Shown: one piece after another, positions 1 through 40,495 of the stretch
How positions within the stretch are numbered: position 1 is the first letter of the stretch
Layout of the letters: each line of letters opens with the position of its first letter
From: a virus
Strand: one strand, 5' to 3'
IMG/VR virus record: IMGVR_UViG_3300033149_006354
Coordinates: 1 to 40,495 of that record
DNA length: 40,495 bases
The notes under the pieces: generated by a model
Told to the model about the DNA's origin: nothing
The model's database searches: none
What the model saw: only the letters and a program-made list of their open reading frames with translations
Position numbers and translations under genes: made by a program

Positions 1-168
1 CAGTTCCAGAGCTTTCTCCATCGCCTCCTCATAGGTCTCTGCCTCTATATCGAACTCCCTTTTGCTAGCTAACTGGTAGACATGGACATGCACCAATTTC
101 TTCTTTGACATTTTACTCTCCTCGTAAAACTGCCTTCTCATGTTAAACAAATCATCATGCAAAACCAT
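1..168 (-). CDS. Small hypothetical protein, cut by the window edge
   Basis: The reading frame starts at the ATG that overlaps the TAA of the upstream gene (TAATG) and stays open for 56 codons to the window edge. A second ATG at codon 20 has a better GAGGAG ribosome binding site and may be the true start, which would begin the protein MSKKKLVHVHVYQLASKREF. The visible part ends in an acidic ETYEEAMEKALEL stretch. This loosely recalls small DpnD/PcfM-like phage proteins, but I cannot assign a family. The 3' end is missing. Confidence 0.55.
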   Translation of the reverse strand, partial: MVLHDDLFNMRRQFYEESKMSKKKLVHVHVYQLASKREFDIEAETYEEAMEKALEL

Positions 169-572
169 TACTCATCCTCCGCTCTCTTTGTCAAAACCTC
201 CACACTAAAAATATCCTCTTGCCCGGGTATCTCCTTTGTCAGAAAATACCTCTTACATTCTTTGCATCTTCGGTATCTACGATATGGCTCACCGGGAAAT
301 GTCTGGATCACTTTAGACCTAGTAGAACCACAACTCGGGCAGCGAGGTCCTTCATTGACCCATCTAGTCCTTCTTATAGACTTTGTCCAATCCTTTCTTG
401 GCAGATTGTGTAAGTCCATAAATCTTAATAAGGCTGTAGTGCTGATTATAAGCCGATCACACACCTCATTAAGGCTCATCTCCTCTAAGTAATACATTTC
501 CACAACCATTCTTACGGGGTCTGAATACCCCTGCTTTCTAGCAATAGCATCCCAATCTACTGGAGTACTCAT
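168..572 (-). CDS. HTH plus zinc-ribbon DNA-binding protein
   Basis: 134 residues. The N-terminal half (about 1-60) looks like a helix-turn-helix, with the segment EEMSLNEVCDRLIISTTALL. The C-terminal half has a zinc ribbon made of CPSC (about 78-81) and CKEC (about 103-106), separated by a basic, aromatic stretch (GEPYRRYRR). That arrangement resembles the N-terminal ribbon of NrdR, but the ATP-cone of NrdR is absent, so it is not NrdR itself. A GGAGGG site lies 7 nt before the ATG. It is probably a small phage transcription factor. DNA binding is inferred from the motifs only; the target is unknown. Confidence 0.6.
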   Translation of the reverse strand: MSTPVDWDAIARKQGYSDPVRMVVEMYYLEEMSLNEVCDRLIISTTALLRFMDLHNLPRKDWTKSIRRTRWVNEGPRCPSCGSTRSKVIQTFPGEPYRRYRRCKECKRYFLTKEIPGQEDIFSVEVLTKRAEDE

Positions 573-868
573 TTATTACCCTCCTATCTGCTTTTGTTAT
601 TCACAGACTGTCTTGCCGTTGTACCAACAGATATTTCCAGCAATACTCTCGCAAGCATCTCGCGCCACATGATATGGCGATTTTTTCTAATTGCACATTT
701 GAGAAAAAAGAAAAGTTCTCTTATCACCAAGCCAAATTTATGTTTCGCCCCACCCCTAATAACCATGCGATTTCGTCCTTATGAGTCGTTTGTATTACGT
801 GCTCCCTTAACAGGGAGGACGGGCTTTTTTACCTCAGCCACGAGGCAGGGGCAGGGCAATTTAACATG
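573..868 (-). other. 296-bp intergenic region with paired elements; no convincing gene
   Basis: On the minus strand there is a hairpin with arms 812-817 and 802-807 (CUCCCU/AGGGAG, loop GUUA). An outer pairing, GTCCT/AGGAC, joins 816-820 to 775-779, so the RNA could form a small branched fold. Read on the plus strand, the same hairpin is followed by GGGCTTTTTT near 821-830 and resembles an intrinsic terminator facing the other way. A 60-codon minus frame (766 to 584, ending in TAG) has an AAGGA about 9 nt before its ATG. It is basic, resembles nothing I know and may be chance. Confidence 0.4.
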
Positions 869-1105
869 TCATTCATACTCTGCTATCTCCCTATACTCCT
901 CCCATTGTCCTATCTCGTCAAGCACCGTCTCTATGATGCTATGGCCGACCTTTTCCAATAAAGCATTATTACTGAGAGCTCTTTTTAACTCTTTCCTAAG
1001 ATTGCTAATTGCTACATGTGGAGTCTTTCCTATTCCTTCAATGCTTGCAATCTCCTCCCAACCAGCTACGTAGCAATCATCATTTGACTCTATATAAAAC
1101 TTCAT
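869..1105 (-). CDS. Small hypothetical protein, weakly HicB-like
   Basis: 78 residues with a good AAGGAGGAAG site before the ATG. The segment VAGWEEIASIEGIGKTPHVA followed by an alpha-helical ISNLRKELKRAL recalls the beta-beta-(G-x-G-x-T-P-x-x-A)-helix pattern of HicB-like antitoxin domains. It is short, and no HicA-like partner is adjacent. The C-terminus is an acidic helix (LDEIGQWEEYREIAEYE). Function is unassigned; the HicB likeness is a weak visual impression. Confidence 0.5.
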   Translation of the reverse strand: MKFYIESNDDCYVAGWEEIASIEGIGKTPHVAISNLRKELKRALSNNALLEKVGHSIIETVLDEIGQWEEYREIAEYE

Positions 1106-1156
1106 TACTTCCTCCTTTCCTTTTCCTTAATCTCTCTAACCTTCCGCTTAAACCGC

Positions 1157-1243
1157 CTAAGCCTCTTGAGATGTTATGCCTTTTAAATCTCCAGAATCTT
1201 TGCCAAATAATTCAATCGAACATTGCTTGCAAAGATCAGCCAT
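1157..1243 (-). CDS. Very small CxxC protein (28 aa), possibly truncated
   Basis: The ATG overlaps the 3' end of the upstream zinc-ribbon gene by 8 nt, and GGAGAG lies a suitable distance upstream. The product is MADLCKQCSIELFGKDSGDL followed by KGITSQEA, then TAG. The start (MADLCKQCSIE-FG-D-GDL) is like small cysteine-rich phage proteins that, as I recall them, are usually longer and carry a second Cys pair. Here the frame closes early and runs into another stop two codons later. It is therefore either a degraded member of such a family or an independent mini-protein. Confidence 0.45.
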   Translation of the reverse strand: MADLCKQCSIELFGKDSGDLKGITSQEA

Positions 1244-1424
1244 TTCTCTCGTCTCTCCTTTTTAATCGATATTGTTCCCTCATAGGTCCTAAATGCCAAC
1301 CATAATCACACTCAGGGCATTTCACTCGCCATCTATCAGCTCTATGCCAAAACTCGTTGCCACAAGGACACCTGATTTTGAGGAGGTTAACTCTGGGCGT
1401 CCACTTGGCGTCAATTATTTGCAT
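1236..1424 (-). CDS. Small zinc-ribbon protein
   Basis: 62 residues with an AAGAAGGAAT site before the ATG. CPCG (about 19-22) and CPEC (about 36-39) form one four-cysteine zinc ribbon, with the aromatic basic stretch NEFWHRADRWRVK between them. The tail is rich in Arg and Glu. It belongs to the crowd of small metal-binding proteins in this phage's early region. The ribbon suggests nucleic-acid or protein binding, but no specific role can be given. Confidence 0.6.
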   Translation of the reverse strand: MQIIDAKWTPRVNLLKIRCPCGNEFWHRADRWRVKCPECDYGWHLGPMREQYRLKRRDERNG

Positions 1425-1461
1425 TGACTAATTCCTTCTTTAATCAGTATAACGCTGCTTT

Positions 1462-1773
1462 TTAGGTCCGCTGAAGTTCTTCAACCTCAACCACAAAATC
1501 CATCTCGCGTTCCTCACACCTCTCTACCTCAACCATAGCCTGTCCATCAGAGTCTATTGAAACTCTAATTTTATACTCCGGTATCATCTCGCCAAGAGGA
1601 ACTTTATCAAACCGATCGCATACCGCAATGTATCTGATAGCATTCCTTACGAAGGAAGTTTCCGTTTCCACTATCACACACCCCAAAGCTCGAAAAGCCT
1701 CTCTCACATCATCTGTCCTTTTTATAATCAGTTCTGTAGGAACCTCAAATCTTCCCAACTGTCTATAGTCCAT
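1462..1773 (-). CDS. Hypothetical phage protein
   Basis: 103 residues starting at MDYRQLGRFEVP, chosen because AAGGAGGAG stands just before this ATG. An upstream TTG would add eight residues without a comparable site. The protein is a mix of beta-strands and helices with an acidic C-terminus (EEREMDFVVEVEELQRT), and has no transmembrane segment or known motif. It directly follows the 38-residue gene, whose stop lies in its Shine-Dalgarno region, so the two are probably translationally coupled. Confidence 0.55.
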   Translation of the reverse strand: MDYRQLGRFEVPTELIIKRTDDVREAFRALGCVIVETETSFVRNAIRYIAVCDRFDKVPLGEMIPEYKIRVSIDSDGQAMVEVERCEEREMDFVVEVEELQRT

Positions 1774-1786
1774 ATTCTCCTCCTTT

Positions 1787-1903
1787 CTAGTTGCCAAATC
1801 TTTCCTTCCACTTTTCTAAAATATTCATCCCAAGGACAACCTTTCCAACAACCTGTGCCCTTTGCATCCCTTTTTGAAGTCTCATTTTTCTATTTTCTGC
1901 CAT
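1787..1903 (-). CDS. 38-residue basic helical protein
   Basis: Its ATG overlaps the TGA of the upstream gene (TGATG), and its TAG sits immediately before the AAGGAGG of the next gene. It therefore fills the gap exactly. The product, MAENRKMRLQKGMQRAQVVG then KVVLGMNILEKWKERFGN, is basic and predicted helical. Position and coupling on both sides are the main evidence that it is real. Function is unknown. Confidence 0.55.
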   Translation of the reverse strand: MAENRKMRLQKGMQRAQVVGKVVLGMNILEKWKERFGN

Positions 1904-2130
1904 CACAAATACAATGCTGGAAAGCCTTTCATCCCGCCATCAAACCATTCTTTCCAAGCCTTTGCCCAATCAGGGCGATAGTCGCTAGGATGAAGAAGGA
2001 TCATATCCTTGTCACCTGCGCAATTAAATATTGGGCAGCGATGACATAGTCCTCCCTGTGTAAGTATTTCGTCATGTCCTGGACAATTCTCAGGGCATCT
2101 CTCTGGAAACTCTTGTCCACCAATAATCAT
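1903..2130 (-). CDS. Small cysteine-rich protein
   Basis: 75 residues overlapping the end of the Rad50-like C-lobe gene by 4 nt (ATGA). The N-terminal half has cysteines in the pattern C-P-x-x-C, then C-x-x-C, then C (RCPENCPGHDEI, LCHRCPIFNC), enough for one or two metal sites. The second half is tryptophan-rich and helical (WAKAWKEWFDGG). Coupling to the Mre11/Rad50 genes suggests co-expression, but the function is not recognisable. Confidence 0.55.
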   Translation of the reverse strand: MIIGGQEFPERCPENCPGHDEILTQGGLCHRCPIFNCAGDKDMILLHPSDYRPDWAKAWKEWFDGGMKGFPALYL

Positions 2131-2792
2131 TTTCCTTTCCTTCTCCTTATTCTTTTCCTCTTACTTTCATAACTCTTCACCAGCTCCACGATAGATTCCT
2201 TTCCGTTGTGCCTTACGTAATAGGCTTGATCTGCCATCTCTATCAACTGAGGCTCATGAGTAACAAGGACAAGCTGAATGCCAAGTCCTCGACTTATTTC
2301 CCGCAGCATCCTGCCAGCTCGATCCAACAGTTCTCCTTTGCCAACATACTTCATTGGCTCATCAAAAATCAACACATTCCTAGTCCTTGGTTTCTGCATG
2401 CTCCATAACACTACTCGCAAAGCAAAGGAAATAATGTCAACAATCCCCCCGCCCATGTCGTCTTTCGGAATGTATTCGACCTCTCTTTCTCTGACAAGCA
2501 GCTGACACTCCAACTTATTCCTTTTCCGTTCTAAGCCTAAAATAAATTCAAATGATCTATCAAACACAGCCCTTATAGCTGTAGTGACAAGGGTTTCTAC
2601 CCGATCCTTAAATCGTTCTTGAGTAAGTTTAGCTACTTCAGAAATAACCCATCGAGCCTTAGCCAATATCTCCACCTGGTGCTTCTTTGTCTCCAGAGTC
2701 TCCTTCTTTTCAGACAAAATTCTTTCGATAAGGATTTTCTCTCCTTTCAGCCTTTCAAACCTAGTTTGTGCTATGGAAAGAGCATCCTCCAT
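2127..2792 (-). CDS. Rad50/SbcC-like ATPase, C-terminal lobe as a separate protein
   Basis: 221 residues. After an N-terminal coiled coil (about 1-60) come the ABC signature region DDMGGGIVDIISFALR (about 110-126), Walker B NVLIFDEP (about 139-146) and the VTHE switch histidine (about 167-170). This is the C-terminal half of a Rad50/SbcC/T4 gp46-type ATPase. There is no Walker A; that is in the N-lobe protein encoded at 4034-5119. The start is the ATG preceded by GGAGGAG; an ATG five codons earlier is possible. The tail is very basic (KRKRIRRRKGK). The two lobes should assemble with the Mre11-like nuclease into a DNA end-processing complex. Confidence 0.8.
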   Translation of the reverse strand: MEDALSIAQTRFERLKGEKILIERILSEKKETLETKKHQVEILAKARWVISEVAKLTQERFKDRVETLVTTAIRAVFDRSFEFILGLERKRNKLECQLLVREREVEYIPKDDMGGGIVDIISFALRVVLWSMQKPRTRNVLIFDEPMKYVGKGELLDRAGRMLREISRGLGIQLVLVTHEPQLIEMADQAYYVRHNGKESIVELVKSYESKRKRIRRRKGK

Positions 2793-2793
2793 C

Positions 2794-3066
2794 CTACTCC
2801 TCCCCATATTTTATCTCCTCTAACTGCTGCTCCATATCATCTAATCCTTTCTCAATTTTACTCAAAAGTACCACACGACGTTTTTCCTTCACTTTAATAG
2901 AAGATTCCAACTCTTTCATCTTCTCCTCTGCCTGCACTACTCCCTCAACCCCATACTCCTTCTTTAACCTGGCAAGCAAAGCCTTTCTCTCTCCTTCCAA
3001 TGAAGCTAATTTAGACTTTGCTTCCTCTAACCTCTTTCTCAAACCTACAAGCTTATTCTCCCTCAT
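2794..3066 (-). CDS. Coiled-coil protein between Mre11- and Rad50-like genes
   Basis: 90 residues, almost all heptad-like and rich in Leu, Lys and Glu (LRKRLEEAKSKLASLEGERK, MKELESSIKVKEKRRVVLL). It overlaps the Mre11-like gene by 14 nt, and its TAG lies a few bases before the ATG of the Rad50 C-lobe. The position suggests an extra coiled-coil arm piece or adaptor for the split Rad50-like ATPase. That is inferred from context; the protein has no other motif. Confidence 0.6.
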   Translation of the reverse strand: MRENKLVGLRKRLEEAKSKLASLEGERKALLARLKKEYGVEGVVQAEEKMKELESSIKVKEKRRVVLLSKIEKGLDDMEQQLEEIKYGEE

Positions 3067-3976
3067 TCATAACCTCCGCTAAAACATCAATTACTTCCTG
3101 ATCAATCTCATTACCTTTAATAAATGCCCAAAGATTTTCTTCGAAACTGACGTCAGACACCACTTCACTATTAACAGAGGAAATAAATTCCTCCAACATC
3201 TTATTGCTTTCTTCCTTAGTTTCGATATGCTCTCGTGACAAAACTTCTTCAGCAGGCTTATGTGGAATTTCTACCATACTTACATCTTTTTTATCAGTAT
3301 CATAAACAAAGAAACAAGGTTTATGAGTGAAGTTATACTTATCTGCTGTCCTGCGCACCATAGGGCCTGTATTAACCAACCACCGCCCATGATCTTGTAC
3401 CACTGCCATCCGGTGAATATCCCCACACAAAATAAGATCATAGTCTTTACGAAGAGCTAAAAACTTCTTAGCATAAATATAATCCTGCCCTGGATAAACT
3501 GCCTCCATAGAAATAGGTGCGTGGATAACGAGTACCTTGATGCAAGAATCATGCTCATCAAAATCGTTTTGAACCGGCACTTCCTGCCCGTAACTAGCTC
3601 CATATAAAGCTACATTTGGATAAATAAAGGTGTACTCCCTTGTCAATATTTCTACCAAGCCTGCCTCTGCTAGAACTCCCAAAGAAGTAGCTGCTTTTGT
3701 TTGCTCTGAATAAAGATAAGTATCATGTTGACCATACACTAAATAAATAGGGCATATCTCCTCATGCTCTCGTAAAAGTCTCATGACCTCAGGAAGCAGA
3801 TACCAACTCCTGGGACGATCAAAAAAATCCCCAGCCTGCAAAACAACTGCTTCGTTGTCCTCTGCCCAATTAAGAACAAACTCAAGTTTTTCCATTTGAG
3901 TTTGTCTTACATCATCTAATCTAGCAGTGGGGCTCTGCCATGATAAGTGTAAATCGGACAATAGAACTAATTTCAT
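3053..3976 (-). CDS. Mre11/SbcD/gp47-like metallophosphoesterase nuclease
   Basis: 307 residues. The calcineurin-like metal motifs appear in order: DLHL (residues 8-11), GDFFD (about 48-52), GQHD (about 82-85), a histidine in VIHAP (about 151-155) and GDIHR (about 185-189). The canonical GNHD motif has Gln for Asn, a change to note although the flanking residues fit. The C-terminal 80 residues are acidic and helical and probably contact the ATPase. The gene lies between the two Rad50 lobe genes. Expected role is the nuclease subunit of the recombination/end-resection complex, as T4 gp47 with gp46. Confidence 0.85.
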   Translation of the reverse strand: MKLVLLSDLHLSWQSPTARLDDVRQTQMEKLEFVLNWAEDNEAVVLQAGDFFDRPRSWYLLPEVMRLLREHEEICPIYLVYGQHDTYLYSEQTKAATSLGVLAEAGLVEILTREYTFIYPNVALYGASYGQEVPVQNDFDEHDSCIKVLVIHAPISMEAVYPGQDYIYAKKFLALRKDYDLILCGDIHRMAVVQDHGRWLVNTGPMVRRTADKYNFTHKPCFFVYDTDKKDVSMVEIPHKPAEEVLSREHIETKEESNKMLEEFISSVNSEVVSDVSFEENLWAFIKGNEIDQEVIDVLAEVMNEGE

Positions 3977-4033
3977 TTTTACTTTCCCTTTCCTTTTCCT
4001 AATGTTTCAATGCCCAACAGCTAAACCGAAACT

Positions 4034-5119
4034 TCATTCCATAACCTCCAAAAGATCCCCAATTCTGTCTCTAGATATATCTGAAAAGCAGAAAGGACAC
4101 TTGCCTAACTCCTGCAGCACCTTTATATACTCCTCTTTGATTTCTTCACACTTTTGGCTAGCTTCAGATAAATTCCATTCCAAGTCATCCAGCAACCCAA
4201 GCTCATCTTTGAATCTTTTACTCTCTTTCAACCTTAGCTCTAAATCCTCTAGTTCCCTCAAATTAGCTCCCGCCTCAGAAACAATACCAGCAGACTGTGC
4301 TATTATCCCATCAAGCAAAGCTAACCTGCTGAGTTGCGCCTTAAGATCCTTATACTGACAAACTTCTTCCTCAATTGCTACTGCTTCATCAAACAAACCC
4401 TCTATCTCGGCTAAACCCTCAAGAACTTCTATACACTGCTCAACCTCTTTAAAAGAGCTTTTCAGCTCTTCTAACTCATCATGCTGAGCTTGAAGAAATA
4501 CAATCTGCTCATCTAAACTAGCACACCGATCTATCAAAGACTCTAACTGATCCAGCCCTTCATATTTCTTCAGCTTATTTCCTAGTTTAGCCGCCTCGTC
4601 AGACAACAACTCTACTTCATGATTAATTCTATTGATTCTAGAAGTAAGTTGTCTCGTCCACTCATCTACTTTTTCTAATCGAGTAATCCTGTTGATAGTC
4701 CTAGCAATCTCTCCTGGACTAGACAAGACAAGGAAGGGTTCCTCTAACTGAGATTGAACATTAATATCAGAAAGATTAATAGCCTGCTCAACAGCATCAG
4801 GCACTTTATCTGAGAAACCCTTGAATTCCTGTGCAGACAAGTGACTATCAAGACTGTAAACAGCTCCTTTTTCTGTCTTTTCCAAAGCAACAGTTGTTCC
4901 ATCCTGTAGTGTCAAAGAAACTTTGGTCGGCAGCTTGCCTGCAAAATAAGAGTGAAACCTAAACCCCCGTGGCCTGTTACTAATGACCCACTGTAAAGCT
5001 CTCAAAATAGCTGTCTTACCTGCCTGACTCCGACCAGTAATAACATTGACTCCTGGGCAAAAGTCAATTGTGGTATCTCGATGGGACTGGAAGTTATGTA
5101 TAGTCAGCTTCTTGAACAT
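4034..5119 (-). CDS. Rad50/SbcC-like ATPase, N-terminal lobe ending in a zinc hook
   Basis: 361 residues. The N-terminus MFKKLTIHNFQSHRDTTIDF and Walker A GRSQAGKT (29-36) are typical of the Rad50/SbcC/gp46 N-lobe. About 180 residues of coiled coil follow. The protein ends with GKCPFCFSDISRD, a CxxC like the zinc-hook apex of Rad50, only about 20 residues from the C-terminus. A normal Rad50 would continue through a returning coil to Walker B; here that half is the protein at 2127-2792. The start is fixed by an AGGAGC site and a TAATG overlap with the upstream gene. Confidence 0.85.
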   Translation of the reverse strand: MFKKLTIHNFQSHRDTTIDFCPGVNVITGRSQAGKTAILRALQWVISNRPRGFRFHSYFAGKLPTKVSLTLQDGTTVALEKTEKGAVYSLDSHLSAQEFKGFSDKVPDAVEQAINLSDINVQSQLEEPFLVLSSPGEIARTINRITRLEKVDEWTRQLTSRINRINHEVELLSDEAAKLGNKLKKYEGLDQLESLIDRCASLDEQIVFLQAQHDELEELKSSFKEVEQCIEVLEGLAEIEGLFDEAVAIEEEVCQYKDLKAQLSRLALLDGIIAQSAGIVSEAGANLRELEDLELRLKESKRFKDELGLLDDLEWNLSEASQKCEEIKEEYIKVLQELGKCPFCFSDISRDRIGDLLEVME

Positions 5120-5325
5120 TATTTGCTCCTAAGATCAATCAATGCCTTTCTTATCTCCCAAAGAGATTCAACTATCTGCTCTCCTTGGTTGTTTCTTTCC
5201 TTCCAAAAAGCGACCAGTTCCTCATGACCATCTCTATAATTCTTCTTCACGGCAAATTGACCGATAATGAAGGCAAGAACTAGACCTGTAAGGATACCCA
5301 ATAAAAAGAAAATTAGTGTCATCAT
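5119..5325 (-). CDS. Small membrane-anchored protein
   Basis: 68 residues. One strong transmembrane helix (about 3-25, LIFFLLGILTGLVLAFIIG) is followed by a charged helical tail predicted to be cytoplasmic. AAGGAGG precedes two adjacent ATGs, either of which could be used. It overlaps the Rad50 N-lobe gene by one base, so it is co-translated with the recombination genes. Membrane role unknown. Confidence 0.55.
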   Translation of the reverse strand: MMTLIFFLLGILTGLVLAFIIGQFAVKKNYRDGHEELVAFWKERNNQGEQIVESLWEIRKALIDLRSK

Positions 5326-5360
5326 GCTTCCTCCTTATCAATTAAGTTAGTTTTTGCAAA

Positions 5361-5687
5361 TTAGACCACAAAGTAGTTATTTTTGTAAAAATTAGCAAAT
5401 AATATTGTCTGCTTTTTCCCTATTTCATTGAGAGCTTTCCATCTACTAATTTCGTTTTTAATATCTTCTATCAATTTTTCGTTAAAGGCCCACTTATCTA
5501 TTCTACCAGCTCTTACCTCTTGAAGCACTCTAAATCTCAAAACCCTAAGATAACACATACAACAAAGATCGAAGGTTTCCCCAACATCTTACATTGATCC
5601 TACTGCATCCATCTTTCTATCATGTGGAAGCCAAACTTTTTCAACTCCCTTCTTTGTTTGACAAATATCACAAACTGTTATTTGTAT
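5361..5687 (-). pseudogene. Cys-pair phage protein interrupted by an in-frame TAA
   Basis: A coding-like frame begins with ATA (no ATG, GTG or TTG available) after GGAGGGG. It reads ITVCDICQTKKGVEKVWLPH then DRKMDAVGSM, hits TAA at 5591-5589, and continues in the same frame as DVGETFDLCCMCYLRVLRF and on to residue 108. The two halves make one sensible protein with CDIC and CCMC metal-binding pairs. Loss of both the start codon and one sense codon suggests a decayed gene. The 65-codon 3' half could still be translated from an internal ATG at 5558, but that ATG has no clear ribosome binding site. Confidence 0.6.
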
Positions 5688-5706
5688 CTCTCACCCCTCC
5701 ATTAAG

Positions 5707-6048
5707 TTAAATTCCGTCAAACCTCTGCCCCGTTGCTTCAGCTATTATCTTCAACACCTCTTCCTGCATCCCAATTGTCATTCGTATATCCCCCAATCCT
5801 AAATGTAACCTGTTATTAAATCGACAATTTTCAAAATACTTCTTTATAGTTACCAATAAATTACCCGAATCAACTTCATCTTCTAACAAACACCAATCTG
5901 GTACATCGGCAGCAGTTTTAATATAATGTTTACTATGCTTACACCAAGGGTATAATACATCATCTGAGATAACTATTTCCCCCAGCTTTTCTTTAGGTGG
6001 AACAAAATGCGGACACTCAACGCATTGTCTAATTACAATCTTTTTCAT
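5707..6048 (-). CDS. Hypothetical cysteine-containing protein
   Basis: 113 residues with a GGATAGGG site before the ATG. The N-terminal half has QCVECPHF and later WCKHSKHY and WCLLED, enough Cys/His for a small zinc fold. The C-terminal half is amphipathic (IRMTIGMQEEVLKIIAEATG). It lies between two apparently broken small genes but is itself intact. No family recognised. Confidence 0.5.
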   Translation of the reverse strand: MKKIVIRQCVECPHFVPPKEKLGEIVISDDVLYPWCKHSKHYIKTAADVPDWCLLEDEVDSGNLLVTIKKYFENCRFNNRLHLGLGDIRMTIGMQEEVLKIIAEATGQRFDGI

Positions 6049-6075
6049 TTTCCCTATCCGTTCTATATCTTCAGT

Positions 6076-6264
6076 TCATTCACAAATCAAAACAACTTTA
6101 TCTCTAGTCAAAGAATCTCTAATCAAATCATACTTATCTACAATTTTACTAATTGGAAAGTCTGCTTCAGTTAGTTCAGGAATTCTAACATAAATATCAT
6201 ATTCCTAGTCAACAGCTTCTAAGACTGCTACTAAATCAGATACTTTCCTTATTTCTTTATCCAT
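6076..6264 (-). pseudogene. Small acidic protein gene with an in-frame amber codon
   Basis: ATG with a GGGGAG site opens the frame MDKEIRKVSDLVAVLEAVD, then TAG at 6207-6205, then EYDIYVRIPELTEADFPISK and on to IVDKYDLIRDSLTRDKVVLI and CE before TGA. The 62 amino acid codons form one consistent acidic, hydrophobic-periodic sequence on both sides of the stop. It could be a recent nonsense mutation, a sequencing error or a gene needing amber suppression. Without the 3' part only a 19-residue peptide would be made. Confidence 0.5.
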
Positions 6265-6311
6265 CCGTCACTCCCCTTTTTAACCATCACTTTCCTTATA
6301 TACAAATTCAT

Positions 6312-6893
6312 TCATTTTCCCATCACCCTCCCTAATAAAACAGTGACAAACTCTGGAGTTATCCAATTAAAGAAATCGTCTATGCCTGCAAGAATCAACT
6401 TCTCAAACAGGAGCGAAGTATTTGTTTCAATTGTCGATATAAGGGGAGGTCCACAATAGTCAACTATCTCATTCCAGCCGCTCTTATACATACAGACCAC
6501 TGGATTGTGGTAGTCTCTCTTAAATATCAGCATTGGCCTCCGTCCTGAAATGTCCGCATCTGTACTGGCCTGCTTCCAAAACTGAATGAGAACTTTACTT
6601 TCCAGCCCTCCCTTGCCATCAATAATATCCAGCACATCCCAAGGTATGTTTTTAACCCGCTTACCTTTCTTCGTCTTAGAGTAACCCGTCTTCAGTTCGA
6701 TGTTATATACTGAAACCAAAGGAGCCCCTACTGGATCAACAGCCACAATGTCCCCCAATTGATGTCTAGCATCAGGAGACTTACTAGTAGCACGGGTTCG
6801 GTTTCTCCAGAACACGTCATCCCTCTCTCCGCCTGTCCACCAAAGTGATAAATATCGACACATTTCGCGCTCAAATCCCCCACCTTTACTCAT
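6312..6893 (-). CDS. PD-(D/E)XK-type endonuclease (putative resolvase)
   Basis: 193 residues. The order GGGFEREMCRYLSLWW (Glu in the first helix), then GDIVAVDP (about 47-54, metal Asp) and NIELKTGYSK (about 68-77, E-x-K) is the PD-(D/E)XK nuclease core found in phage Holliday-junction resolvase-like enzymes. GGAGGG lies about 10 nt before the ATG. The gene follows the 5'-3' exonuclease in the recombination block, so branch or end processing is likely. Exact substrate cannot be read from sequence. Confidence 0.65.
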   Translation of the reverse strand: MSKGGGFEREMCRYLSLWWTGGERDDVFWRNRTRATSKSPDARHQLGDIVAVDPVGAPLVSVYNIELKTGYSKTKKGKRVKNIPWDVLDIIDGKGGLESKVLIQFWKQASTDADISGRRPMLIFKRDYHNPVVCMYKSGWNEIVDYCGPPLISTIETNTSLLFEKLILAGIDDFFNWITPEFVTVLLGRVMGK

Positions 6894-6946
6894 TAGATCA
6901 AGCCCTCCTTAATAGCAAACCATTCAGCTCCCACATAATCAACCAT
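6893..6946 (-). CDS. Possible 17-codon micro-ORF linking two genes
   Basis: Between the exonuclease and PD-(D/E)XK genes a frame MVDYVGAEWFAIKEGLI starts 8 nt inside the upstream gene, after GAGGAG. It ends in TAA overlapping the downstream ATG (TAATG). It may be a coupling peptide or chance. It is too short to judge by composition. Confidence 0.25.
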   Translation of the reverse strand: MVDYVGAEWFAIKEGLI

Positions 6947-7838
6947 TCTCAGCTCCTCCTCTACCTCGATTTAAAGAAAACAATTCAACCCATTTCTCAA
7001 ATCTATCCTCTTTAAGAAAAGACCCAAACCCATACTTACTAAACACATCTATAAAATCCAATGTCCATAACATTTCCCATTTTAGCCGATCAATGCCAAT
7101 TGGCACTCTACCAGCAAAAGGCAAAGTTACGAGCCGCCTGTTGGTTCTAATTATGTCTTTAGACTGCTCAATCTTGTCATACTTCTTGCCTTTAGTTAGA
7201 TTATTGGTAACATACTTAATAGCAGTAACCTCTCCAACACCATCAACTCCTTCAACACCATCGGTAGCACAGCCAGCTATAGCTTTGACCTCTGCCCATC
7301 TATAAGGCTCTATACTCCATTTGGACATGAATTCAGAATAGTCCCATAACTTATTGCTGCGAGGGCTGTAAATTTTAACAAATGTCGAGCCTTTGCGCCC
7401 TTTATCAATCAATTGCCACAAATCATTATCAGAGCTCACCACAATATACTTATCAGGCAACCGCTGGACAATATAAGCAATAAGATCGTCGGCTTCGTAT
7501 CCTGTCCGTCTGAACACATTCTTAAAACCCATAGACGGCAGAATCACAGAATACAATTCGTCAAACTGTTGATAAACAATCTTCAGATTCCGTTGTTCTT
7601 CAAAGGTCAGATCTCTCCTACGATTCTCCTTATATGCAGGATAAATCATTTTGCGAAATGATCTGCGAGAGTCCCAACAGAAAATGAATTTGTTTGTCTT
7701 AAACTTCTCCGCCAGTTTGTATATCTGGCCTAAGAACCCAAAGACAACCCCTGTCGGGACAGCTTGATAGGACAAACCTCCTGTTGTATATGCCGCTGCA
7801 AACCCCAGGTTGTTACAGTCAACAACTAGCTTAATCAT
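6939..7838 (-). CDS. 5'-3' exonuclease / flap endonuclease
   Basis: 299 residues with the PIN/FEN fold acidic residues in order: VVDCNN (Asp 7), CWDSRRSFRKMIYPAYKENR (Asp about 56), GYEADDLIAYI (about 118-128), VSSDNDLWQLI (about 134-144) and ATDGVEGVDGVGEVTA, the helix-hairpin-helix metal region. This is the Pol I N-terminal / T4 RNase H / T5 D15 family. It removes RNA primers and flaps at the phage fork. It lies with RecA and SSB genes and overlaps its upstream neighbour by 4 nt. Confidence 0.88.
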   Translation of the reverse strand: MIKLVVDCNNLGFAAAYTTGGLSYQAVPTGVVFGFLGQIYKLAEKFKTNKFIFCWDSRRSFRKMIYPAYKENRRRDLTFEEQRNLKIVYQQFDELYSVILPSMGFKNVFRRTGYEADDLIAYIVQRLPDKYIVVSSDNDLWQLIDKGRKGSTFVKIYSPRSNKLWDYSEFMSKWSIEPYRWAEVKAIAGCATDGVEGVDGVGEVTAIKYVTNNLTKGKKYDKIEQSKDIIRTNRRLVTLPFAGRVPIGIDRLKWEMLWTLDFIDVFSKYGFGSFLKEDRFEKWVELFSLNRGRGGAENG

Positions 7839-8065
7839 CTGCTCCTCAACCTCGGAGATTTATTCTGCTCCTTCAAATCTTCAGCAATAGTTTCTACCTT
7901 ATCAATAACTTCCTCAAGAACCTTCAGCCAGGCATCTCCAAACGCAGAGTCAAGGTCTTCGCCTTCCTGCAAATCTGCTTCTAAACCAGCTTGGAACCTA
8001 ATACTCTCATAATTGCCAAGATTGACTGTTCTGCTAACTTCAACTGATATTCGTTTAACTATCAT
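7835..8065 (-). CDS. Conserved-looking hypothetical protein near recA
   Basis: 76 residues with a GGAGGAAG site. The sequence KRISVEVSRTVNLGNYESIR then FQAGLEADLQEGEDLDSAFG resembles small proteins I recall from other phages and elements (a pattern of the form xVNLGNYESxR). I can attach no function to it. It has a beta-rich N-terminus, an acidic helical middle and a basic tail. It is the only gene between the tRNA-like gene and the exonuclease. Confidence 0.55.
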   Translation of the reverse strand: MIVKRISVEVSRTVNLGNYESIRFQAGLEADLQEGEDLDSAFGDAWLKVLEEVIDKVETIAEDLKEQNKSPRLRSR

Positions 8066-8089
8066 TCTTCCTCCTTATAACTTTTTGTG

Positions 8090-8217
8090 TGGCTAGGGCC
8101 AGGATTCGAACCTGGATGCCGTTGGCCATGACATTTTAAGGCTGACAGATTTTTCACTGCCACGGGACATGCCCTTGCTCCCTTCGCCTTGCGTCTACCA
8201 ATTCCGCCACCCTAGCC
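8090..8217 (-). tRNA. tRNA-Leu-like gene with an expanded anticodon arm
   Basis: The ends pair perfectly (GGCTAGGG with CCCTAGCC, 8 bp). They are followed by a Leu-type D arm (TGGCGGAATTGGTAGACGC), a long variable arm closing on GCCAACGGC, and a perfect 5-bp T arm (CCAGG TTCGAAT CCTGG). The region between D and variable arms is about 40 nt too long. The best anticodon stem, AAGGC/GCCTT, encloses a loop of about 43 nt that itself contains GGGCATGTCCC and GGCAG/CTGTC hairpins. No 7-nt loop with U33 can be placed, so the anticodon is undetermined. A string CTTAAAA, like a Leu-UAA loop, lies just 3' of that stem. CCA is not encoded. Confidence 0.65.
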
Positions 8218-8220
8218 ATA

Positions 8221-9261
8221 TTACCACCTCTCTTTTGGTTTGCGTTCAATACGGAAAGCATCCTCAATCTCCTCCCACAAATCTATAACCTGCTCCCTTA
8301 ACTGCTTCTGGTATCCCTGCTCCTCAATATAATGAATAGCAGCATCCATAGAAACAAAACTCTTATCAATGCATTCATACTTTGTAGCTCCAGCCATATC
8401 CTTTAGCCACTGTAGATTCCCTCTTATGTCATCAATCCCTACTCCGAACACAATATAAATAGGAACCCTTCTGAAAGGATCATCTACCGTTGACTTGACT
8501 ATATAACACTCAGATTGAATACCGATTGCCTTCTCAACACGTTTCTTCTTTGGACCAACAGATTTCGCTTTAACGATCTTGCCCTTCTGGGCCACCCTTA
8601 TCCTCAGGGAGGAATAGAAAGGGATGCCTTTCCCTCCTGGAGTTACCTCTCCCTTATCCCCTTCCCGCACTTGATTAGTACAAACAATAAGCCAATTGTT
8701 ATTGGCTATAATTCGACAAGTTTTCCTCAGGCCCTCACTGAACTCCTTAGCCCGCCTCATGCCCATCTTGTCCCTGTCCTCCATCTCCATTTCAGTGGAC
8801 AAGGCTGCTAAGGAATCGGTAGCTATAACATTTATAGCTTCTGTAGGTTCGGGCTCCCATTTCCACATTTCATCGAACACTTGGGTCACTGTATCAGGAC
8901 GAGCATAATCTTCTTCCTGCAATGACAACCCATAAATCCTGCAGTACTCTTGGTCGAGACGGGCTTCAGGATCAAGGAATTTCACTTGTCCTCCTTTATA
9001 TTGGGCCGAAGCGCAAATCTCAGCCAACACAGCAGTCTTCCCTGATCCTGAAGGTCCGAATATCTCAACAATAATCCCTCCTGGGATTCCCCCGCCCCTA
9101 CGCCTCTTCCCTGAGATAGCAAGATCAAGAAGAGTAGATCCTGTGGACACTACCTTCTCCATGTCAGGAGGTTCAACAATCTTCTCAACAGGAGACTCAG
9201 TAATCTCTTTAACTTGCTTAGCCAACCTTTTCGGAGAATTTTTCCGTAACAGCTTTCCCAT
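8221..9261 (-). CDS. recA: RecA-family recombinase
   Basis: 346 residues. Walker A is GPSGSGKT (69-76), followed by FLDPEARLDQEYCRIYG (RecA-type FIDAEHALD equivalent), Walker B INVIATDSLAAL, the loop CTNQVREG and TPGGKGIPFYSSLRIRV, equivalent to RecA loop 2 and following strand. The C-terminal domain is short, as in phage RecA/UvsX proteins. It forms the strand-exchange filament, and neighbours encode gp32-like SSB, Rad50/Mre11-like proteins and nucleases. Its start overlaps the upstream small basic gene by 44 nt; a later start at residue 34 is possible but would remove conserved-looking sequence. Confidence 0.9.
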   Translation of the reverse strand: MGKLLRKNSPKRLAKQVKEITESPVEKIVEPPDMEKVVSTGSTLLDLAISGKRRRGGGIPGGIIVEIFGPSGSGKTAVLAEICASAQYKGGQVKFLDPEARLDQEYCRIYGLSLQEEDYARPDTVTQVFDEMWKWEPEPTEAINVIATDSLAALSTEMEMEDRDKMGMRRAKEFSEGLRKTCRIIANNNWLIVCTNQVREGDKGEVTPGGKGIPFYSSLRIRVAQKGKIVKAKSVGPKKKRVEKAIGIQSECYIVKSTVDDPFRRVPIYIVFGVGIDDIRGNLQWLKDMAGATKYECIDKSFVSMDAAIHYIEEQGYQKQLREQVIDLWEEIEDAFRIERKPKERW

Positions 9262-9412
9262 CTCTTCTACCCTTCTTAGTCTTCCGATATACTGCCCTCA
9301 GCCCTACATTCCTAATAGCTCCAGTATTCAAATCCCTCACATATCGCTTTGTTCTCAACGAATGGTCTCCGTACACCTGCTTCCTCAAGGTTTTAGCCAC
9401 CTTGCCTCTCAT
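9218..9412 (-). CDS. Small basic hypothetical protein between ssb and recA
   Basis: 64 residues, strongly basic (MRGKVAKTLRKQVYGDHSLR, then TKRYVRDLNTGAIRNVGLRA and YRKTKKGRRDGK). The start overlaps the SSB gene stop by 4 nt and the 3' end runs 44 nt into recA in another frame. Charge and location suggest a nucleic-acid-binding accessory of replication or recombination, but no family is recognised. Confidence 0.55.
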   Translation of the reverse strand: MRGKVAKTLRKQVYGDHSLRTKRYVRDLNTGAIRNVGLRAVYRKTKKGRRDGKAVTEKFSEKVG

Positions 9413-10509
9413 TTCCTACGCCTCCTAGAAGCACGTGCTTTCTGTTTTTCCTTTTCCCTACGATCATACTCCTCAACACACTGCTCCCAAACCTCACACT
9501 CTTCACAGTGCTCTAGCTCATCAGTATCAACGCCAAAAACTCCACCGCCAGGACATTCTTCCTCATCACTGTTTTCAGGCTCTTGATCCTGCTCTTCTTC
9601 CACTTCAGGCTCGGGCTTAGAAATCTTCCTGCCCCTAACTCGTCTGGGTTTCTCCTCCGCAGGTTCTTCCTCTTCTGGTTCTTCTTCACCAATAAGTTCC
9701 TGCTCTTCTTCCAACTCACCAGGTTCTTCCTCCGGAGCACTTCCTTCACCCCAGTAAGCATCATAAACCTCTTCATAAGTAGGAATATAAATTAGCTCAT
9801 CCAGAACCCAAGCCGCTTCGAGCAACTCATCAGGTATCTCATAGTCCCTTTCCACAAACCTGTGACCGAGATACTGGGTGTTCCGAGCACCAGAACCTTG
9901 TCTAGTAAAAGCTATGGACTTCCCTTCGTCTGGATCTGCAAAAGGCACAAAGCCTACCTCTTTCCCTCCACGACGATGAGAACCTACACTAGGTCCTTTA
10001 GCCAGCTCGACAAACAACCTTTCAGCAAACCACCAAGCCACCTCCCAGACCTGAATGCCCTTGTCTTCTTCCTCAGCAGAATCATAACATATAACATTAT
10101 AAACAGCCCTTCGTTTGGGATAGAGTGCCTTCCAGACTTCATCATCTGCGCCTTCAGCCCTTAACTGCCTCCTATGCTCACAGATCGGACAAGGCTTACC
10201 ATAGTTCTCAGCCAAACAAACAAAATCCTGACCTTCGGCCGGGCCTACTCCTTGATGCACTCTTAACTCAAGTACATAAGTGGGGTCGCCTTCTTTTGTC
10301 AGAGGATCATTAGGTCCAGCAATGTATGGCACCACATCAATCAAATGCTCCCCTTCACCACATTTCCAGAAAAGGACTCCTTCTGGGAGATCCTCCCTAA
10401 AAATTCCCCGACGGAAACTGCCCCTGTTTTTATAACTTTCCTCGACTCGCCTGCGCAGGCCTTCCTTCATGTCCCTAATACTTTTCCTCTTTTGCCTACC
10501 TTTTCTCAT
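9409..10509 (-). CDS. gp32-like single-stranded DNA-binding protein
   Basis: 366 residues from MRKGRQKRKSIRDMKEGLRR, the ATG preceded by AAAGGAGG. The basic N-terminus is followed by an OB-like core containing LAENYGKPCPICEHRRQL, a zinc-binding Cys/His knuckle like that of T4 gp32. A long, very acidic and proline-rich tail with many EEE and EEP runs follows (about residues 240-340). The tail is typical of SSBs that recruit partners. The last 40 residues have CEECEVWEQC and a basic end (KARASRRRRK), which is unusual after an acidic tail. It should coat ssDNA for RecA and the replisome. Confidence 0.8.
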   Translation of the reverse strand: MRKGRQKRKSIRDMKEGLRRRVEESYKNRGSFRRGIFREDLPEGVLFWKCGEGEHLIDVVPYIAGPNDPLTKEGDPTYVLELRVHQGVGPAEGQDFVCLAENYGKPCPICEHRRQLRAEGADDEVWKALYPKRRAVYNVICYDSAEEEDKGIQVWEVAWWFAERLFVELAKGPSVGSHRRGGKEVGFVPFADPDEGKSIAFTRQGSGARNTQYLGHRFVERDYEIPDELLEAAWVLDELIYIPTYEEVYDAYWGEGSAPEEEPGELEEEQELIGEEEPEEEEPAEEKPRRVRGRKISKPEPEVEEEQDQEPENSDEEECPGGGVFGVDTDELEHCEECEVWEQCVEEYDRREKEKQKARASRRRRK

Positions 10510-10642
10510 TACCTTCCTCCTTTCCAAACTCTTTCTTAATTTCATAATACGACCTAAACAATGCTGCTCCAATAATCCTGAACAACAGATAAACACCAAA
10601 CAACCCCAAGAAAGAACCTATAACCCAAAATAACCCTTTCAT
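10496..10642 (-). CDS. 48-residue membrane protein
   Basis: The ATG overlaps the TGA of the upstream gene (ATGA), and the frame ends in TAG 14 nt inside the SSB gene. The product, MKGLFWVIGSFLGLFGVYLL then FRIIGAALFRSYYEIKKEFG and KEEGNEKR, has one long transmembrane helix (about 3-29) and a charged cytoplasmic tail. The SSB ribosome binding site lies within its coding sequence, so the two are coupled. Function unknown. Confidence 0.6.
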   Translation of the reverse strand: MKGLFWVIGSFLGLFGVYLLFRIIGAALFRSYYEIKKEFGKEEGNEKR

Positions 10643-11127
10643 CGGTTCAACCTCTTGCTCCTTTTAAGTCCTTGTTTCAAAGAAGCTTTCGTCCTTTCCA
10701 TTGATTTTTCCTTCGCTTCCTTTGGTATGTTTGGCTCAGCATAATAACCTGACACCATAAGCTGCGTTATACCTTCCAAAGCCTTTTTCTTATGAGCCAT
10801 AGCCTCCTTTGCTCCAGCCAATATGTTCATGTTTTTAGTTGTTTCAACAAAGTTCTTATATACCTCCCTGTATCTGTCCTGTTGAAGGATTGTATTAGCA
10901 ATAGCAGTTTCCGTGGGCTTTTTATCAAACCCGAACTTTTCCGGACTCTCTCTTATCTGAGAATCCAGTTCAGCCCTCGCCAGATCAAGAAGCTCCTTGG
11001 CCCTATCCCGCTCCAGCACTGCCTGAGCATGAGCCTCGGCCCACTTCATATAGAGCTGGGCTTGTCGTTCCCACTCATAATCAAGGTTATATTTATCAAT
11101 CCTAAGATCATCTTCGTAATTCGACAT
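10639..11127 (-). CDS. Helical hypothetical protein upstream of SSB
   Basis: 162 residues from MSNYEDDLRIDKYNLDYEWE, the ATG that follows AAGGAGG; an in-frame ATG 12 codons earlier is less likely. It is nearly all helical: ERQAQLYMKWAEAHAQAVLE, then DRAKELLDLARAELDSQIRE and SPEKFGFDKKPTETAI, ending in a basic tail. Proteins with this pattern sit beside gp32-like SSB genes in other phages. A recombination-mediator (UvsY-like) role is conceivable from position only; there is no diagnostic motif. Confidence 0.55.
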   Translation of the reverse strand: MSNYEDDLRIDKYNLDYEWERQAQLYMKWAEAHAQAVLERDRAKELLDLARAELDSQIRESPEKFGFDKKPTETAIANTILQQDRYREVYKNFVETTKNMNILAGAKEAMAHKKKALEGITQLMVSGYYAEPNIPKEAKEKSMERTKASLKQGLKRSKRLNR

Positions 11128-11449
11128 CTGGTCCTCCTTCATCTGGCAGTGAGATTTTTTCACCTTTCAATGTCTCCAATACCTCATAAGGGTTCGGTCC
11201 TTGGCTTAGAGTTTCCTCCTTTAGTGAATCTTGTTTCAAAAAATTACAAGGGCGTAATTCATCATCCGCTGCTTCCTCTCCCTTATAAGTAAAAGTTATG
11301 TTGTTAAGAGCCAACGCCTCGACTAACTCAGATGCCTGCATCACCTTCAAGGAATCCCACCGGAATGTTGCAATATTTCCTCCTGCAGCCTGAATACAAA
11401 CTAGCAACTCTGATAGCGTCCCTAAAAACTTCTCCAATTTTGCATCCAT
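11108..11449 (-). CDS. Hypothetical protein, first gene of the ssb-recA group
   Basis: 113 residues starting MDAKLEKFLGTLSELLVCIQ after GAGGAGGGGG. It overlaps the next gene by 20 nt. The N-terminal half looks amphipathic, and the C-terminal half is polar and disordered-looking (LKEETLSQGPNPYEVLETLK). A TATAAT promoter candidate lies just upstream, so this gene probably opens the recombination transcript. No function recognised. Confidence 0.5.
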   Translation of the reverse strand: MDAKLEKFLGTLSELLVCIQAAGGNIATFRWDSLKVMQASELVEALALNNITFTYKGEEAADDELRPCNFLKQDSLKEETLSQGPNPYEVLETLKGEKISLPDEGGPDVELRR

Positions 11450-11473
11450 AACATACCCCCTCCTCTCACTTAT

Positions 11474-11501
11474 ATTATAACCTATTTTTAAATAAACACA
11501 A
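11474..11501 (-). promoter_or_regulatory. Promoter candidate for the ssb-recA group
   Basis: On the minus strand TTGTGT (11501-11496) and TATAAT (11479-11474) are separated by 16 nt. They lie in the 92-bp gap after the polymerase gene and about 25 nt before the next start codon. The -10 is embedded in AAAAATAGGTTATAAT (11489-11474), which recurs exactly at 28601-28586. The -35 is weak. Confidence 0.45.
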
Positions 11502-11541
11502 AGACGACATTCGTATTAATTGCTTTAATAAAAATAAATCC

Positions 11542-14244
11542 TCATTGTTTCATAAACCTCCTAAGCAACTTTCTCTCTACAACTAAAGAAATATCAAAAG
11601 ACAAATATGGAGCTATCCTACTCGGTAATGTATCATCAAAAAAATGTATATCGTGCAAAATTGATAATATTTTTTTGTTTACTTTATTTTTCCCCCCACT
11701 AAAAAATACGCTTCTATTCGATAATTTATCGCAAATAATGTTAGCTGTTTTTTCGCCAATTCCTTTAATACAAACCAAAGGCATAAATATTTTATCGTCA
11801 ACAATGCTCCAAAAAAGAGAATTACATGCTCCAATCTTTGGCAAAGAAATATCAAATCCAAGCCTAAAAACTTCCTCAAACAATTCGTTTTTATTTGCAT
11901 TAGTGGCAAAAGTTAACAAAGCGCACATAAACTCTAGTGGATAATAAACCTTCAACCACATTCCATAATAACTCAAAAAAGTATACGCAAATGCATGAGA
12001 TTTATTAAAAGCATATCCACCCCATTTCTTTATTTTCTCCCATAAATCATAAGTCTTTTCTTTAGAAATTCCATTATCAATACAACCTCTAATAAATAAC
12101 TCTTTAAAATCATTTTCTAATTTAGAAAAATCTTGTTTATCAAGCATTTTTCTAATTTTATCGCAATCTGATAAAGGCAAGTTAGATAAAGCATGAATAG
12201 ATTGCATAATTTGCTCTTGAAAAATAATAATACCAAAAGTACTCTTTAAAATTTTTTCCAAATATGGATGATCATACTTAATTTCTTTCCTACCTTTCTT
12301 CCTTTTAATAAACTCATCAACTAATCCAGATTGTAAAGGGGCAGGTCTATATAATGCAGTTAAAGTTGCCAATAAATCAAAATTATCAACCTTAATTCTT
12401 TTTACCAATTCACTAAGACCTTTGGTTCCAAACTGAAAAATACCAACACAATTACCTTTGCTAAATTCACGATAAATTTTTGGATCGTCTAAAGGAATAT
12501 CTTCAAACCTAATCTCAATATTATGTCTTTCTTTTATTAAATCAAAAGCATAGTGAAAAACAGATAAAGTGCTAAGGCCCAATACATCTAGCTTCAACAT
12601 CCCCATAAACTCAGCGTCTTTCTTATCCCAATTACATACAAAATGATTTCCTCTCTTTACTAAATAAGTTTTACTACCACCAGAAAACGGTTCGTCGCTA
12701 ATAATTAAACCAGCAGCGTGCTGTCCAGCTCCTCTTATTTGCCCCTCAAGTGCAATAGCAATATCAGAAACATCCTTATGCTTTTCATAAAAGTTTCTAC
12801 CAAAATCAGAATTATCAAAAACATCCTTTAAAGAAGCAAAAGTATCAATTGACTTCGTAACATTGTTTAATTCATTAAAATCTATATCAAAAACTCTGCC
12901 AACATCCTTCAAAACCATCCTACTTTTCATCCGCATAAAAGTAGAAATATTTGCTACGTTCTCGTTACCATACTTTTCCTCTAAATGTCTTCTTGCTTTT
13001 TCGCGATATCTATCTTCAATATCAATATCTATATCTGGCAAATCAACTCTATCCTCACTTATAAATCTTTCAAACAACAAATCAAATTTTATAGGATCAA
13101 CTAATGTAATGCCTATCAAATAAGCAACTAAGCATCCATTAACACTACCTCTACCTGGCCCAACAAAAATGTTATTCTTTTTACACCAATTAACCAACTC
13201 CCAAACAATAAGAAAATACTTAACAAAACCAAGCTTCTTTATGAGAGAAAACTCTCTCTTTGCTCTATTTATATACATCTCAATATCACAAACAAAATTT
13301 TTTCTTTTCTTCATTATTCCATCTTTTATAAGTTTCCATAAAAAAACATCAGGTGGTATATCTTCGCGTAATATATCTGGTAAAGAAACCTCCATTTTAG
13401 AAAGAGAACAATTGCATTTATCAGCAACAATTAAAGTATTTCTAATTGCACTAGAAAAAAATGAATAGTCAATGTCAATCTGACCAGATATTTCTTTTTT
13501 AAAGAAGGAAATAAGTTCATTAACTGGCCTCAAATACAAGTCCTTTACAGTAAATTTAAATCTATCTTTATCGTTCCATTTAGCTTTACGTTGTATAGCT
13601 AATAAAACTTCTTGCGCAAGAGAATCCTCTTTATTCACATAATGGCAATCACAAGAAACAATACTCTTTACATTAAATTGTTTTGCCAATTTAAAATTAC
13701 GACAAATTTGTTCAACGCCACCATCCACTTCAAAAAAAGAAGGCATAATTTCAAAATAAAAATCATCCTTATTGTGTTCAATTATTCTCTTAAAAAAATC
13801 AATACCTCCTTCCAAATTTAAAAAACTCAAAGGACAAGCAGACAATATAATTACATCAGTAAGTTGTGACAAAAGAGTTTTATAATCTATTCGTGGTCGA
13901 TAAAAATAACCATCAATATTTGCAATATTTAATAATTTCATTATATTAGAAAATCCTCTTCTATTTTTAGCCAATAAAACAATATGCCCTCTTTTTTCTC
14001 CTTTTTCTTTTATGTTAAGATCCGGAACTATATAAAACTCACAACCAAAAATTGGTTTAATGTCAAAATTATCACATGCTTGTTGCCATTTAACTGCACC
14101 ATCAACATTCCCATGATCTGTAATAGCAATAGCCTTAAACCCTAACTCTTTTGCTCTACTAACATATTGTTGAGCAGAACCAATTCCATCTAAAAGAGAA
14201 AACTCAGTATGCACATGTAAATGCACAAAAGCTTCATTTTTCAT
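11542..14244 (-). CDS. dnaE: DNA polymerase III alpha subunit (DnaE type), short form
   Basis: 900 residues against about 1160 for cellular DnaE. The N-terminal PHP domain keeps its metal motifs: HLHVHTEFSLLDG, AITDHGNVDG, FGCEFYI and SCDCHYV. A PHP exonuclease could therefore supply proofreading, as known for some bacterial DnaE. The palm has GPGRGSVNGCLVAYLIGIT and the catalytic PDIDIDIED. The fingers region and FQEQIMQSIHALSNLPLSDC follow, then IKGIGEKTANIICD (helix-hairpin-helix). The C-terminal OB/tau-binding part is cut short. Base composition is AT-rich, like its upstream neighbours. It is the last gene of the AT-rich operon and probably the phage replicase able to use modified dNTPs. 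Confidence 0.92.
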   Translation of the reverse strand: MKNEAFVHLHVHTEFSLLDGIGSAQQYVSRAKELGFKAIAITDHGNVDGAVKWQQACDNFDIKPIFGCEFYIVPDLNIKEKGEKRGHIVLLAKNRRGFSNIMKLLNIANIDGYFYRPRIDYKTLLSQLTDVIILSACPLSFLNLEGGIDFFKRIIEHNKDDFYFEIMPSFFEVDGGVEQICRNFKLAKQFNVKSIVSCDCHYVNKEDSLAQEVLLAIQRKAKWNDKDRFKFTVKDLYLRPVNELISFFKKEISGQIDIDYSFFSSAIRNTLIVADKCNCSLSKMEVSLPDILREDIPPDVFLWKLIKDGIMKKRKNFVCDIEMYINRAKREFSLIKKLGFVKYFLIVWELVNWCKKNNIFVGPGRGSVNGCLVAYLIGITLVDPIKFDLLFERFISEDRVDLPDIDIDIEDRYREKARRHLEEKYGNENVANISTFMRMKSRMVLKDVGRVFDIDFNELNNVTKSIDTFASLKDVFDNSDFGRNFYEKHKDVSDIAIALEGQIRGAGQHAAGLIISDEPFSGGSKTYLVKRGNHFVCNWDKKDAEFMGMLKLDVLGLSTLSVFHYAFDLIKERHNIEIRFEDIPLDDPKIYREFSKGNCVGIFQFGTKGLSELVKRIKVDNFDLLATLTALYRPAPLQSGLVDEFIKRKKGRKEIKYDHPYLEKILKSTFGIIIFQEQIMQSIHALSNLPLSDCDKIRKMLDKQDFSKLENDFKELFIRGCIDNGISKEKTYDLWEKIKKWGGYAFNKSHAFAYTFLSYYGMWLKVYYPLEFMCALLTFATNANKNELFEEVFRLGFDISLPKIGACNSLFWSIVDDKIFMPLVCIKGIGEKTANIICDKLSNRSVFFSGGKNKVNKKILSILHDIHFFDDTLPSRIAPYLSFDISLVVERKLLRRFMKQ

Positions 14245-15094
14245 ATAAATAAACCCCTTTATTTACTATTTTATATTCAATATTTTTCAAATCAAATAAC
14301 TCTTTTGAAAATTCACTAGTATGATAATCATACAAACTAACAATTTTAGAAATTCCAGAAGAAATAATCAATTTTGCGCAATCATAGCAAGGAAATAATT
14401 TTACGTATAGAATACAACCTTTAGTTGAAACGCCTCTCTTTGCTGCCTGAGCAATTGCATTCACTTCAGCATGAACAGTTCGTTTACAATGAGTCGTTTT
14501 CTTACCATCAATATCTATTGATGAAAACAAAAAATGTCCTATTTCATTGCATTCAGGCAATCCAGGAGGAGCACCAACATATCCTGTTGAAACTACTTGA
14601 TTATCATTATCTACAATCAATGCAGCATTATACCCTCTATCACAACTAGCTCGTGACCCAATAACTTGCAAAAAACTCAAAAAATATTCTTCCCAGCTAG
14701 GCTTTTTAACAACATCCAAAATAAGAGAAGATAAATCTGGTTTTTTCCATCCTTTGGGCTTGACTATGTCGTAAGCACTGTTCCTTTTCGACTCTGTTTT
14801 TGATTTAGCTTTAACTTTCATCATATTTGTTGCGTGAATAACATCCCAAGCTCTATCAAAATCAAATCCATGAAAAATAGCAGTTCCTATAGCAACGTAA
14901 ACTAAATCTACAAGAGCGTCGAGAGCTCCTTCAAGATCTCCTTTGTCGCACGATTCAATATACTCATTAAGTTCTTCAAACAAAAAAGTTTTTCTAAATT
15001 CATAAAGGTCTTTTGGCAATAACCTTGGCTTATCATTATACATTATGTCAAATTTCTTAAAAAAATCAACAACATCACTAACTAATTTCGACAT
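14234..15094 (-). CDS. MazG-like pyrophosphatase fused to dCMP deaminase
   Basis: 286 residues from MSKLVSDVVDFFKKFD, chosen for GGAGGTGG just before the ATG. Residues about 1-110 are an all-alpha NTP pyrophosphatase: FLFEELNEYIES, DALVDLVYVAIG, then a HATNMMK helix. Residues about 135-286 are a dCMP deaminase: HAEVNAIAQAAKRG zinc/catalytic motif and FPCYDCAKLIIS. One domain could turn dNTPs (dCTP or dUTP) into monophosphates, and the other turns dCMP into dUMP. Beside a dCMP hydroxymethylase-like gene, dCTP destruction would keep unmodified cytosine out of phage DNA, as T4 gp56 does. Overlaps the polymerase gene by 11 nt. Confidence 0.85.
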   Translation of the reverse strand: MSKLVSDVVDFFKKFDIMYNDKPRLLPKDLYEFRKTFLFEELNEYIESCDKGDLEGALDALVDLVYVAIGTAIFHGFDFDRAWDVIHATNMMKVKAKSKTESKRNSAYDIVKPKGWKKPDLSSLILDVVKKPSWEEYFLSFLQVIGSRASCDRGYNAALIVDNDNQVVSTGYVGAPPGLPECNEIGHFLFSSIDIDGKKTTHCKRTVHAEVNAIAQAAKRGVSTKGCILYVKLFPCYDCAKLIISSGISKIVSLYDYHTSEFSKELFDLKNIEYKIVNKGVYLYEK

Positions 15095-15111
15095 ATACCA
15101 CCTCCACAAAG

Positions 15112-16086
15112 TCAATACGATATACCATATTTCACATAAACATACTTTTTAAAAAACCAATTATCGTCTACAATATCCAAAGCTTTATTAACAATAGCTC
15201 CACTAAAATTAGACTTTATTGCTTTATAAAGTGATAAAATTGCAAATATTTGTTTCCAATAATTCGGTAACTCAATATTGAAAAGTTCCAGTAAAATTTC
15301 TTCTTTTTCAGCAGTTCTTATTCTTTTTTCAATATTACATAATTTTTTCAAAAAAATCATTTTATCTTCAGATTCATCAAACTCCATCTTACCCAAAGAA
15401 AAAGCATCTGTAGAAGAATCAAGCATGCTTTTTGAAATATCGTACCATTTTTCATAAATATGTAAACTATCTGCAATATGATAATACCTTCCAATTTCAA
15501 TATTTAATAAACTTGCTACAATTTCTTGAAACATAGTAAAACAAAAAGTATCATACAAAAAACCAACAAATAAATCATTTGATCGCATATGTACAATAAG
15601 TTCTAATTTATTATTACGAATGAAAAAATGAAGATAAACCGTACAGATAGAATCTTTTGTCTTCAAATAAACATCTTTTGGTTCACGCAATAAAACAACA
15701 GCTTGCCTAGAATATCTATCTTCTTTCAAAATTGAAACAATTCTTTTTATTTGATCACCATACTTCTTAAACATTAAATATCCATATGCACTATTTAATG
15801 TTTTTTTATCGTCGCTAAATTTACAAATAGATGGAGCATAATAAGAAATAAAATCAAGGCTATTATCTGCAGATAGATACCAAAAAAATTCTCCAAAAGC
15901 ATAAATAAGATCCGTCATTCGCCTCAAATTAGTAGCATATCTATAGATTGGATTTGCAATTTCTATTCTTGGACATAAGATTTCTTTACATTCTATATCT
16001 CTTGGACGAACAATTTCCCCATTTCTCATTATATATGAAGACAACCCAGTAAATGCATCATTTACTGATTCAAATATAAAATTCAT
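15112..16086 (-). CDS. Thymidylate-synthase family dCMP hydroxymethylase
   Basis: 324 residues with an AGGAGGG site. The TS-fold signature is clear: the catalytic Cys is C148 (DSICTVYLHFF), the phosphate motif is MRSND (167-171), and GFLYDTFCFTMFQE is followed by YYHIADSLHIYEKW. In thymidylate synthase the residue 31 positions after the Cys is Asn (E. coli N177), which reads uracil. Here it is Asp (D179), the change known from T4 dCMP hydroxymethylase gp42 (C148/D179). The TS PCH triad is also replaced by ICT. I therefore predict dCMP plus methylene-THF to 5-hydroxymethyl-dCMP. A dCMP methylase or plain TS is less likely. It sits amid nucleotide and sugar genes. Confidence 0.85.
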   Translation of the reverse strand: MNFIFESVNDAFTGLSSYIMRNGEIVRPRDIECKEILCPRIEIANPIYRYATNLRRMTDLIYAFGEFFWYLSADNSLDFISYYAPSICKFSDDKKTLNSAYGYLMFKKYGDQIKRIVSILKEDRYSRQAVVLLREPKDVYLKTKDSICTVYLHFFIRNNKLELIVHMRSNDLFVGFLYDTFCFTMFQEIVASLLNIEIGRYYHIADSLHIYEKWYDISKSMLDSSTDAFSLGKMEFDESEDKMIFLKKLCNIEKRIRTAEKEEILLELFNIELPNYWKQIFAILSLYKAIKSNFSGAIVNKALDIVDDNWFFKKYVYVKYGISY

Positions 16087-16089
16087 TTT

Positions 16090-17145
16090 TCACCCTCCTA
16101 AAAAACCTAAAAGTTTGTTAACAAAACAATCAACACTTGTTTCAGGTAATTTCGTTCTCAAATTTGCTTTCTGTTTATAAACTAATTCTCGTCTTCTTTC
16201 GTTGTCAAGTAAATATAAGCATTGTATTTTATCTGCCAGATTAACGTCATCGGCTACCCACCAATCTCCATACAAATCACTTATAACAAACTCTTCAGGA
16301 ATAAAAGCTGGAGTATTGCATGCAAGAGATTCAAAAAAGCGAGGAGTAATTAATCCATATTTACAATATTTTTCTTTAAGAATATGAGTAACACATATAG
16401 ATCTATTTATTTCTAACATGCCATCTAAGAATTTATTGCGTTTGTTAAACGTTATAAATTTAGAATATTCTTTTACTCTCTTTTCTTGTTCTGGTCTTTC
16501 TGGCGAAAAATTAAGCCAATTGCCCCAAAATTTTATTTCTATATTGTTCTTTTTGAGAAAAGGAGCAATACTATAATAGTATTTAGTAACTCCCCAATAA
16601 CGTTCATAATTACTGCCAATATATACATATTGAGGCAAAATATTATCGCAGCAATCAAACAATTCAAGACCATAATCAGTAAAATATAACAATGACCTAA
16701 AATTTTCTCTTGTAGGTATTATTGTTGGCTCAGTCCAAATCACAAATGAATCTAATTTTAAAATGTCATCATTATTAACCATTAAATCTGTATCCCAAAT
16801 AACAATTGGGACCCTACCAGCATAATAAGATAATATTTGCCACTGTCTATCTAAATCAGGCTCATAATATTCTTTCTTATGTAATGGATGTTTAACGTCA
16901 TTTTTATATGTCGACCATCGCCATTCAACAAATAAAGCGTCTAACTTAGGATAATCATCTCTAAAAATAAGAAAATCAATTGGTTTTTCTTCTCTTCTCT
17001 TTTGTAAACATATTATCTCTATTCCTCTCCTTCTCAATTCTTTTACAAATATTGGTCTTGTAAATCTCCCGCCATCCGGTGTCTCTATAACATTACTATC
17101 TTCATATTCAGAACAAAATCCCCAGTATGAAAACCCAAGCTTCAT
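16090..17145 (-). CDS. GT-B-like glycosyltransferase
   Basis: 351 residues with GGGGGTGAACC before the ATG. The N-terminal Rossmann-like half (LDALFVEWRWSTYK, RVPIVIWDTDLM) and a C-terminal donor-binding half are of GT4/CgeB-like shape. The latter has YVYIGSNYERYWGV, IKFWGNWLNFSPERPEQE and especially LITPRFFESLACNTPAFIPE. Expected reaction is transfer of a sugar from an NDP-sugar. The cluster supplies sugar-nucleotide enzymes and a base hydroxymethylase, so modified DNA is a plausible acceptor; a protein or cell-surface acceptor cannot be excluded. No relationship to T4 alpha- or beta-glucosyltransferase is apparent by eye. Confidence 0.7.
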   Translation of the reverse strand: MKLGFSYWGFCSEYEDSNVIETPDGGRFTRPIFVKELRRRGIEIICLQKRREEKPIDFLIFRDDYPKLDALFVEWRWSTYKNDVKHPLHKKEYYEPDLDRQWQILSYYAGRVPIVIWDTDLMVNNDDILKLDSFVIWTEPTIIPTRENFRSLLYFTDYGLELFDCCDNILPQYVYIGSNYERYWGVTKYYYSIAPFLKKNNIEIKFWGNWLNFSPERPEQEKRVKEYSKFITFNKRNKFLDGMLEINRSICVTHILKEKYCKYGLITPRFFESLACNTPAFIPEEFVISDLYGDWWVADDVNLADKIQCLYLLDNERRRELVYKQKANLRTKLPETSVDCFVNKLLGFLGG

Positions 17146-18386
17146 GGTTCACCCCCCCTTAAAGAAAAATACCCATCAAAATTGATCATATTAGACAAAT
17201 ATTTCTCCCTTTCAGTCTCATCCAGGGTGTCCCACCATATTGTTCCCGGTAAAGGTATACATTTTGATTCTTGTTTTGACTGAGCTCCTACTTCTTCAAA
17301 AAAATTCTTTGTTTCCTTAACTGCTTCCTCGGTCTCGCCAGGCACACCATAAGTAAACGTTAAATGAACATAAACGCCCCTTTTTACCAACATCTTTATT
17401 CGTTCTTTTGCTTCAATTATATCAAGTTTCTTGCCAATTGATTGTAAAACGTTTTTATTTGCTGATTCTATTCCAACATTAACGCTATATAAACCATTGT
17501 CTATCAATTTAATCCATCCATCTTCTGAAATCGTATCAATCCTACACATAGCAGACCATAATAATCCATATTTTTTTAGAATTTTTGATATTTCAATAGT
17601 TCTATCTTCATTCAAATTAAAAGTATCATCATCAAAATATATGAATATATCGTCACCATATCTATTAACAAGATATTTCACTTCATTTTCAATATTTTCA
17701 ATGCTACGAAATTTGACTTTATCTCTATACATAACTCTTGGCCATTGGCAAAAAATGCAATTAAATGGACATCCTCTAGACGTTAACATTGAAATTTGAA
17801 ACGGCATCATATCATGAGTTCGTTCTCTATACAACCAAATATTATCGTCTCTATATGGAAAAGGCAAATCATCTAAGTTAAACTCTCTAGACTCATAAAT
17901 TCCACGAACACAACCAGAGTTAAAAAAATCAAGCAAAGAAAATTCATATTGCCCAATAAAAATCGCATAAATAGATTCTATCTTCAACAACTCTTTATAA
18001 AAAACTGATGCATGCGCGCCACCAACTAAAACCTTTATGCCAAGTGAATGTAGCTCATTTATCAAAAAAATATCATTCTCTATTGATGGAGTAGTCATTT
18101 CAAAAAATAAATAATCAGGAGCAATGCTTTTAACTTTCTCAAAAAATAAAGTATAAGTATCGCCCAATGTAATGGAATCAAGCCAATGAACGTCAATATT
18201 ATTTTTCTCAAGAACTGAATACGCATAAGCAAGCCAAAATGGAAATGGCCTATAACGATTAATATAATCTTTTCTAAAATGTACAGAAAATGGCCATCTG
18301 CTTCCGCTTCTAATGCCAAACCAAAACTTTCCATGCTTATCTTTATAATACCATGGTGGGTTTGCTACAATTATTTTCTTAGCCAT
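17142..18386 (-). CDS. B12-binding-type radical SAM enzyme
   Basis: 414 residues. The radical SAM cluster motif CxxxCxxC is C206-P-F-N-C210-I-F-C213, preceded by SMLTSRG. DDDTFNLNEDR, SVNVGIESANKNVL and TFTYGVPGETEE match the SAM and substrate motifs of the BchE/HpnP-like class with an N-terminal cobalamin domain. Residues 1-190 form that Rossmann-like domain (IDVHWLDS, IKVLVGGAHAS). Such enzymes typically methylate or rearrange unreactive carbons. Overlap of 4 nt with the glycosyltransferase and 16 nt with the kinase ties it to the modification pathway. The substrate may be the sugar nucleotide or the base; sequence does not decide. Confidence 0.82.
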   Translation of the reverse strand: MAKKIIVANPPWYYKDKHGKFWFGIRSGSRWPFSVHFRKDYINRYRPFPFWLAYAYSVLEKNNIDVHWLDSITLGDTYTLFFEKVKSIAPDYLFFEMTTPSIENDIFLINELHSLGIKVLVGGAHASVFYKELLKIESIYAIFIGQYEFSLLDFFNSGCVRGIYESREFNLDDLPFPYRDDNIWLYRERTHDMMPFQISMLTSRGCPFNCIFCQWPRVMYRDKVKFRSIENIENEVKYLVNRYGDDIFIYFDDDTFNLNEDRTIEISKILKKYGLLWSAMCRIDTISEDGWIKLIDNGLYSVNVGIESANKNVLQSIGKKLDIIEAKERIKMLVKRGVYVHLTFTYGVPGETEEAVKETKNFFEEVGAQSKQESKCIPLPGTIWWDTLDETEREKYLSNMINFDGYFSLRGGEP

Positions 18387-18883
18387 CTTATAATCTCCTC
18401 AATTTGATCATCAATATTTTCATTTGTAGTATTAAGCTTCAATAACTTGCATTTAGTTTGATTTGCAAACTCAAAATATGCTTTTTGTATTCGCTCTATA
18501 TTTTCGAATTCAATTATTACATCAAAATAATTGCTAAAATTATCTTTATAGCACAAAATAATTTGAGCATTAATTTGTGAAAATAATTCATCAATGTTAT
18601 ATAACCTGGCAAAAAAATCATCATCATATTTTCTATAAAGCGAAGAATAAACAATATCAGAAGGATAAGCTCTGTCAAAAATAACAGAATATTTGGTCTG
18701 CTTCAAGAATTCGTATATATATAACTGATCAAGCCATCTATACTTAGAAATATCCTCATTATTAAAAAATTGTAATTCAGTCGTATTTTTAAAATATGGT
18801 ATTTTCAATGTTGTGCTGAGTTTTTTCGATATACTTGTTTTGCCAGTGTAATCTGCTCCTTCAAATATTAATATCATCTGCAT
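18371..18883 (-). CDS. Deoxynucleoside monophosphate / thymidylate kinase-like protein
   Basis: 170 residues. P-loop GADYTGKT (9-16) after ILIFE, the acidic-aromatic motif VIFDRAYPSDIVYS (DR-x-Y-P-S as in thymidylate-kinase-like enzymes) and a C-terminal helical tail. The protein is shorter than TMK (about 205-210), and a lid segment is hard to place. In this context it is a candidate for phosphorylating hydroxymethyl-dCMP, the role T4 gp1 plays, or dTMP. Nucleoside kinase is the main alternative. Overlaps both neighbours. Confidence 0.72.
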   Translation of the reverse strand: MQMILIFEGADYTGKTSISKKLSTTLKIPYFKNTTELQFFNNEDISKYRWLDQLYIYEFLKQTKYSVIFDRAYPSDIVYSSLYRKYDDDFFARLYNIDELFSQINAQIILCYKDNFSNYFDVIIEFENIERIQKAYFEFANQTKCKLLKLNTTNENIDDQIEEIIRWLRK

Positions 18884-19580
18884 AATCTTCCCATGTCTTC
18901 TTGCTATAAATATAATATGAAGGATGTTTCATTTTTACAAAATTATTTATACCAATTTTAGGCAAAAAGTTCGCAACTTTGTTACCTAAAGCAATAATTT
19001 TCTCAGGCCTCAACAACCTCAGCTCTACAAAAATAAAATTAGCACAATAAAAATATTGATCATCATTAACTGCTTTATTGTCTTTAAATGCGCATTTCAT
19101 TATATTAGTAAACCAACTGTCAATATACAATCTTTTTTTTATTAAAGCTTTTCTAAGCATTAAACTACTTGGCCCATATGACATAACCCGCTCTAATGGC
19201 CTTTTGCCATCAGCGACAGCTGGCGCCTCTCCAATAAACATATATTTCGGTTTTAAATTTCCAACGGGCATCGCCCGTCTGAAAACAATATTATCTACAT
19301 TTTTACATCGCTTACATTTTCTCTTATGCCACAGTTTTTCAATTAATCGCACTACATCAATGTTATGTTTCAAATTAACAAATGCAAACGAACTAAATTT
19401 AACGAAATCAGTATCGTTTTCACCATAAATAATTACTCTTCTAAAATTTTTCAACAATAATTCGTCTTCAAATTTTCGAAATCTATTATTGCGTATTGGC
19501 GACGACAATTTACCGCCCGCGCTATTAAACAGTTTCAATAGTTTATCTTTCTCTTGTTGACTAGTATTTGTTATTCTCAT
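18861..19580 (-). CDS. Divergent uracil-DNA glycosylase superfamily protein
   Basis: 239 residues. CKRC (about 92-95) could be half of the 4Fe-4S ligand set of family 4/5 UDGs. Motif A appears as YMFIGEAPAVADGKRPLERV, where classical enzymes have GEAPG followed by an ED pair. The central motif is TNIMKCAFKDNK (usual form TN-x-x-KC-x-P), and the C-terminal motif is VKMKHPSYY, carrying the HPS histidine. The first-motif changes may alter catalysis or base preference. In a base-modification operon it might remove wrong bases (uracil) from phage DNA or act on a modified base. Confidence 0.72.
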   Translation of the reverse strand: MRITNTSQQEKDKLLKLFNSAGGKLSSPIRNNRFRKFEDELLLKNFRRVIIYGENDTDFVKFSSFAFVNLKHNIDVVRLIEKLWHKRKCKRCKNVDNIVFRRAMPVGNLKPKYMFIGEAPAVADGKRPLERVMSYGPSSLMLRKALIKKRLYIDSWFTNIMKCAFKDNKAVNDDQYFYCANFIFVELRLLRPEKIIALGNKVANFLPKIGINNFVKMKHPSYYIYSKKTWEDYADDINI

Positions 19581-20545
19581 TTCTTCATCAATTTATCAAT
19601 ATACCAAGGAATTATATTATCAAGAGCTTTATCCAAGCTTATTTTTGCTTGAAAACCTAATACTCTCCTAGCTTTACTAACATCAGGTATTCTAACTTTC
19701 ACATCGCACGCCAAAGAATCAACATGCCTAATATCAGTTAAATCACTATTATTTATTTTCTTCCAAATGATTTTGGCCAAATCAATTATTCTGGTTCCTA
19801 CGTTATTTGCTAGATTAAACGACTCATTTAAAGCTTTCTCGTTTTCAATAGATAAAACAATGCCTTCAGCTAAATCTTCACAAGCAGTAAAATGTCTTAT
19901 TTGTTCACCATTGCCAAAAATTTCAAATGGCTGTTGTTTATAATAAGCTTTTCGAATAAAATCAGGAACAACATGACAACTGTCTTCAACAAAATCAAAT
20001 TCACCAATGCCTATAGCATTAAAAGGAACAATAATTGTATATGGTAAACCATACTGTTCATATGCTCCTTGACAAAAATAATGTACTGCCAATTTCTGGA
20101 AACCATATGTAGACATCGGCGGAGAAATTATTTTCTCATCTCCCTCTTTAGAAGGAAAAGCAGTCGCTTTTTCATAAATCATTGAAGAAGAAAGAACAGT
20201 TATTTTCTTTAATTTAAAATTTTTAAATGCAAAAATAGCAGCATCAAAAGCAGAAGCTAAAATTCGCTCATTTTCTGCTAATAAATCATATGCCAATTTA
20301 TGAAAGTAAAATATTCCTCCTATTTTTGCTGCAAACAACAAAAAATGATCACAATCTTCCAATAAATTAATCAATAACTTAGTATTCTTAACGTCATCAT
20401 TAATAAATGTATAATCCAATTTTCTCAATCGTTGCCCATACTTAGACAAATTATCAATGCCTATAACCTCATGACCCTGATTTAATAGCTCTTCAACGAC
20501 ATACGAGCCAATAAAACCTTCTGATCCAGCAACTAATATTTTCAT
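19577..20545 (-). CDS. Extended SDR NAD-dependent epimerase/decarboxylase-like
   Basis: 322 residues. GSEGFIGSY (7-15) is the NAD-binding GxxGxxG, followed by IDNLSKYG and a SSSMIYE serine. The catalytic YGFQK (YxxxK, about 146-150) and GNGEQIRHFTACEDLAEGI, matching the sugar-binding region of UDP-sugar epimerases, come after. This group includes UDP-glucose 4-epimerase, UDP-glucuronate decarboxylase and GDP-fucose synthase; exact chemistry cannot be read. The adjacent sugar-nucleotide 6-dehydrogenase makes UDP-glucuronate decarboxylation or epimerisation attractive. Confidence 0.82.
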   Translation of the reverse strand: MKILVAGSEGFIGSYVVEELLNQGHEVIGIDNLSKYGQRLRKLDYTFINDDVKNTKLLINLLEDCDHFLLFAAKIGGIFYFHKLAYDLLAENERILASAFDAAIFAFKNFKLKKITVLSSSMIYEKATAFPSKEGDEKIISPPMSTYGFQKLAVHYFCQGAYEQYGLPYTIIVPFNAIGIGEFDFVEDSCHVVPDFIRKAYYKQQPFEIFGNGEQIRHFTACEDLAEGIVLSIENEKALNESFNLANNVGTRIIDLAKIIWKKINNSDLTDIRHVDSLACDVKVRIPDVSKARRVLGFQAKISLDKALDNIIPWYIDKLMKK

Positions 20546-21339
20546 TTTCTCATCCCTCTAGGAACAGTAATTGAAAATTTCTTATTTCTTTTCACCAAAA
20601 ATTCAAAAATATTATCAGAATCATAAATCTCAGAAAATAATTTCGCTATTGCATATGTGTCCTTAGGTAAACACGGGCCACCAGCACCTCTCCACTTATC
20701 CGAACAATCAAGGTAATATTTATTTGTAGAAAGTCTATGATTACATACTGTGTTTTTTATTTTTGTGTAATCAACGCCAAAATATTTACACAAATCAAAA
20801 AATTCATTAGCAAAAATAATTCTAAGCATATTAAATGTATTATGAAAATACTTCACTAGCTCTGCCTCTGTTGCAGAATAAAAACGAATTACCTTCCTTG
20901 GAAAAAAACCATGAACAGAAACAATTTTTTCAAAAAAAGCATCGTTTTTTGTTCCTATAACCAATATATCATGATTTTCGCAAAAATCACTAATTGCGCA
21001 CCTCTCACGCAAAAATTCTGGACAAAACGCCAAATCAATTCCATATTTCCTTGATAATCTCTCAGTAGTCCCAGGCAAGACAGTAGACTTTATAACGAGA
21101 ATTCCTTTATATTCAGCATCACAAAATTTTTTAACAACTCCTTCGACTATAGAAGTATCACACCCCTTCGCCGTCGAAGGAGTTGGAACGCAAATAAAAG
21201 CTATTTCCGTTGTTAAAACATCTTCAAATTTAACGTTTTCATATTTTATATCAAACCCAATTACATCGTGACCCAACTTACTAAAGCCGAAAGATAAAGC
21301 GGACCCAACTACACCTAATCCAATTATTCCAACCTTCAT
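20542..21339 (-). CDS. UDP-glucose/GDP-mannose 6-dehydrogenase-like, shortened
   Basis: 265 residues from MKVGIIGLGVVGSALSFG, preceded by GGAGGAATAAG. The NAD domain (GLGVVG), FICVPTPS, VIKSTVLPGTTE, FCPEFLRE, the dimer/catalytic helix AELVKYFHNTFNMLRIIFAN, and the thiol motif GAGGPCLPKDT with catalytic Cys are all present. Family members have about 390-450 residues; here the protein stops soon after the catalytic Cys and lacks the C-terminal UDP-sugar-binding domain. It may be a minimal enzyme or use a partner. Expected product is an NDP-hexuronate for the neighbouring SDR. Confidence 0.82.
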   Translation of the reverse strand: MKVGIIGLGVVGSALSFGFSKLGHDVIGFDIKYENVKFEDVLTTEIAFICVPTPSTAKGCDTSIVEGVVKKFCDAEYKGILVIKSTVLPGTTERLSRKYGIDLAFCPEFLRERCAISDFCENHDILVIGTKNDAFFEKIVSVHGFFPRKVIRFYSATEAELVKYFHNTFNMLRIIFANEFFDLCKYFGVDYTKIKNTVCNHRLSTNKYYLDCSDKWRGAGGPCLPKDTYAIAKLFSEIYDSDNIFEFLVKRNKKFSITVPRGMRK

Positions 21340-21340
21340 C

Positions 21341-21829
21341 TTATTCCTCCGCAAAAATTCTTTTATAATCAGATTTTATCCAGCTTTTATGATTCTTATA
21401 TTTTTCCAACAACTCTTTGTCTTCAAGAAGTTCATTGAGAGTTAATCCAGAATTTGCTTTTTCATAAAGCATATGAGGTCTGGAACCCTTCCTAAACTTC
21501 ATTTTTTTCTCACCACTTTTCTTATCCTCATTTTTACTATCTTTAGTATCAGAAACTTCTGATTTTTCATTAACTTGCTTCGTTTTTTCGTTTTCAATTT
21601 CTTCCATATCTACTAATGCGTTATAAACTTCAACTACGATATCGGGAAGTTCGTCCTCCTTCTCTTCAGGAATCAATTCAACAGCTTCCATAAATCGTTG
21701 TTTCAGAACATCAAATCTCTGTATCGGGTTAAGTTTTTTGTCAAGAATACCTTGCCAAACCTTCGACTGGTTAAACTCCTTCACCGCCTCCCTCAATACA
21801 TTAAGATCAACTTTTTTCAATTCTTCCAT
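21341..21829 (-). CDS. Hypothetical protein opening the AT-rich operon
   Basis: 162 residues starting MEELKKVDLNVLREAVKEFN at the ATG behind AGGAGGGC. The N-terminal helical part (LNPIQRFDVLKQRFMEAVEL) is joined by a long Lys/Glu/Ser linker to a C-terminal module (SRPHMLYEKANSGLTLNELL then EDKELLEKYKNHKSWIKSDY). The C-terminal part looks like a small helical DNA- or protein-binding domain. It is AT-rich like the nine genes behind it and follows directly after a promoter-like stretch. No function recognised. Confidence 0.55.
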   Translation of the reverse strand: MEELKKVDLNVLREAVKEFNQSKVWQGILDKKLNPIQRFDVLKQRFMEAVELIPEEKEDELPDIVVEVYNALVDMEEIENEKTKQVNEKSEVSDTKDSKNEDKKSGEKKMKFRKGSRPHMLYEKANSGLTLNELLEDKELLEKYKNHKSWIKSDYKRIFAEE

Positions 21830-21861
21830 CTTCAAGCCCTCCTTTTATTTATTTTTTATAT

Positions 21862-21892
21862 ATTATATATTGCTTTTGAGTTTTTGATTGAA
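21862..21892 (-). promoter_or_regulatory. Promoter candidate for the AT-rich modification operon
   Basis: The 67-bp gap between the helicase gene and the AT-rich block is almost pure A/T. On the minus strand TATAAT (21867-21862) has only a weak TTCAAT-like -35 about 19 nt upstream. The position, just before a ten-gene run with no other gaps over 25 bp, supports a promoter. Confidence 0.35.
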
Positions 21893-21896
21893 AAAA

Positions 21897-23426
21897 TCAT
21901 AAATTTTCTACCACCCACTCAGAATCCAAAAAAGGTTGACCTAATTCTAACTGCTGCAACACTTGTACCTGCTTATTCTGGCTAAACCCTTTATGTCTAT
22001 GGGCTACTACGCAGAGCCTCATGACCCCCTGATCCCGCTCATCAGGCTGCTGGTTCAATGAAATCATAACATCAACATGAGCTATCTTCCTTATATCTTC
22101 TGCCGTATCTGTCTGATCCACTGTGCGTTTCTTAATAGACCCCCGGTTAGACTGGCTGGCCGTAACCACCAGCATATGTCTTTCCCCGGCCATGCCTTTT
22201 AACCTCTTCCAGGTAGCATCAATGTTGCCTCGCTCCGACAGGTTCCAGCTCTCCGGCGCCAAGATATCAGCATAGTCTACCACTACAACATCTGGCACAA
22301 ACCCTTGCTCGTATTCCAATGCATCAATCTCTGCGGCCACATCCTTTACTGTAGCTGTATAGGCTGGGAAAACTACGACTTTTAGATTCCTTCCAAACAT
22401 GGAGGAAAATGCTTTCAACCGCTTCTCTATATCCTTAGCTCTGAATCGTTTCTGTTTCACCTCAGTGTACCAGATTGCAGGCTTGAATCCTTCGCCTGTC
22501 TCACGGCAGACATCACAAATCTTATATTCCTTAACAGGCTCATACCTTTCGGGCAACTGATCCACACTTTCCGCCAAAGCCACTGACCCCGTCCTGTCCT
22601 TCTTCCTACACTTCCCAAGCTGATTCCTTAGACAATCAAACACAGGACACAAATATGTCCCGGAAGCATCAGCTATGCCTAACACTCTCTTATAAAACCG
22701 TCCTATAATAGTTTCCTTATTCATTTCCAATGAGACAAACAGAACCCGAAACTTGTTCGTCAATGCCTGCACAGCCACTTCCTGAAGCCACCAGGTCTTA
22801 CCTCTTTTCATAGGCCCCATAAACCCTACCAACCAATCCCTCTTAAACTTCCCTATCATCTGACCCAAGGCTCCAGGAAAGGCAAACATTCCATCATCAT
22901 CAGAACCTGCAAGAATCTCTCTTATAACCTCTGGAGCAAAAGGGTCAATAGCTTGATTCATCTCCTGAGAGATTTTACTATAAGACTGGACCTGATTTTC
23001 GACCTCTTCCACCTTGTTCTTCAGCAATAGAGCCTGACCTCTGCCGAACAACAACTCCAGGGACCTTTTCTTGAAGTACTGAACCGTTTGGTCAAGAAGA
23101 TATTGATGATTAAAAACTTCTGTTCTCTCATACTCCTCCGATATAGAAGCGAGAAAGTTTTCTACCAGCTCTTGATCTGCTTCCTTCAAAGACCCCTTTT
23201 CTGCAGCATAAATTGTTTCTATCTGCTGAACTGGAGCCTCACCATACTTGTGAAAGTAACTTCTTACCCAGTTCATCACCTGGCGAGCATAAACAGCCTG
23301 AATGTAGTCAGGTTCATAGATACGGAACACTCCTTGACAATACCGAGTGGAAACAATAGCACCTGTGACTATCTTACGTTCAATATCTCCGGAGTCAACC
23401 TTCTGCACCATTCTAAGTCTGCCCAT
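21897..23426 (-). CDS. DnaB-like replicative helicase with zinc insertion
   Basis: 509 residues. The N-terminal helical domain (about 1-170) precedes a RecA-like ATPase core: Walker A GFMGPMKRGKTWW (about 209-221), FVSLEMNKETIIGRFYKR (DnaB H1a/H2-like), Walker B VPDVVVVDYADIL and a VVTASQSNRGS sensor. Between the Walker motifs lies an insertion with CPVFDCLRNQLGKC and CDVC cysteines, a probable zinc module not present in E. coli DnaB. T4 gp41/DnaB-type helicase is the likely role. The neighbouring initiator would load it and the nearby primase would work with it. Confidence 0.85.
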   Translation of the reverse strand: MGRLRMVQKVDSGDIERKIVTGAIVSTRYCQGVFRIYEPDYIQAVYARQVMNWVRSYFHKYGEAPVQQIETIYAAEKGSLKEADQELVENFLASISEEYERTEVFNHQYLLDQTVQYFKKRSLELLFGRGQALLLKNKVEEVENQVQSYSKISQEMNQAIDPFAPEVIREILAGSDDDGMFAFPGALGQMIGKFKRDWLVGFMGPMKRGKTWWLQEVAVQALTNKFRVLFVSLEMNKETIIGRFYKRVLGIADASGTYLCPVFDCLRNQLGKCRKKDRTGSVALAESVDQLPERYEPVKEYKICDVCRETGEGFKPAIWYTEVKQKRFRAKDIEKRLKAFSSMFGRNLKVVVFPAYTATVKDVAAEIDALEYEQGFVPDVVVVDYADILAPESWNLSERGNIDATWKRLKGMAGERHMLVVTASQSNRGSIKKRTVDQTDTAEDIRKIAHVDVMISLNQQPDERDQGVMRLCVVAHRHKGFSQNKQVQVLQQLELGQPFLDSEWVVENL

Positions 23427-23439
23427 AGGCTTCTACTCC

Positions 23440-24912
<1,473 letters not shown>

Positions 24913-24929
24913 GTATTATACTTCCTTTC

Positions 24930-25038
24930 AAAATAAAAACCCTTACTTGTGAAAGGCAGGAACCTTGGAGCAGGTGGAACTTTTTAGGTTCCAACATCTA
25001 GGGGAAACCAAGAGGCTCCCACCCTTCACAAGTAAGGG
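24930..25038 (-). terminator. Long-range terminator stem with U tract before the initiator gene
   Basis: CCCTTACTTGTGAA (25038-25025) is perfectly complementary to TTCACAAGTAAGGG (24953-24940), 14 bp. The second arm runs straight into TTTTTATTTT (24939-24930). It ends about 18 nt before the initiator start codon. Loop size (about 71 nt, itself structured) is unusual for a simple terminator and fits a regulated one. Confidence 0.6.
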
Positions 25039-25061
25039 TTCATCAGGCTACTCCCCTAGAT
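24934..25061 (-). ncRNA. Structured 5' leader of the initiator gene (switch-like RNA candidate)
   Basis: The 319-bp gap 24913-25231 holds this element and a promoter. In the RNA, a perfect 10-bp P1 joins 25061-25052 to 25005-24996 and encloses a 6-bp hairpin, ACCCUU/AAGGGU (25039-25034 with 25026-25021). A second hairpin, GGAAC/GUUCC (24992-24988 with 24980-24976), follows; 24992-24986 can instead pair with 24965-24959 over 7 bp. The 5' strand of the ACCCUU hairpin is also half of a distal 14-bp terminator stem, so the folds exclude each other. I recognise no known riboswitch class. Confidence 0.55.
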
Positions 25062-25093
25062 AACTGCCCCCTGTTTCTAACAACATTTAATAT

Positions 25094-25123
25094 ATTATAT
25101 AAATATAAGCAAAGATGAAACAA
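25094..25123 (-). promoter_or_regulatory. Promoter candidate for the initiator leader
   Basis: TTGTTT (25123-25118), 18-nt spacer and TATAAT (25099-25094) on the minus strand, in AT-rich DNA after the primase gene. Transcription would begin near 25087 and cover the whole structured leader. The rest of the gap up to 25231 shows only AT-rich sequence and a small CATCCAGGGATG palindrome near 25199-25210. Confidence 0.5.
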
Positions 25124-25231
25124 AATTTTTCTTATAAGCTGTTTTTTATGCCTATTACTTACTAATAGATATAGTTTCTATTGGCTTTAATTAGATCTCA
25201 CATCCAGGGATGAACCGAGTGACGAGGCAAT

Positions 25232-26152
25232 TTATTTATTCATTAGCCAAAGCTTAATTTTTCTCAAACTTTTTTCATCCATATCACACGGATCTCCTTC
25301 GTCTAACAACCCTACTTCAGTCTTAATGAACCCAGCCAATTGGGCAGCTAGTCGCTTAGCCCTTTCCTCAGCATCACTATCAAGTAGCACTAGAGCTTCT
25401 CTTACTCCAGTTCTGACTAGCAACCTTACTTGCTCCTGAGTAAAAGCTTTGCCCAAAGTAGCTACTGCTCCATCACCTATCCTCCAAACATCTGTCACTC
25501 CTTCAACCACTACAACTTTATCAGTCACAGTGTCAATATTATATAGGGTTTGTCGTAAAGGAATAATGCTTTTGCTATCTGAACAGGCGAGATACTTTGG
25601 CTCCTGTCTCCCTGTGACGTCTCGGGCCACGAAACTTACCATTCGTCCTCCGAGAAACACCGGGGCAATTATTCGCAACCTATAACGACCGACCCCTAGA
25701 CAGCCTTTTAGGAAGTACTTTTTTTCGAGAAATTCAGGATCAAATCCCCTGTCCTGAAGATACCTACGGTGGATTGGAGATAAACTGCCTGCTAATTCGG
25801 GCCAAATTCTGCCATAATCCCCTCGAAAATCAACGATCTCCTCCTGGCCTATACCTTTATATACCCCAGGAGAAAAACCCTGTAAAAACCGCCCTAAAAT
25901 TAGCTCTGCCTTAGTCCAGGAGCACCCCTCAATTTGCCGGATCAGTTTCACAACCGGACCTTTCTCACCACAGATCCAGCAATGAAAGAAATTCGATTCT
26001 AAATTGACTCCACAATGCCAACTAGGATCATCGCCGCAGAAAGGACAGGGGATATTGACCCACCCACGGCTAACATTTTTACCTTCCGTGTGGTAGTCAA
26101 TATCCCTATCTTCAAAGTAGGCTATCGGGTCAAACAGGTCTAGTGAGCTCAT
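25232..26152 (-). CDS. DnaG-type primase with CHC2 zinc finger and Toprim domain
   Basis: 306 residues. An N-terminal zinc-binding module, CPFCGDDPSWHCGVNLESNF then FHCWICGEKG (about 36-65), precedes a Toprim domain: VVVVEGVTDVWRI (catalytic Glu), ALVLLDSDAEERAKRL (DxD) and LLDEGDPCDM. It is about half the length of DnaG and lacks the C-terminal helicase-interaction domain, as in other phage primases. It should prime lagging-strand synthesis for the DnaB-like helicase and DnaE-type polymerase encoded downstream. Confidence 0.88.
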   Translation of the reverse strand: MSSLDLFDPIAYFEDRDIDYHTEGKNVSRGWVNIPCPFCGDDPSWHCGVNLESNFFHCWICGEKGPVVKLIRQIEGCSWTKAELILGRFLQGFSPGVYKGIGQEEIVDFRGDYGRIWPELAGSLSPIHRRYLQDRGFDPEFLEKKYFLKGCLGVGRYRLRIIAPVFLGGRMVSFVARDVTGRQEPKYLACSDSKSIIPLRQTLYNIDTVTDKVVVVEGVTDVWRIGDGAVATLGKAFTQEQVRLLVRTGVREALVLLDSDAEERAKRLAAQLAGFIKTEVGLLDEGDPCDMDEKSLRKIKLWLMNK

Positions 26153-26153
26153 A

Positions 26154-26387
26154 TCAATTACCTTTGCTCTTGTCCTTATTGTCCATCACAACAATAGCTC
26201 CCTTGTTCACCTCAACATAAGGATACTTGCCTGTGATAGTGAGGTTGGGTACATTGCTGTTGCTTAGATCTGTTACCAGATCAGTCAGGCTTTGGACCTG
26301 GCGATCTAGCTCATATAGCCATATACCCATTAGGACCACACACAATGTGATGAGAAGCAAAAGTAAGCTTTTGGCTGCCGATTTCAC
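26154..26387 (-). CDS. Single-pass membrane protein
   Basis: 77 residues with AAGGAGGAAGAGG before the ATG. One transmembrane helix, about 6-26 (KSLLLLLITLCVVLMGIWLY), precedes a short heptad region (LDRQVQSLTDLVTDLSNS). A polar tail of strands follows. It overlaps the upstream zinc protein gene by 4 nt and ends 2 nt before the primase start. No known family. Confidence 0.5.
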   Translation of the reverse strand: MKSAAKSLLLLLITLCVVLMGIWLYELDRQVQSLTDLVTDLSNSNVPNLTITGKYPYVEVNKGAIVVMDNKDKSKGN

Positions 26388-26605
26388 CTCTTCCTCCTTT
26401 TCAGCTTTTGAACATTCATATAGGATCTTCCCATTAATAGCCTCAGCATCTTTGCTTGGGATTCGTTGCCAGCTTCCTGAGCTGCTTCAATCATTCTGAG
26501 TAGCTGACGACCTGTTTTTCTAGATAAACTGTTAAAGCAAGGAGAACAAACAATTTCATCAACAGCCGCGCCTCTTTCCTCTTTGCCACAAAATACACAG
26601 GGCAT
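26384..26605 (-). CDS. Small zinc-finger protein
   Basis: 73 residues. CVFC (3-6) and CSPC (20-23) form a treble-clef-like cysteine pair, and the rest is helical and basic (RQLLRMIEAAQEAGNESQAK, ending KLKRRKR). AAAGGAGGTGG precedes the ATG. Because the upstream gene ends in TAG in the same frame, any amber readthrough would fuse the two proteins through five residues. Function unknown. Confidence 0.5.
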   Translation of the reverse strand: MPCVFCGKEERGAAVDEIVCSPCFNSLSRKTGRQLLRMIEAAQEAGNESQAKMLRLLMGRSYMNVQKLKRRKR

Positions 26606-26620
26606 AAGTCCACCTCCTTT

Positions 26621-26848
26621 CTATTTGATAGTTATGGTGTTAATAGCCTCAGGACACACCGTCAACGAGCCGACAGTAGGGACGGTAATCTCCCTGATTC
26701 GGATACCAGTACCTTTGTCAGCAAAGGAAATGTCAAATTGTTTACCTGTAGTGGTAGTGAATCTAATAGAGTCCAAGCCAGAAACATTAATCTCTAAAGG
26801 ATCGTTCTCACCTTTGATCTTATCAAAATATATTATGTCAACTTTCAT
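26621..26848 (-). CDS. Beta-rich hypothetical protein
   Basis: 75 residues with GGGAGGAATG before the ATG. Alternating hydrophobic residues predict an all-beta fold (MKVDIIYFDKIKGENDPLEI then NVSGLDSIRFTTTTGKQFDI and ADKGTGIRIREITVPT). There are no catalytic motifs or membrane segments. It ends in TAG, in frame with the next gene. Confidence 0.45.
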   Translation of the reverse strand: MKVDIIYFDKIKGENDPLEINVSGLDSIRFTTTTGKQFDISFADKGTGIRIREITVPTVGSLTVCPEAINTITIK

Positions 26849-26963
26849 GACATTCCTCCCTCATCTGTCTTTTATAAATCACCCAAGTTGGCTATCGTCT
26901 TGATTTCATGTTTGAGCATGTTATAGCTGCATTAGTCATTCTTTCATTTCTTTTTTCGTGCAT
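26838..26963 (-). pseudogene. Possible small gene with an in-frame amber codon
   Basis: A frame starts one base after the previous stop (TAATATG) with MHEKRNERMTNAAITCSNMK then SRR. It meets TAG at 26894-26892 and continues PTWVIYKRQMREECHES to a TGA that overlaps the next gene by 11 nt. It fills the gap exactly with coupling at both ends, like the intact small genes here. Its protein sequence alone is not persuasive. It may be a decayed gene, an amber-readthrough gene or chance. Confidence 0.3.
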
Positions 26964-26964
26964 A

Positions 26965-27162
26965 TTAAGATAAACGTACAATGACTTTTTCTTTACATCT
27001 TTCGCATTCTGCTAATAATTCTTTTTCTTCTTGAAAACTAAGAGCATGAACCAGATGTGGATATTTACATTTTGGGCAAATCCAACCATATTGTACAGGA
27101 AACGCCGTACAATAAAGCTGAGTAACCTTTTTAACCCGTTCTAAGTCTTGCCTTGTTGCCAT
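26965..27162 (-). CDS. Small zinc-ribbon protein
   Basis: 65 residues from MATRQDLERVKKVTQLYC, the ATG behind AAAGGAGG. CPKC (about 29-32) and CERC (about 54-57) make a classic four-Cys ribbon around KYPHLVHALSFQEEKELL. A 12-codon upstream extension lacks a ribosome binding site. It follows the DUF932 gene by about 130 bp. No specific function. Confidence 0.5.
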   Translation of the reverse strand: MATRQDLERVKKVTQLYCTAFPVQYGWICPKCKYPHLVHALSFQEEKELLAECERCKEKVIVRLS

Positions 27163-27219
27163 TCTCCACCTCCTTTGATTAGATTCACAAATACACAATA
27201 TACTCTCTCTTATCAGTTT

Positions 27220-27291
27220 TTATTCCAAATTTACTTTTGTCTCTTTAGCGTAACACTTAAAAGCTATTCCAAGAGCCACACTGCCATTCTT
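27220..27291 (-). other. In-frame coding-like extension beyond the DUF932 amber stop
   Basis: Directly after the TAG of the DUF932 gene, the same frame reads KNGSVALGIAFKCYAKETKV then NLE before TAA. Its composition resembles real protein, and it occupies most of an otherwise empty gap. It would be expressed only by amber readthrough, or be a remnant of a longer ancestral C-terminus. Confidence 0.35.
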
Positions 27292-28059
27292 CTAAAATAG
27301 TCTACTCATTCGGGCCATCATATTGGCTCTACGGATTTGATTAAACACTTTGTGAGTTACATATTGAGCTACAAGATTATAGAACATCCAATAGGATAAG
27401 GTTTTTAGGCGCAGATCGTCTAACTTGATATCTGATGAAATTTCGACTTCCTCGTGTAGCGCTTCTTTTTCTTTCCCATTGAAACCTATGCCCTCTATGA
27501 CTCGCTCATAGTCTACACTGGTAGTCACCTTGTCCAGCCAACTTCTCCACAGCTCGACCTGCTCTGAATACTTTTCCATACCCTGGCACAGTATCTGCTG
27601 TATTCGCTCAAGCTCCAATCCACGGGTATGTCGGTGTTTGTACCAAACAAAGGTTTTGCCCACCACTAATCCATTAGAGCAGACCAATCTGTAAGCCCCA
27701 AACCGTAATGAGAAGGACCACCCCAAGTCATAGCTATTCATTAGTTCTATAGTAGGATTCACTTTGTCTCCACCGCCTATGTCATATTCTGTCTGTGGGA
27801 AACGATAAGTAGCCCACAATCTAGCCCCGTCATCTAACAACCGGATATCAGGTTCCGGCTGACCAAATTCAGGGTTCTTAGCTATCGCTGTTTCTGCTAT
27901 ATCAAGAGCCTGCTCGTGTCGAATAAGGTTGTATCTCTTGGTTGCAACAGCAAAAACCTGCCCGTTATCAGCATTAACTATTGCTTTATGGCCAGGGCAG
28001 GTCTTGCGTCCCAACCGTCTCCAGTAAACTGGTCGTTCTTCTACTTTTGGGAAATTCAT
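27292..28059 (-). CDS. DUF932-like protein
   Basis: 255 residues. MNSYDLGWSFSLRFGAYRLV then CSNGLVVGKTFVWYKHRHTR is the core typical of DUF932 proteins of phages and plasmids, and VFAVATKRYNLIRHEQALDI matches the N-terminal part. The family's biochemical role is not established. AAAGGAGG precedes the ATG and the start overlaps the upstream gene by 4 nt. The frame ends in TAG followed by 23 further sense codons. Confidence 0.7.
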   Translation of the reverse strand: MNFPKVEERPVYWRRLGRKTCPGHKAIVNADNGQVFAVATKRYNLIRHEQALDIAETAIAKNPEFGQPEPDIRLLDDGARLWATYRFPQTEYDIGGGDKVNPTIELMNSYDLGWSFSLRFGAYRLVCSNGLVVGKTFVWYKHRHTRGLELERIQQILCQGMEKYSEQVELWRSWLDKVTTSVDYERVIEGIGFNGKEKEALHEEVEISSDIKLDDLRLKTLSYWMFYNLVAQYVTHKVFNQIRRANMMARMSRLF

Positions 28060-28313
28060 TTTCTTTCCTCCTTTCTAAACCTCCTTACTACTTGTCTAGC
28101 AATCTTTGTTACATGACTTATAGGATAAAAATGACAAGGGCAATGCTTTTTGCTTTCCTCAATAGGAATCAAAGGAAACAATGTCCTGCAGAGTTCACAA
28201 CCAGGAGAATGTATAAAAGGACATCGTAATTCTTTCCCGAGATCGTCATACTTTAACCACCGCTTAATAGCTTTGATATGGTCTGAAGTGATCACATCTT
28301 TTATATCATTCAT
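28056..28313 (-). CDS. Cys/His-rich small protein, tandem paralogue A
   Basis: 85 residues. The pattern HIKAIKRWL, LRCPF, C-E-L-C-R-T-L-F-P-L-I, CPCHFYPISHV is shared with the gene immediately upstream, so the two are tandem duplicates. Five Cys and the flanking His residues could bind one or two zinc ions. AAAGGAGGTGAG precedes the ATG. It overlaps neighbours on both sides by a few bases. Role unknown. Confidence 0.6.
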   Translation of the reverse strand: MNDIKDVITSDHIKAIKRWLKYDDLGKELRCPFIHSPGCELCRTLFPLIPIEESKKHCPCHFYPISHVTKIARQVVRRFRKEERK

Positions 28314-28563
28314 TTTGTCTCACCTCCTTTCCTTTCACAATTTTCTTGGCTGTTTCCATTACGTGGCTAAAAGGATAAAGGTGACAAGGGCAAAAGCGTT
28401 TGCCATCCTCCTTGACAATTAAAGGAAACAGAGCCTCACACAACGCGCAATTTGGTGGATCAGACAGAGCCGTAAAAGGACACAGTAACTCCTTTTCAAA
28501 ATCGCCTTCCTCTAACCATTGCTTAATGGCTTCAATATGCTGAGGCGTAATAAGACCTTCCAT
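28306..28563 (-). CDS. Cys/His-rich small protein, tandem paralogue B
   Basis: 85 residues from MEGLITPQHIEAIKQWLEEG, the ATG after AAGGAGGAG. Shared with paralogue A: HIEAIKQWL, LLCPF, C-A-L-C-E-A-L-F-P-L-I, RFCPCHLYPFSHV. Clear divergence between copies shows an old duplication. A TATAAT motif lies about 23 nt upstream of the start. A six-codon upstream extension is possible. Confidence 0.6.
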   Translation of the reverse strand: MEGLITPQHIEAIKQWLEEGDFEKELLCPFTALSDPPNCALCEALFPLIVKEDGKRFCPCHLYPFSHVMETAKKIVKGKEVRQNE

Positions 28564-28585
28564 GACCTTCTCCTCCTTCATAATT

Positions 28586-28601
28586 ATTATAACCTATTTT
28601 T
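28586..28601 (-). promoter_or_regulatory. TATAAT-containing motif repeated from 11474-11489
   Basis: The 16-nt string AAAAATAGGTTATAAT on the minus strand is identical to that at 11489-11474. In both places it stands 20-25 nt before a start codon. It overlaps the TAG of the SNF2 gene. It could be a phage promoter class whose upstream part replaces a good -35. Confidence 0.4.
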
Positions 28602-30558
28602 CAAGAAAATGCTCAAGAAGCATCATTAACATTGTTTGCTCTTCCACCTCCTCTCCATCCAATAATAAAGTCAGAATCTCACGTTTCTTGTCCAGCAACT
28701 CAGCAATTTGTTCCTCAACAGTTCCACTAGCAATTAGGTACCATGCAGTAACAGAATCCTTTTGGCCAATTCTATGCACTCGATCCTCTGCCTGATCGTG
28801 ATCCCCGGGTGTCCAGCCTAGCTCTACAAACAACACATCACTAGCAGCAGTAAGGGTTATCCCCACGCCAGCAGCCTTTATGTTACCGACGAATAGTCTG
28901 ATCTTGTCGTTTTGTTGAAATTTGTCTATGGCTGCTTGCTTTGTCTTAGCACTGTCTCGACCGTCTAACTTGACCGCTACACCTTTGAACTCTTCCTTCA
29001 ATCTGTCTATTACCTCATGATGGGTAGCAAAAACAACTAACTTACTTCCACTGTCTAGGAAATTTTGGATCCACTCTATTACCCCAGTCATCTTACCTTT
29101 AGCTGCCAACTGTTTCAAGTACTCTATCTTGGCGAGAGCCTTTGCTGAAAGTGTCCTCTCACCGAGCACTCTATCTTTGTTACTCCGCAGCCAACCAGCG
29201 AAGTCCTCCTCTGCCCATTGGTAATCAGATAAATTGTCAATTTCCGTGGGTACTACAACTCTTCTTTTAGCAGGTAAGTCCTTGAGGACTTCCTTCTTGA
29301 TTCTACGGATCATGACTGTACGAGTAAGTTTCTTATGCAGCTCTTCAGTATTAGTAGCGCCAGTAAAATCCCACCCATAACCATTATGGACCGCCCCACA
29401 ATATCTTTGAGCGTACTGCCAAAAGCTAGGCCAAAGGTCTGGTCTTAGAAGGTTGAGACAGTTGAAAAACTCCACAGGTCTGTTAACTATGGGGGTTCCA
29501 CTGAGAGCTAATATGTGTTTACACTTTTTACCCAGCTTAAGGGCAGCCTTTGTGCGGGCTGTCCCCTTGTTCTTTAAGAAGTGAACTTCATCAAATACTA
29601 TAGCCTTGACTTTTAGTTCAACTAAAGCATCAACCCAATTGGACAGAATATCGTAGTTGATTATTAATAAGTCAGCAGATACAGGATAAGGCTTCTTGCC
29701 TTGGAGTATCTCTACGCTTGGGTCTGGGAGCCACATGCGGACCTCCTTTTCCCAATTCAGCTTCAGAGAAGCCGGGCACACAATTACTGCTGGTCTCAGC
29801 TCAGGATGCAACTGTAACCAGGCTAGGGCTTGGGCTGTCTTACCCAGACCCATCTCATCTCCTATCACAACTCTTCCTTCGTGGGCTTCTATAAAAGCCA
29901 CACCTGCTTTCTGAAAAGGAAAGAGTTCCATTTTCAGTCCAGGAATCTCTATAACAGCATTGGCATCAACCGGTGTTGTGGCTTTCTGATACCATTCTTC
30001 TAACTTGGGCATGAATTCAAAGCCCCACTCCTTCAACTTGTCCGCATTGTCGAGGGAGGTCATACAGGTCCATGTTCGGCTATCAGGATTCCACCGCCTG
30101 GCGGTTAGGGTTTTCACTTTGTCCAGAATGTCTGGAAAACGAGGATCTCCTTTCGGGAATCTGAACTTGATTTGTATAAGCCTTCCACCATCAGCAAAAC
30201 CAGCCTTCATTTCCGATTTCACAGGATCAGCGGGTTTCGTAGCCCCTTTGATGATAGGTAAGGGCTTGATGGGTAAGGTCTCTAATTGCCCTTTGTACTT
30301 CTTCAGTATAGTCCTACAGGTCTCAATTTGTTTTCTGGTAAGATATTGCCTTTGCTGGTAGAACTGGGCCATATTGGTCAATATCGGAGCGTCAACAGCA
30401 TTAAAGCCCATACCATTCAAGTGGTGAGTGCTATGACTATTCTGCTCATCGTGGGTCTGGCAATTGTAAAGAGCCATCAGGGCTCCCACTACATAACCAT
30501 CATCCTTCTCCATTAGCTCTATAATGCCTGGTCGCCTTTTGGCTTTGTCAGGTCTCAT
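28594..30558 (-). CDS. SNF2-family helicase (SMARCAL1-like)
   Basis: 654 residues. Residues about 115-190 (LIQIKFRFPKGDPRFPDILD then RRWNPDSRTWTCM) look like a HARP-type annealing-helicase accessory domain. The SF2 core follows: GDEMGLGKTAQALAWLQ (motif I), VIVCPASLKLNWEKEV (Ia), IVFDEVHFLKN (II, DEVH), LALSGTPIVNRPVE (III), then AAGVGITLTAASDVLFVELG and QAEDRVHRIGQ (V and VI). Such proteins remodel forks or anneal strands. AAAGGAGGG precedes the ATG. It stops in TAG. Confidence 0.9.
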   Translation of the reverse strand: MRPDKAKRRPGIIELMEKDDGYVVGALMALYNCQTHDEQNSHSTHHLNGMGFNAVDAPILTNMAQFYQQRQYLTRKQIETCRTILKKYKGQLETLPIKPLPIIKGATKPADPVKSEMKAGFADGGRLIQIKFRFPKGDPRFPDILDKVKTLTARRWNPDSRTWTCMTSLDNADKLKEWGFEFMPKLEEWYQKATTPVDANAVIEIPGLKMELFPFQKAGVAFIEAHEGRVVIGDEMGLGKTAQALAWLQLHPELRPAVIVCPASLKLNWEKEVRMWLPDPSVEILQGKKPYPVSADLLIINYDILSNWVDALVELKVKAIVFDEVHFLKNKGTARTKAALKLGKKCKHILALSGTPIVNRPVEFFNCLNLLRPDLWPSFWQYAQRYCGAVHNGYGWDFTGATNTEELHKKLTRTVMIRRIKKEVLKDLPAKRRVVVPTEIDNLSDYQWAEEDFAGWLRSNKDRVLGERTLSAKALAKIEYLKQLAAKGKMTGVIEWIQNFLDSGSKLVVFATHHEVIDRLKEEFKGVAVKLDGRDSAKTKQAAIDKFQQNDKIRLFVGNIKAAGVGITLTAASDVLFVELGWTPGDHDQAEDRVHRIGQKDSVTAWYLIASGTVEEQIAELLDKKREILTLLLDGEEVEEQTMLMMLLEHFLEK

Positions 30559-30571
30559 AGTATACCCTCCT

Positions 30572-30916
30572 TTATAAATAGTCTCTTACAAATCCCTTTA
30601 TCTCGTTTACGGCTTTATAAGCTTTCAAAGGATTCCTCCACTTCTTAGCTAAGTGACGCTCTATTCTGCTGGCTGACGGCCTCTTACGTTTGGGGCTACC
30701 AGCTATGGTCTCGATCACCTCCATAGGACTGTTAATTACGATACGGATAACCCTTCTGGCTTCTTCTGACAAGTTATAATAGGCTTGCCTGCGCGCCAGA
30801 AGGGTTTCCTGATCTATCCCTTCATCCACAATCTCGCAGGACCATATATCTACATAATTCTCAGTAGATGCAGCATTAACAGCCGCAAGATAGTCTTGTT
30901 CATTTATTGTTCTCAT
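30572..30916 (-). CDS. Hypothetical protein before the SNF2 helicase
   Basis: 114 residues, start placed 8-10 nt behind AGGAGGAGG. It is mostly helical: ETLLARRQAYYNLSEEARRV then a basic stretch KRKRPSASRIERHLAKKWRN and PLKAYKAVNEIKGFVRDYL. There are no cysteines and no membrane segment. The basic second half might bind nucleic acid. Stops 13 nt before the helicase start, hence probably co-expressed with it. Confidence 0.5.
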   Translation of the reverse strand: MRTINEQDYLAAVNAASTENYVDIWSCEIVDEGIDQETLLARRQAYYNLSEEARRVIRIVINSPMEVIETIAGSPKRKRPSASRIERHLAKKWRNPLKAYKAVNEIKGFVRDYL

Positions 30917-30921
30917 CTCCT

Positions 30922-31065
30922 TTAGTCCTCCTCCTTACCTAATAAAACTGCCGTTGCGCCTACTAAGGCAGTTCCGAAAAGATTGACCCAAGGGAACCAC
31001 TGACCTTCATTCATAACCAGGATAAGACCAAGCACGAACATGGCTACTGCTAATATATCCTTCAT
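30922..31065 (-). CDS. 47-residue membrane protein
   Basis: GTGGAGGATAAACA precedes the ATG. The product MKDILAVAMFVLGLILVMNE then GQWFPWVNLFGTALVGATAV and LLGKEED has two hydrophobic segments (about 3-18 and 25-42), so a small hairpin membrane protein is likely. The AGGAGGAGG coding its C-terminus serves as ribosome binding site for the next gene, a sign of coupling. Confidence 0.6.
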   Translation of the reverse strand: MKDILAVAMFVLGLILVMNEGQWFPWVNLFGTALVGATAVLLGKEED

Positions 31066-31082
31066 TGTTTATCCTCCACTCC

Positions 31083-31298
31083 TTATGATGTCTTTGAAGC
31101 CAGTACCTCATCCTCAAACCTTTGAGGAGAGATAAGTCGACACTTCCCGCAGACAGGAAGATTTATTTCTAAAATACCACGCTTGTAGGTTAACTGATAT
31201 GTTGCGGTATCCTTCCTACAAATTCCACAAAGAAAACTTAATGGTTCAAAAGTTTTCCATGCTAAAGGCTTCGTAGTTATGGTACTTATAGGTTCCAT
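31083..31298 (-). CDS. Small zinc-ribbon protein
   Basis: 71 residues with AAGGAGAGG before the ATG. CGIC (about 24-27) and CGKC (about 50-53) form one four-Cys ribbon; between them lies a beta-rich TYQLTYKRGILEINLPV. The start MEPISTITTKPLAWKTFEPL is uncharged. No specific role recognised. Confidence 0.5.
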   Translation of the reverse strand: MEPISTITTKPLAWKTFEPLSFLCGICRKDTATYQLTYKRGILEINLPVCGKCRLISPQRFEDEVLASKTS

Positions 31299-31318
31299 AT
31301 CATCCTCTCCTTATTACT

Positions 31319-31522
31319 TTAAAATCGTCCGCCGCAAAATGGACACTTTAGATAAAGGCCTAGAGCATTCAGTCCAGATTCAAATTCTACCACTGCCTCG
31401 CAGTCCTCACACCATGCCTCTTTGTCAGGATCAATAAGGGCGTCCCTCTCTTTCTTTGTACAGGCAAAAGGGACGTACTCATATGTCCCGATCCGTTTCC
31501 AATATTTGACAGTACGGTTCAT
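31319..31522 (-). CDS. Small zinc-ribbon protein
   Basis: 67 residues from MNRTVKYWKRIGTYEYVPFA, the ATG behind AAGGAGGAAG; an eight-codon upstream extension is unsupported. CEDC (about 38-41) and CPFC (about 60-63) bind one zinc, and the protein ends at GGRF directly after the second pair. Resembles other short ribbon proteins here but shares no clear homology with them. Confidence 0.5.
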   Translation of the reverse strand: MNRTVKYWKRIGTYEYVPFACTKKERDALIDPDKEAWCEDCEAVVEFESGLNALGLYLKCPFCGGRF

Positions 31523-31538
31523 GCTTCTTCCTCCTTCC

Positions 31539-31748
31539 CTACACATTTAGATCATGTTTATTTAGAAACTCTTCCACCTGTTCGTCTGTCCAGGTGGACG
31601 GACTCCCAAAGTCCACAACCCATCCCTTCTTGAACATCTCATCTACGTAGATGGACACCCTTTTCCTCATGTCAAAAAGTCCGTTTATGGTGGGCTCTTC
31701 CTTGAGAGCCTTTACATAAGCCGCCTTCGCATCTTTAATATATCCCAT
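31539..31748 (-). CDS. Hypothetical protein
   Basis: 69 residues from MGYIKDAKAAYVKALKEEPT, with AAGGAGG 8 nt upstream. Helical N-terminus and an amphipathic C-terminal helix (WTDEQVEEFLNKHDLNV). It ends in TAG, overlapping the region before the next ATG. Function unknown. Confidence 0.5.
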   Translation of the reverse strand: MGYIKDAKAAYVKALKEEPTINGLFDMRKRVSIYVDEMFKKGWVVDFGSPSTWTDEQVEEFLNKHDLNV

Positions 31749-31768
31749 TAGCTTCACCTCCTTTCCTT

Positions 31769-31966
31769 CTAAAATTCAACACCAAATATTTCACAATACT
31801 GCTCCTGTAACTTATAGAAGCTGCATGTGTTGCAATCGTCTTGACACAGGAGACAGTATGCCTCTTGTTGTTCGGCCCACTTGTCCATCAGGTAAAAGTA
31901 GTCCCTGATGGACTTTTGGACCCTGTGCTGCCAATGCTTTATTTGACGTTCTGTTAAGAGCTCCAT
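31769..31966 (-). CDS. Cysteine-containing small protein downstream of a hammerhead ribozyme
   Basis: 65 residues with AAAGGAGGCGAGAG before the ATG. The helical N-terminus (LTERQIKHWQHRVQKSIRDY) is followed by CLLCQDDCNTC, four Cys within 11 residues, and a later single Cys. Metal binding is likely. Its mRNA 5' end would be set by hammerhead cleavage at 32027/32026, about 60 nt before the start codon. It stops in TAG. Confidence 0.5.
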   Translation of the reverse strand: MELLTERQIKHWQHRVQKSIRDYFYLMDKWAEQQEAYCLLCQDDCNTCSFYKLQEQYCEIFGVEF

Positions 31967-31993
31967 TCTCTCGCCTCCTTTCTCTGCCGGGTT

Positions 31994-32061
31994 GCCTCAT
32001 CAGTAGACAGGTTCCCGTCCTGTCCAGACTCCCGAGAGCTTATGCCCCCGGGAGTTTCGGC
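31994..32061 (-). ncRNA. Hammerhead ribozyme, type II (copy 1)
   Basis: On the minus strand all core elements are present. The 3' strand of stem II GCC (32061-32059) runs into GAAA (32058-32055). Stem III is 12 bp (including G-U pairs) with an AUAA loop, arms 32055-32044 and 32039-32028. Then come the cleavage triplet GUC (32029-32027) and stem I UGGACAGG/CCUGUCUA (32026-32019 with 32011-32004) with a 7-nt loop, CUGAUGA (32003-31997) and GGC (31996-31994) closing stem II. A15.1-U16.1 and C17 are as in the consensus. Stem II is open to flanking RNA, hence type II. Cleavage falls after 32027. Confidence 0.88.
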
Positions 32062-32097
32062 TTTTTAGATCATGCTGCCATAGCAATCACCTCTCTC

Positions 32098-32280
32098 TTA
32101 CCAAGTAAGTTGGCGGAGCCCTTTTACCCTGATCCACATCTCGTTGATTTCTGGTGTCGTAGACCAGGGATCAACATTGAGGAGATGTTGTAAAGCTTTC
32201 TGTGGAGTGTCAAACGTACCAAGCGACACCCCTGAACCTCCTACATCATTTATTATTCCTTCTACATAAAATATTGTCAT
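32098..32280 (-). CDS. Small hypothetical protein
   Basis: 60 residues with GGGGGGAGGAG before the ATG; overlaps the upstream gene by 35 nt in another frame. Sequence MTIFYVEGIINDVGGSGVSL then GTFDTPQKALQHLLNV suggests a small alpha/beta domain. It ends 37 nt before the stem II end of the first hammerhead ribozyme. Not recognised. Confidence 0.5.
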   Translation of the reverse strand: MTIFYVEGIINDVGGSGVSLGTFDTPQKALQHLLNVDPWSTTPEINEMWIRVKGLRQLTW

Positions 32281-32659
32281 GATCTCCTCCCCCCTTTCTA
32301 ATCGGCTTAAAGGTTATCCGTCCCCAAGGATCGCTGAAGGTTTTAATATGGTCTGATAACTCCTTCTTGAGATCCTTATTCACAGCAGTCATGTTTGGTC
32401 TCATATATTTCGGCACCTGCTCCAGCCTGTTATTGTTCCAGAGATAGTAGAAGAGATCTCCAGCATCAAGCTCTGTTCTGGTATAGGTGCCAAAGTCTGC
32501 TACAAACCTATGACCTTGAAGAACTCCCACCTCCTTTATTATGGCCATTTTCTTGAGTTCGTCTTTGAGCTGCCTTAGTTCTTCTTGTAACTCCTTAATC
32601 ATGAGATCGAGCTCAGCAGCTCGATCAACCTTTTGTTTGTAACCATTACCCTTAGCCAT
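32246..32659 (-). CDS. Hypothetical protein with N-terminal coiled coil
   Basis: 137 residues. Residues about 10-40 form a charged coiled coil (AELDLMIKELQEELRQLKDE). The remainder (FVADFGTYTRTELDAGDLFY then YLWNNNRLEQVPKYMRPN) looks globular. AAAGGAGG precedes the ATG. The layout resembles small DNA-mimic or Gam-like phage proteins only superficially. Function unknown. Confidence 0.5.
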   Translation of the reverse strand: MAKGNGYKQKVDRAAELDLMIKELQEELRQLKDELKKMAIIKEVGVLQGHRFVADFGTYTRTELDAGDLFYYLWNNNRLEQVPKYMRPNMTAVNKDLKKELSDHIKTFSDPWGRITFKPIRKGGGDHDNILCRRNNK

Positions 32660-32673
32660 GTTAGTCCTCCTTT

Positions 32674-33309
32674 CTAACTAATTTCAGTTAACCTTATGTT
32701 ATCCTTAAGGGCCACTTCTATCATATCCAAGAGTTCTTTCACAGAAGAGAATGTCCCGCCCCAAAACTCACATTGGGCCTCATGCTTCCATAGTTGGATG
32801 GCGTTACTCATAAGACTTGTAGAGTTGTGCCTGGGAGGTGACTGAAGCAGTCCTTCTTTCTTCTCAGCTATGAGCTCCTTCAGTGCTTGTTTGAGAGCCT
32901 CGAGCCAGTTGCTGTTCTCATTACAACAATAACGTATGACCTCATTAATTTCAGATGCTGCTTTATAGCTCTCCTGTTTCTTGACCAGTGATTCGGATAA
33001 CCAATCCAATGTATTGACTGGATCAGATTGGCACCTACTAACGAACTCTTCTTTAGCTTCCTCATAGGCTTTCTTCATCTTGTCGGGCCAGGACAAGATC
33101 TTCTGTTCCCAGAACTCAATGGAACTAACGAGATCTCTCCGTTCCAACTCTATTGAGAGGTTGACCAGCTCCGGATGATGAGACTTCGTTAAATGCTTCT
33201 CAACCGCATTCTTGTGTTTATAGGCTTTGCCGCAGAGGAGGCAGAAGAATCCTTCCTCCCCTTCCGTTGTGTTAGCCTCTATTGCCTTCTTGAAAAACTT
33301 GTCTATCAT
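32674..33309 (-). CDS. C2H2-type zinc-finger protein downstream of a hammerhead ribozyme
   Basis: 211 residues from MIDKFFKKAIEANTTEGEEG, with AAGGAGG 8 nt before the ATG. A longer frame beginning inside the ribozyme core ATG is not credible. FFCLLCGKAYKHKNAVEKHL then TKSHH (about 21-45) is a C2H2 finger, rare outside eukaryotes but known in some phage proteins. The rest is helical (YKAASEINEVIRYCCNENSN, LEALKQALKELIAEK). The hammerhead at 33341-33419 would leave a 5' leader of about 72 nt. It stops in TAG. DNA binding is inferred. Confidence 0.55.
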   Translation of the reverse strand: MIDKFFKKAIEANTTEGEEGFFCLLCGKAYKHKNAVEKHLTKSHHPELVNLSIELERRDLVSSIEFWEQKILSWPDKMKKAYEEAKEEFVSRCQSDPVNTLDWLSESLVKKQESYKAASEINEVIRYCCNENSNWLEALKQALKELIAEKKEGLLQSPPRHNSTSLMSNAIQLWKHEAQCEFWGGTFSSVKELLDMIEVALKDNIRLTEIS

Positions 33310-33340
33310 CTCTTTGTCCTCCTTTATTAGAATTAACAAT

Positions 33341-33419
33341 CTAGGCTGCCTCATCAGTGGCTAGGCGCCTACCCTAACTAGACGTCCGGGCAGTATAGCC
33401 CGGGCGTTTCGGCTTCTAG
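33341..33419 (-). ncRNA. Hammerhead ribozyme, type II (copy 2)
   Basis: Minus-strand order matches copy 1. Stem II 3' strand GCC (33413-33411) is followed by GAAA (33410-33407) and stem III with arms 33407-33398 and 33391-33382 (one C/A mismatch, 6-nt loop). Then GUC (33383-33381), stem I UAGUUAGG/CCUAGCCA (33380-33373 with 33365-33358, one A/C mismatch and a G-U pair, 7-nt loop), CUGAUGA (33357-33351) and GGC (33350-33348). Stem II can extend by CUAG/CUAG (33419-33416 with 33344-33341) after a small internal loop. Sequence outside the core differs from copy 1, so base-pairing is conserved independently. Confidence 0.85.
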
Positions 33420-33493
33420 TCTTGGTCCCTCACCTTCTTTCTAATAAACCTTGTAACTGCGACGAATTGTCTTCCTCTTTTCTAATTCTTAGT

Positions 33494-33790
33494 TTAAAGT
33501 TCATAACCATAGGCTAATACTCTCTCATAACCTTGAACTTTCTTCCCAATCAATGATCGAACCCCGCCTTTTGGTCCGATCATCAGGAGTCTTCTTTTTC
33601 TTCCAAAAACAGATGCTAAAGTTCCTTCATCTCCTTTCATTCCTACAATTGTTGTAAGGAAAACATGATCGCATCCATCTATAACTTCAGTATGAAATTT
33701 CTTATATTCATATTCAGACCCATGCCCGTCCTGTTTCAATATATCTTGATACAACCTTTCTATAACATTCTTTTGCTTTCGTGTCATCAT
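33494..33790 (-). CDS. Hypothetical protein, first gene after the control region
   Basis: 98 residues with AAGGAGG before two adjacent ATGs (MMTRKQKNVIERLYQDILKQ). The middle is beta-rich (DHVFLTTIVGMKGDEGTLAS then VFGRKRRLLMIGPKGGVRSL) and basic. It is the first gene downstream of the long leader, so it is probably among the earliest expressed. Function not recognised. Confidence 0.5.
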   Translation of the reverse strand: MMTRKQKNVIERLYQDILKQDGHGSEYEYKKFHTEVIDGCDHVFLTTIVGMKGDEGTLASVFGRKRRLLMIGPKGGVRSLIGKKVQGYERVLAYGYEL

Positions 33791-34391
33791 TTCAATCCTC
33801 CTTTCTTTAGGTTAAAGTCAACCCCCTCACTACTGCCCACTGTCTACCACCGATGGGCAGTGTCAAGGAATTGACCATCTAGCCCTTAGGTCTCACCGGC
33901 TGTCTCGGAACCTTCTGCAACGCCAGCTCCTGCCCAACCTCTGGAAGATCCTAGCCTTAAACTTGTCTCACCTCCCTCCTGCTACACCTTCCATCCGGCT
34001 TCCCTGTCCGGCTCCCTTTCCTAATTTTCAATGAGCTAATTAAATTTTGTCCTGGATTATATTATATAAAGTGAGAAAAATAAAATTGCATAAAACCCAA
34101 ATATAGGTGATCAGAGCAGTTTATGAGGCAAAAAGGAAGGAAAAGCTATTATTTTTATAGCTTTTCTTAGATTTTCTTTGATTTTTAGTATGAAAGGGCT
34201 TAACTATTTGAAATGATTGAAAAATTTGACAGGCAGCTAACTATTTGAAATTTTTACGAAAAACAAAAAAATTGAAAAAATTTAAAAATTTTTAGGCTAG
34301 GATACAAAAAAATTCACTCTGGCACCCTAAACTATTGGAATCATTAAATTTATCTCCTAAAAATTCTCCTGGCTATAACCTACTGAAATCA
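33791..34391 (-). other. 601-bp non-coding control region with long leader
   Basis: No plausible gene on either strand. The part 34041-34391 is very AT-rich, with repeats, a hairpin and TATAAT-like strings (minus-strand TTTATATAATATAATCC near 34079-34063). The part 33791-34040 is GC-richer and transcribed as a leader. It contains an 8-bp inverted repeat, ACTGCCCA/TGGGCAGT (33824-33831 with 33845-33852), and repeated CCGGC strings near 34000. It separates the tail/HTH genes from the early operon. Likely jobs are early promoter, operator and perhaps a second origin. Confidence 0.5.
34141..34165 (-). terminator. A/T hairpin terminator candidate
   Basis: Perfect 9-bp inverted repeat AAAAGCTAT/ATAGCTTTT (34141-34149 with 34157-34165), 7-nt loop. 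On the minus strand it is followed by CCTTCCTTTTT. It could end transcripts of the tail and HTH genes before the early promoter. The low GC content makes it a weak terminator. Confidence 0.4.
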
Positions 34392-34396
34392 CTAAT
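34201..34396 (-). repeat. Four imperfect direct repeats (TAACTATTTGAAAT family)
   Basis: TAACTATTTGAAAT occurs exactly at 34201-34214 and 34238-34251. Degenerate copies lie near 34328-34344 (AAACTATTGGAATCATT) and 34377-34393 (AACCTACTGAAATCACT). Each is preceded within a few bases by GGC. They end at the 3' end of the HTH gene. They look like operator sites or iterons for a phage DNA-binding protein. Confidence 0.5.
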
Positions 34397-34622
34397 CAAT
34401 TTTTACATACAAGATCCCACGTTTCATTCCTGGCTTCTGTACTCGGACACATGGGATCCCGCCTTTTCCAGCCAACCATTTAAGTGCCCATATCCGTATA
34501 GTCTGCTTGCTTACGCCTAACCTTCTAGAGGCCTCGGACACCTTAACCCATAAACCTTCTGTGGGAATCTTATTAACAACCCATATCTTATACTGCTTGC
34601 GATAATGCCTGTAGCTAAACAT
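34392..34622 (-). CDS. Small MerR/excisionase-type HTH protein
   Basis: 76 residues with AAGGAG before the ATG. Residues 26-46 (VKVSEASRRLGVSKQTIRIW) are a clear winged-helix/MerR-type HTH. A wing-like GGIPCVRVQKPGMKRGILYV follows, as in excisionases and helix-turn-helix 17 proteins. It has no effector or recombinase domain. The adjacent direct repeats are natural candidate binding sites, making it a likely control protein of the early region. Confidence 0.7.
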   Translation of the reverse strand: MFSYRHYRKQYKIWVVNKIPTEGLWVKVSEASRRLGVSKQTIRIWALKWLAGKGGIPCVRVQKPGMKRGILYVKID

Positions 34623-34660
34623 CCTTGTTATCTCCTTCGGTAGTTCGCTTTTATACTTTT

Positions 34661-34670
34661 ATTATAACCC
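34661..34670 (-). promoter_or_regulatory. TATAAT motif before the HTH gene
   Basis: GGGTTATAAT on the minus strand (34670-34661) lies about 40 nt before the HTH gene start, after the tail-module gene. It resembles the AGGTTATAAT strings at 11474-11483 and 28586-28595. No good -35 is visible. Confidence 0.35.
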
Positions 34671-34679
34671 ACTATTGCT

Positions 34680-35171
34680 CTACTTATGCTTTTTGGCTAG
34701 ATAAAGTACTGTCTTATAGAGCCATTTTAAGCTGGCCTTCTGTGCCGACGTTAAGTTGAAGAATGCGTTATCTATGTGCTTATCAAGCTTGGAGTAATCC
34801 ATGTTTTTGGTCATCTGCTCGAAGTCATACTTGAGATTGCGAAGATCAGCCGCTTTACCTTTTTCCTCGGCTTGTTTTGCGGCCATCTCTTCTGCTGTCA
34901 ACAATCGGATCTTGCCGTCTTCTATTGTGAGCCTTTTCCTGTCCTTATAGGTCATCTTGACTAGTTGGCTTCCCGGGACTTCTATGGCATGCAGAATAAA
35001 GGCTCCGTTCTTGTGCTCGACCCATATCTTATCTAGGTCCGCTAGGTCAACGACCTTAGAACCGTCCCACCTGAGCCGTTCAAGACCGATGCCGCGAGGG
35101 AGGCGACCGATCTCGGTGTCTCCTCGTTCTGTTATGTGGACTATTATGTCTTTGTTGACTATTGCTTTCAT
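34680..35171 (-). CDS. Hypothetical protein at the end of the tail module
   Basis: 163 residues. The N-terminal half is beta-rich (IVNKDIIVHITERGDTEIGR then KIWVEHKNGAFILHAIEV). The C-terminal half is helical and basic (YSKLDKHIDNAFFNLTSAQK). The ATG stands 2 nt after the fibre-like gene with only a weak AAGCATAAGA site, so translation probably depends on coupling. A tail-associated or chaperone role is inferred from position. Confidence 0.5.
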   Translation of the reverse strand: MKAIVNKDIIVHITERGDTEIGRLPRGIGLERLRWDGSKVVDLADLDKIWVEHKNGAFILHAIEVPGSQLVKMTYKDRKRLTIEDGKIRLLTAEEMAAKQAEEKGKAADLRNLKYDFEQMTKNMDYSKLDKHIDNAFFNLTSAQKASLKWLYKTVLYLAKKHK

Positions 35172-35173
35172 TC

Positions 35174-36379
35174 TTATGCTTTTAACTTCAGTCTTGCTGT
35201 TTTGAACATTTGGGGGATTTTCTTCTTTATCGGCGTAATCTTCTTAGGGCTGCCGTCACTATCGTAGTGCGGGATAAAGCGCCAGTCATCAACCCGTTTT
35301 CCATTCACTTTCTTTGGCAGTCCGACAGTTATAGGCTGCTCAGGCCAGGGTGGGCTTGAACTCTCATCAATTCGGTAATGTTCTCTTATTACCTGTAAAA
35401 AGTCCTTGTCGTGCTCATCATCTGGTCGTTCACATTCATTCAATATTGCTTTTACTTCTTCTAATGGTGGATTAATTACGATTATTTCGTGTTTTTCTTG
35501 GTCATAATTGCCAAACGGGTGTGGCACAAGAATTGGTTTACCTCCATTTCCAAAACAAGGATGGTCAGGAGCTTGCCACATAGACAAAACGTCACCAGAT
35601 TGTTTATCTTTCATCAGAAAAATCCAATGAACTTCACCTGACGAGGTTATATAGCGTTGTTGAGCGTACACGGTGACGTAATCAACATTATAATCTGCAT
35701 CTTTACTCAATGTAATATAGTTCCCATATCCAGAATCATAAGAAGAGCTGATGAGCCCCTCATTGTTCCTTATCCAACCGTTATTATAATCATTTCTGCC
35801 CAATATCGAACCAACATAAACGTATTGAGAACTAGTACTATTAGTAAATCTGATTTGCGGATAGAATCCGTACTGTCCTCCAGGCAAAGTAAATATTTGA
35901 GTATTGGATGAACCGGTTAAAGACACGCTTCCCACGCTTGTTTTAAGCTGTGCTTGACCGACGGAACTATTATTCGGTATGCCAACATTAGCTAATACTT
36001 GGTCAATTCCTTTTAAATGAGCTGAGAGATCATCATCGTCGTCTGCTTCTGCTATAGCGCTATCGGGGCTATAGCTGGATGGATCGAAATCTATGTCTAC
36101 CTTATCTCCGTCAAGGTAACTCCCGTCTGTAAAATCTTGGCCGTAAGGCTTATCATTCGCCAAATCCCAAACATTAAGCCAAGCATTGTTAGCTTCGTTT
36201 CTCATTTTGAGAATATGATTGGCTGTATCAACCCAAAACATGCCTGGCACAGGATTTGCAGGAGCGCTGCTTCCTGAAAAACTGCTTTTCAAGCAAGCAA
36301 AGTTATTCTCTATATTCTGAAGATCCGTCTGTCCAACATGCCCTGGGTCGAAAACGTCATCAGTCCAATTTTGTGCCAT
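35174..36379 (-). CDS. Putative tail fibre / receptor-binding protein
   Basis: 401 residues after GTAGGAGG. The N-terminus (NWTDDVFDPGHVGQTDLQNI then PVPGMFWVDTANHILKMRNE) matches the start of many tail-fibre and appendage proteins. The middle (about 140-260) is Ser/Thr/Gly/Tyr-rich and beta-like (SVSLTGSSNTQIFTLPGGQY), suitable for receptor binding. The C-terminal 120 residues are polar and basic. Assignment rests on composition and position after the tail tip gene. Confidence 0.6.
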   Translation of the reverse strand: MAQNWTDDVFDPGHVGQTDLQNIENNFACLKSSFSGSSAPANPVPGMFWVDTANHILKMRNEANNAWLNVWDLANDKPYGQDFTDGSYLDGDKVDIDFDPSSYSPDSAIAEADDDDDLSAHLKGIDQVLANVGIPNNSSVGQAQLKTSVGSVSLTGSSNTQIFTLPGGQYGFYPQIRFTNSTSSQYVYVGSILGRNDYNNGWIRNNEGLISSSYDSGYGNYITLSKDADYNVDYVTVYAQQRYITSSGEVHWIFLMKDKQSGDVLSMWQAPDHPCFGNGGKPILVPHPFGNYDQEKHEIIVINPPLEEVKAILNECERPDDEHDKDFLQVIREHYRIDESSSPPWPEQPITVGLPKKVNGKRVDDWRFIPHYDSDGSPKKITPIKKKIPQMFKTARLKLKA

Positions 36380-36391
36380 TTTCCCTACCTC

Positions 36392-38809
36392 CTACTGGCA
36401 AAACTTCAGTGTGAAGTGCTCAACGAGAGCATTCACGGCTTCACTTGGGTCAGTAATTTGAATCTCTACCTGAAAATACCTACCTGTTACAATTGCGTAG
36501 AGAATCTCCATCCTTTCGACCTCGTTTGTCGGCGGGCTCGTGTCTCCATACTTAAGTTTTATTCTGACTTGTGGACCTGCTGAGAGCTCGAATATCTCGA
36601 CCCAGGTCCTTGAGTCGATGCTTATCGAGTTCCACGTATTCGGATCTGGAATCACGTCATCCCAGGTGGTTCCTACTCCAGAGACTACGATGTCGGCCAA
36701 CACATATACTAAGTATCTGTCCGATGCTCCCAGGTCGAATATCGGAGACAGATAAGTACCAGTTAAGTCCCCTCCACTGTGAGAACACTTGAGATAATAC
36801 TCGCTGTTGTACGTTGTTTGCTCTGTATTATCGTGAGTGCCCCCGCTGTAGTCATCTGTCTCCGTGTGTTGCACAGTCCATCCATCGGGTGGATCAACCA
36901 AGGACACCGCAGTAACTTGAGGCGTGTCACCATAGATGCCGTTCGCCCCAAGCGTGTTGACGGCAAAGTAATGCTGTCCGGGCTTCACGCCTTGAAGTGA
37001 TAGGTTTGGGCTGCGAAGAGCTGAAAGAAAGGTTCCTCCTGCCCATGAGGACCCAAGTCTGAACTCGTACAGTTCAATGTCAGGATTGTTTATACGATTG
37101 GAATAAACATTGACGGCGGAGCCTGAAACTATAACGTTCAACGATCCAAGAGAAGGCGGTGCTGTAGAGCTGACCCCTGTAACTATGCGACTTAACTTAG
37201 TGCAAGTATCAAGGTTTTCCTTTGCCCCCCAGATGTTGACTGTCCGTAGCTTCACATAGTACGTTCTGCCTTCCTCAACGTTTGGAATCTCAAAGTCCTC
37301 AGCAGCATTAAACTGGTGGACGTAGGAACTATCGTCATAGCTAATCCAGACTTCAACATGGCTAAACCAGGGGTAGTTGGTTGGAGGATCAAAGGTCACG
37401 TTAAGTTTGACCATTGTACGGAGTCTATAGTCATAAGTCTCCTCGCTTATTGATGCATTGCCAACACTAGGAACGTCTCCACTAGGATCAGGTAAGGTTG
37501 TAGAATAAGTTGCCTCTGTGTTGATGTTGTAGACATCGTCATAAAGATCTGTTGATTCATACTCCAAGACAAGATCGATCAGCCCGCTATTCTGATAAGT
37601 TGCCTCCACAACCCTCATTAACTGGTCGCTTATCGAAAGAGCAGATGTGTCCAAGGTGACAACATCTCCTTCTTCAAGCTGTACGCACTGATCCCTAGCA
37701 GTAAGCCTGACTCTTCGATCTAATTGCCACCTTTCAAGCCAATAGGTCCCTAGTGTTGCTGCCTGCTGCCTGTCCGTACAGCCTGACAACTCTAGGTCTC
37801 TCACTGCTCCCTCAGTATCCCCAATCATTACATAATCAGTCGTGTACTCCTTGTCGGATCTGACGTAAGCGACCCTCACTATGTCGGGCTTCTGTAGCAT
37901 CCTTGGCTGCTCTACTGATATAACTGCTTTTCCGGATGAATCCTGTAAGATCATTGAATCGTCTATGGTCAGGGCTGAGCTTTCATAGTTGAGATCAGAA
38001 TAATGGAGATAAAATTTCCCGTCCCACCACCTTAGTCTGCCTCGAAAATGCATTAATATGTCTTCGATCCAGTCAAGGGCCGCCTTGCTGTCATCAATAG
38101 CCATGTTGAGTGACCAACCTTTTGTGTCACAGTAATTAGCTGCTGCCTCCCATGTCCCTCCTGCTGCTGTGTCAAATCTGCTGGATTCAAGCCCTAGGCC
38201 ATACCTAGTGTTAGTCATAAAGTCGTATAGACAGAGAACCGGGTTATCTGACCAAGCTGTTGTGTCACTACGGAAGTCATAGACCTTTTTGCCTTTAAGC
38301 AAGACAGTTCTTTCTGGTAGAGACTGGAACTTATCCTGATCATATATGAGCTTCCATACTATATAAGCCGTATATCTGTAGTTGTCTGTCCATCTTGGAT
38401 CAACTGCATTTAAGTTTGTGTCGTAGGTCTGTGTTGCTGTCCCGCTATGGAACCAGTACGATACATTGCTTCCGTAATCTGATACATCTTTGTCACCTAA
38501 CTTAATGTCTGAAATTGAATCACATTCTCCCTCAGCTAATGTCTGCACAACCCATAGCTCTTTGTTATCGTCACCTGTCACATTCCGGTAAACGTCATTC
38601 CCGCCTACCCTGAGCTGACCATATATGACCTTGAGAGGAGCATCTGTCGATAAGGAGTTAAGCTTGATCCCTCTCAGCCCTTCTTGTTGACTTTTGAGAT
38701 CTCGGCGCGAGGGCTTCGAAGGCGCAAGGACCTCATTAATGATCCTGCTGACAACAATTGAAATGACAGCTTTGGCTAGAAATGCACCTAGTCCTGCTAC
38801 TGCTCCCAT
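36392..38809 (-). CDS. Tail tip / central attachment protein (lambda J-like)
   Basis: 805 residues. The Gly/Ala-rich hydrophobic start (MGAVAGLGAFLAKAVISIVV) is followed by NSLSTDAPLKVIYGQLRVGG, EGECDSISDIKLGDKDVSDY and NPVLCLYDFMTNTRYGLGL, typical of gpJ-type tip proteins. Next come the hub-like part (about 230-400) and fibronectin-III-like beta modules (about 430-620), ending in a carbohydrate-module-like domain. It forms the tail tip that contacts the host. It overlaps the NlpC-like gene by 13 nt, the usual order in this module. Confidence 0.85.
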   Translation of the reverse strand: MGAVAGLGAFLAKAVISIVVSRIINEVLAPSKPSRRDLKSQQEGLRGIKLNSLSTDAPLKVIYGQLRVGGNDVYRNVTGDDNKELWVVQTLAEGECDSISDIKLGDKDVSDYGSNVSYWFHSGTATQTYDTNLNAVDPRWTDNYRYTAYIVWKLIYDQDKFQSLPERTVLLKGKKVYDFRSDTTAWSDNPVLCLYDFMTNTRYGLGLESSRFDTAAGGTWEAAANYCDTKGWSLNMAIDDSKAALDWIEDILMHFRGRLRWWDGKFYLHYSDLNYESSALTIDDSMILQDSSGKAVISVEQPRMLQKPDIVRVAYVRSDKEYTTDYVMIGDTEGAVRDLELSGCTDRQQAATLGTYWLERWQLDRRVRLTARDQCVQLEEGDVVTLDTSALSISDQLMRVVEATYQNSGLIDLVLEYESTDLYDDVYNINTEATYSTTLPDPSGDVPSVGNASISEETYDYRLRTMVKLNVTFDPPTNYPWFSHVEVWISYDDSSYVHQFNAAEDFEIPNVEEGRTYYVKLRTVNIWGAKENLDTCTKLSRIVTGVSSTAPPSLGSLNVIVSGSAVNVYSNRINNPDIELYEFRLGSSWAGGTFLSALRSPNLSLQGVKPGQHYFAVNTLGANGIYGDTPQVTAVSLVDPPDGWTVQHTETDDYSGGTHDNTEQTTYNSEYYLKCSHSGGDLTGTYLSPIFDLGASDRYLVYVLADIVVSGVGTTWDDVIPDPNTWNSISIDSRTWVEIFELSAGPQVRIKLKYGDTSPPTNEVERMEILYAIVTGRYFQVEIQITDPSEAVNALVEHFTLKFCQ

Positions 38810-39237
38810 CTATAAACCCTCTTCAAAGTAAAGTCTGAAATTCTTAGCTTCCTCACGCCTTCATCTTCAACAACCGTCAAGAATTGTCCATTTCCTGCAT
38901 TTATGCCTATGGCAAACTTGTCGTCATCGTCTGTGCAAACTATGATGTCTCCGGGGAGGCTCCGTCTTCGGTCAATTTCCTTAAATGTTGAGGCCAAGAA
39001 CCTCACAAACTTTTTCTTAGCCTTTATAGGCTCTTCTTTCCACAATTTCGGATAGTCGTTTATAGTGATACCATCGAACTCCTCTGGGACCTCACCACCC
39101 AAGTCTCTCGTGAAATTCAAAACTAAAGAAAGACAGTCTAGTCCTTCTTTTGGGTCAAAAGAACCGAGCTTGTAAGGTACTCCAACATATTTCTTTGTGA
39201 TCTCAACCAATCTCATCTTCTTGTTCTGCCCCACCAT
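38797..39237 (-). CDS. NlpC/P60-like tail protein lacking the catalytic His
   Basis: 146 residues. YVGVPYKLGSFDPKEGLDCL carries the conserved Cys (about 35) of the NlpC/P60 papain-like fold. Where active peptidases have H-x-G-I in the next strand, this protein reads DDDKFAIGINAGNGQFLTVV, with no His. It may therefore be a structural or scaffold version rather than an active peptidoglycan hydrolase. The position before the tip protein is standard for the DUF2460-DUF2163-NlpC-tip module. Confidence 0.75.
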   Translation of the reverse strand: MVGQNKKMRLVEITKKYVGVPYKLGSFDPKEGLDCLSLVLNFTRDLGGEVPEEFDGITINDYPKLWKEEPIKAKKKFVRFLASTFKEIDRRRSLPGDIIVCTDDDDKFAIGINAGNGQFLTVVEDEGVRKLRISDFTLKRVYRWEQ

Positions 39238-39842
39238 AACTCTTTGTCAACAATGCTTGGCAGCCACCTGTTGCCACCAAAGTTAGCAGTATTTCCCAAT
39301 GCTTTACATCTTGCATAACTCCGGTCACACCAGGTAGCTGAACCTGTGTAACCGCATTCTGTTCCCTTAAACTTTTTCCACCGACACGATGAAGGGTGAA
39401 GCATGATCGTCTTCTGAGTCCACCTGTTCAAGATAGACGTAATGTCAATAGAGACCTGTGTTTCATCTAGTTGCCATGAGTCGATAATCCCCTCGAAAAT
39501 CTTGACTGTTGCTGGGCCGAGGACGCTACCATTGGCATCTACAACTATGAGGTCCAGATCAACATTAGACCCTTGGACGGTGCTTCCCACAAAAATGGCT
39601 GTAAAGGTTGAGTCCAGGTTGTCAATCTTAATCCTTGCACGATTGACAATAGTCCCTGCACTGTAAGTAATCGGATCAAAAGTAAACGGCCTTGGGCCAT
39701 AGGTATTCCCATCGTAGGCAATTGGCACATCGCAATCAGTGTACCTGTAATGAGTACTTTCAATCTCCATATCGAGCAAGTAGAATGGCCGTAGCTCATT
39801 TGCTTCAAGTTGTGCAAGTATGGTTGAATTGATGCTACGCAT
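39213..39842 (-). CDS. DUF2163-like distal tail protein
   Basis: 209 residues. ELRPFYLLDMEIESTHYRYT then FDPITYSAGTIVNRARIKID match the N-terminal beta domain of this tail family. The C-terminus has a four-Cys cluster (SSCRWKKFKGTECGY, ATWCDRSYARCKAL) that may bind a metal or iron-sulfur group, as reported for some tail-tip proteins. It overlaps both neighbours by a few to 25 nt. Probably part of the baseplate hub. Confidence 0.75.
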   Translation of the reverse strand: MRSINSTILAQLEANELRPFYLLDMEIESTHYRYTDCDVPIAYDGNTYGPRPFTFDPITYSAGTIVNRARIKIDNLDSTFTAIFVGSTVQGSNVDLDLIVVDANGSVLGPATVKIFEGIIDSWQLDETQVSIDITSILNRWTQKTIMLHPSSCRWKKFKGTECGYTGSATWCDRSYARCKALGNTANFGGNRWLPSIVDKELWWGRTRR

Positions 39843-40422
39843 TCAATAACCCCCTCAGTTCCAGTCCTATCCTTTTTGCTGAATAGATAAAGTGCTCAAA
39901 TTCTGCTATGTCCTTTGCAAATCTACACCTAACTTTTAGGTAACCAGTGAAATCAAACGTAATCCTTTGGCCTGATGACGGTGCAGATGCGAACTCGCAT
40001 TTATCCGCCCCATCAGTTCCGCCGCCACTGGTAAAAGTCCAGTTGGTCCCTTCTGTCTGTGCAACACCGTCAACATAAAGGGTTCGGGAAGCAGCATTTT
40101 TTGACGGCAGGTTAAACACAGTTGTAGACCCGTCCCCGGTTCCTACATATTCACCGGTGTACGTCTCTGCCGATTTTCCTATCGAGTCATAAAACAGATT
40201 GAAAGCTTCATAGCTTCCTTTTCTTGCTACATAAAAATCCCACAAGGTCTGGGCTTGCGAAATAGTAAGGCCAGGGTATTTTAGGACAATATCCCGCTTA
40301 GGATAAAGCCACTTCTGTTTTCTTTGCTCCTCCCCAAGCTCGTCAAAGCTAGAGATGATTGTCTTCCACCTTATTTTCTCAATTATCGGGTATCCTGGAA
40401 CTATTGATGGAAAAGCCGCCAC
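39835..40422 (-). CDS. DUF2460-like tail protein
   Basis: 195 residues starting with GTG at a TAGTG overlap with the previous gene. The N-terminal FPSIVPGYPIIEKIRWKTII and LKYPGLTISQAQTLWDFYVA then RKGSYEAFNLFYDS fit DUF2460 distal-tail proteins, as does VRCRFAKDIAEFEHFIYSAK at the C-terminus. The inserted middle (YVGTGDGSTTVFNLPSKNAA then SRTLYVDGVAQTEGTNWTFT) is a beta-rich module seen as an insert in tail proteins. Confidence 0.8.
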   Translation of the reverse strand: MAAFPSIVPGYPIIEKIRWKTIISSFDELGEEQRKQKWLYPKRDIVLKYPGLTISQAQTLWDFYVARKGSYEAFNLFYDSIGKSAETYTGEYVGTGDGSTTVFNLPSKNAASRTLYVDGVAQTEGTNWTFTSGGGTDGADKCEFASAPSSGQRITFDFTGYLKVRCRFAKDIAEFEHFIYSAKRIGLELRGLLNA

Positions 40423-40495
40423 TATGTCACCTCCCTGATAACATTGCGCAGATGACCACCATCACTCAGGTGCTCTGATACTGATTCGATGATGA
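40422..40495 (-). CDS. C-terminal fragment of an upstream tail gene
   Basis: The only minus-strand frame open to the window edge reads IIESVSEHLSDGGHLRNVIR then EVT and TAG; the TAG overlaps the GTG start of the next gene. 24 residues are too few for a family assignment. In comparable modules this place is taken by tape-measure or neighbouring tail genes. Confidence 0.5.
   Translation of the reverse strand, partial: IIESVSEHLSDGGHLRNVIREVT

Follow-up and report, generated by a model that had tools for sequence, protein, structure and literature searches.

Type II hammerhead ribozymes between phage genes: a probable role in segmenting polycistronic mRNA

The virus contig analysed here, a 40,495-base IMG/VR record taken at its full length and referred to below as the window, carries two type II hammerhead ribozymes on its minus strand, at 32061-31994 and 33413-33348, each positioned shortly ahead of a start codon. 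The role that we consider probable for them, at roughly two chances in three, is segmentation of a polycistronic mRNA between its cistrons by predicted self-cleavage. Natural type II hammerheads were described by Perreault et al. in 2011, together with their pseudoknot and their clusters flanking phage genes, and that work proposed processing into shorter mRNAs; its text does not mention stop codons (PMC3088659). A 2017 review still called the role of prokaryotic hammerheads an open question (PMC6155905).

The motif at 32061-31994 is, with near certainty, a type II hammerhead by sequence and structure. It runs on the minus strand from 32061 (5') to 31994 (3'); the coordinates as listed must therefore be reverse-complemented to give the RNA, whose parts follow one another from 32061 in the order GCC GAA, stem III, C17, stem I, CUGAUGA and GGC. 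Stem II comprises 3 bp, formed by GCC (32061-32059) and GGC (31996-31994), and is followed by the core GAA (32058-32056). Stem III (32055-32044 with 32039-32028) is seen in both sequence and folds as 12 bp, including two G-U pairs, closed by an AUAA tetraloop; as an isolated hairpin (32028-32055) it reaches about -20.6 kcal/mol. C17 occupies 32027, within a GUC site, and cleavage is predicted between C 32027 and U 32026. Stem I (32026-32019 with 32011-32004) has 8 bp, one of them G-U, and a 7-nt loop, ACGGGAA; its hairpin alone (32004-32026) reaches about -9.8 kcal/mol. The core CUGAUGA lies at 32003-31997, and a 3'-tail CCCG (31991-31988) is predicted to pair with CGGG in loop I (32017-32014), forming the type II pseudoknot. 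The first-pass annotation had proposed a type II hammerhead with all its core nucleotides, a 12-bp stem III with a tetraloop, an 8-bp stem I with a 7-nt loop and GUC cleavage after 32027; sequence and folding bear out this structure and the position of the cut, and the motif is complete, non-random and equipped with the pseudoknot of its family. The strand, the pseudoknot and the second hammerhead at 33413-33348 (minus) had been overlooked.

The conserved core (C3UGANGA9, G12A13A14, the A15.1-U16.1 pair and H17) is complete in both window copies; CUGAUGA, GAA, the A-U pair and C17 are each found in the sequence and by a structure scanner written for this analysis. Stems I and III are loop-closed and stem II is open-ended, as seen in the fold for the 32061-31994 copy and by the scanner for both. 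The minimum free energy fold of a 77-nt segment coincides exactly with the hammerhead (-35.9 kcal/mol, z = -5.0), and none of 200 shuffles was as good. The scanner gave scores of 24 (32061-31994) and 18 (33413-33348), and when the entire window was dinucleotide-shuffled 150 times and each shuffle scanned on both strands, it never scored above 13.0; the 32061-31994 match is thus far beyond chance. A plus-strand reading was rejected, with an unremarkable fold (z -2.0) and no hammerhead by the scanner. No other Rfam family reached threshold near the hammerhead, and no tRNA genes were found in the window.

The gathering cut-off of the Rfam model RF02276 (Hammerhead_II) is 37 bits, which is a database reporting threshold and not a structural definition. 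In an Infernal comparison, suggested as a check in the first-pass annotation, the 32061-31994 copy matches the model over its full length at 33.0 bits (E 1.2e-6 in a search of its own record, 3.1e-5 in a 251-nt scan), yet this falls under the cut-off, and a default Rfam scan therefore omits it. It was absent from the Rfam scan at the gathering threshold and from a whole-window scan at E<=1. The 33413-33348 copy reaches the gathering score with 37.7 bits (own-record E 6.7e-8), and both copies cover model positions 1-66. Among the matches listed, 13 of the 43 positive viral records hold no copy over the RF02276 cut-off. Self-cleavage of the 32061-31994 copy is predicted with good confidence, in keeping with the activity of 14 of the 18 consensus hammerheads that Perreault et al. 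assayed; cleavage of three tandem arrangements was also recorded there in vitro, and for one of them in E. coli as well (PMC3088659).

The second copy (5' 33413 to 33348 3', minus) is likewise a type II hammerhead by sequence and structure, an assignment only a little less firm than that of the first. Cleavage is predicted after C 33381, and by complementarity a pseudoknot can form between UAGGC (33371-33367) and GCCUA (33346-33342). It is the weaker candidate of the pair, with one mismatch in stem I and one in stem III, and a program without pseudoknots prefers another fold (-28.4 vs -24.7 kcal/mol, a difference of 3.7). The 5' ends of both copies have AAGCCGAAAC(U/G)CCCGGG in common, whereas their stem I and pseudoknot sequences differ with the pairing kept; the two may therefore be old paralogues.

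Both hammerheads precede an AAAGGAGG ribosome-binding site. For the 32061-31994 copy, which had been correctly placed just before a start codon in an operon, this Shine-Dalgarno sequence (31981-31974) lies 6 nt beyond the pseudoknot, and the ATG at 31966 lies 27 nt past stem II; the gene (31769-31966, minus) encodes 65 aa with 5 Cys (CLLC, CNTC), and family scans of its product gave no confident match. The gene after the second hammerhead (32674-33309, minus) encodes 211 aa with an N-terminal C2H2-like zinc finger, its Shine-Dalgarno sequence at 33325-33318 and its ATG at 33309, 38 nt past stem II; a longer version of this ORF in the mechanical list begins within the ribozyme core. Two further minus-strand genes lie between the hammerheads, one of 137 aa (32246-32659) and one of 60 aa (32098-32280), the latter with its stop 36 nt ahead of stem II. 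The pair thus has the arrangement of the clusters of Perreault et al., with two same-strand copies in a phage separated by 1,354 nt and three genes. Cleavage at both sites is predicted to release a 1,354-nt RNA (33380-32027, minus) comprising a 5' stem I hairpin, the three genes and a 3' stem III hairpin. The two ribozymes do not abut the annotated stops of the genes upstream, which lie at distances of 36 and 80 nt. Extra in-frame stops (TAA and TAG) are found 3 and 2 nt before the respective stems II (32070-32062 and 33418-33414), after the annotated ones. The upstream genes may once have ended at the ribozymes and later been shortened, although with two cases chance is possible.

The molecule that carries the pair looks like an unclassified tailed phage with the hammerheads in an early operon. 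Its major genes are all on the minus strand, and their products include a tail protein, a DnaB-like helicase, a primase, RecA and a bacterial-type DNA polymerase III alpha subunit. Ahead of the hammerhead-bearing genes is a 601-nt gap (33791-34391, minus), which begins AT-rich and passes into a leader richer in GC that contains a hairpin, CACTGCCCA..TGGGCAGTAGTG, at about 33860-33830; promoter and leader of the operon are a possible reading of this gap. Elsewhere on the minus strand, a 490-aa protein at 23440-24912 contains an asparagine run (NNYNNNNNNNNNNN), and the regions 11542-14244 and 16090-21354 contain the phage-encoded polymerase III alpha subunit by Pfam, along with what seem, by eye only, to be radical-SAM, sugar-epimerase and sugar-dehydrogenase-like genes. 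No DNA relatives of the record were found among 50,697 phages, and no relatives of the zinc-finger protein in the viral contigs searched. In 25 viral records that encode a related helicase no type II hammerhead was present, which makes the element sporadic and dispensable.

The pseudoknot is possible in both window copies with different sequences, CGGG with CCCG and UAGGC with GCCUA, and the same is seen more broadly. In 140 dereplicated viral hammerheads among the matches listed, the longest complement between loop I and 3'-tail has a mean of 3.62 nt; exchanging tails between ribozymes lowers this to 2.73 +/- 0.06, and none of 500 swaps was as good as the real pairing. Four or more pairs are found in 67 of the viral relatives among the matches listed, using 57 different sequence pairs. 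In the constructs of Perreault et al. this pairing sets the speed of cleavage (PMC3088659), and a crystal structure from 2024 is of a fast pseudoknot hammerhead, whose cleavage rate in high salt is 16 per min (PMC11300833).

The placement of type II hammerheads relative to genes was surveyed with the seed pattern GCCGAAAC..GTC..CTGATGAGGC in at least 120 viral and at least 118 genome stretches, giving at least 171 unique viral copies in at least 110 loci and at least 88 genomic copies in at least 68 loci. The seed copies all have GCC/GGC as stem II, redundancy among relatives was reduced only at the level of 85% similarity, and gene calls are simple ORFs with Shine-Dalgarno filters. Among the matches listed, an ATG with a Shine-Dalgarno sequence follows within 50 nt for 74% of 160 viral copies, against 11% at random and 4% on the antisense side; an independent genome set gives 72%, against 13% and 5%. 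Together, about 73% of the matches listed have such a start, compared with 11-13% at random, and the start codon lies a median of 26 nt past the ribozyme. On the other side, 54% of the 189 dereplicated copies among the matches listed have stem II at -3 to +3 nt from an upstream stop codon, as opposed to 5.5% for GCCGAA elsewhere in the loci, 1.6% for GCCG and about 2% for random positions. The stop often overlaps stem II, the commonest forms among these matches being TAGCCGA, TAAGCCGA, TAGGCCGA and TGAGCCGA. We did not find this stop-codon rule stated in the later open-access literature, to which the search was confined, subscription papers lying outside it.

Moreover, a single predicted gene separates the two ribozymes in 50 of 85 adjacent pairs among the matches listed, and the median spacing is 517 nt. 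One gene per interval is also the usual pattern in the long arrays by Rfam, which reach ten copies over about 5 kb and nine over about 6 kb, again among the matches listed. Prophages of Asticcacaulis biprosthecium and Fervidicella metallireducens are examples that carry an array. The stem III tetraloop is UNCG or GNRA in 59 of 102 cases among the matches listed, which fits a stable 3' end. Genes downstream are varied and small in the viral loci among the matches listed (median about 104 aa), the largest recurring family accounting for no more than 4 of 125 and a few being anti-restriction proteins. The small Cys-rich gene of the first-pass annotation is aptly described but incidental: among the matches listed, a CxxC is present in just 13% of the genes that follow viral relatives and no family exceeds 4 of 125, and a link to Cys-rich proteins was rejected. 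Separately, a contig binned as a Lokiarchaeota MAG has four type II hammerheads within 8 kb by the scanner but no Rfam match at E<=0.001; it could be viral or mis-binned.

Motif, pairing, pseudoknot signal and placement at gene boundaries are thus direct outcomes of computation, and the segmentation reading builds upon them. Each ribozyme would fold co-transcriptionally, aided by the pairing of loop I with the 3'-tail, and a cut after the GUC between two genes would divide the polycistronic RNA into shorter mRNAs. Of the two pieces, the upstream one would retain its stop codon and end with the stem III hairpin and a 2',3'-cyclic phosphate; the downstream one would carry a 5'-OH at its start, followed by the stem I hairpin and, soon after, its own Shine-Dalgarno sequence. 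Self-cleavage and this end chemistry are known from published work on relatives; cleavage of the two window copies in the infected cell and a benefit in stability are what we infer. The original suggestion that the cut sets a new mRNA 5' end agrees with the start-proximal placement, but is one half of the matter, as the cut equally sets the 3' end of the upstream RNA. The likely benefit would be that neighbouring phage genes have the stability and amounts of their mRNAs controlled separately, with no need of a protein nuclease.

The type II arrangement assigns the stem III hairpin to the new 3' end and the stem I hairpin to the new 5' end, while in types I and III, by the same topological reasoning, the hairpins are not divided one per product. 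Segmentation is favoured because each product carries one hairpin, stem III loops are mostly UNCG or GNRA, and the upstream stop codon is retained. It is weakened by the mismatches of the second copy and its predicted misfolding without the pseudoknot, by the sub-threshold Rfam score of the 32061-31994 copy, by window stops at 36 and 80 nt, and by the sporadic, dispensable nature of the element. An mRNA with a 5'-OH is a possible substrate for 5' exonucleases, so the stability benefit is uncertain. Extending the reading, type II hammerheads might be general punctuation of phage operons, standing between a stop codon and the next ribosome-binding site and delimiting hairpin-ended units that are often single genes; we advance this tentatively, at slightly under even odds. 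Type II would be favoured in that position because it is the only permutation of the three that gives each product one closed hairpin.

Folding predictions also bear on how the cut might act. The accessibility of the Shine-Dalgarno sequence and start changes by a median of only +0.013 on cleavage, which argues against a riboswitch-like switch that hides the ribosome-binding site. The same near-constancy speaks against an unlikely alternative, in which ribozyme and ribosome race and cleavage is predicted only where ribosomes are absent, so that the ribozyme reports translation and is not a constitutive cutter. The ribozyme does overlap the footprint of a ribosome starting downstream and, in most relatives, of one stopping upstream: among the matches listed the start codon is a median of 26 nt away and the stop usually touches stem II, and 6 nt separate the pseudoknot in the window from the Shine-Dalgarno sequence. 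However, tight spacing is expected anyway in compact phage genomes, the distances to the upstream stops in the window are 36 and 80 nt, and pseudoknot hammerheads cut fast, probably ahead of the arrival of a ribosome.

Only marginally less plausible than such a race, and still improbable, is a selfish or neutral element, able to spread or survive among phage genomes while hardly affecting their genes. Sporadic occurrence, the likeness of copies within some arrays and the mutually unrelated downstream genes would suit it, but placement at stop and start codons, kept pairing and varied pseudoknots suggest selection for a working ribozyme at the site. Rejoining of the ends of the 1,354-nt RNA through a hybrid hammerhead, to give a circular three-gene mRNA, is very improbable. 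Hammerheads are able to ligate, and stem II is GCC/GGC in both window copies, so a hybrid ribozyme could form. Against this, 129 of 176 ribozyme-bearing stretches among the matches listed hold a single copy within the stretch covered, the hybrid stem II would be unpaired in 21 of 27 neighbouring pairs with differing stems II among the matches listed, and Perreault et al. sought circular and spliced products and detected neither (PMC3088659). A chance match without ribozyme activity is scarcely credible: although the 32061-31994 score is under the Rfam cut-off and 4 of 18 consensus hammerheads were inactive in Perreault et al. (PMC3088659), two copies occur in one operon, neither approached by shuffles, with a fold z of -5.0 and a pseudoknot.

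Segmentation remains our preferred reading. If the broader punctuation reading is true, these elements would comprise a protein-free system of mRNA maturation. If phage transcripts are indeed cleaved by them into mRNAs with hairpin ends, inactivating a core should alter mRNA ends, stability and the relative expression of the two flanking genes. The placement rule makes one answer to the role of prokaryotic hammerheads directly testable.

Several known systems resemble the pair to differing degrees. The pistol ribozyme has an overall pseudoknot topology close to that of the pseudoknot hammerhead (PMC11300833), but the core here is that of a hammerhead (CUGAUGA/GAAA), and the window contains no Rfam pistol match. 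HHphage of the haloviruses HF1/HF2 likewise lies just before the start of an early gene, 13 nt away compared with 27 and 38 nt here; it differs in belonging to an archaeal virus and in being a structural variant whose core is altered, and a mapped 5' end supports its cleavage in vivo (PMC3088659). The triple array around ardA in Agrobacterium tumefaciens also flanks small genes, and polycistronic segmentation was proposed for it; that array was cleaved in vitro and in E. coli (PMC3088659), whereas cleavage here is predicted and three unrelated genes lie between two copies. The closest likeness is to Hammerhead_II itself (RF02276; PMC3088659), with which the pair has in common the core, an open stem II, closed stems I and III, the GUC site and the pseudoknot of loop I with the 3'-tail, as well as the phage context and multiple copies placed around a group of small genes. 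It differs in its new sequences, its unclassified phage and the sub-threshold 32061-31994 copy, whose 12-bp stem III is longer than in most relatives. The ribozyme pair adds to the class described in 2011, and the placement rule is the added part.

Follow-up and report, generated by a model that had tools for sequence, protein, structure and literature searches.

Two type II hammerhead ribozymes at gene boundaries of a phage operon and their probable role in dividing its transcript

What could a self-cleaving RNA be doing between the genes of a phage operon? The question is raised by a viral DNA of 40,495 nucleotides (IMG/VR record IMGVR_UViG_3300033149_006354, positions 1 to 40,495, which is referred to here as the window), in which an earlier note had read two type II hammerhead ribozymes in one operon. 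The role of prokaryotic hammerheads was called an open question in a 2017 review (PMC6155905). Clustered type II hammerheads are known to flank prophage genes, with tandem sets cleaving in vitro and in E. coli, and Perreault et al. (2011) proposed that they cut long phage transcripts into gene-length mRNAs (PMC3088659). Neither this type of ribozyme nor its occurrence in phage clusters is new, the clusters having been published in 2011; what is added here is the survey of gene-boundary placement. In the window, the two ribozymes, named A and B, probably punctuate a minus-strand phage operon by self-cleavage. The grounds for this reading are the identity of the ribozymes, their fold, their pseudoknots, the covariation within the family and the placement at gene boundaries.

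When both strands of the whole window were scanned with 4227 Rfam families, Hammerhead_II was the sole match at E ≤ 1 (33414-33340, minus strand, 37.7 bits, E 2.8e-4). The elements of ribozyme A, placed by direct reading and by the Rfam alignment, are the following.

33342..33413, minus strand: ribozyme A, a type II hammerhead, spanning stem II through the pseudoknot tail (RF02276, 37.7 bits)
33411..33413, minus strand: stem II 5' strand GCC, with its partner GGC at 33350-33348 (direct reading and Rfam alignment)
33410-33407, minus strand: GAAA core, right after the stem II 5' strand (direct reading and Rfam alignment)
33382..33407, minus strand: stem III hairpin, followed by C17 at 33381 (Rfam alignment; fold of the lone hairpin z -4.0)
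33381/33380, minus strand: predicted cleavage site (Rfam alignment)
33358..33380, minus strand: stem I hairpin (Rfam alignment)
33357-33351, minus strand: CUGAUGA core, after stem I (Rfam alignment)
33367..33371 with 33346-33342, minus strand: pseudoknot between loop I (UAGGC) and the tail (GCCUA) (direct reading; own-tail versus swapped-tail test in the family)

Read along the minus strand, the order is AGCC-GAAAC-stem III-GUC/stem I-CUGAUGA-GGC-tail. Stem I has 7 bp (a U-A pair, an A.C mismatch and then six further pairs) and stem III has 9 bp with one interruption. The sequence, strand, coordinates and predicted cleavage position all agree with those proposed earlier, and with the Rfam match, core, topology and pseudoknot the identification of A as a genuine type II hammerhead is confirmed at the level of sequence, with cleavage as its predicted activity.

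One element of the earlier description probably does not hold. It had given stem II an extra CUAG/CUAG extension, and CUAG at 33419-33416 can indeed pair with CUAG at 33344-33341; positions 33344-33342 are, however, also used by the pseudoknot (33346-33342 with UAGGC 33371-33367), so that the two pairings are mutually exclusive. The extension competes with a pairing that is typical of the family and was rejected as a native element; it is probably absent from the active fold. Type II hammerheads need the loop I/tail pseudoknot for fast cleavage, and the addition of one base pair to stem II lowered activity in published assays (PMC3088659).

The second copy was recovered by a search with RF02276 as the single family (32062-31986, minus strand), and it lies in the same operon at about the distance of 1.3 kb that had been claimed, the two predicted cleavage sites being 1354 nt apart.

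31988..32061, minus strand: type II hammerhead ribozyme B (RF02276, 33.0 bits, E 1.2e-6; fold z -4.4)
32027/32026, minus strand: predicted cleavage site of B
32017-32014 with 31991-31988, minus strand: pseudoknot of B, CGGG with CCCG

Both copies have an intact core (CUGAUGA, GAAA with A15.1-U16.1, and C17) and the same topology, in which loops close stems I and III while stem II is open. They share this fold with unrelated helix sequences, so what is preserved between them is the pairing, as the note had stated; this extends to the pseudoknot, which has 5 bp in A and 4 bp in B with differing sequences (UAGGC/GCCUA vs CGGG/CCCG). The stems of B are long and clean, with 8 bp in stem I and 12 bp in stem III. 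In A, nearest-neighbour folding without pseudoknots gives -28.4 kcal/mol for an alternative structure and -24.7 kcal/mol for the ribozyme fold, whose pseudoknot is not counted; the alternative, with its broken stem I, is favoured by 3.7 kcal/mol. This is compatible with activity, since the model omits the pseudoknot and stems III and I emerge first during transcription, although A may be a less efficient cutter than B. The whole record holds no third type II or type III hammerhead according to the Rfam scan and the hammerhead searches.

Could these be chance or decayed motifs without activity? The gathering score of RF02276 is 37 bits, which A passes at 37.7 and B fails at 33.0; large sequence collections can yield hammerhead motifs by chance, and 4 of the 18 consensus hammerheads assayed in the 2011 study were inactive (PMC3088659). 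Against this stand two intact copies on the coding strand of one operon, both 5' of a Shine-Dalgarno (SD) sequence and start codon and each with a pseudoknot of its own. When the core was held fixed, the variable segments randomised and the results scored for equal stems plus pseudoknot, the observed pairing was matched by 1 of 20,000 shuffles for A and by 0 of 20,000 for B, which bears out the earlier argument against chance. As the 0.54 Mb of control loci (helicase and polymerase relatives) also contain no ribozyme, an inactive chance or decayed motif is a highly improbable explanation.

The family leads to the same conclusion. Among the matches listed, 157 viral-contig sequences were chosen by core and stem II alone; stems I and III both reach at least 4 bp in 80% of them, compared with 4.6% in shuffles, and all Watson-Crick types occur at the stem positions outside the fixed core. 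For the pseudoknot, a test with swapped tails was adopted because the version with shuffled variable regions was confounded by loop size: in 46% of the matches listed, loop I and its own tail form at least 4 Watson-Crick pairs, compared with 9% when tails are swapped, and none of 500 permutations reaches the observed own-tail pairing. The covariance check that the note had called for thus finds strong covariation in the helices across unrelated phage copies. Searches for closer relatives were less productive. The ribozyme is absent from the recovered helicase and polymerase relatives (≤54% identical, mostly fragments), and searches found no relatives of two of the genes between the ribozymes. 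With many of the recovered relatives being fragments, the covariation is one seen across unrelated phages and not at the orthologous position.

The genes in this part of the window all lie on the minus strand, with one ribozyme before a block of three and the other after it.

32674..33309, minus strand: gene after ribozyme A, 211 aa (SD AAGGAGG 33324-33318, ATG 33309)
32246..32659, minus strand: middle gene of the block that cleavage is predicted to release, 137 aa, with only weak matches
32098..32280, minus strand: last gene of that block, 60 aa
31769..31966, minus strand: gene after ribozyme B, 65 aa (SD AAGGAGG 31980-31974, ATG 31966)
32027..33380, minus strand: predicted tricistronic RNA of 1354 nt that both cleavages would free (from the two cleavage sites)

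The mechanically called start of the 211-aa gene, ATG 33354, was rejected in favour of ATG 33309, because the former falls within the CUGAUGA core of the ribozyme whereas the latter has a full SD. The encoded protein has a weak C2H2-like zinc finger (Pfam zf-C2H2_2, E 0.0017, under its cut-off), and searches found no close relative of it. The distance from stem II to the start codon is 38 nt for A and 27 nt for B, and the nearest upstream ORF end (≥40 aa) lies 80 nt before A and 36 nt before B.

Some further features of this region are recorded here in their own right. Before ribozyme B (32063-32100, minus strand), a good SD (AGAGGTGA) is followed by a tiny frame, ATG GCA GCA TGA, ending 8 nt before the ribozyme; it might be what is left of a lost gene, or else a mini-ORF whose role is to provide the stop. 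Upstream of the ribozyme operon, the non-coding stretch 33800-34040 (minus strand) folds better than its shuffles (z -3.6). Its long hairpin lies around GACACUGCCC...GGGCAGU; the stretch has no Rfam match and is a candidate structured leader or small RNA. The A/T-rich, non-coding stretch 34100-34340 separates the tail genes from the early genes. In it TAACTATTTGAAAT occurs twice without mismatch, the copies being 37 nt apart, and on both strands a hairpin at 34138-34168 runs into T-rich sequence; the stretch is a possible terminator, promoter or origin region.

Whether the placement of A and B follows a general pattern can be judged from a survey of two separately selected and structure-filtered core-pattern sets, which together hold at least 397 ribozymes in at least 233 viral loci (first set, window included: at least 191 copies in at least 116 loci; second set: at least 206 copies in at least 117 loci), with genes called simply as ORFs with an SD. 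Among the matches listed, the upstream stop codon ends between -2 and +4 nt from stem II in 67% of the first set and 60% of the second, where the null is about 1.3%; the value for the first set is still 69% when near-duplicates are removed, and it is 48% in a genome-contig set that is richer in chance matches. The commonest arrangement, with 67 copies among the matches listed, is a UAG that overlaps stem II by its G (-1). ORF ends number 268 in the 60 nt before the ribozyme and 10 inside it among the matches listed (48/28 and 2/38 in shifted-box controls), so that in phage copies translation nearly always finishes before the ribozyme starts. On the other side, an SD-start follows within 40 nt in 69% of the first set listed and at 10-40 nt in 69% of the second (null 8% for each). 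In the literature searched, which may be incomplete, no published statement of the stop-codon rule was found.

The ribozymes are also arranged relative to one another. All copies lie on the same strand in 71 of the 72 multi-ribozyme loci listed, with up to nine copies in a locus and a median spacing between neighbours of 483 nt, or about one small gene, among the matches listed. The phage contigs L009, L055, L013, L105, L306, L335 and L400 carry 5 to 9 consecutive type II hammerheads on one strand, mostly one small gene apart, and in L055 and L013 the order within the array is stop-ribozyme-SD-gene-stop-ribozyme. The genes that follow ribozymes do not point to a common function: of 20 proteins compared with PHROG, 12 have no match, and the other, varied matches include one ATPase family twice as well as an anti-restriction protein and a replication terminator protein. 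As seen in gene layout, this geometry supports mRNA punctuation between genes, and it is what the transcript-cutting idea of Perreault et al. (2011) predicts (PMC3088659). The A/B pair is fairly typical among phage ribozymes. Each copy has an SD-start shortly 3' on the same strand; neither has the majority stop placement (-2 to +4 nt), and these distant stops count against the punctuation reading at this locus, as do the score of B below the gathering threshold, the alternative fold of A and the absence of the ribozyme from the helicase and polymerase relatives, many of them fragments.

The closeness of stop codon and stem II invites another explanation, namely a translation-gated switch, in which a ribosome terminating at the adjacent stop would cover GCC-GAAAC so that cleavage occurs only when upstream translation pauses, and cutting would report on translation or on host shut-off. 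Such a switch would need a stop in contact with stem II or overlapping it, and 60-67% of the phage copies listed have one, most often as UAG at -1. Compact intergenic packing predicts much the same, however; ordinary gene pairs also show some of it (13% at -2 to +4, measured from stop to SD), and A and B themselves do not abut a stop. For these reasons the gated switch is considered unlikely. A wider and tentative proposal, which we think somewhat less likely to be right than wrong, is that phage type II hammerheads form a dedicated punctuation code, in which stop, ribozyme and RBS are fused into one unit and repeated up to nine times per operon, giving single-gene mRNAs capped by hairpins at both ends, with cleavage possibly gated by terminating ribosomes.

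For the window, the punctuation reading would work as follows. Each ribozyme would fold during transcription and cut the polycistronic RNA just 5' of the SD that serves the following gene. Cleavage would leave the upstream piece with stem III as its terminal hairpin and a 2',3'-cyclic phosphate, and the downstream piece with a 5'-OH and the stem I hairpin, which the pseudoknot would hold in place; cleavage of both A and B would release an mRNA of 1354 nt with three genes. Because helix II is open in type II hammerheads, a hairpin would stand at both new ends: the topology closes stem III on the upstream product and stem I on the downstream one, while types I and III would leave a closed hairpin on only one product. 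By this structural argument the terminal hairpins could hinder exonucleases and the decay that depends on the 5' end, and would uncouple each segment, in stability and in translation, from its neighbours.

The same two ends could in principle serve a different purpose. The 1354-nt RNA would carry half of A at its 5' end and half of B at its 3' end, which might re-form a composite hammerhead and ligate to give a circular mRNA. Hammerheads are capable of ligation, and by direct reading A and B could exchange their stem II strands (compatible GCC/GGC). The folding model, on the other hand, predicts that the 5' end of the A product adopts the alternative fold after cleavage and loses stem I, so that the reaction would be hard to reverse, and spliced or circular products were sought by Perreault et al. 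and not detected (PMC3088659). A circle maker is therefore very unlikely. Punctuation between genes, by contrast, is made directly testable by the stop-ribozyme-SD geometry of at least 397 copies, as it predicts exact 5'-OH ends, single-gene mRNAs in the arrays and dependence on the upstream stop.

Known systems resemble the proposed arrangement in different respects. In RiboJ-like insulators, a hammerhead cleaves just 5' of the RBS and leaves a defined, structured mRNA 5' end, as is proposed here, but these are engineered satellite-RNA hammerheads placed after promoters and not between genes. The clustered prophage hammerheads (PMC3088659) have the core, the topology and the loop I/tail pseudoknot in common with A and B, as well as several same-strand copies that flank short blocks of small uncharacterised phage genes, whereas the helix sequences and genes of the window are different and its two copies surround a three-gene block. 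HHphage of the haloviruses HF1 and HF2 (PMC3088659) likewise belongs to an early phage operon and precedes a start codon closely, by 13 nt compared with the 38 and 27 nt from stem II here, and a transcript 5' end has been mapped at its cleavage site; it differs in its variant core and its archaeal host.
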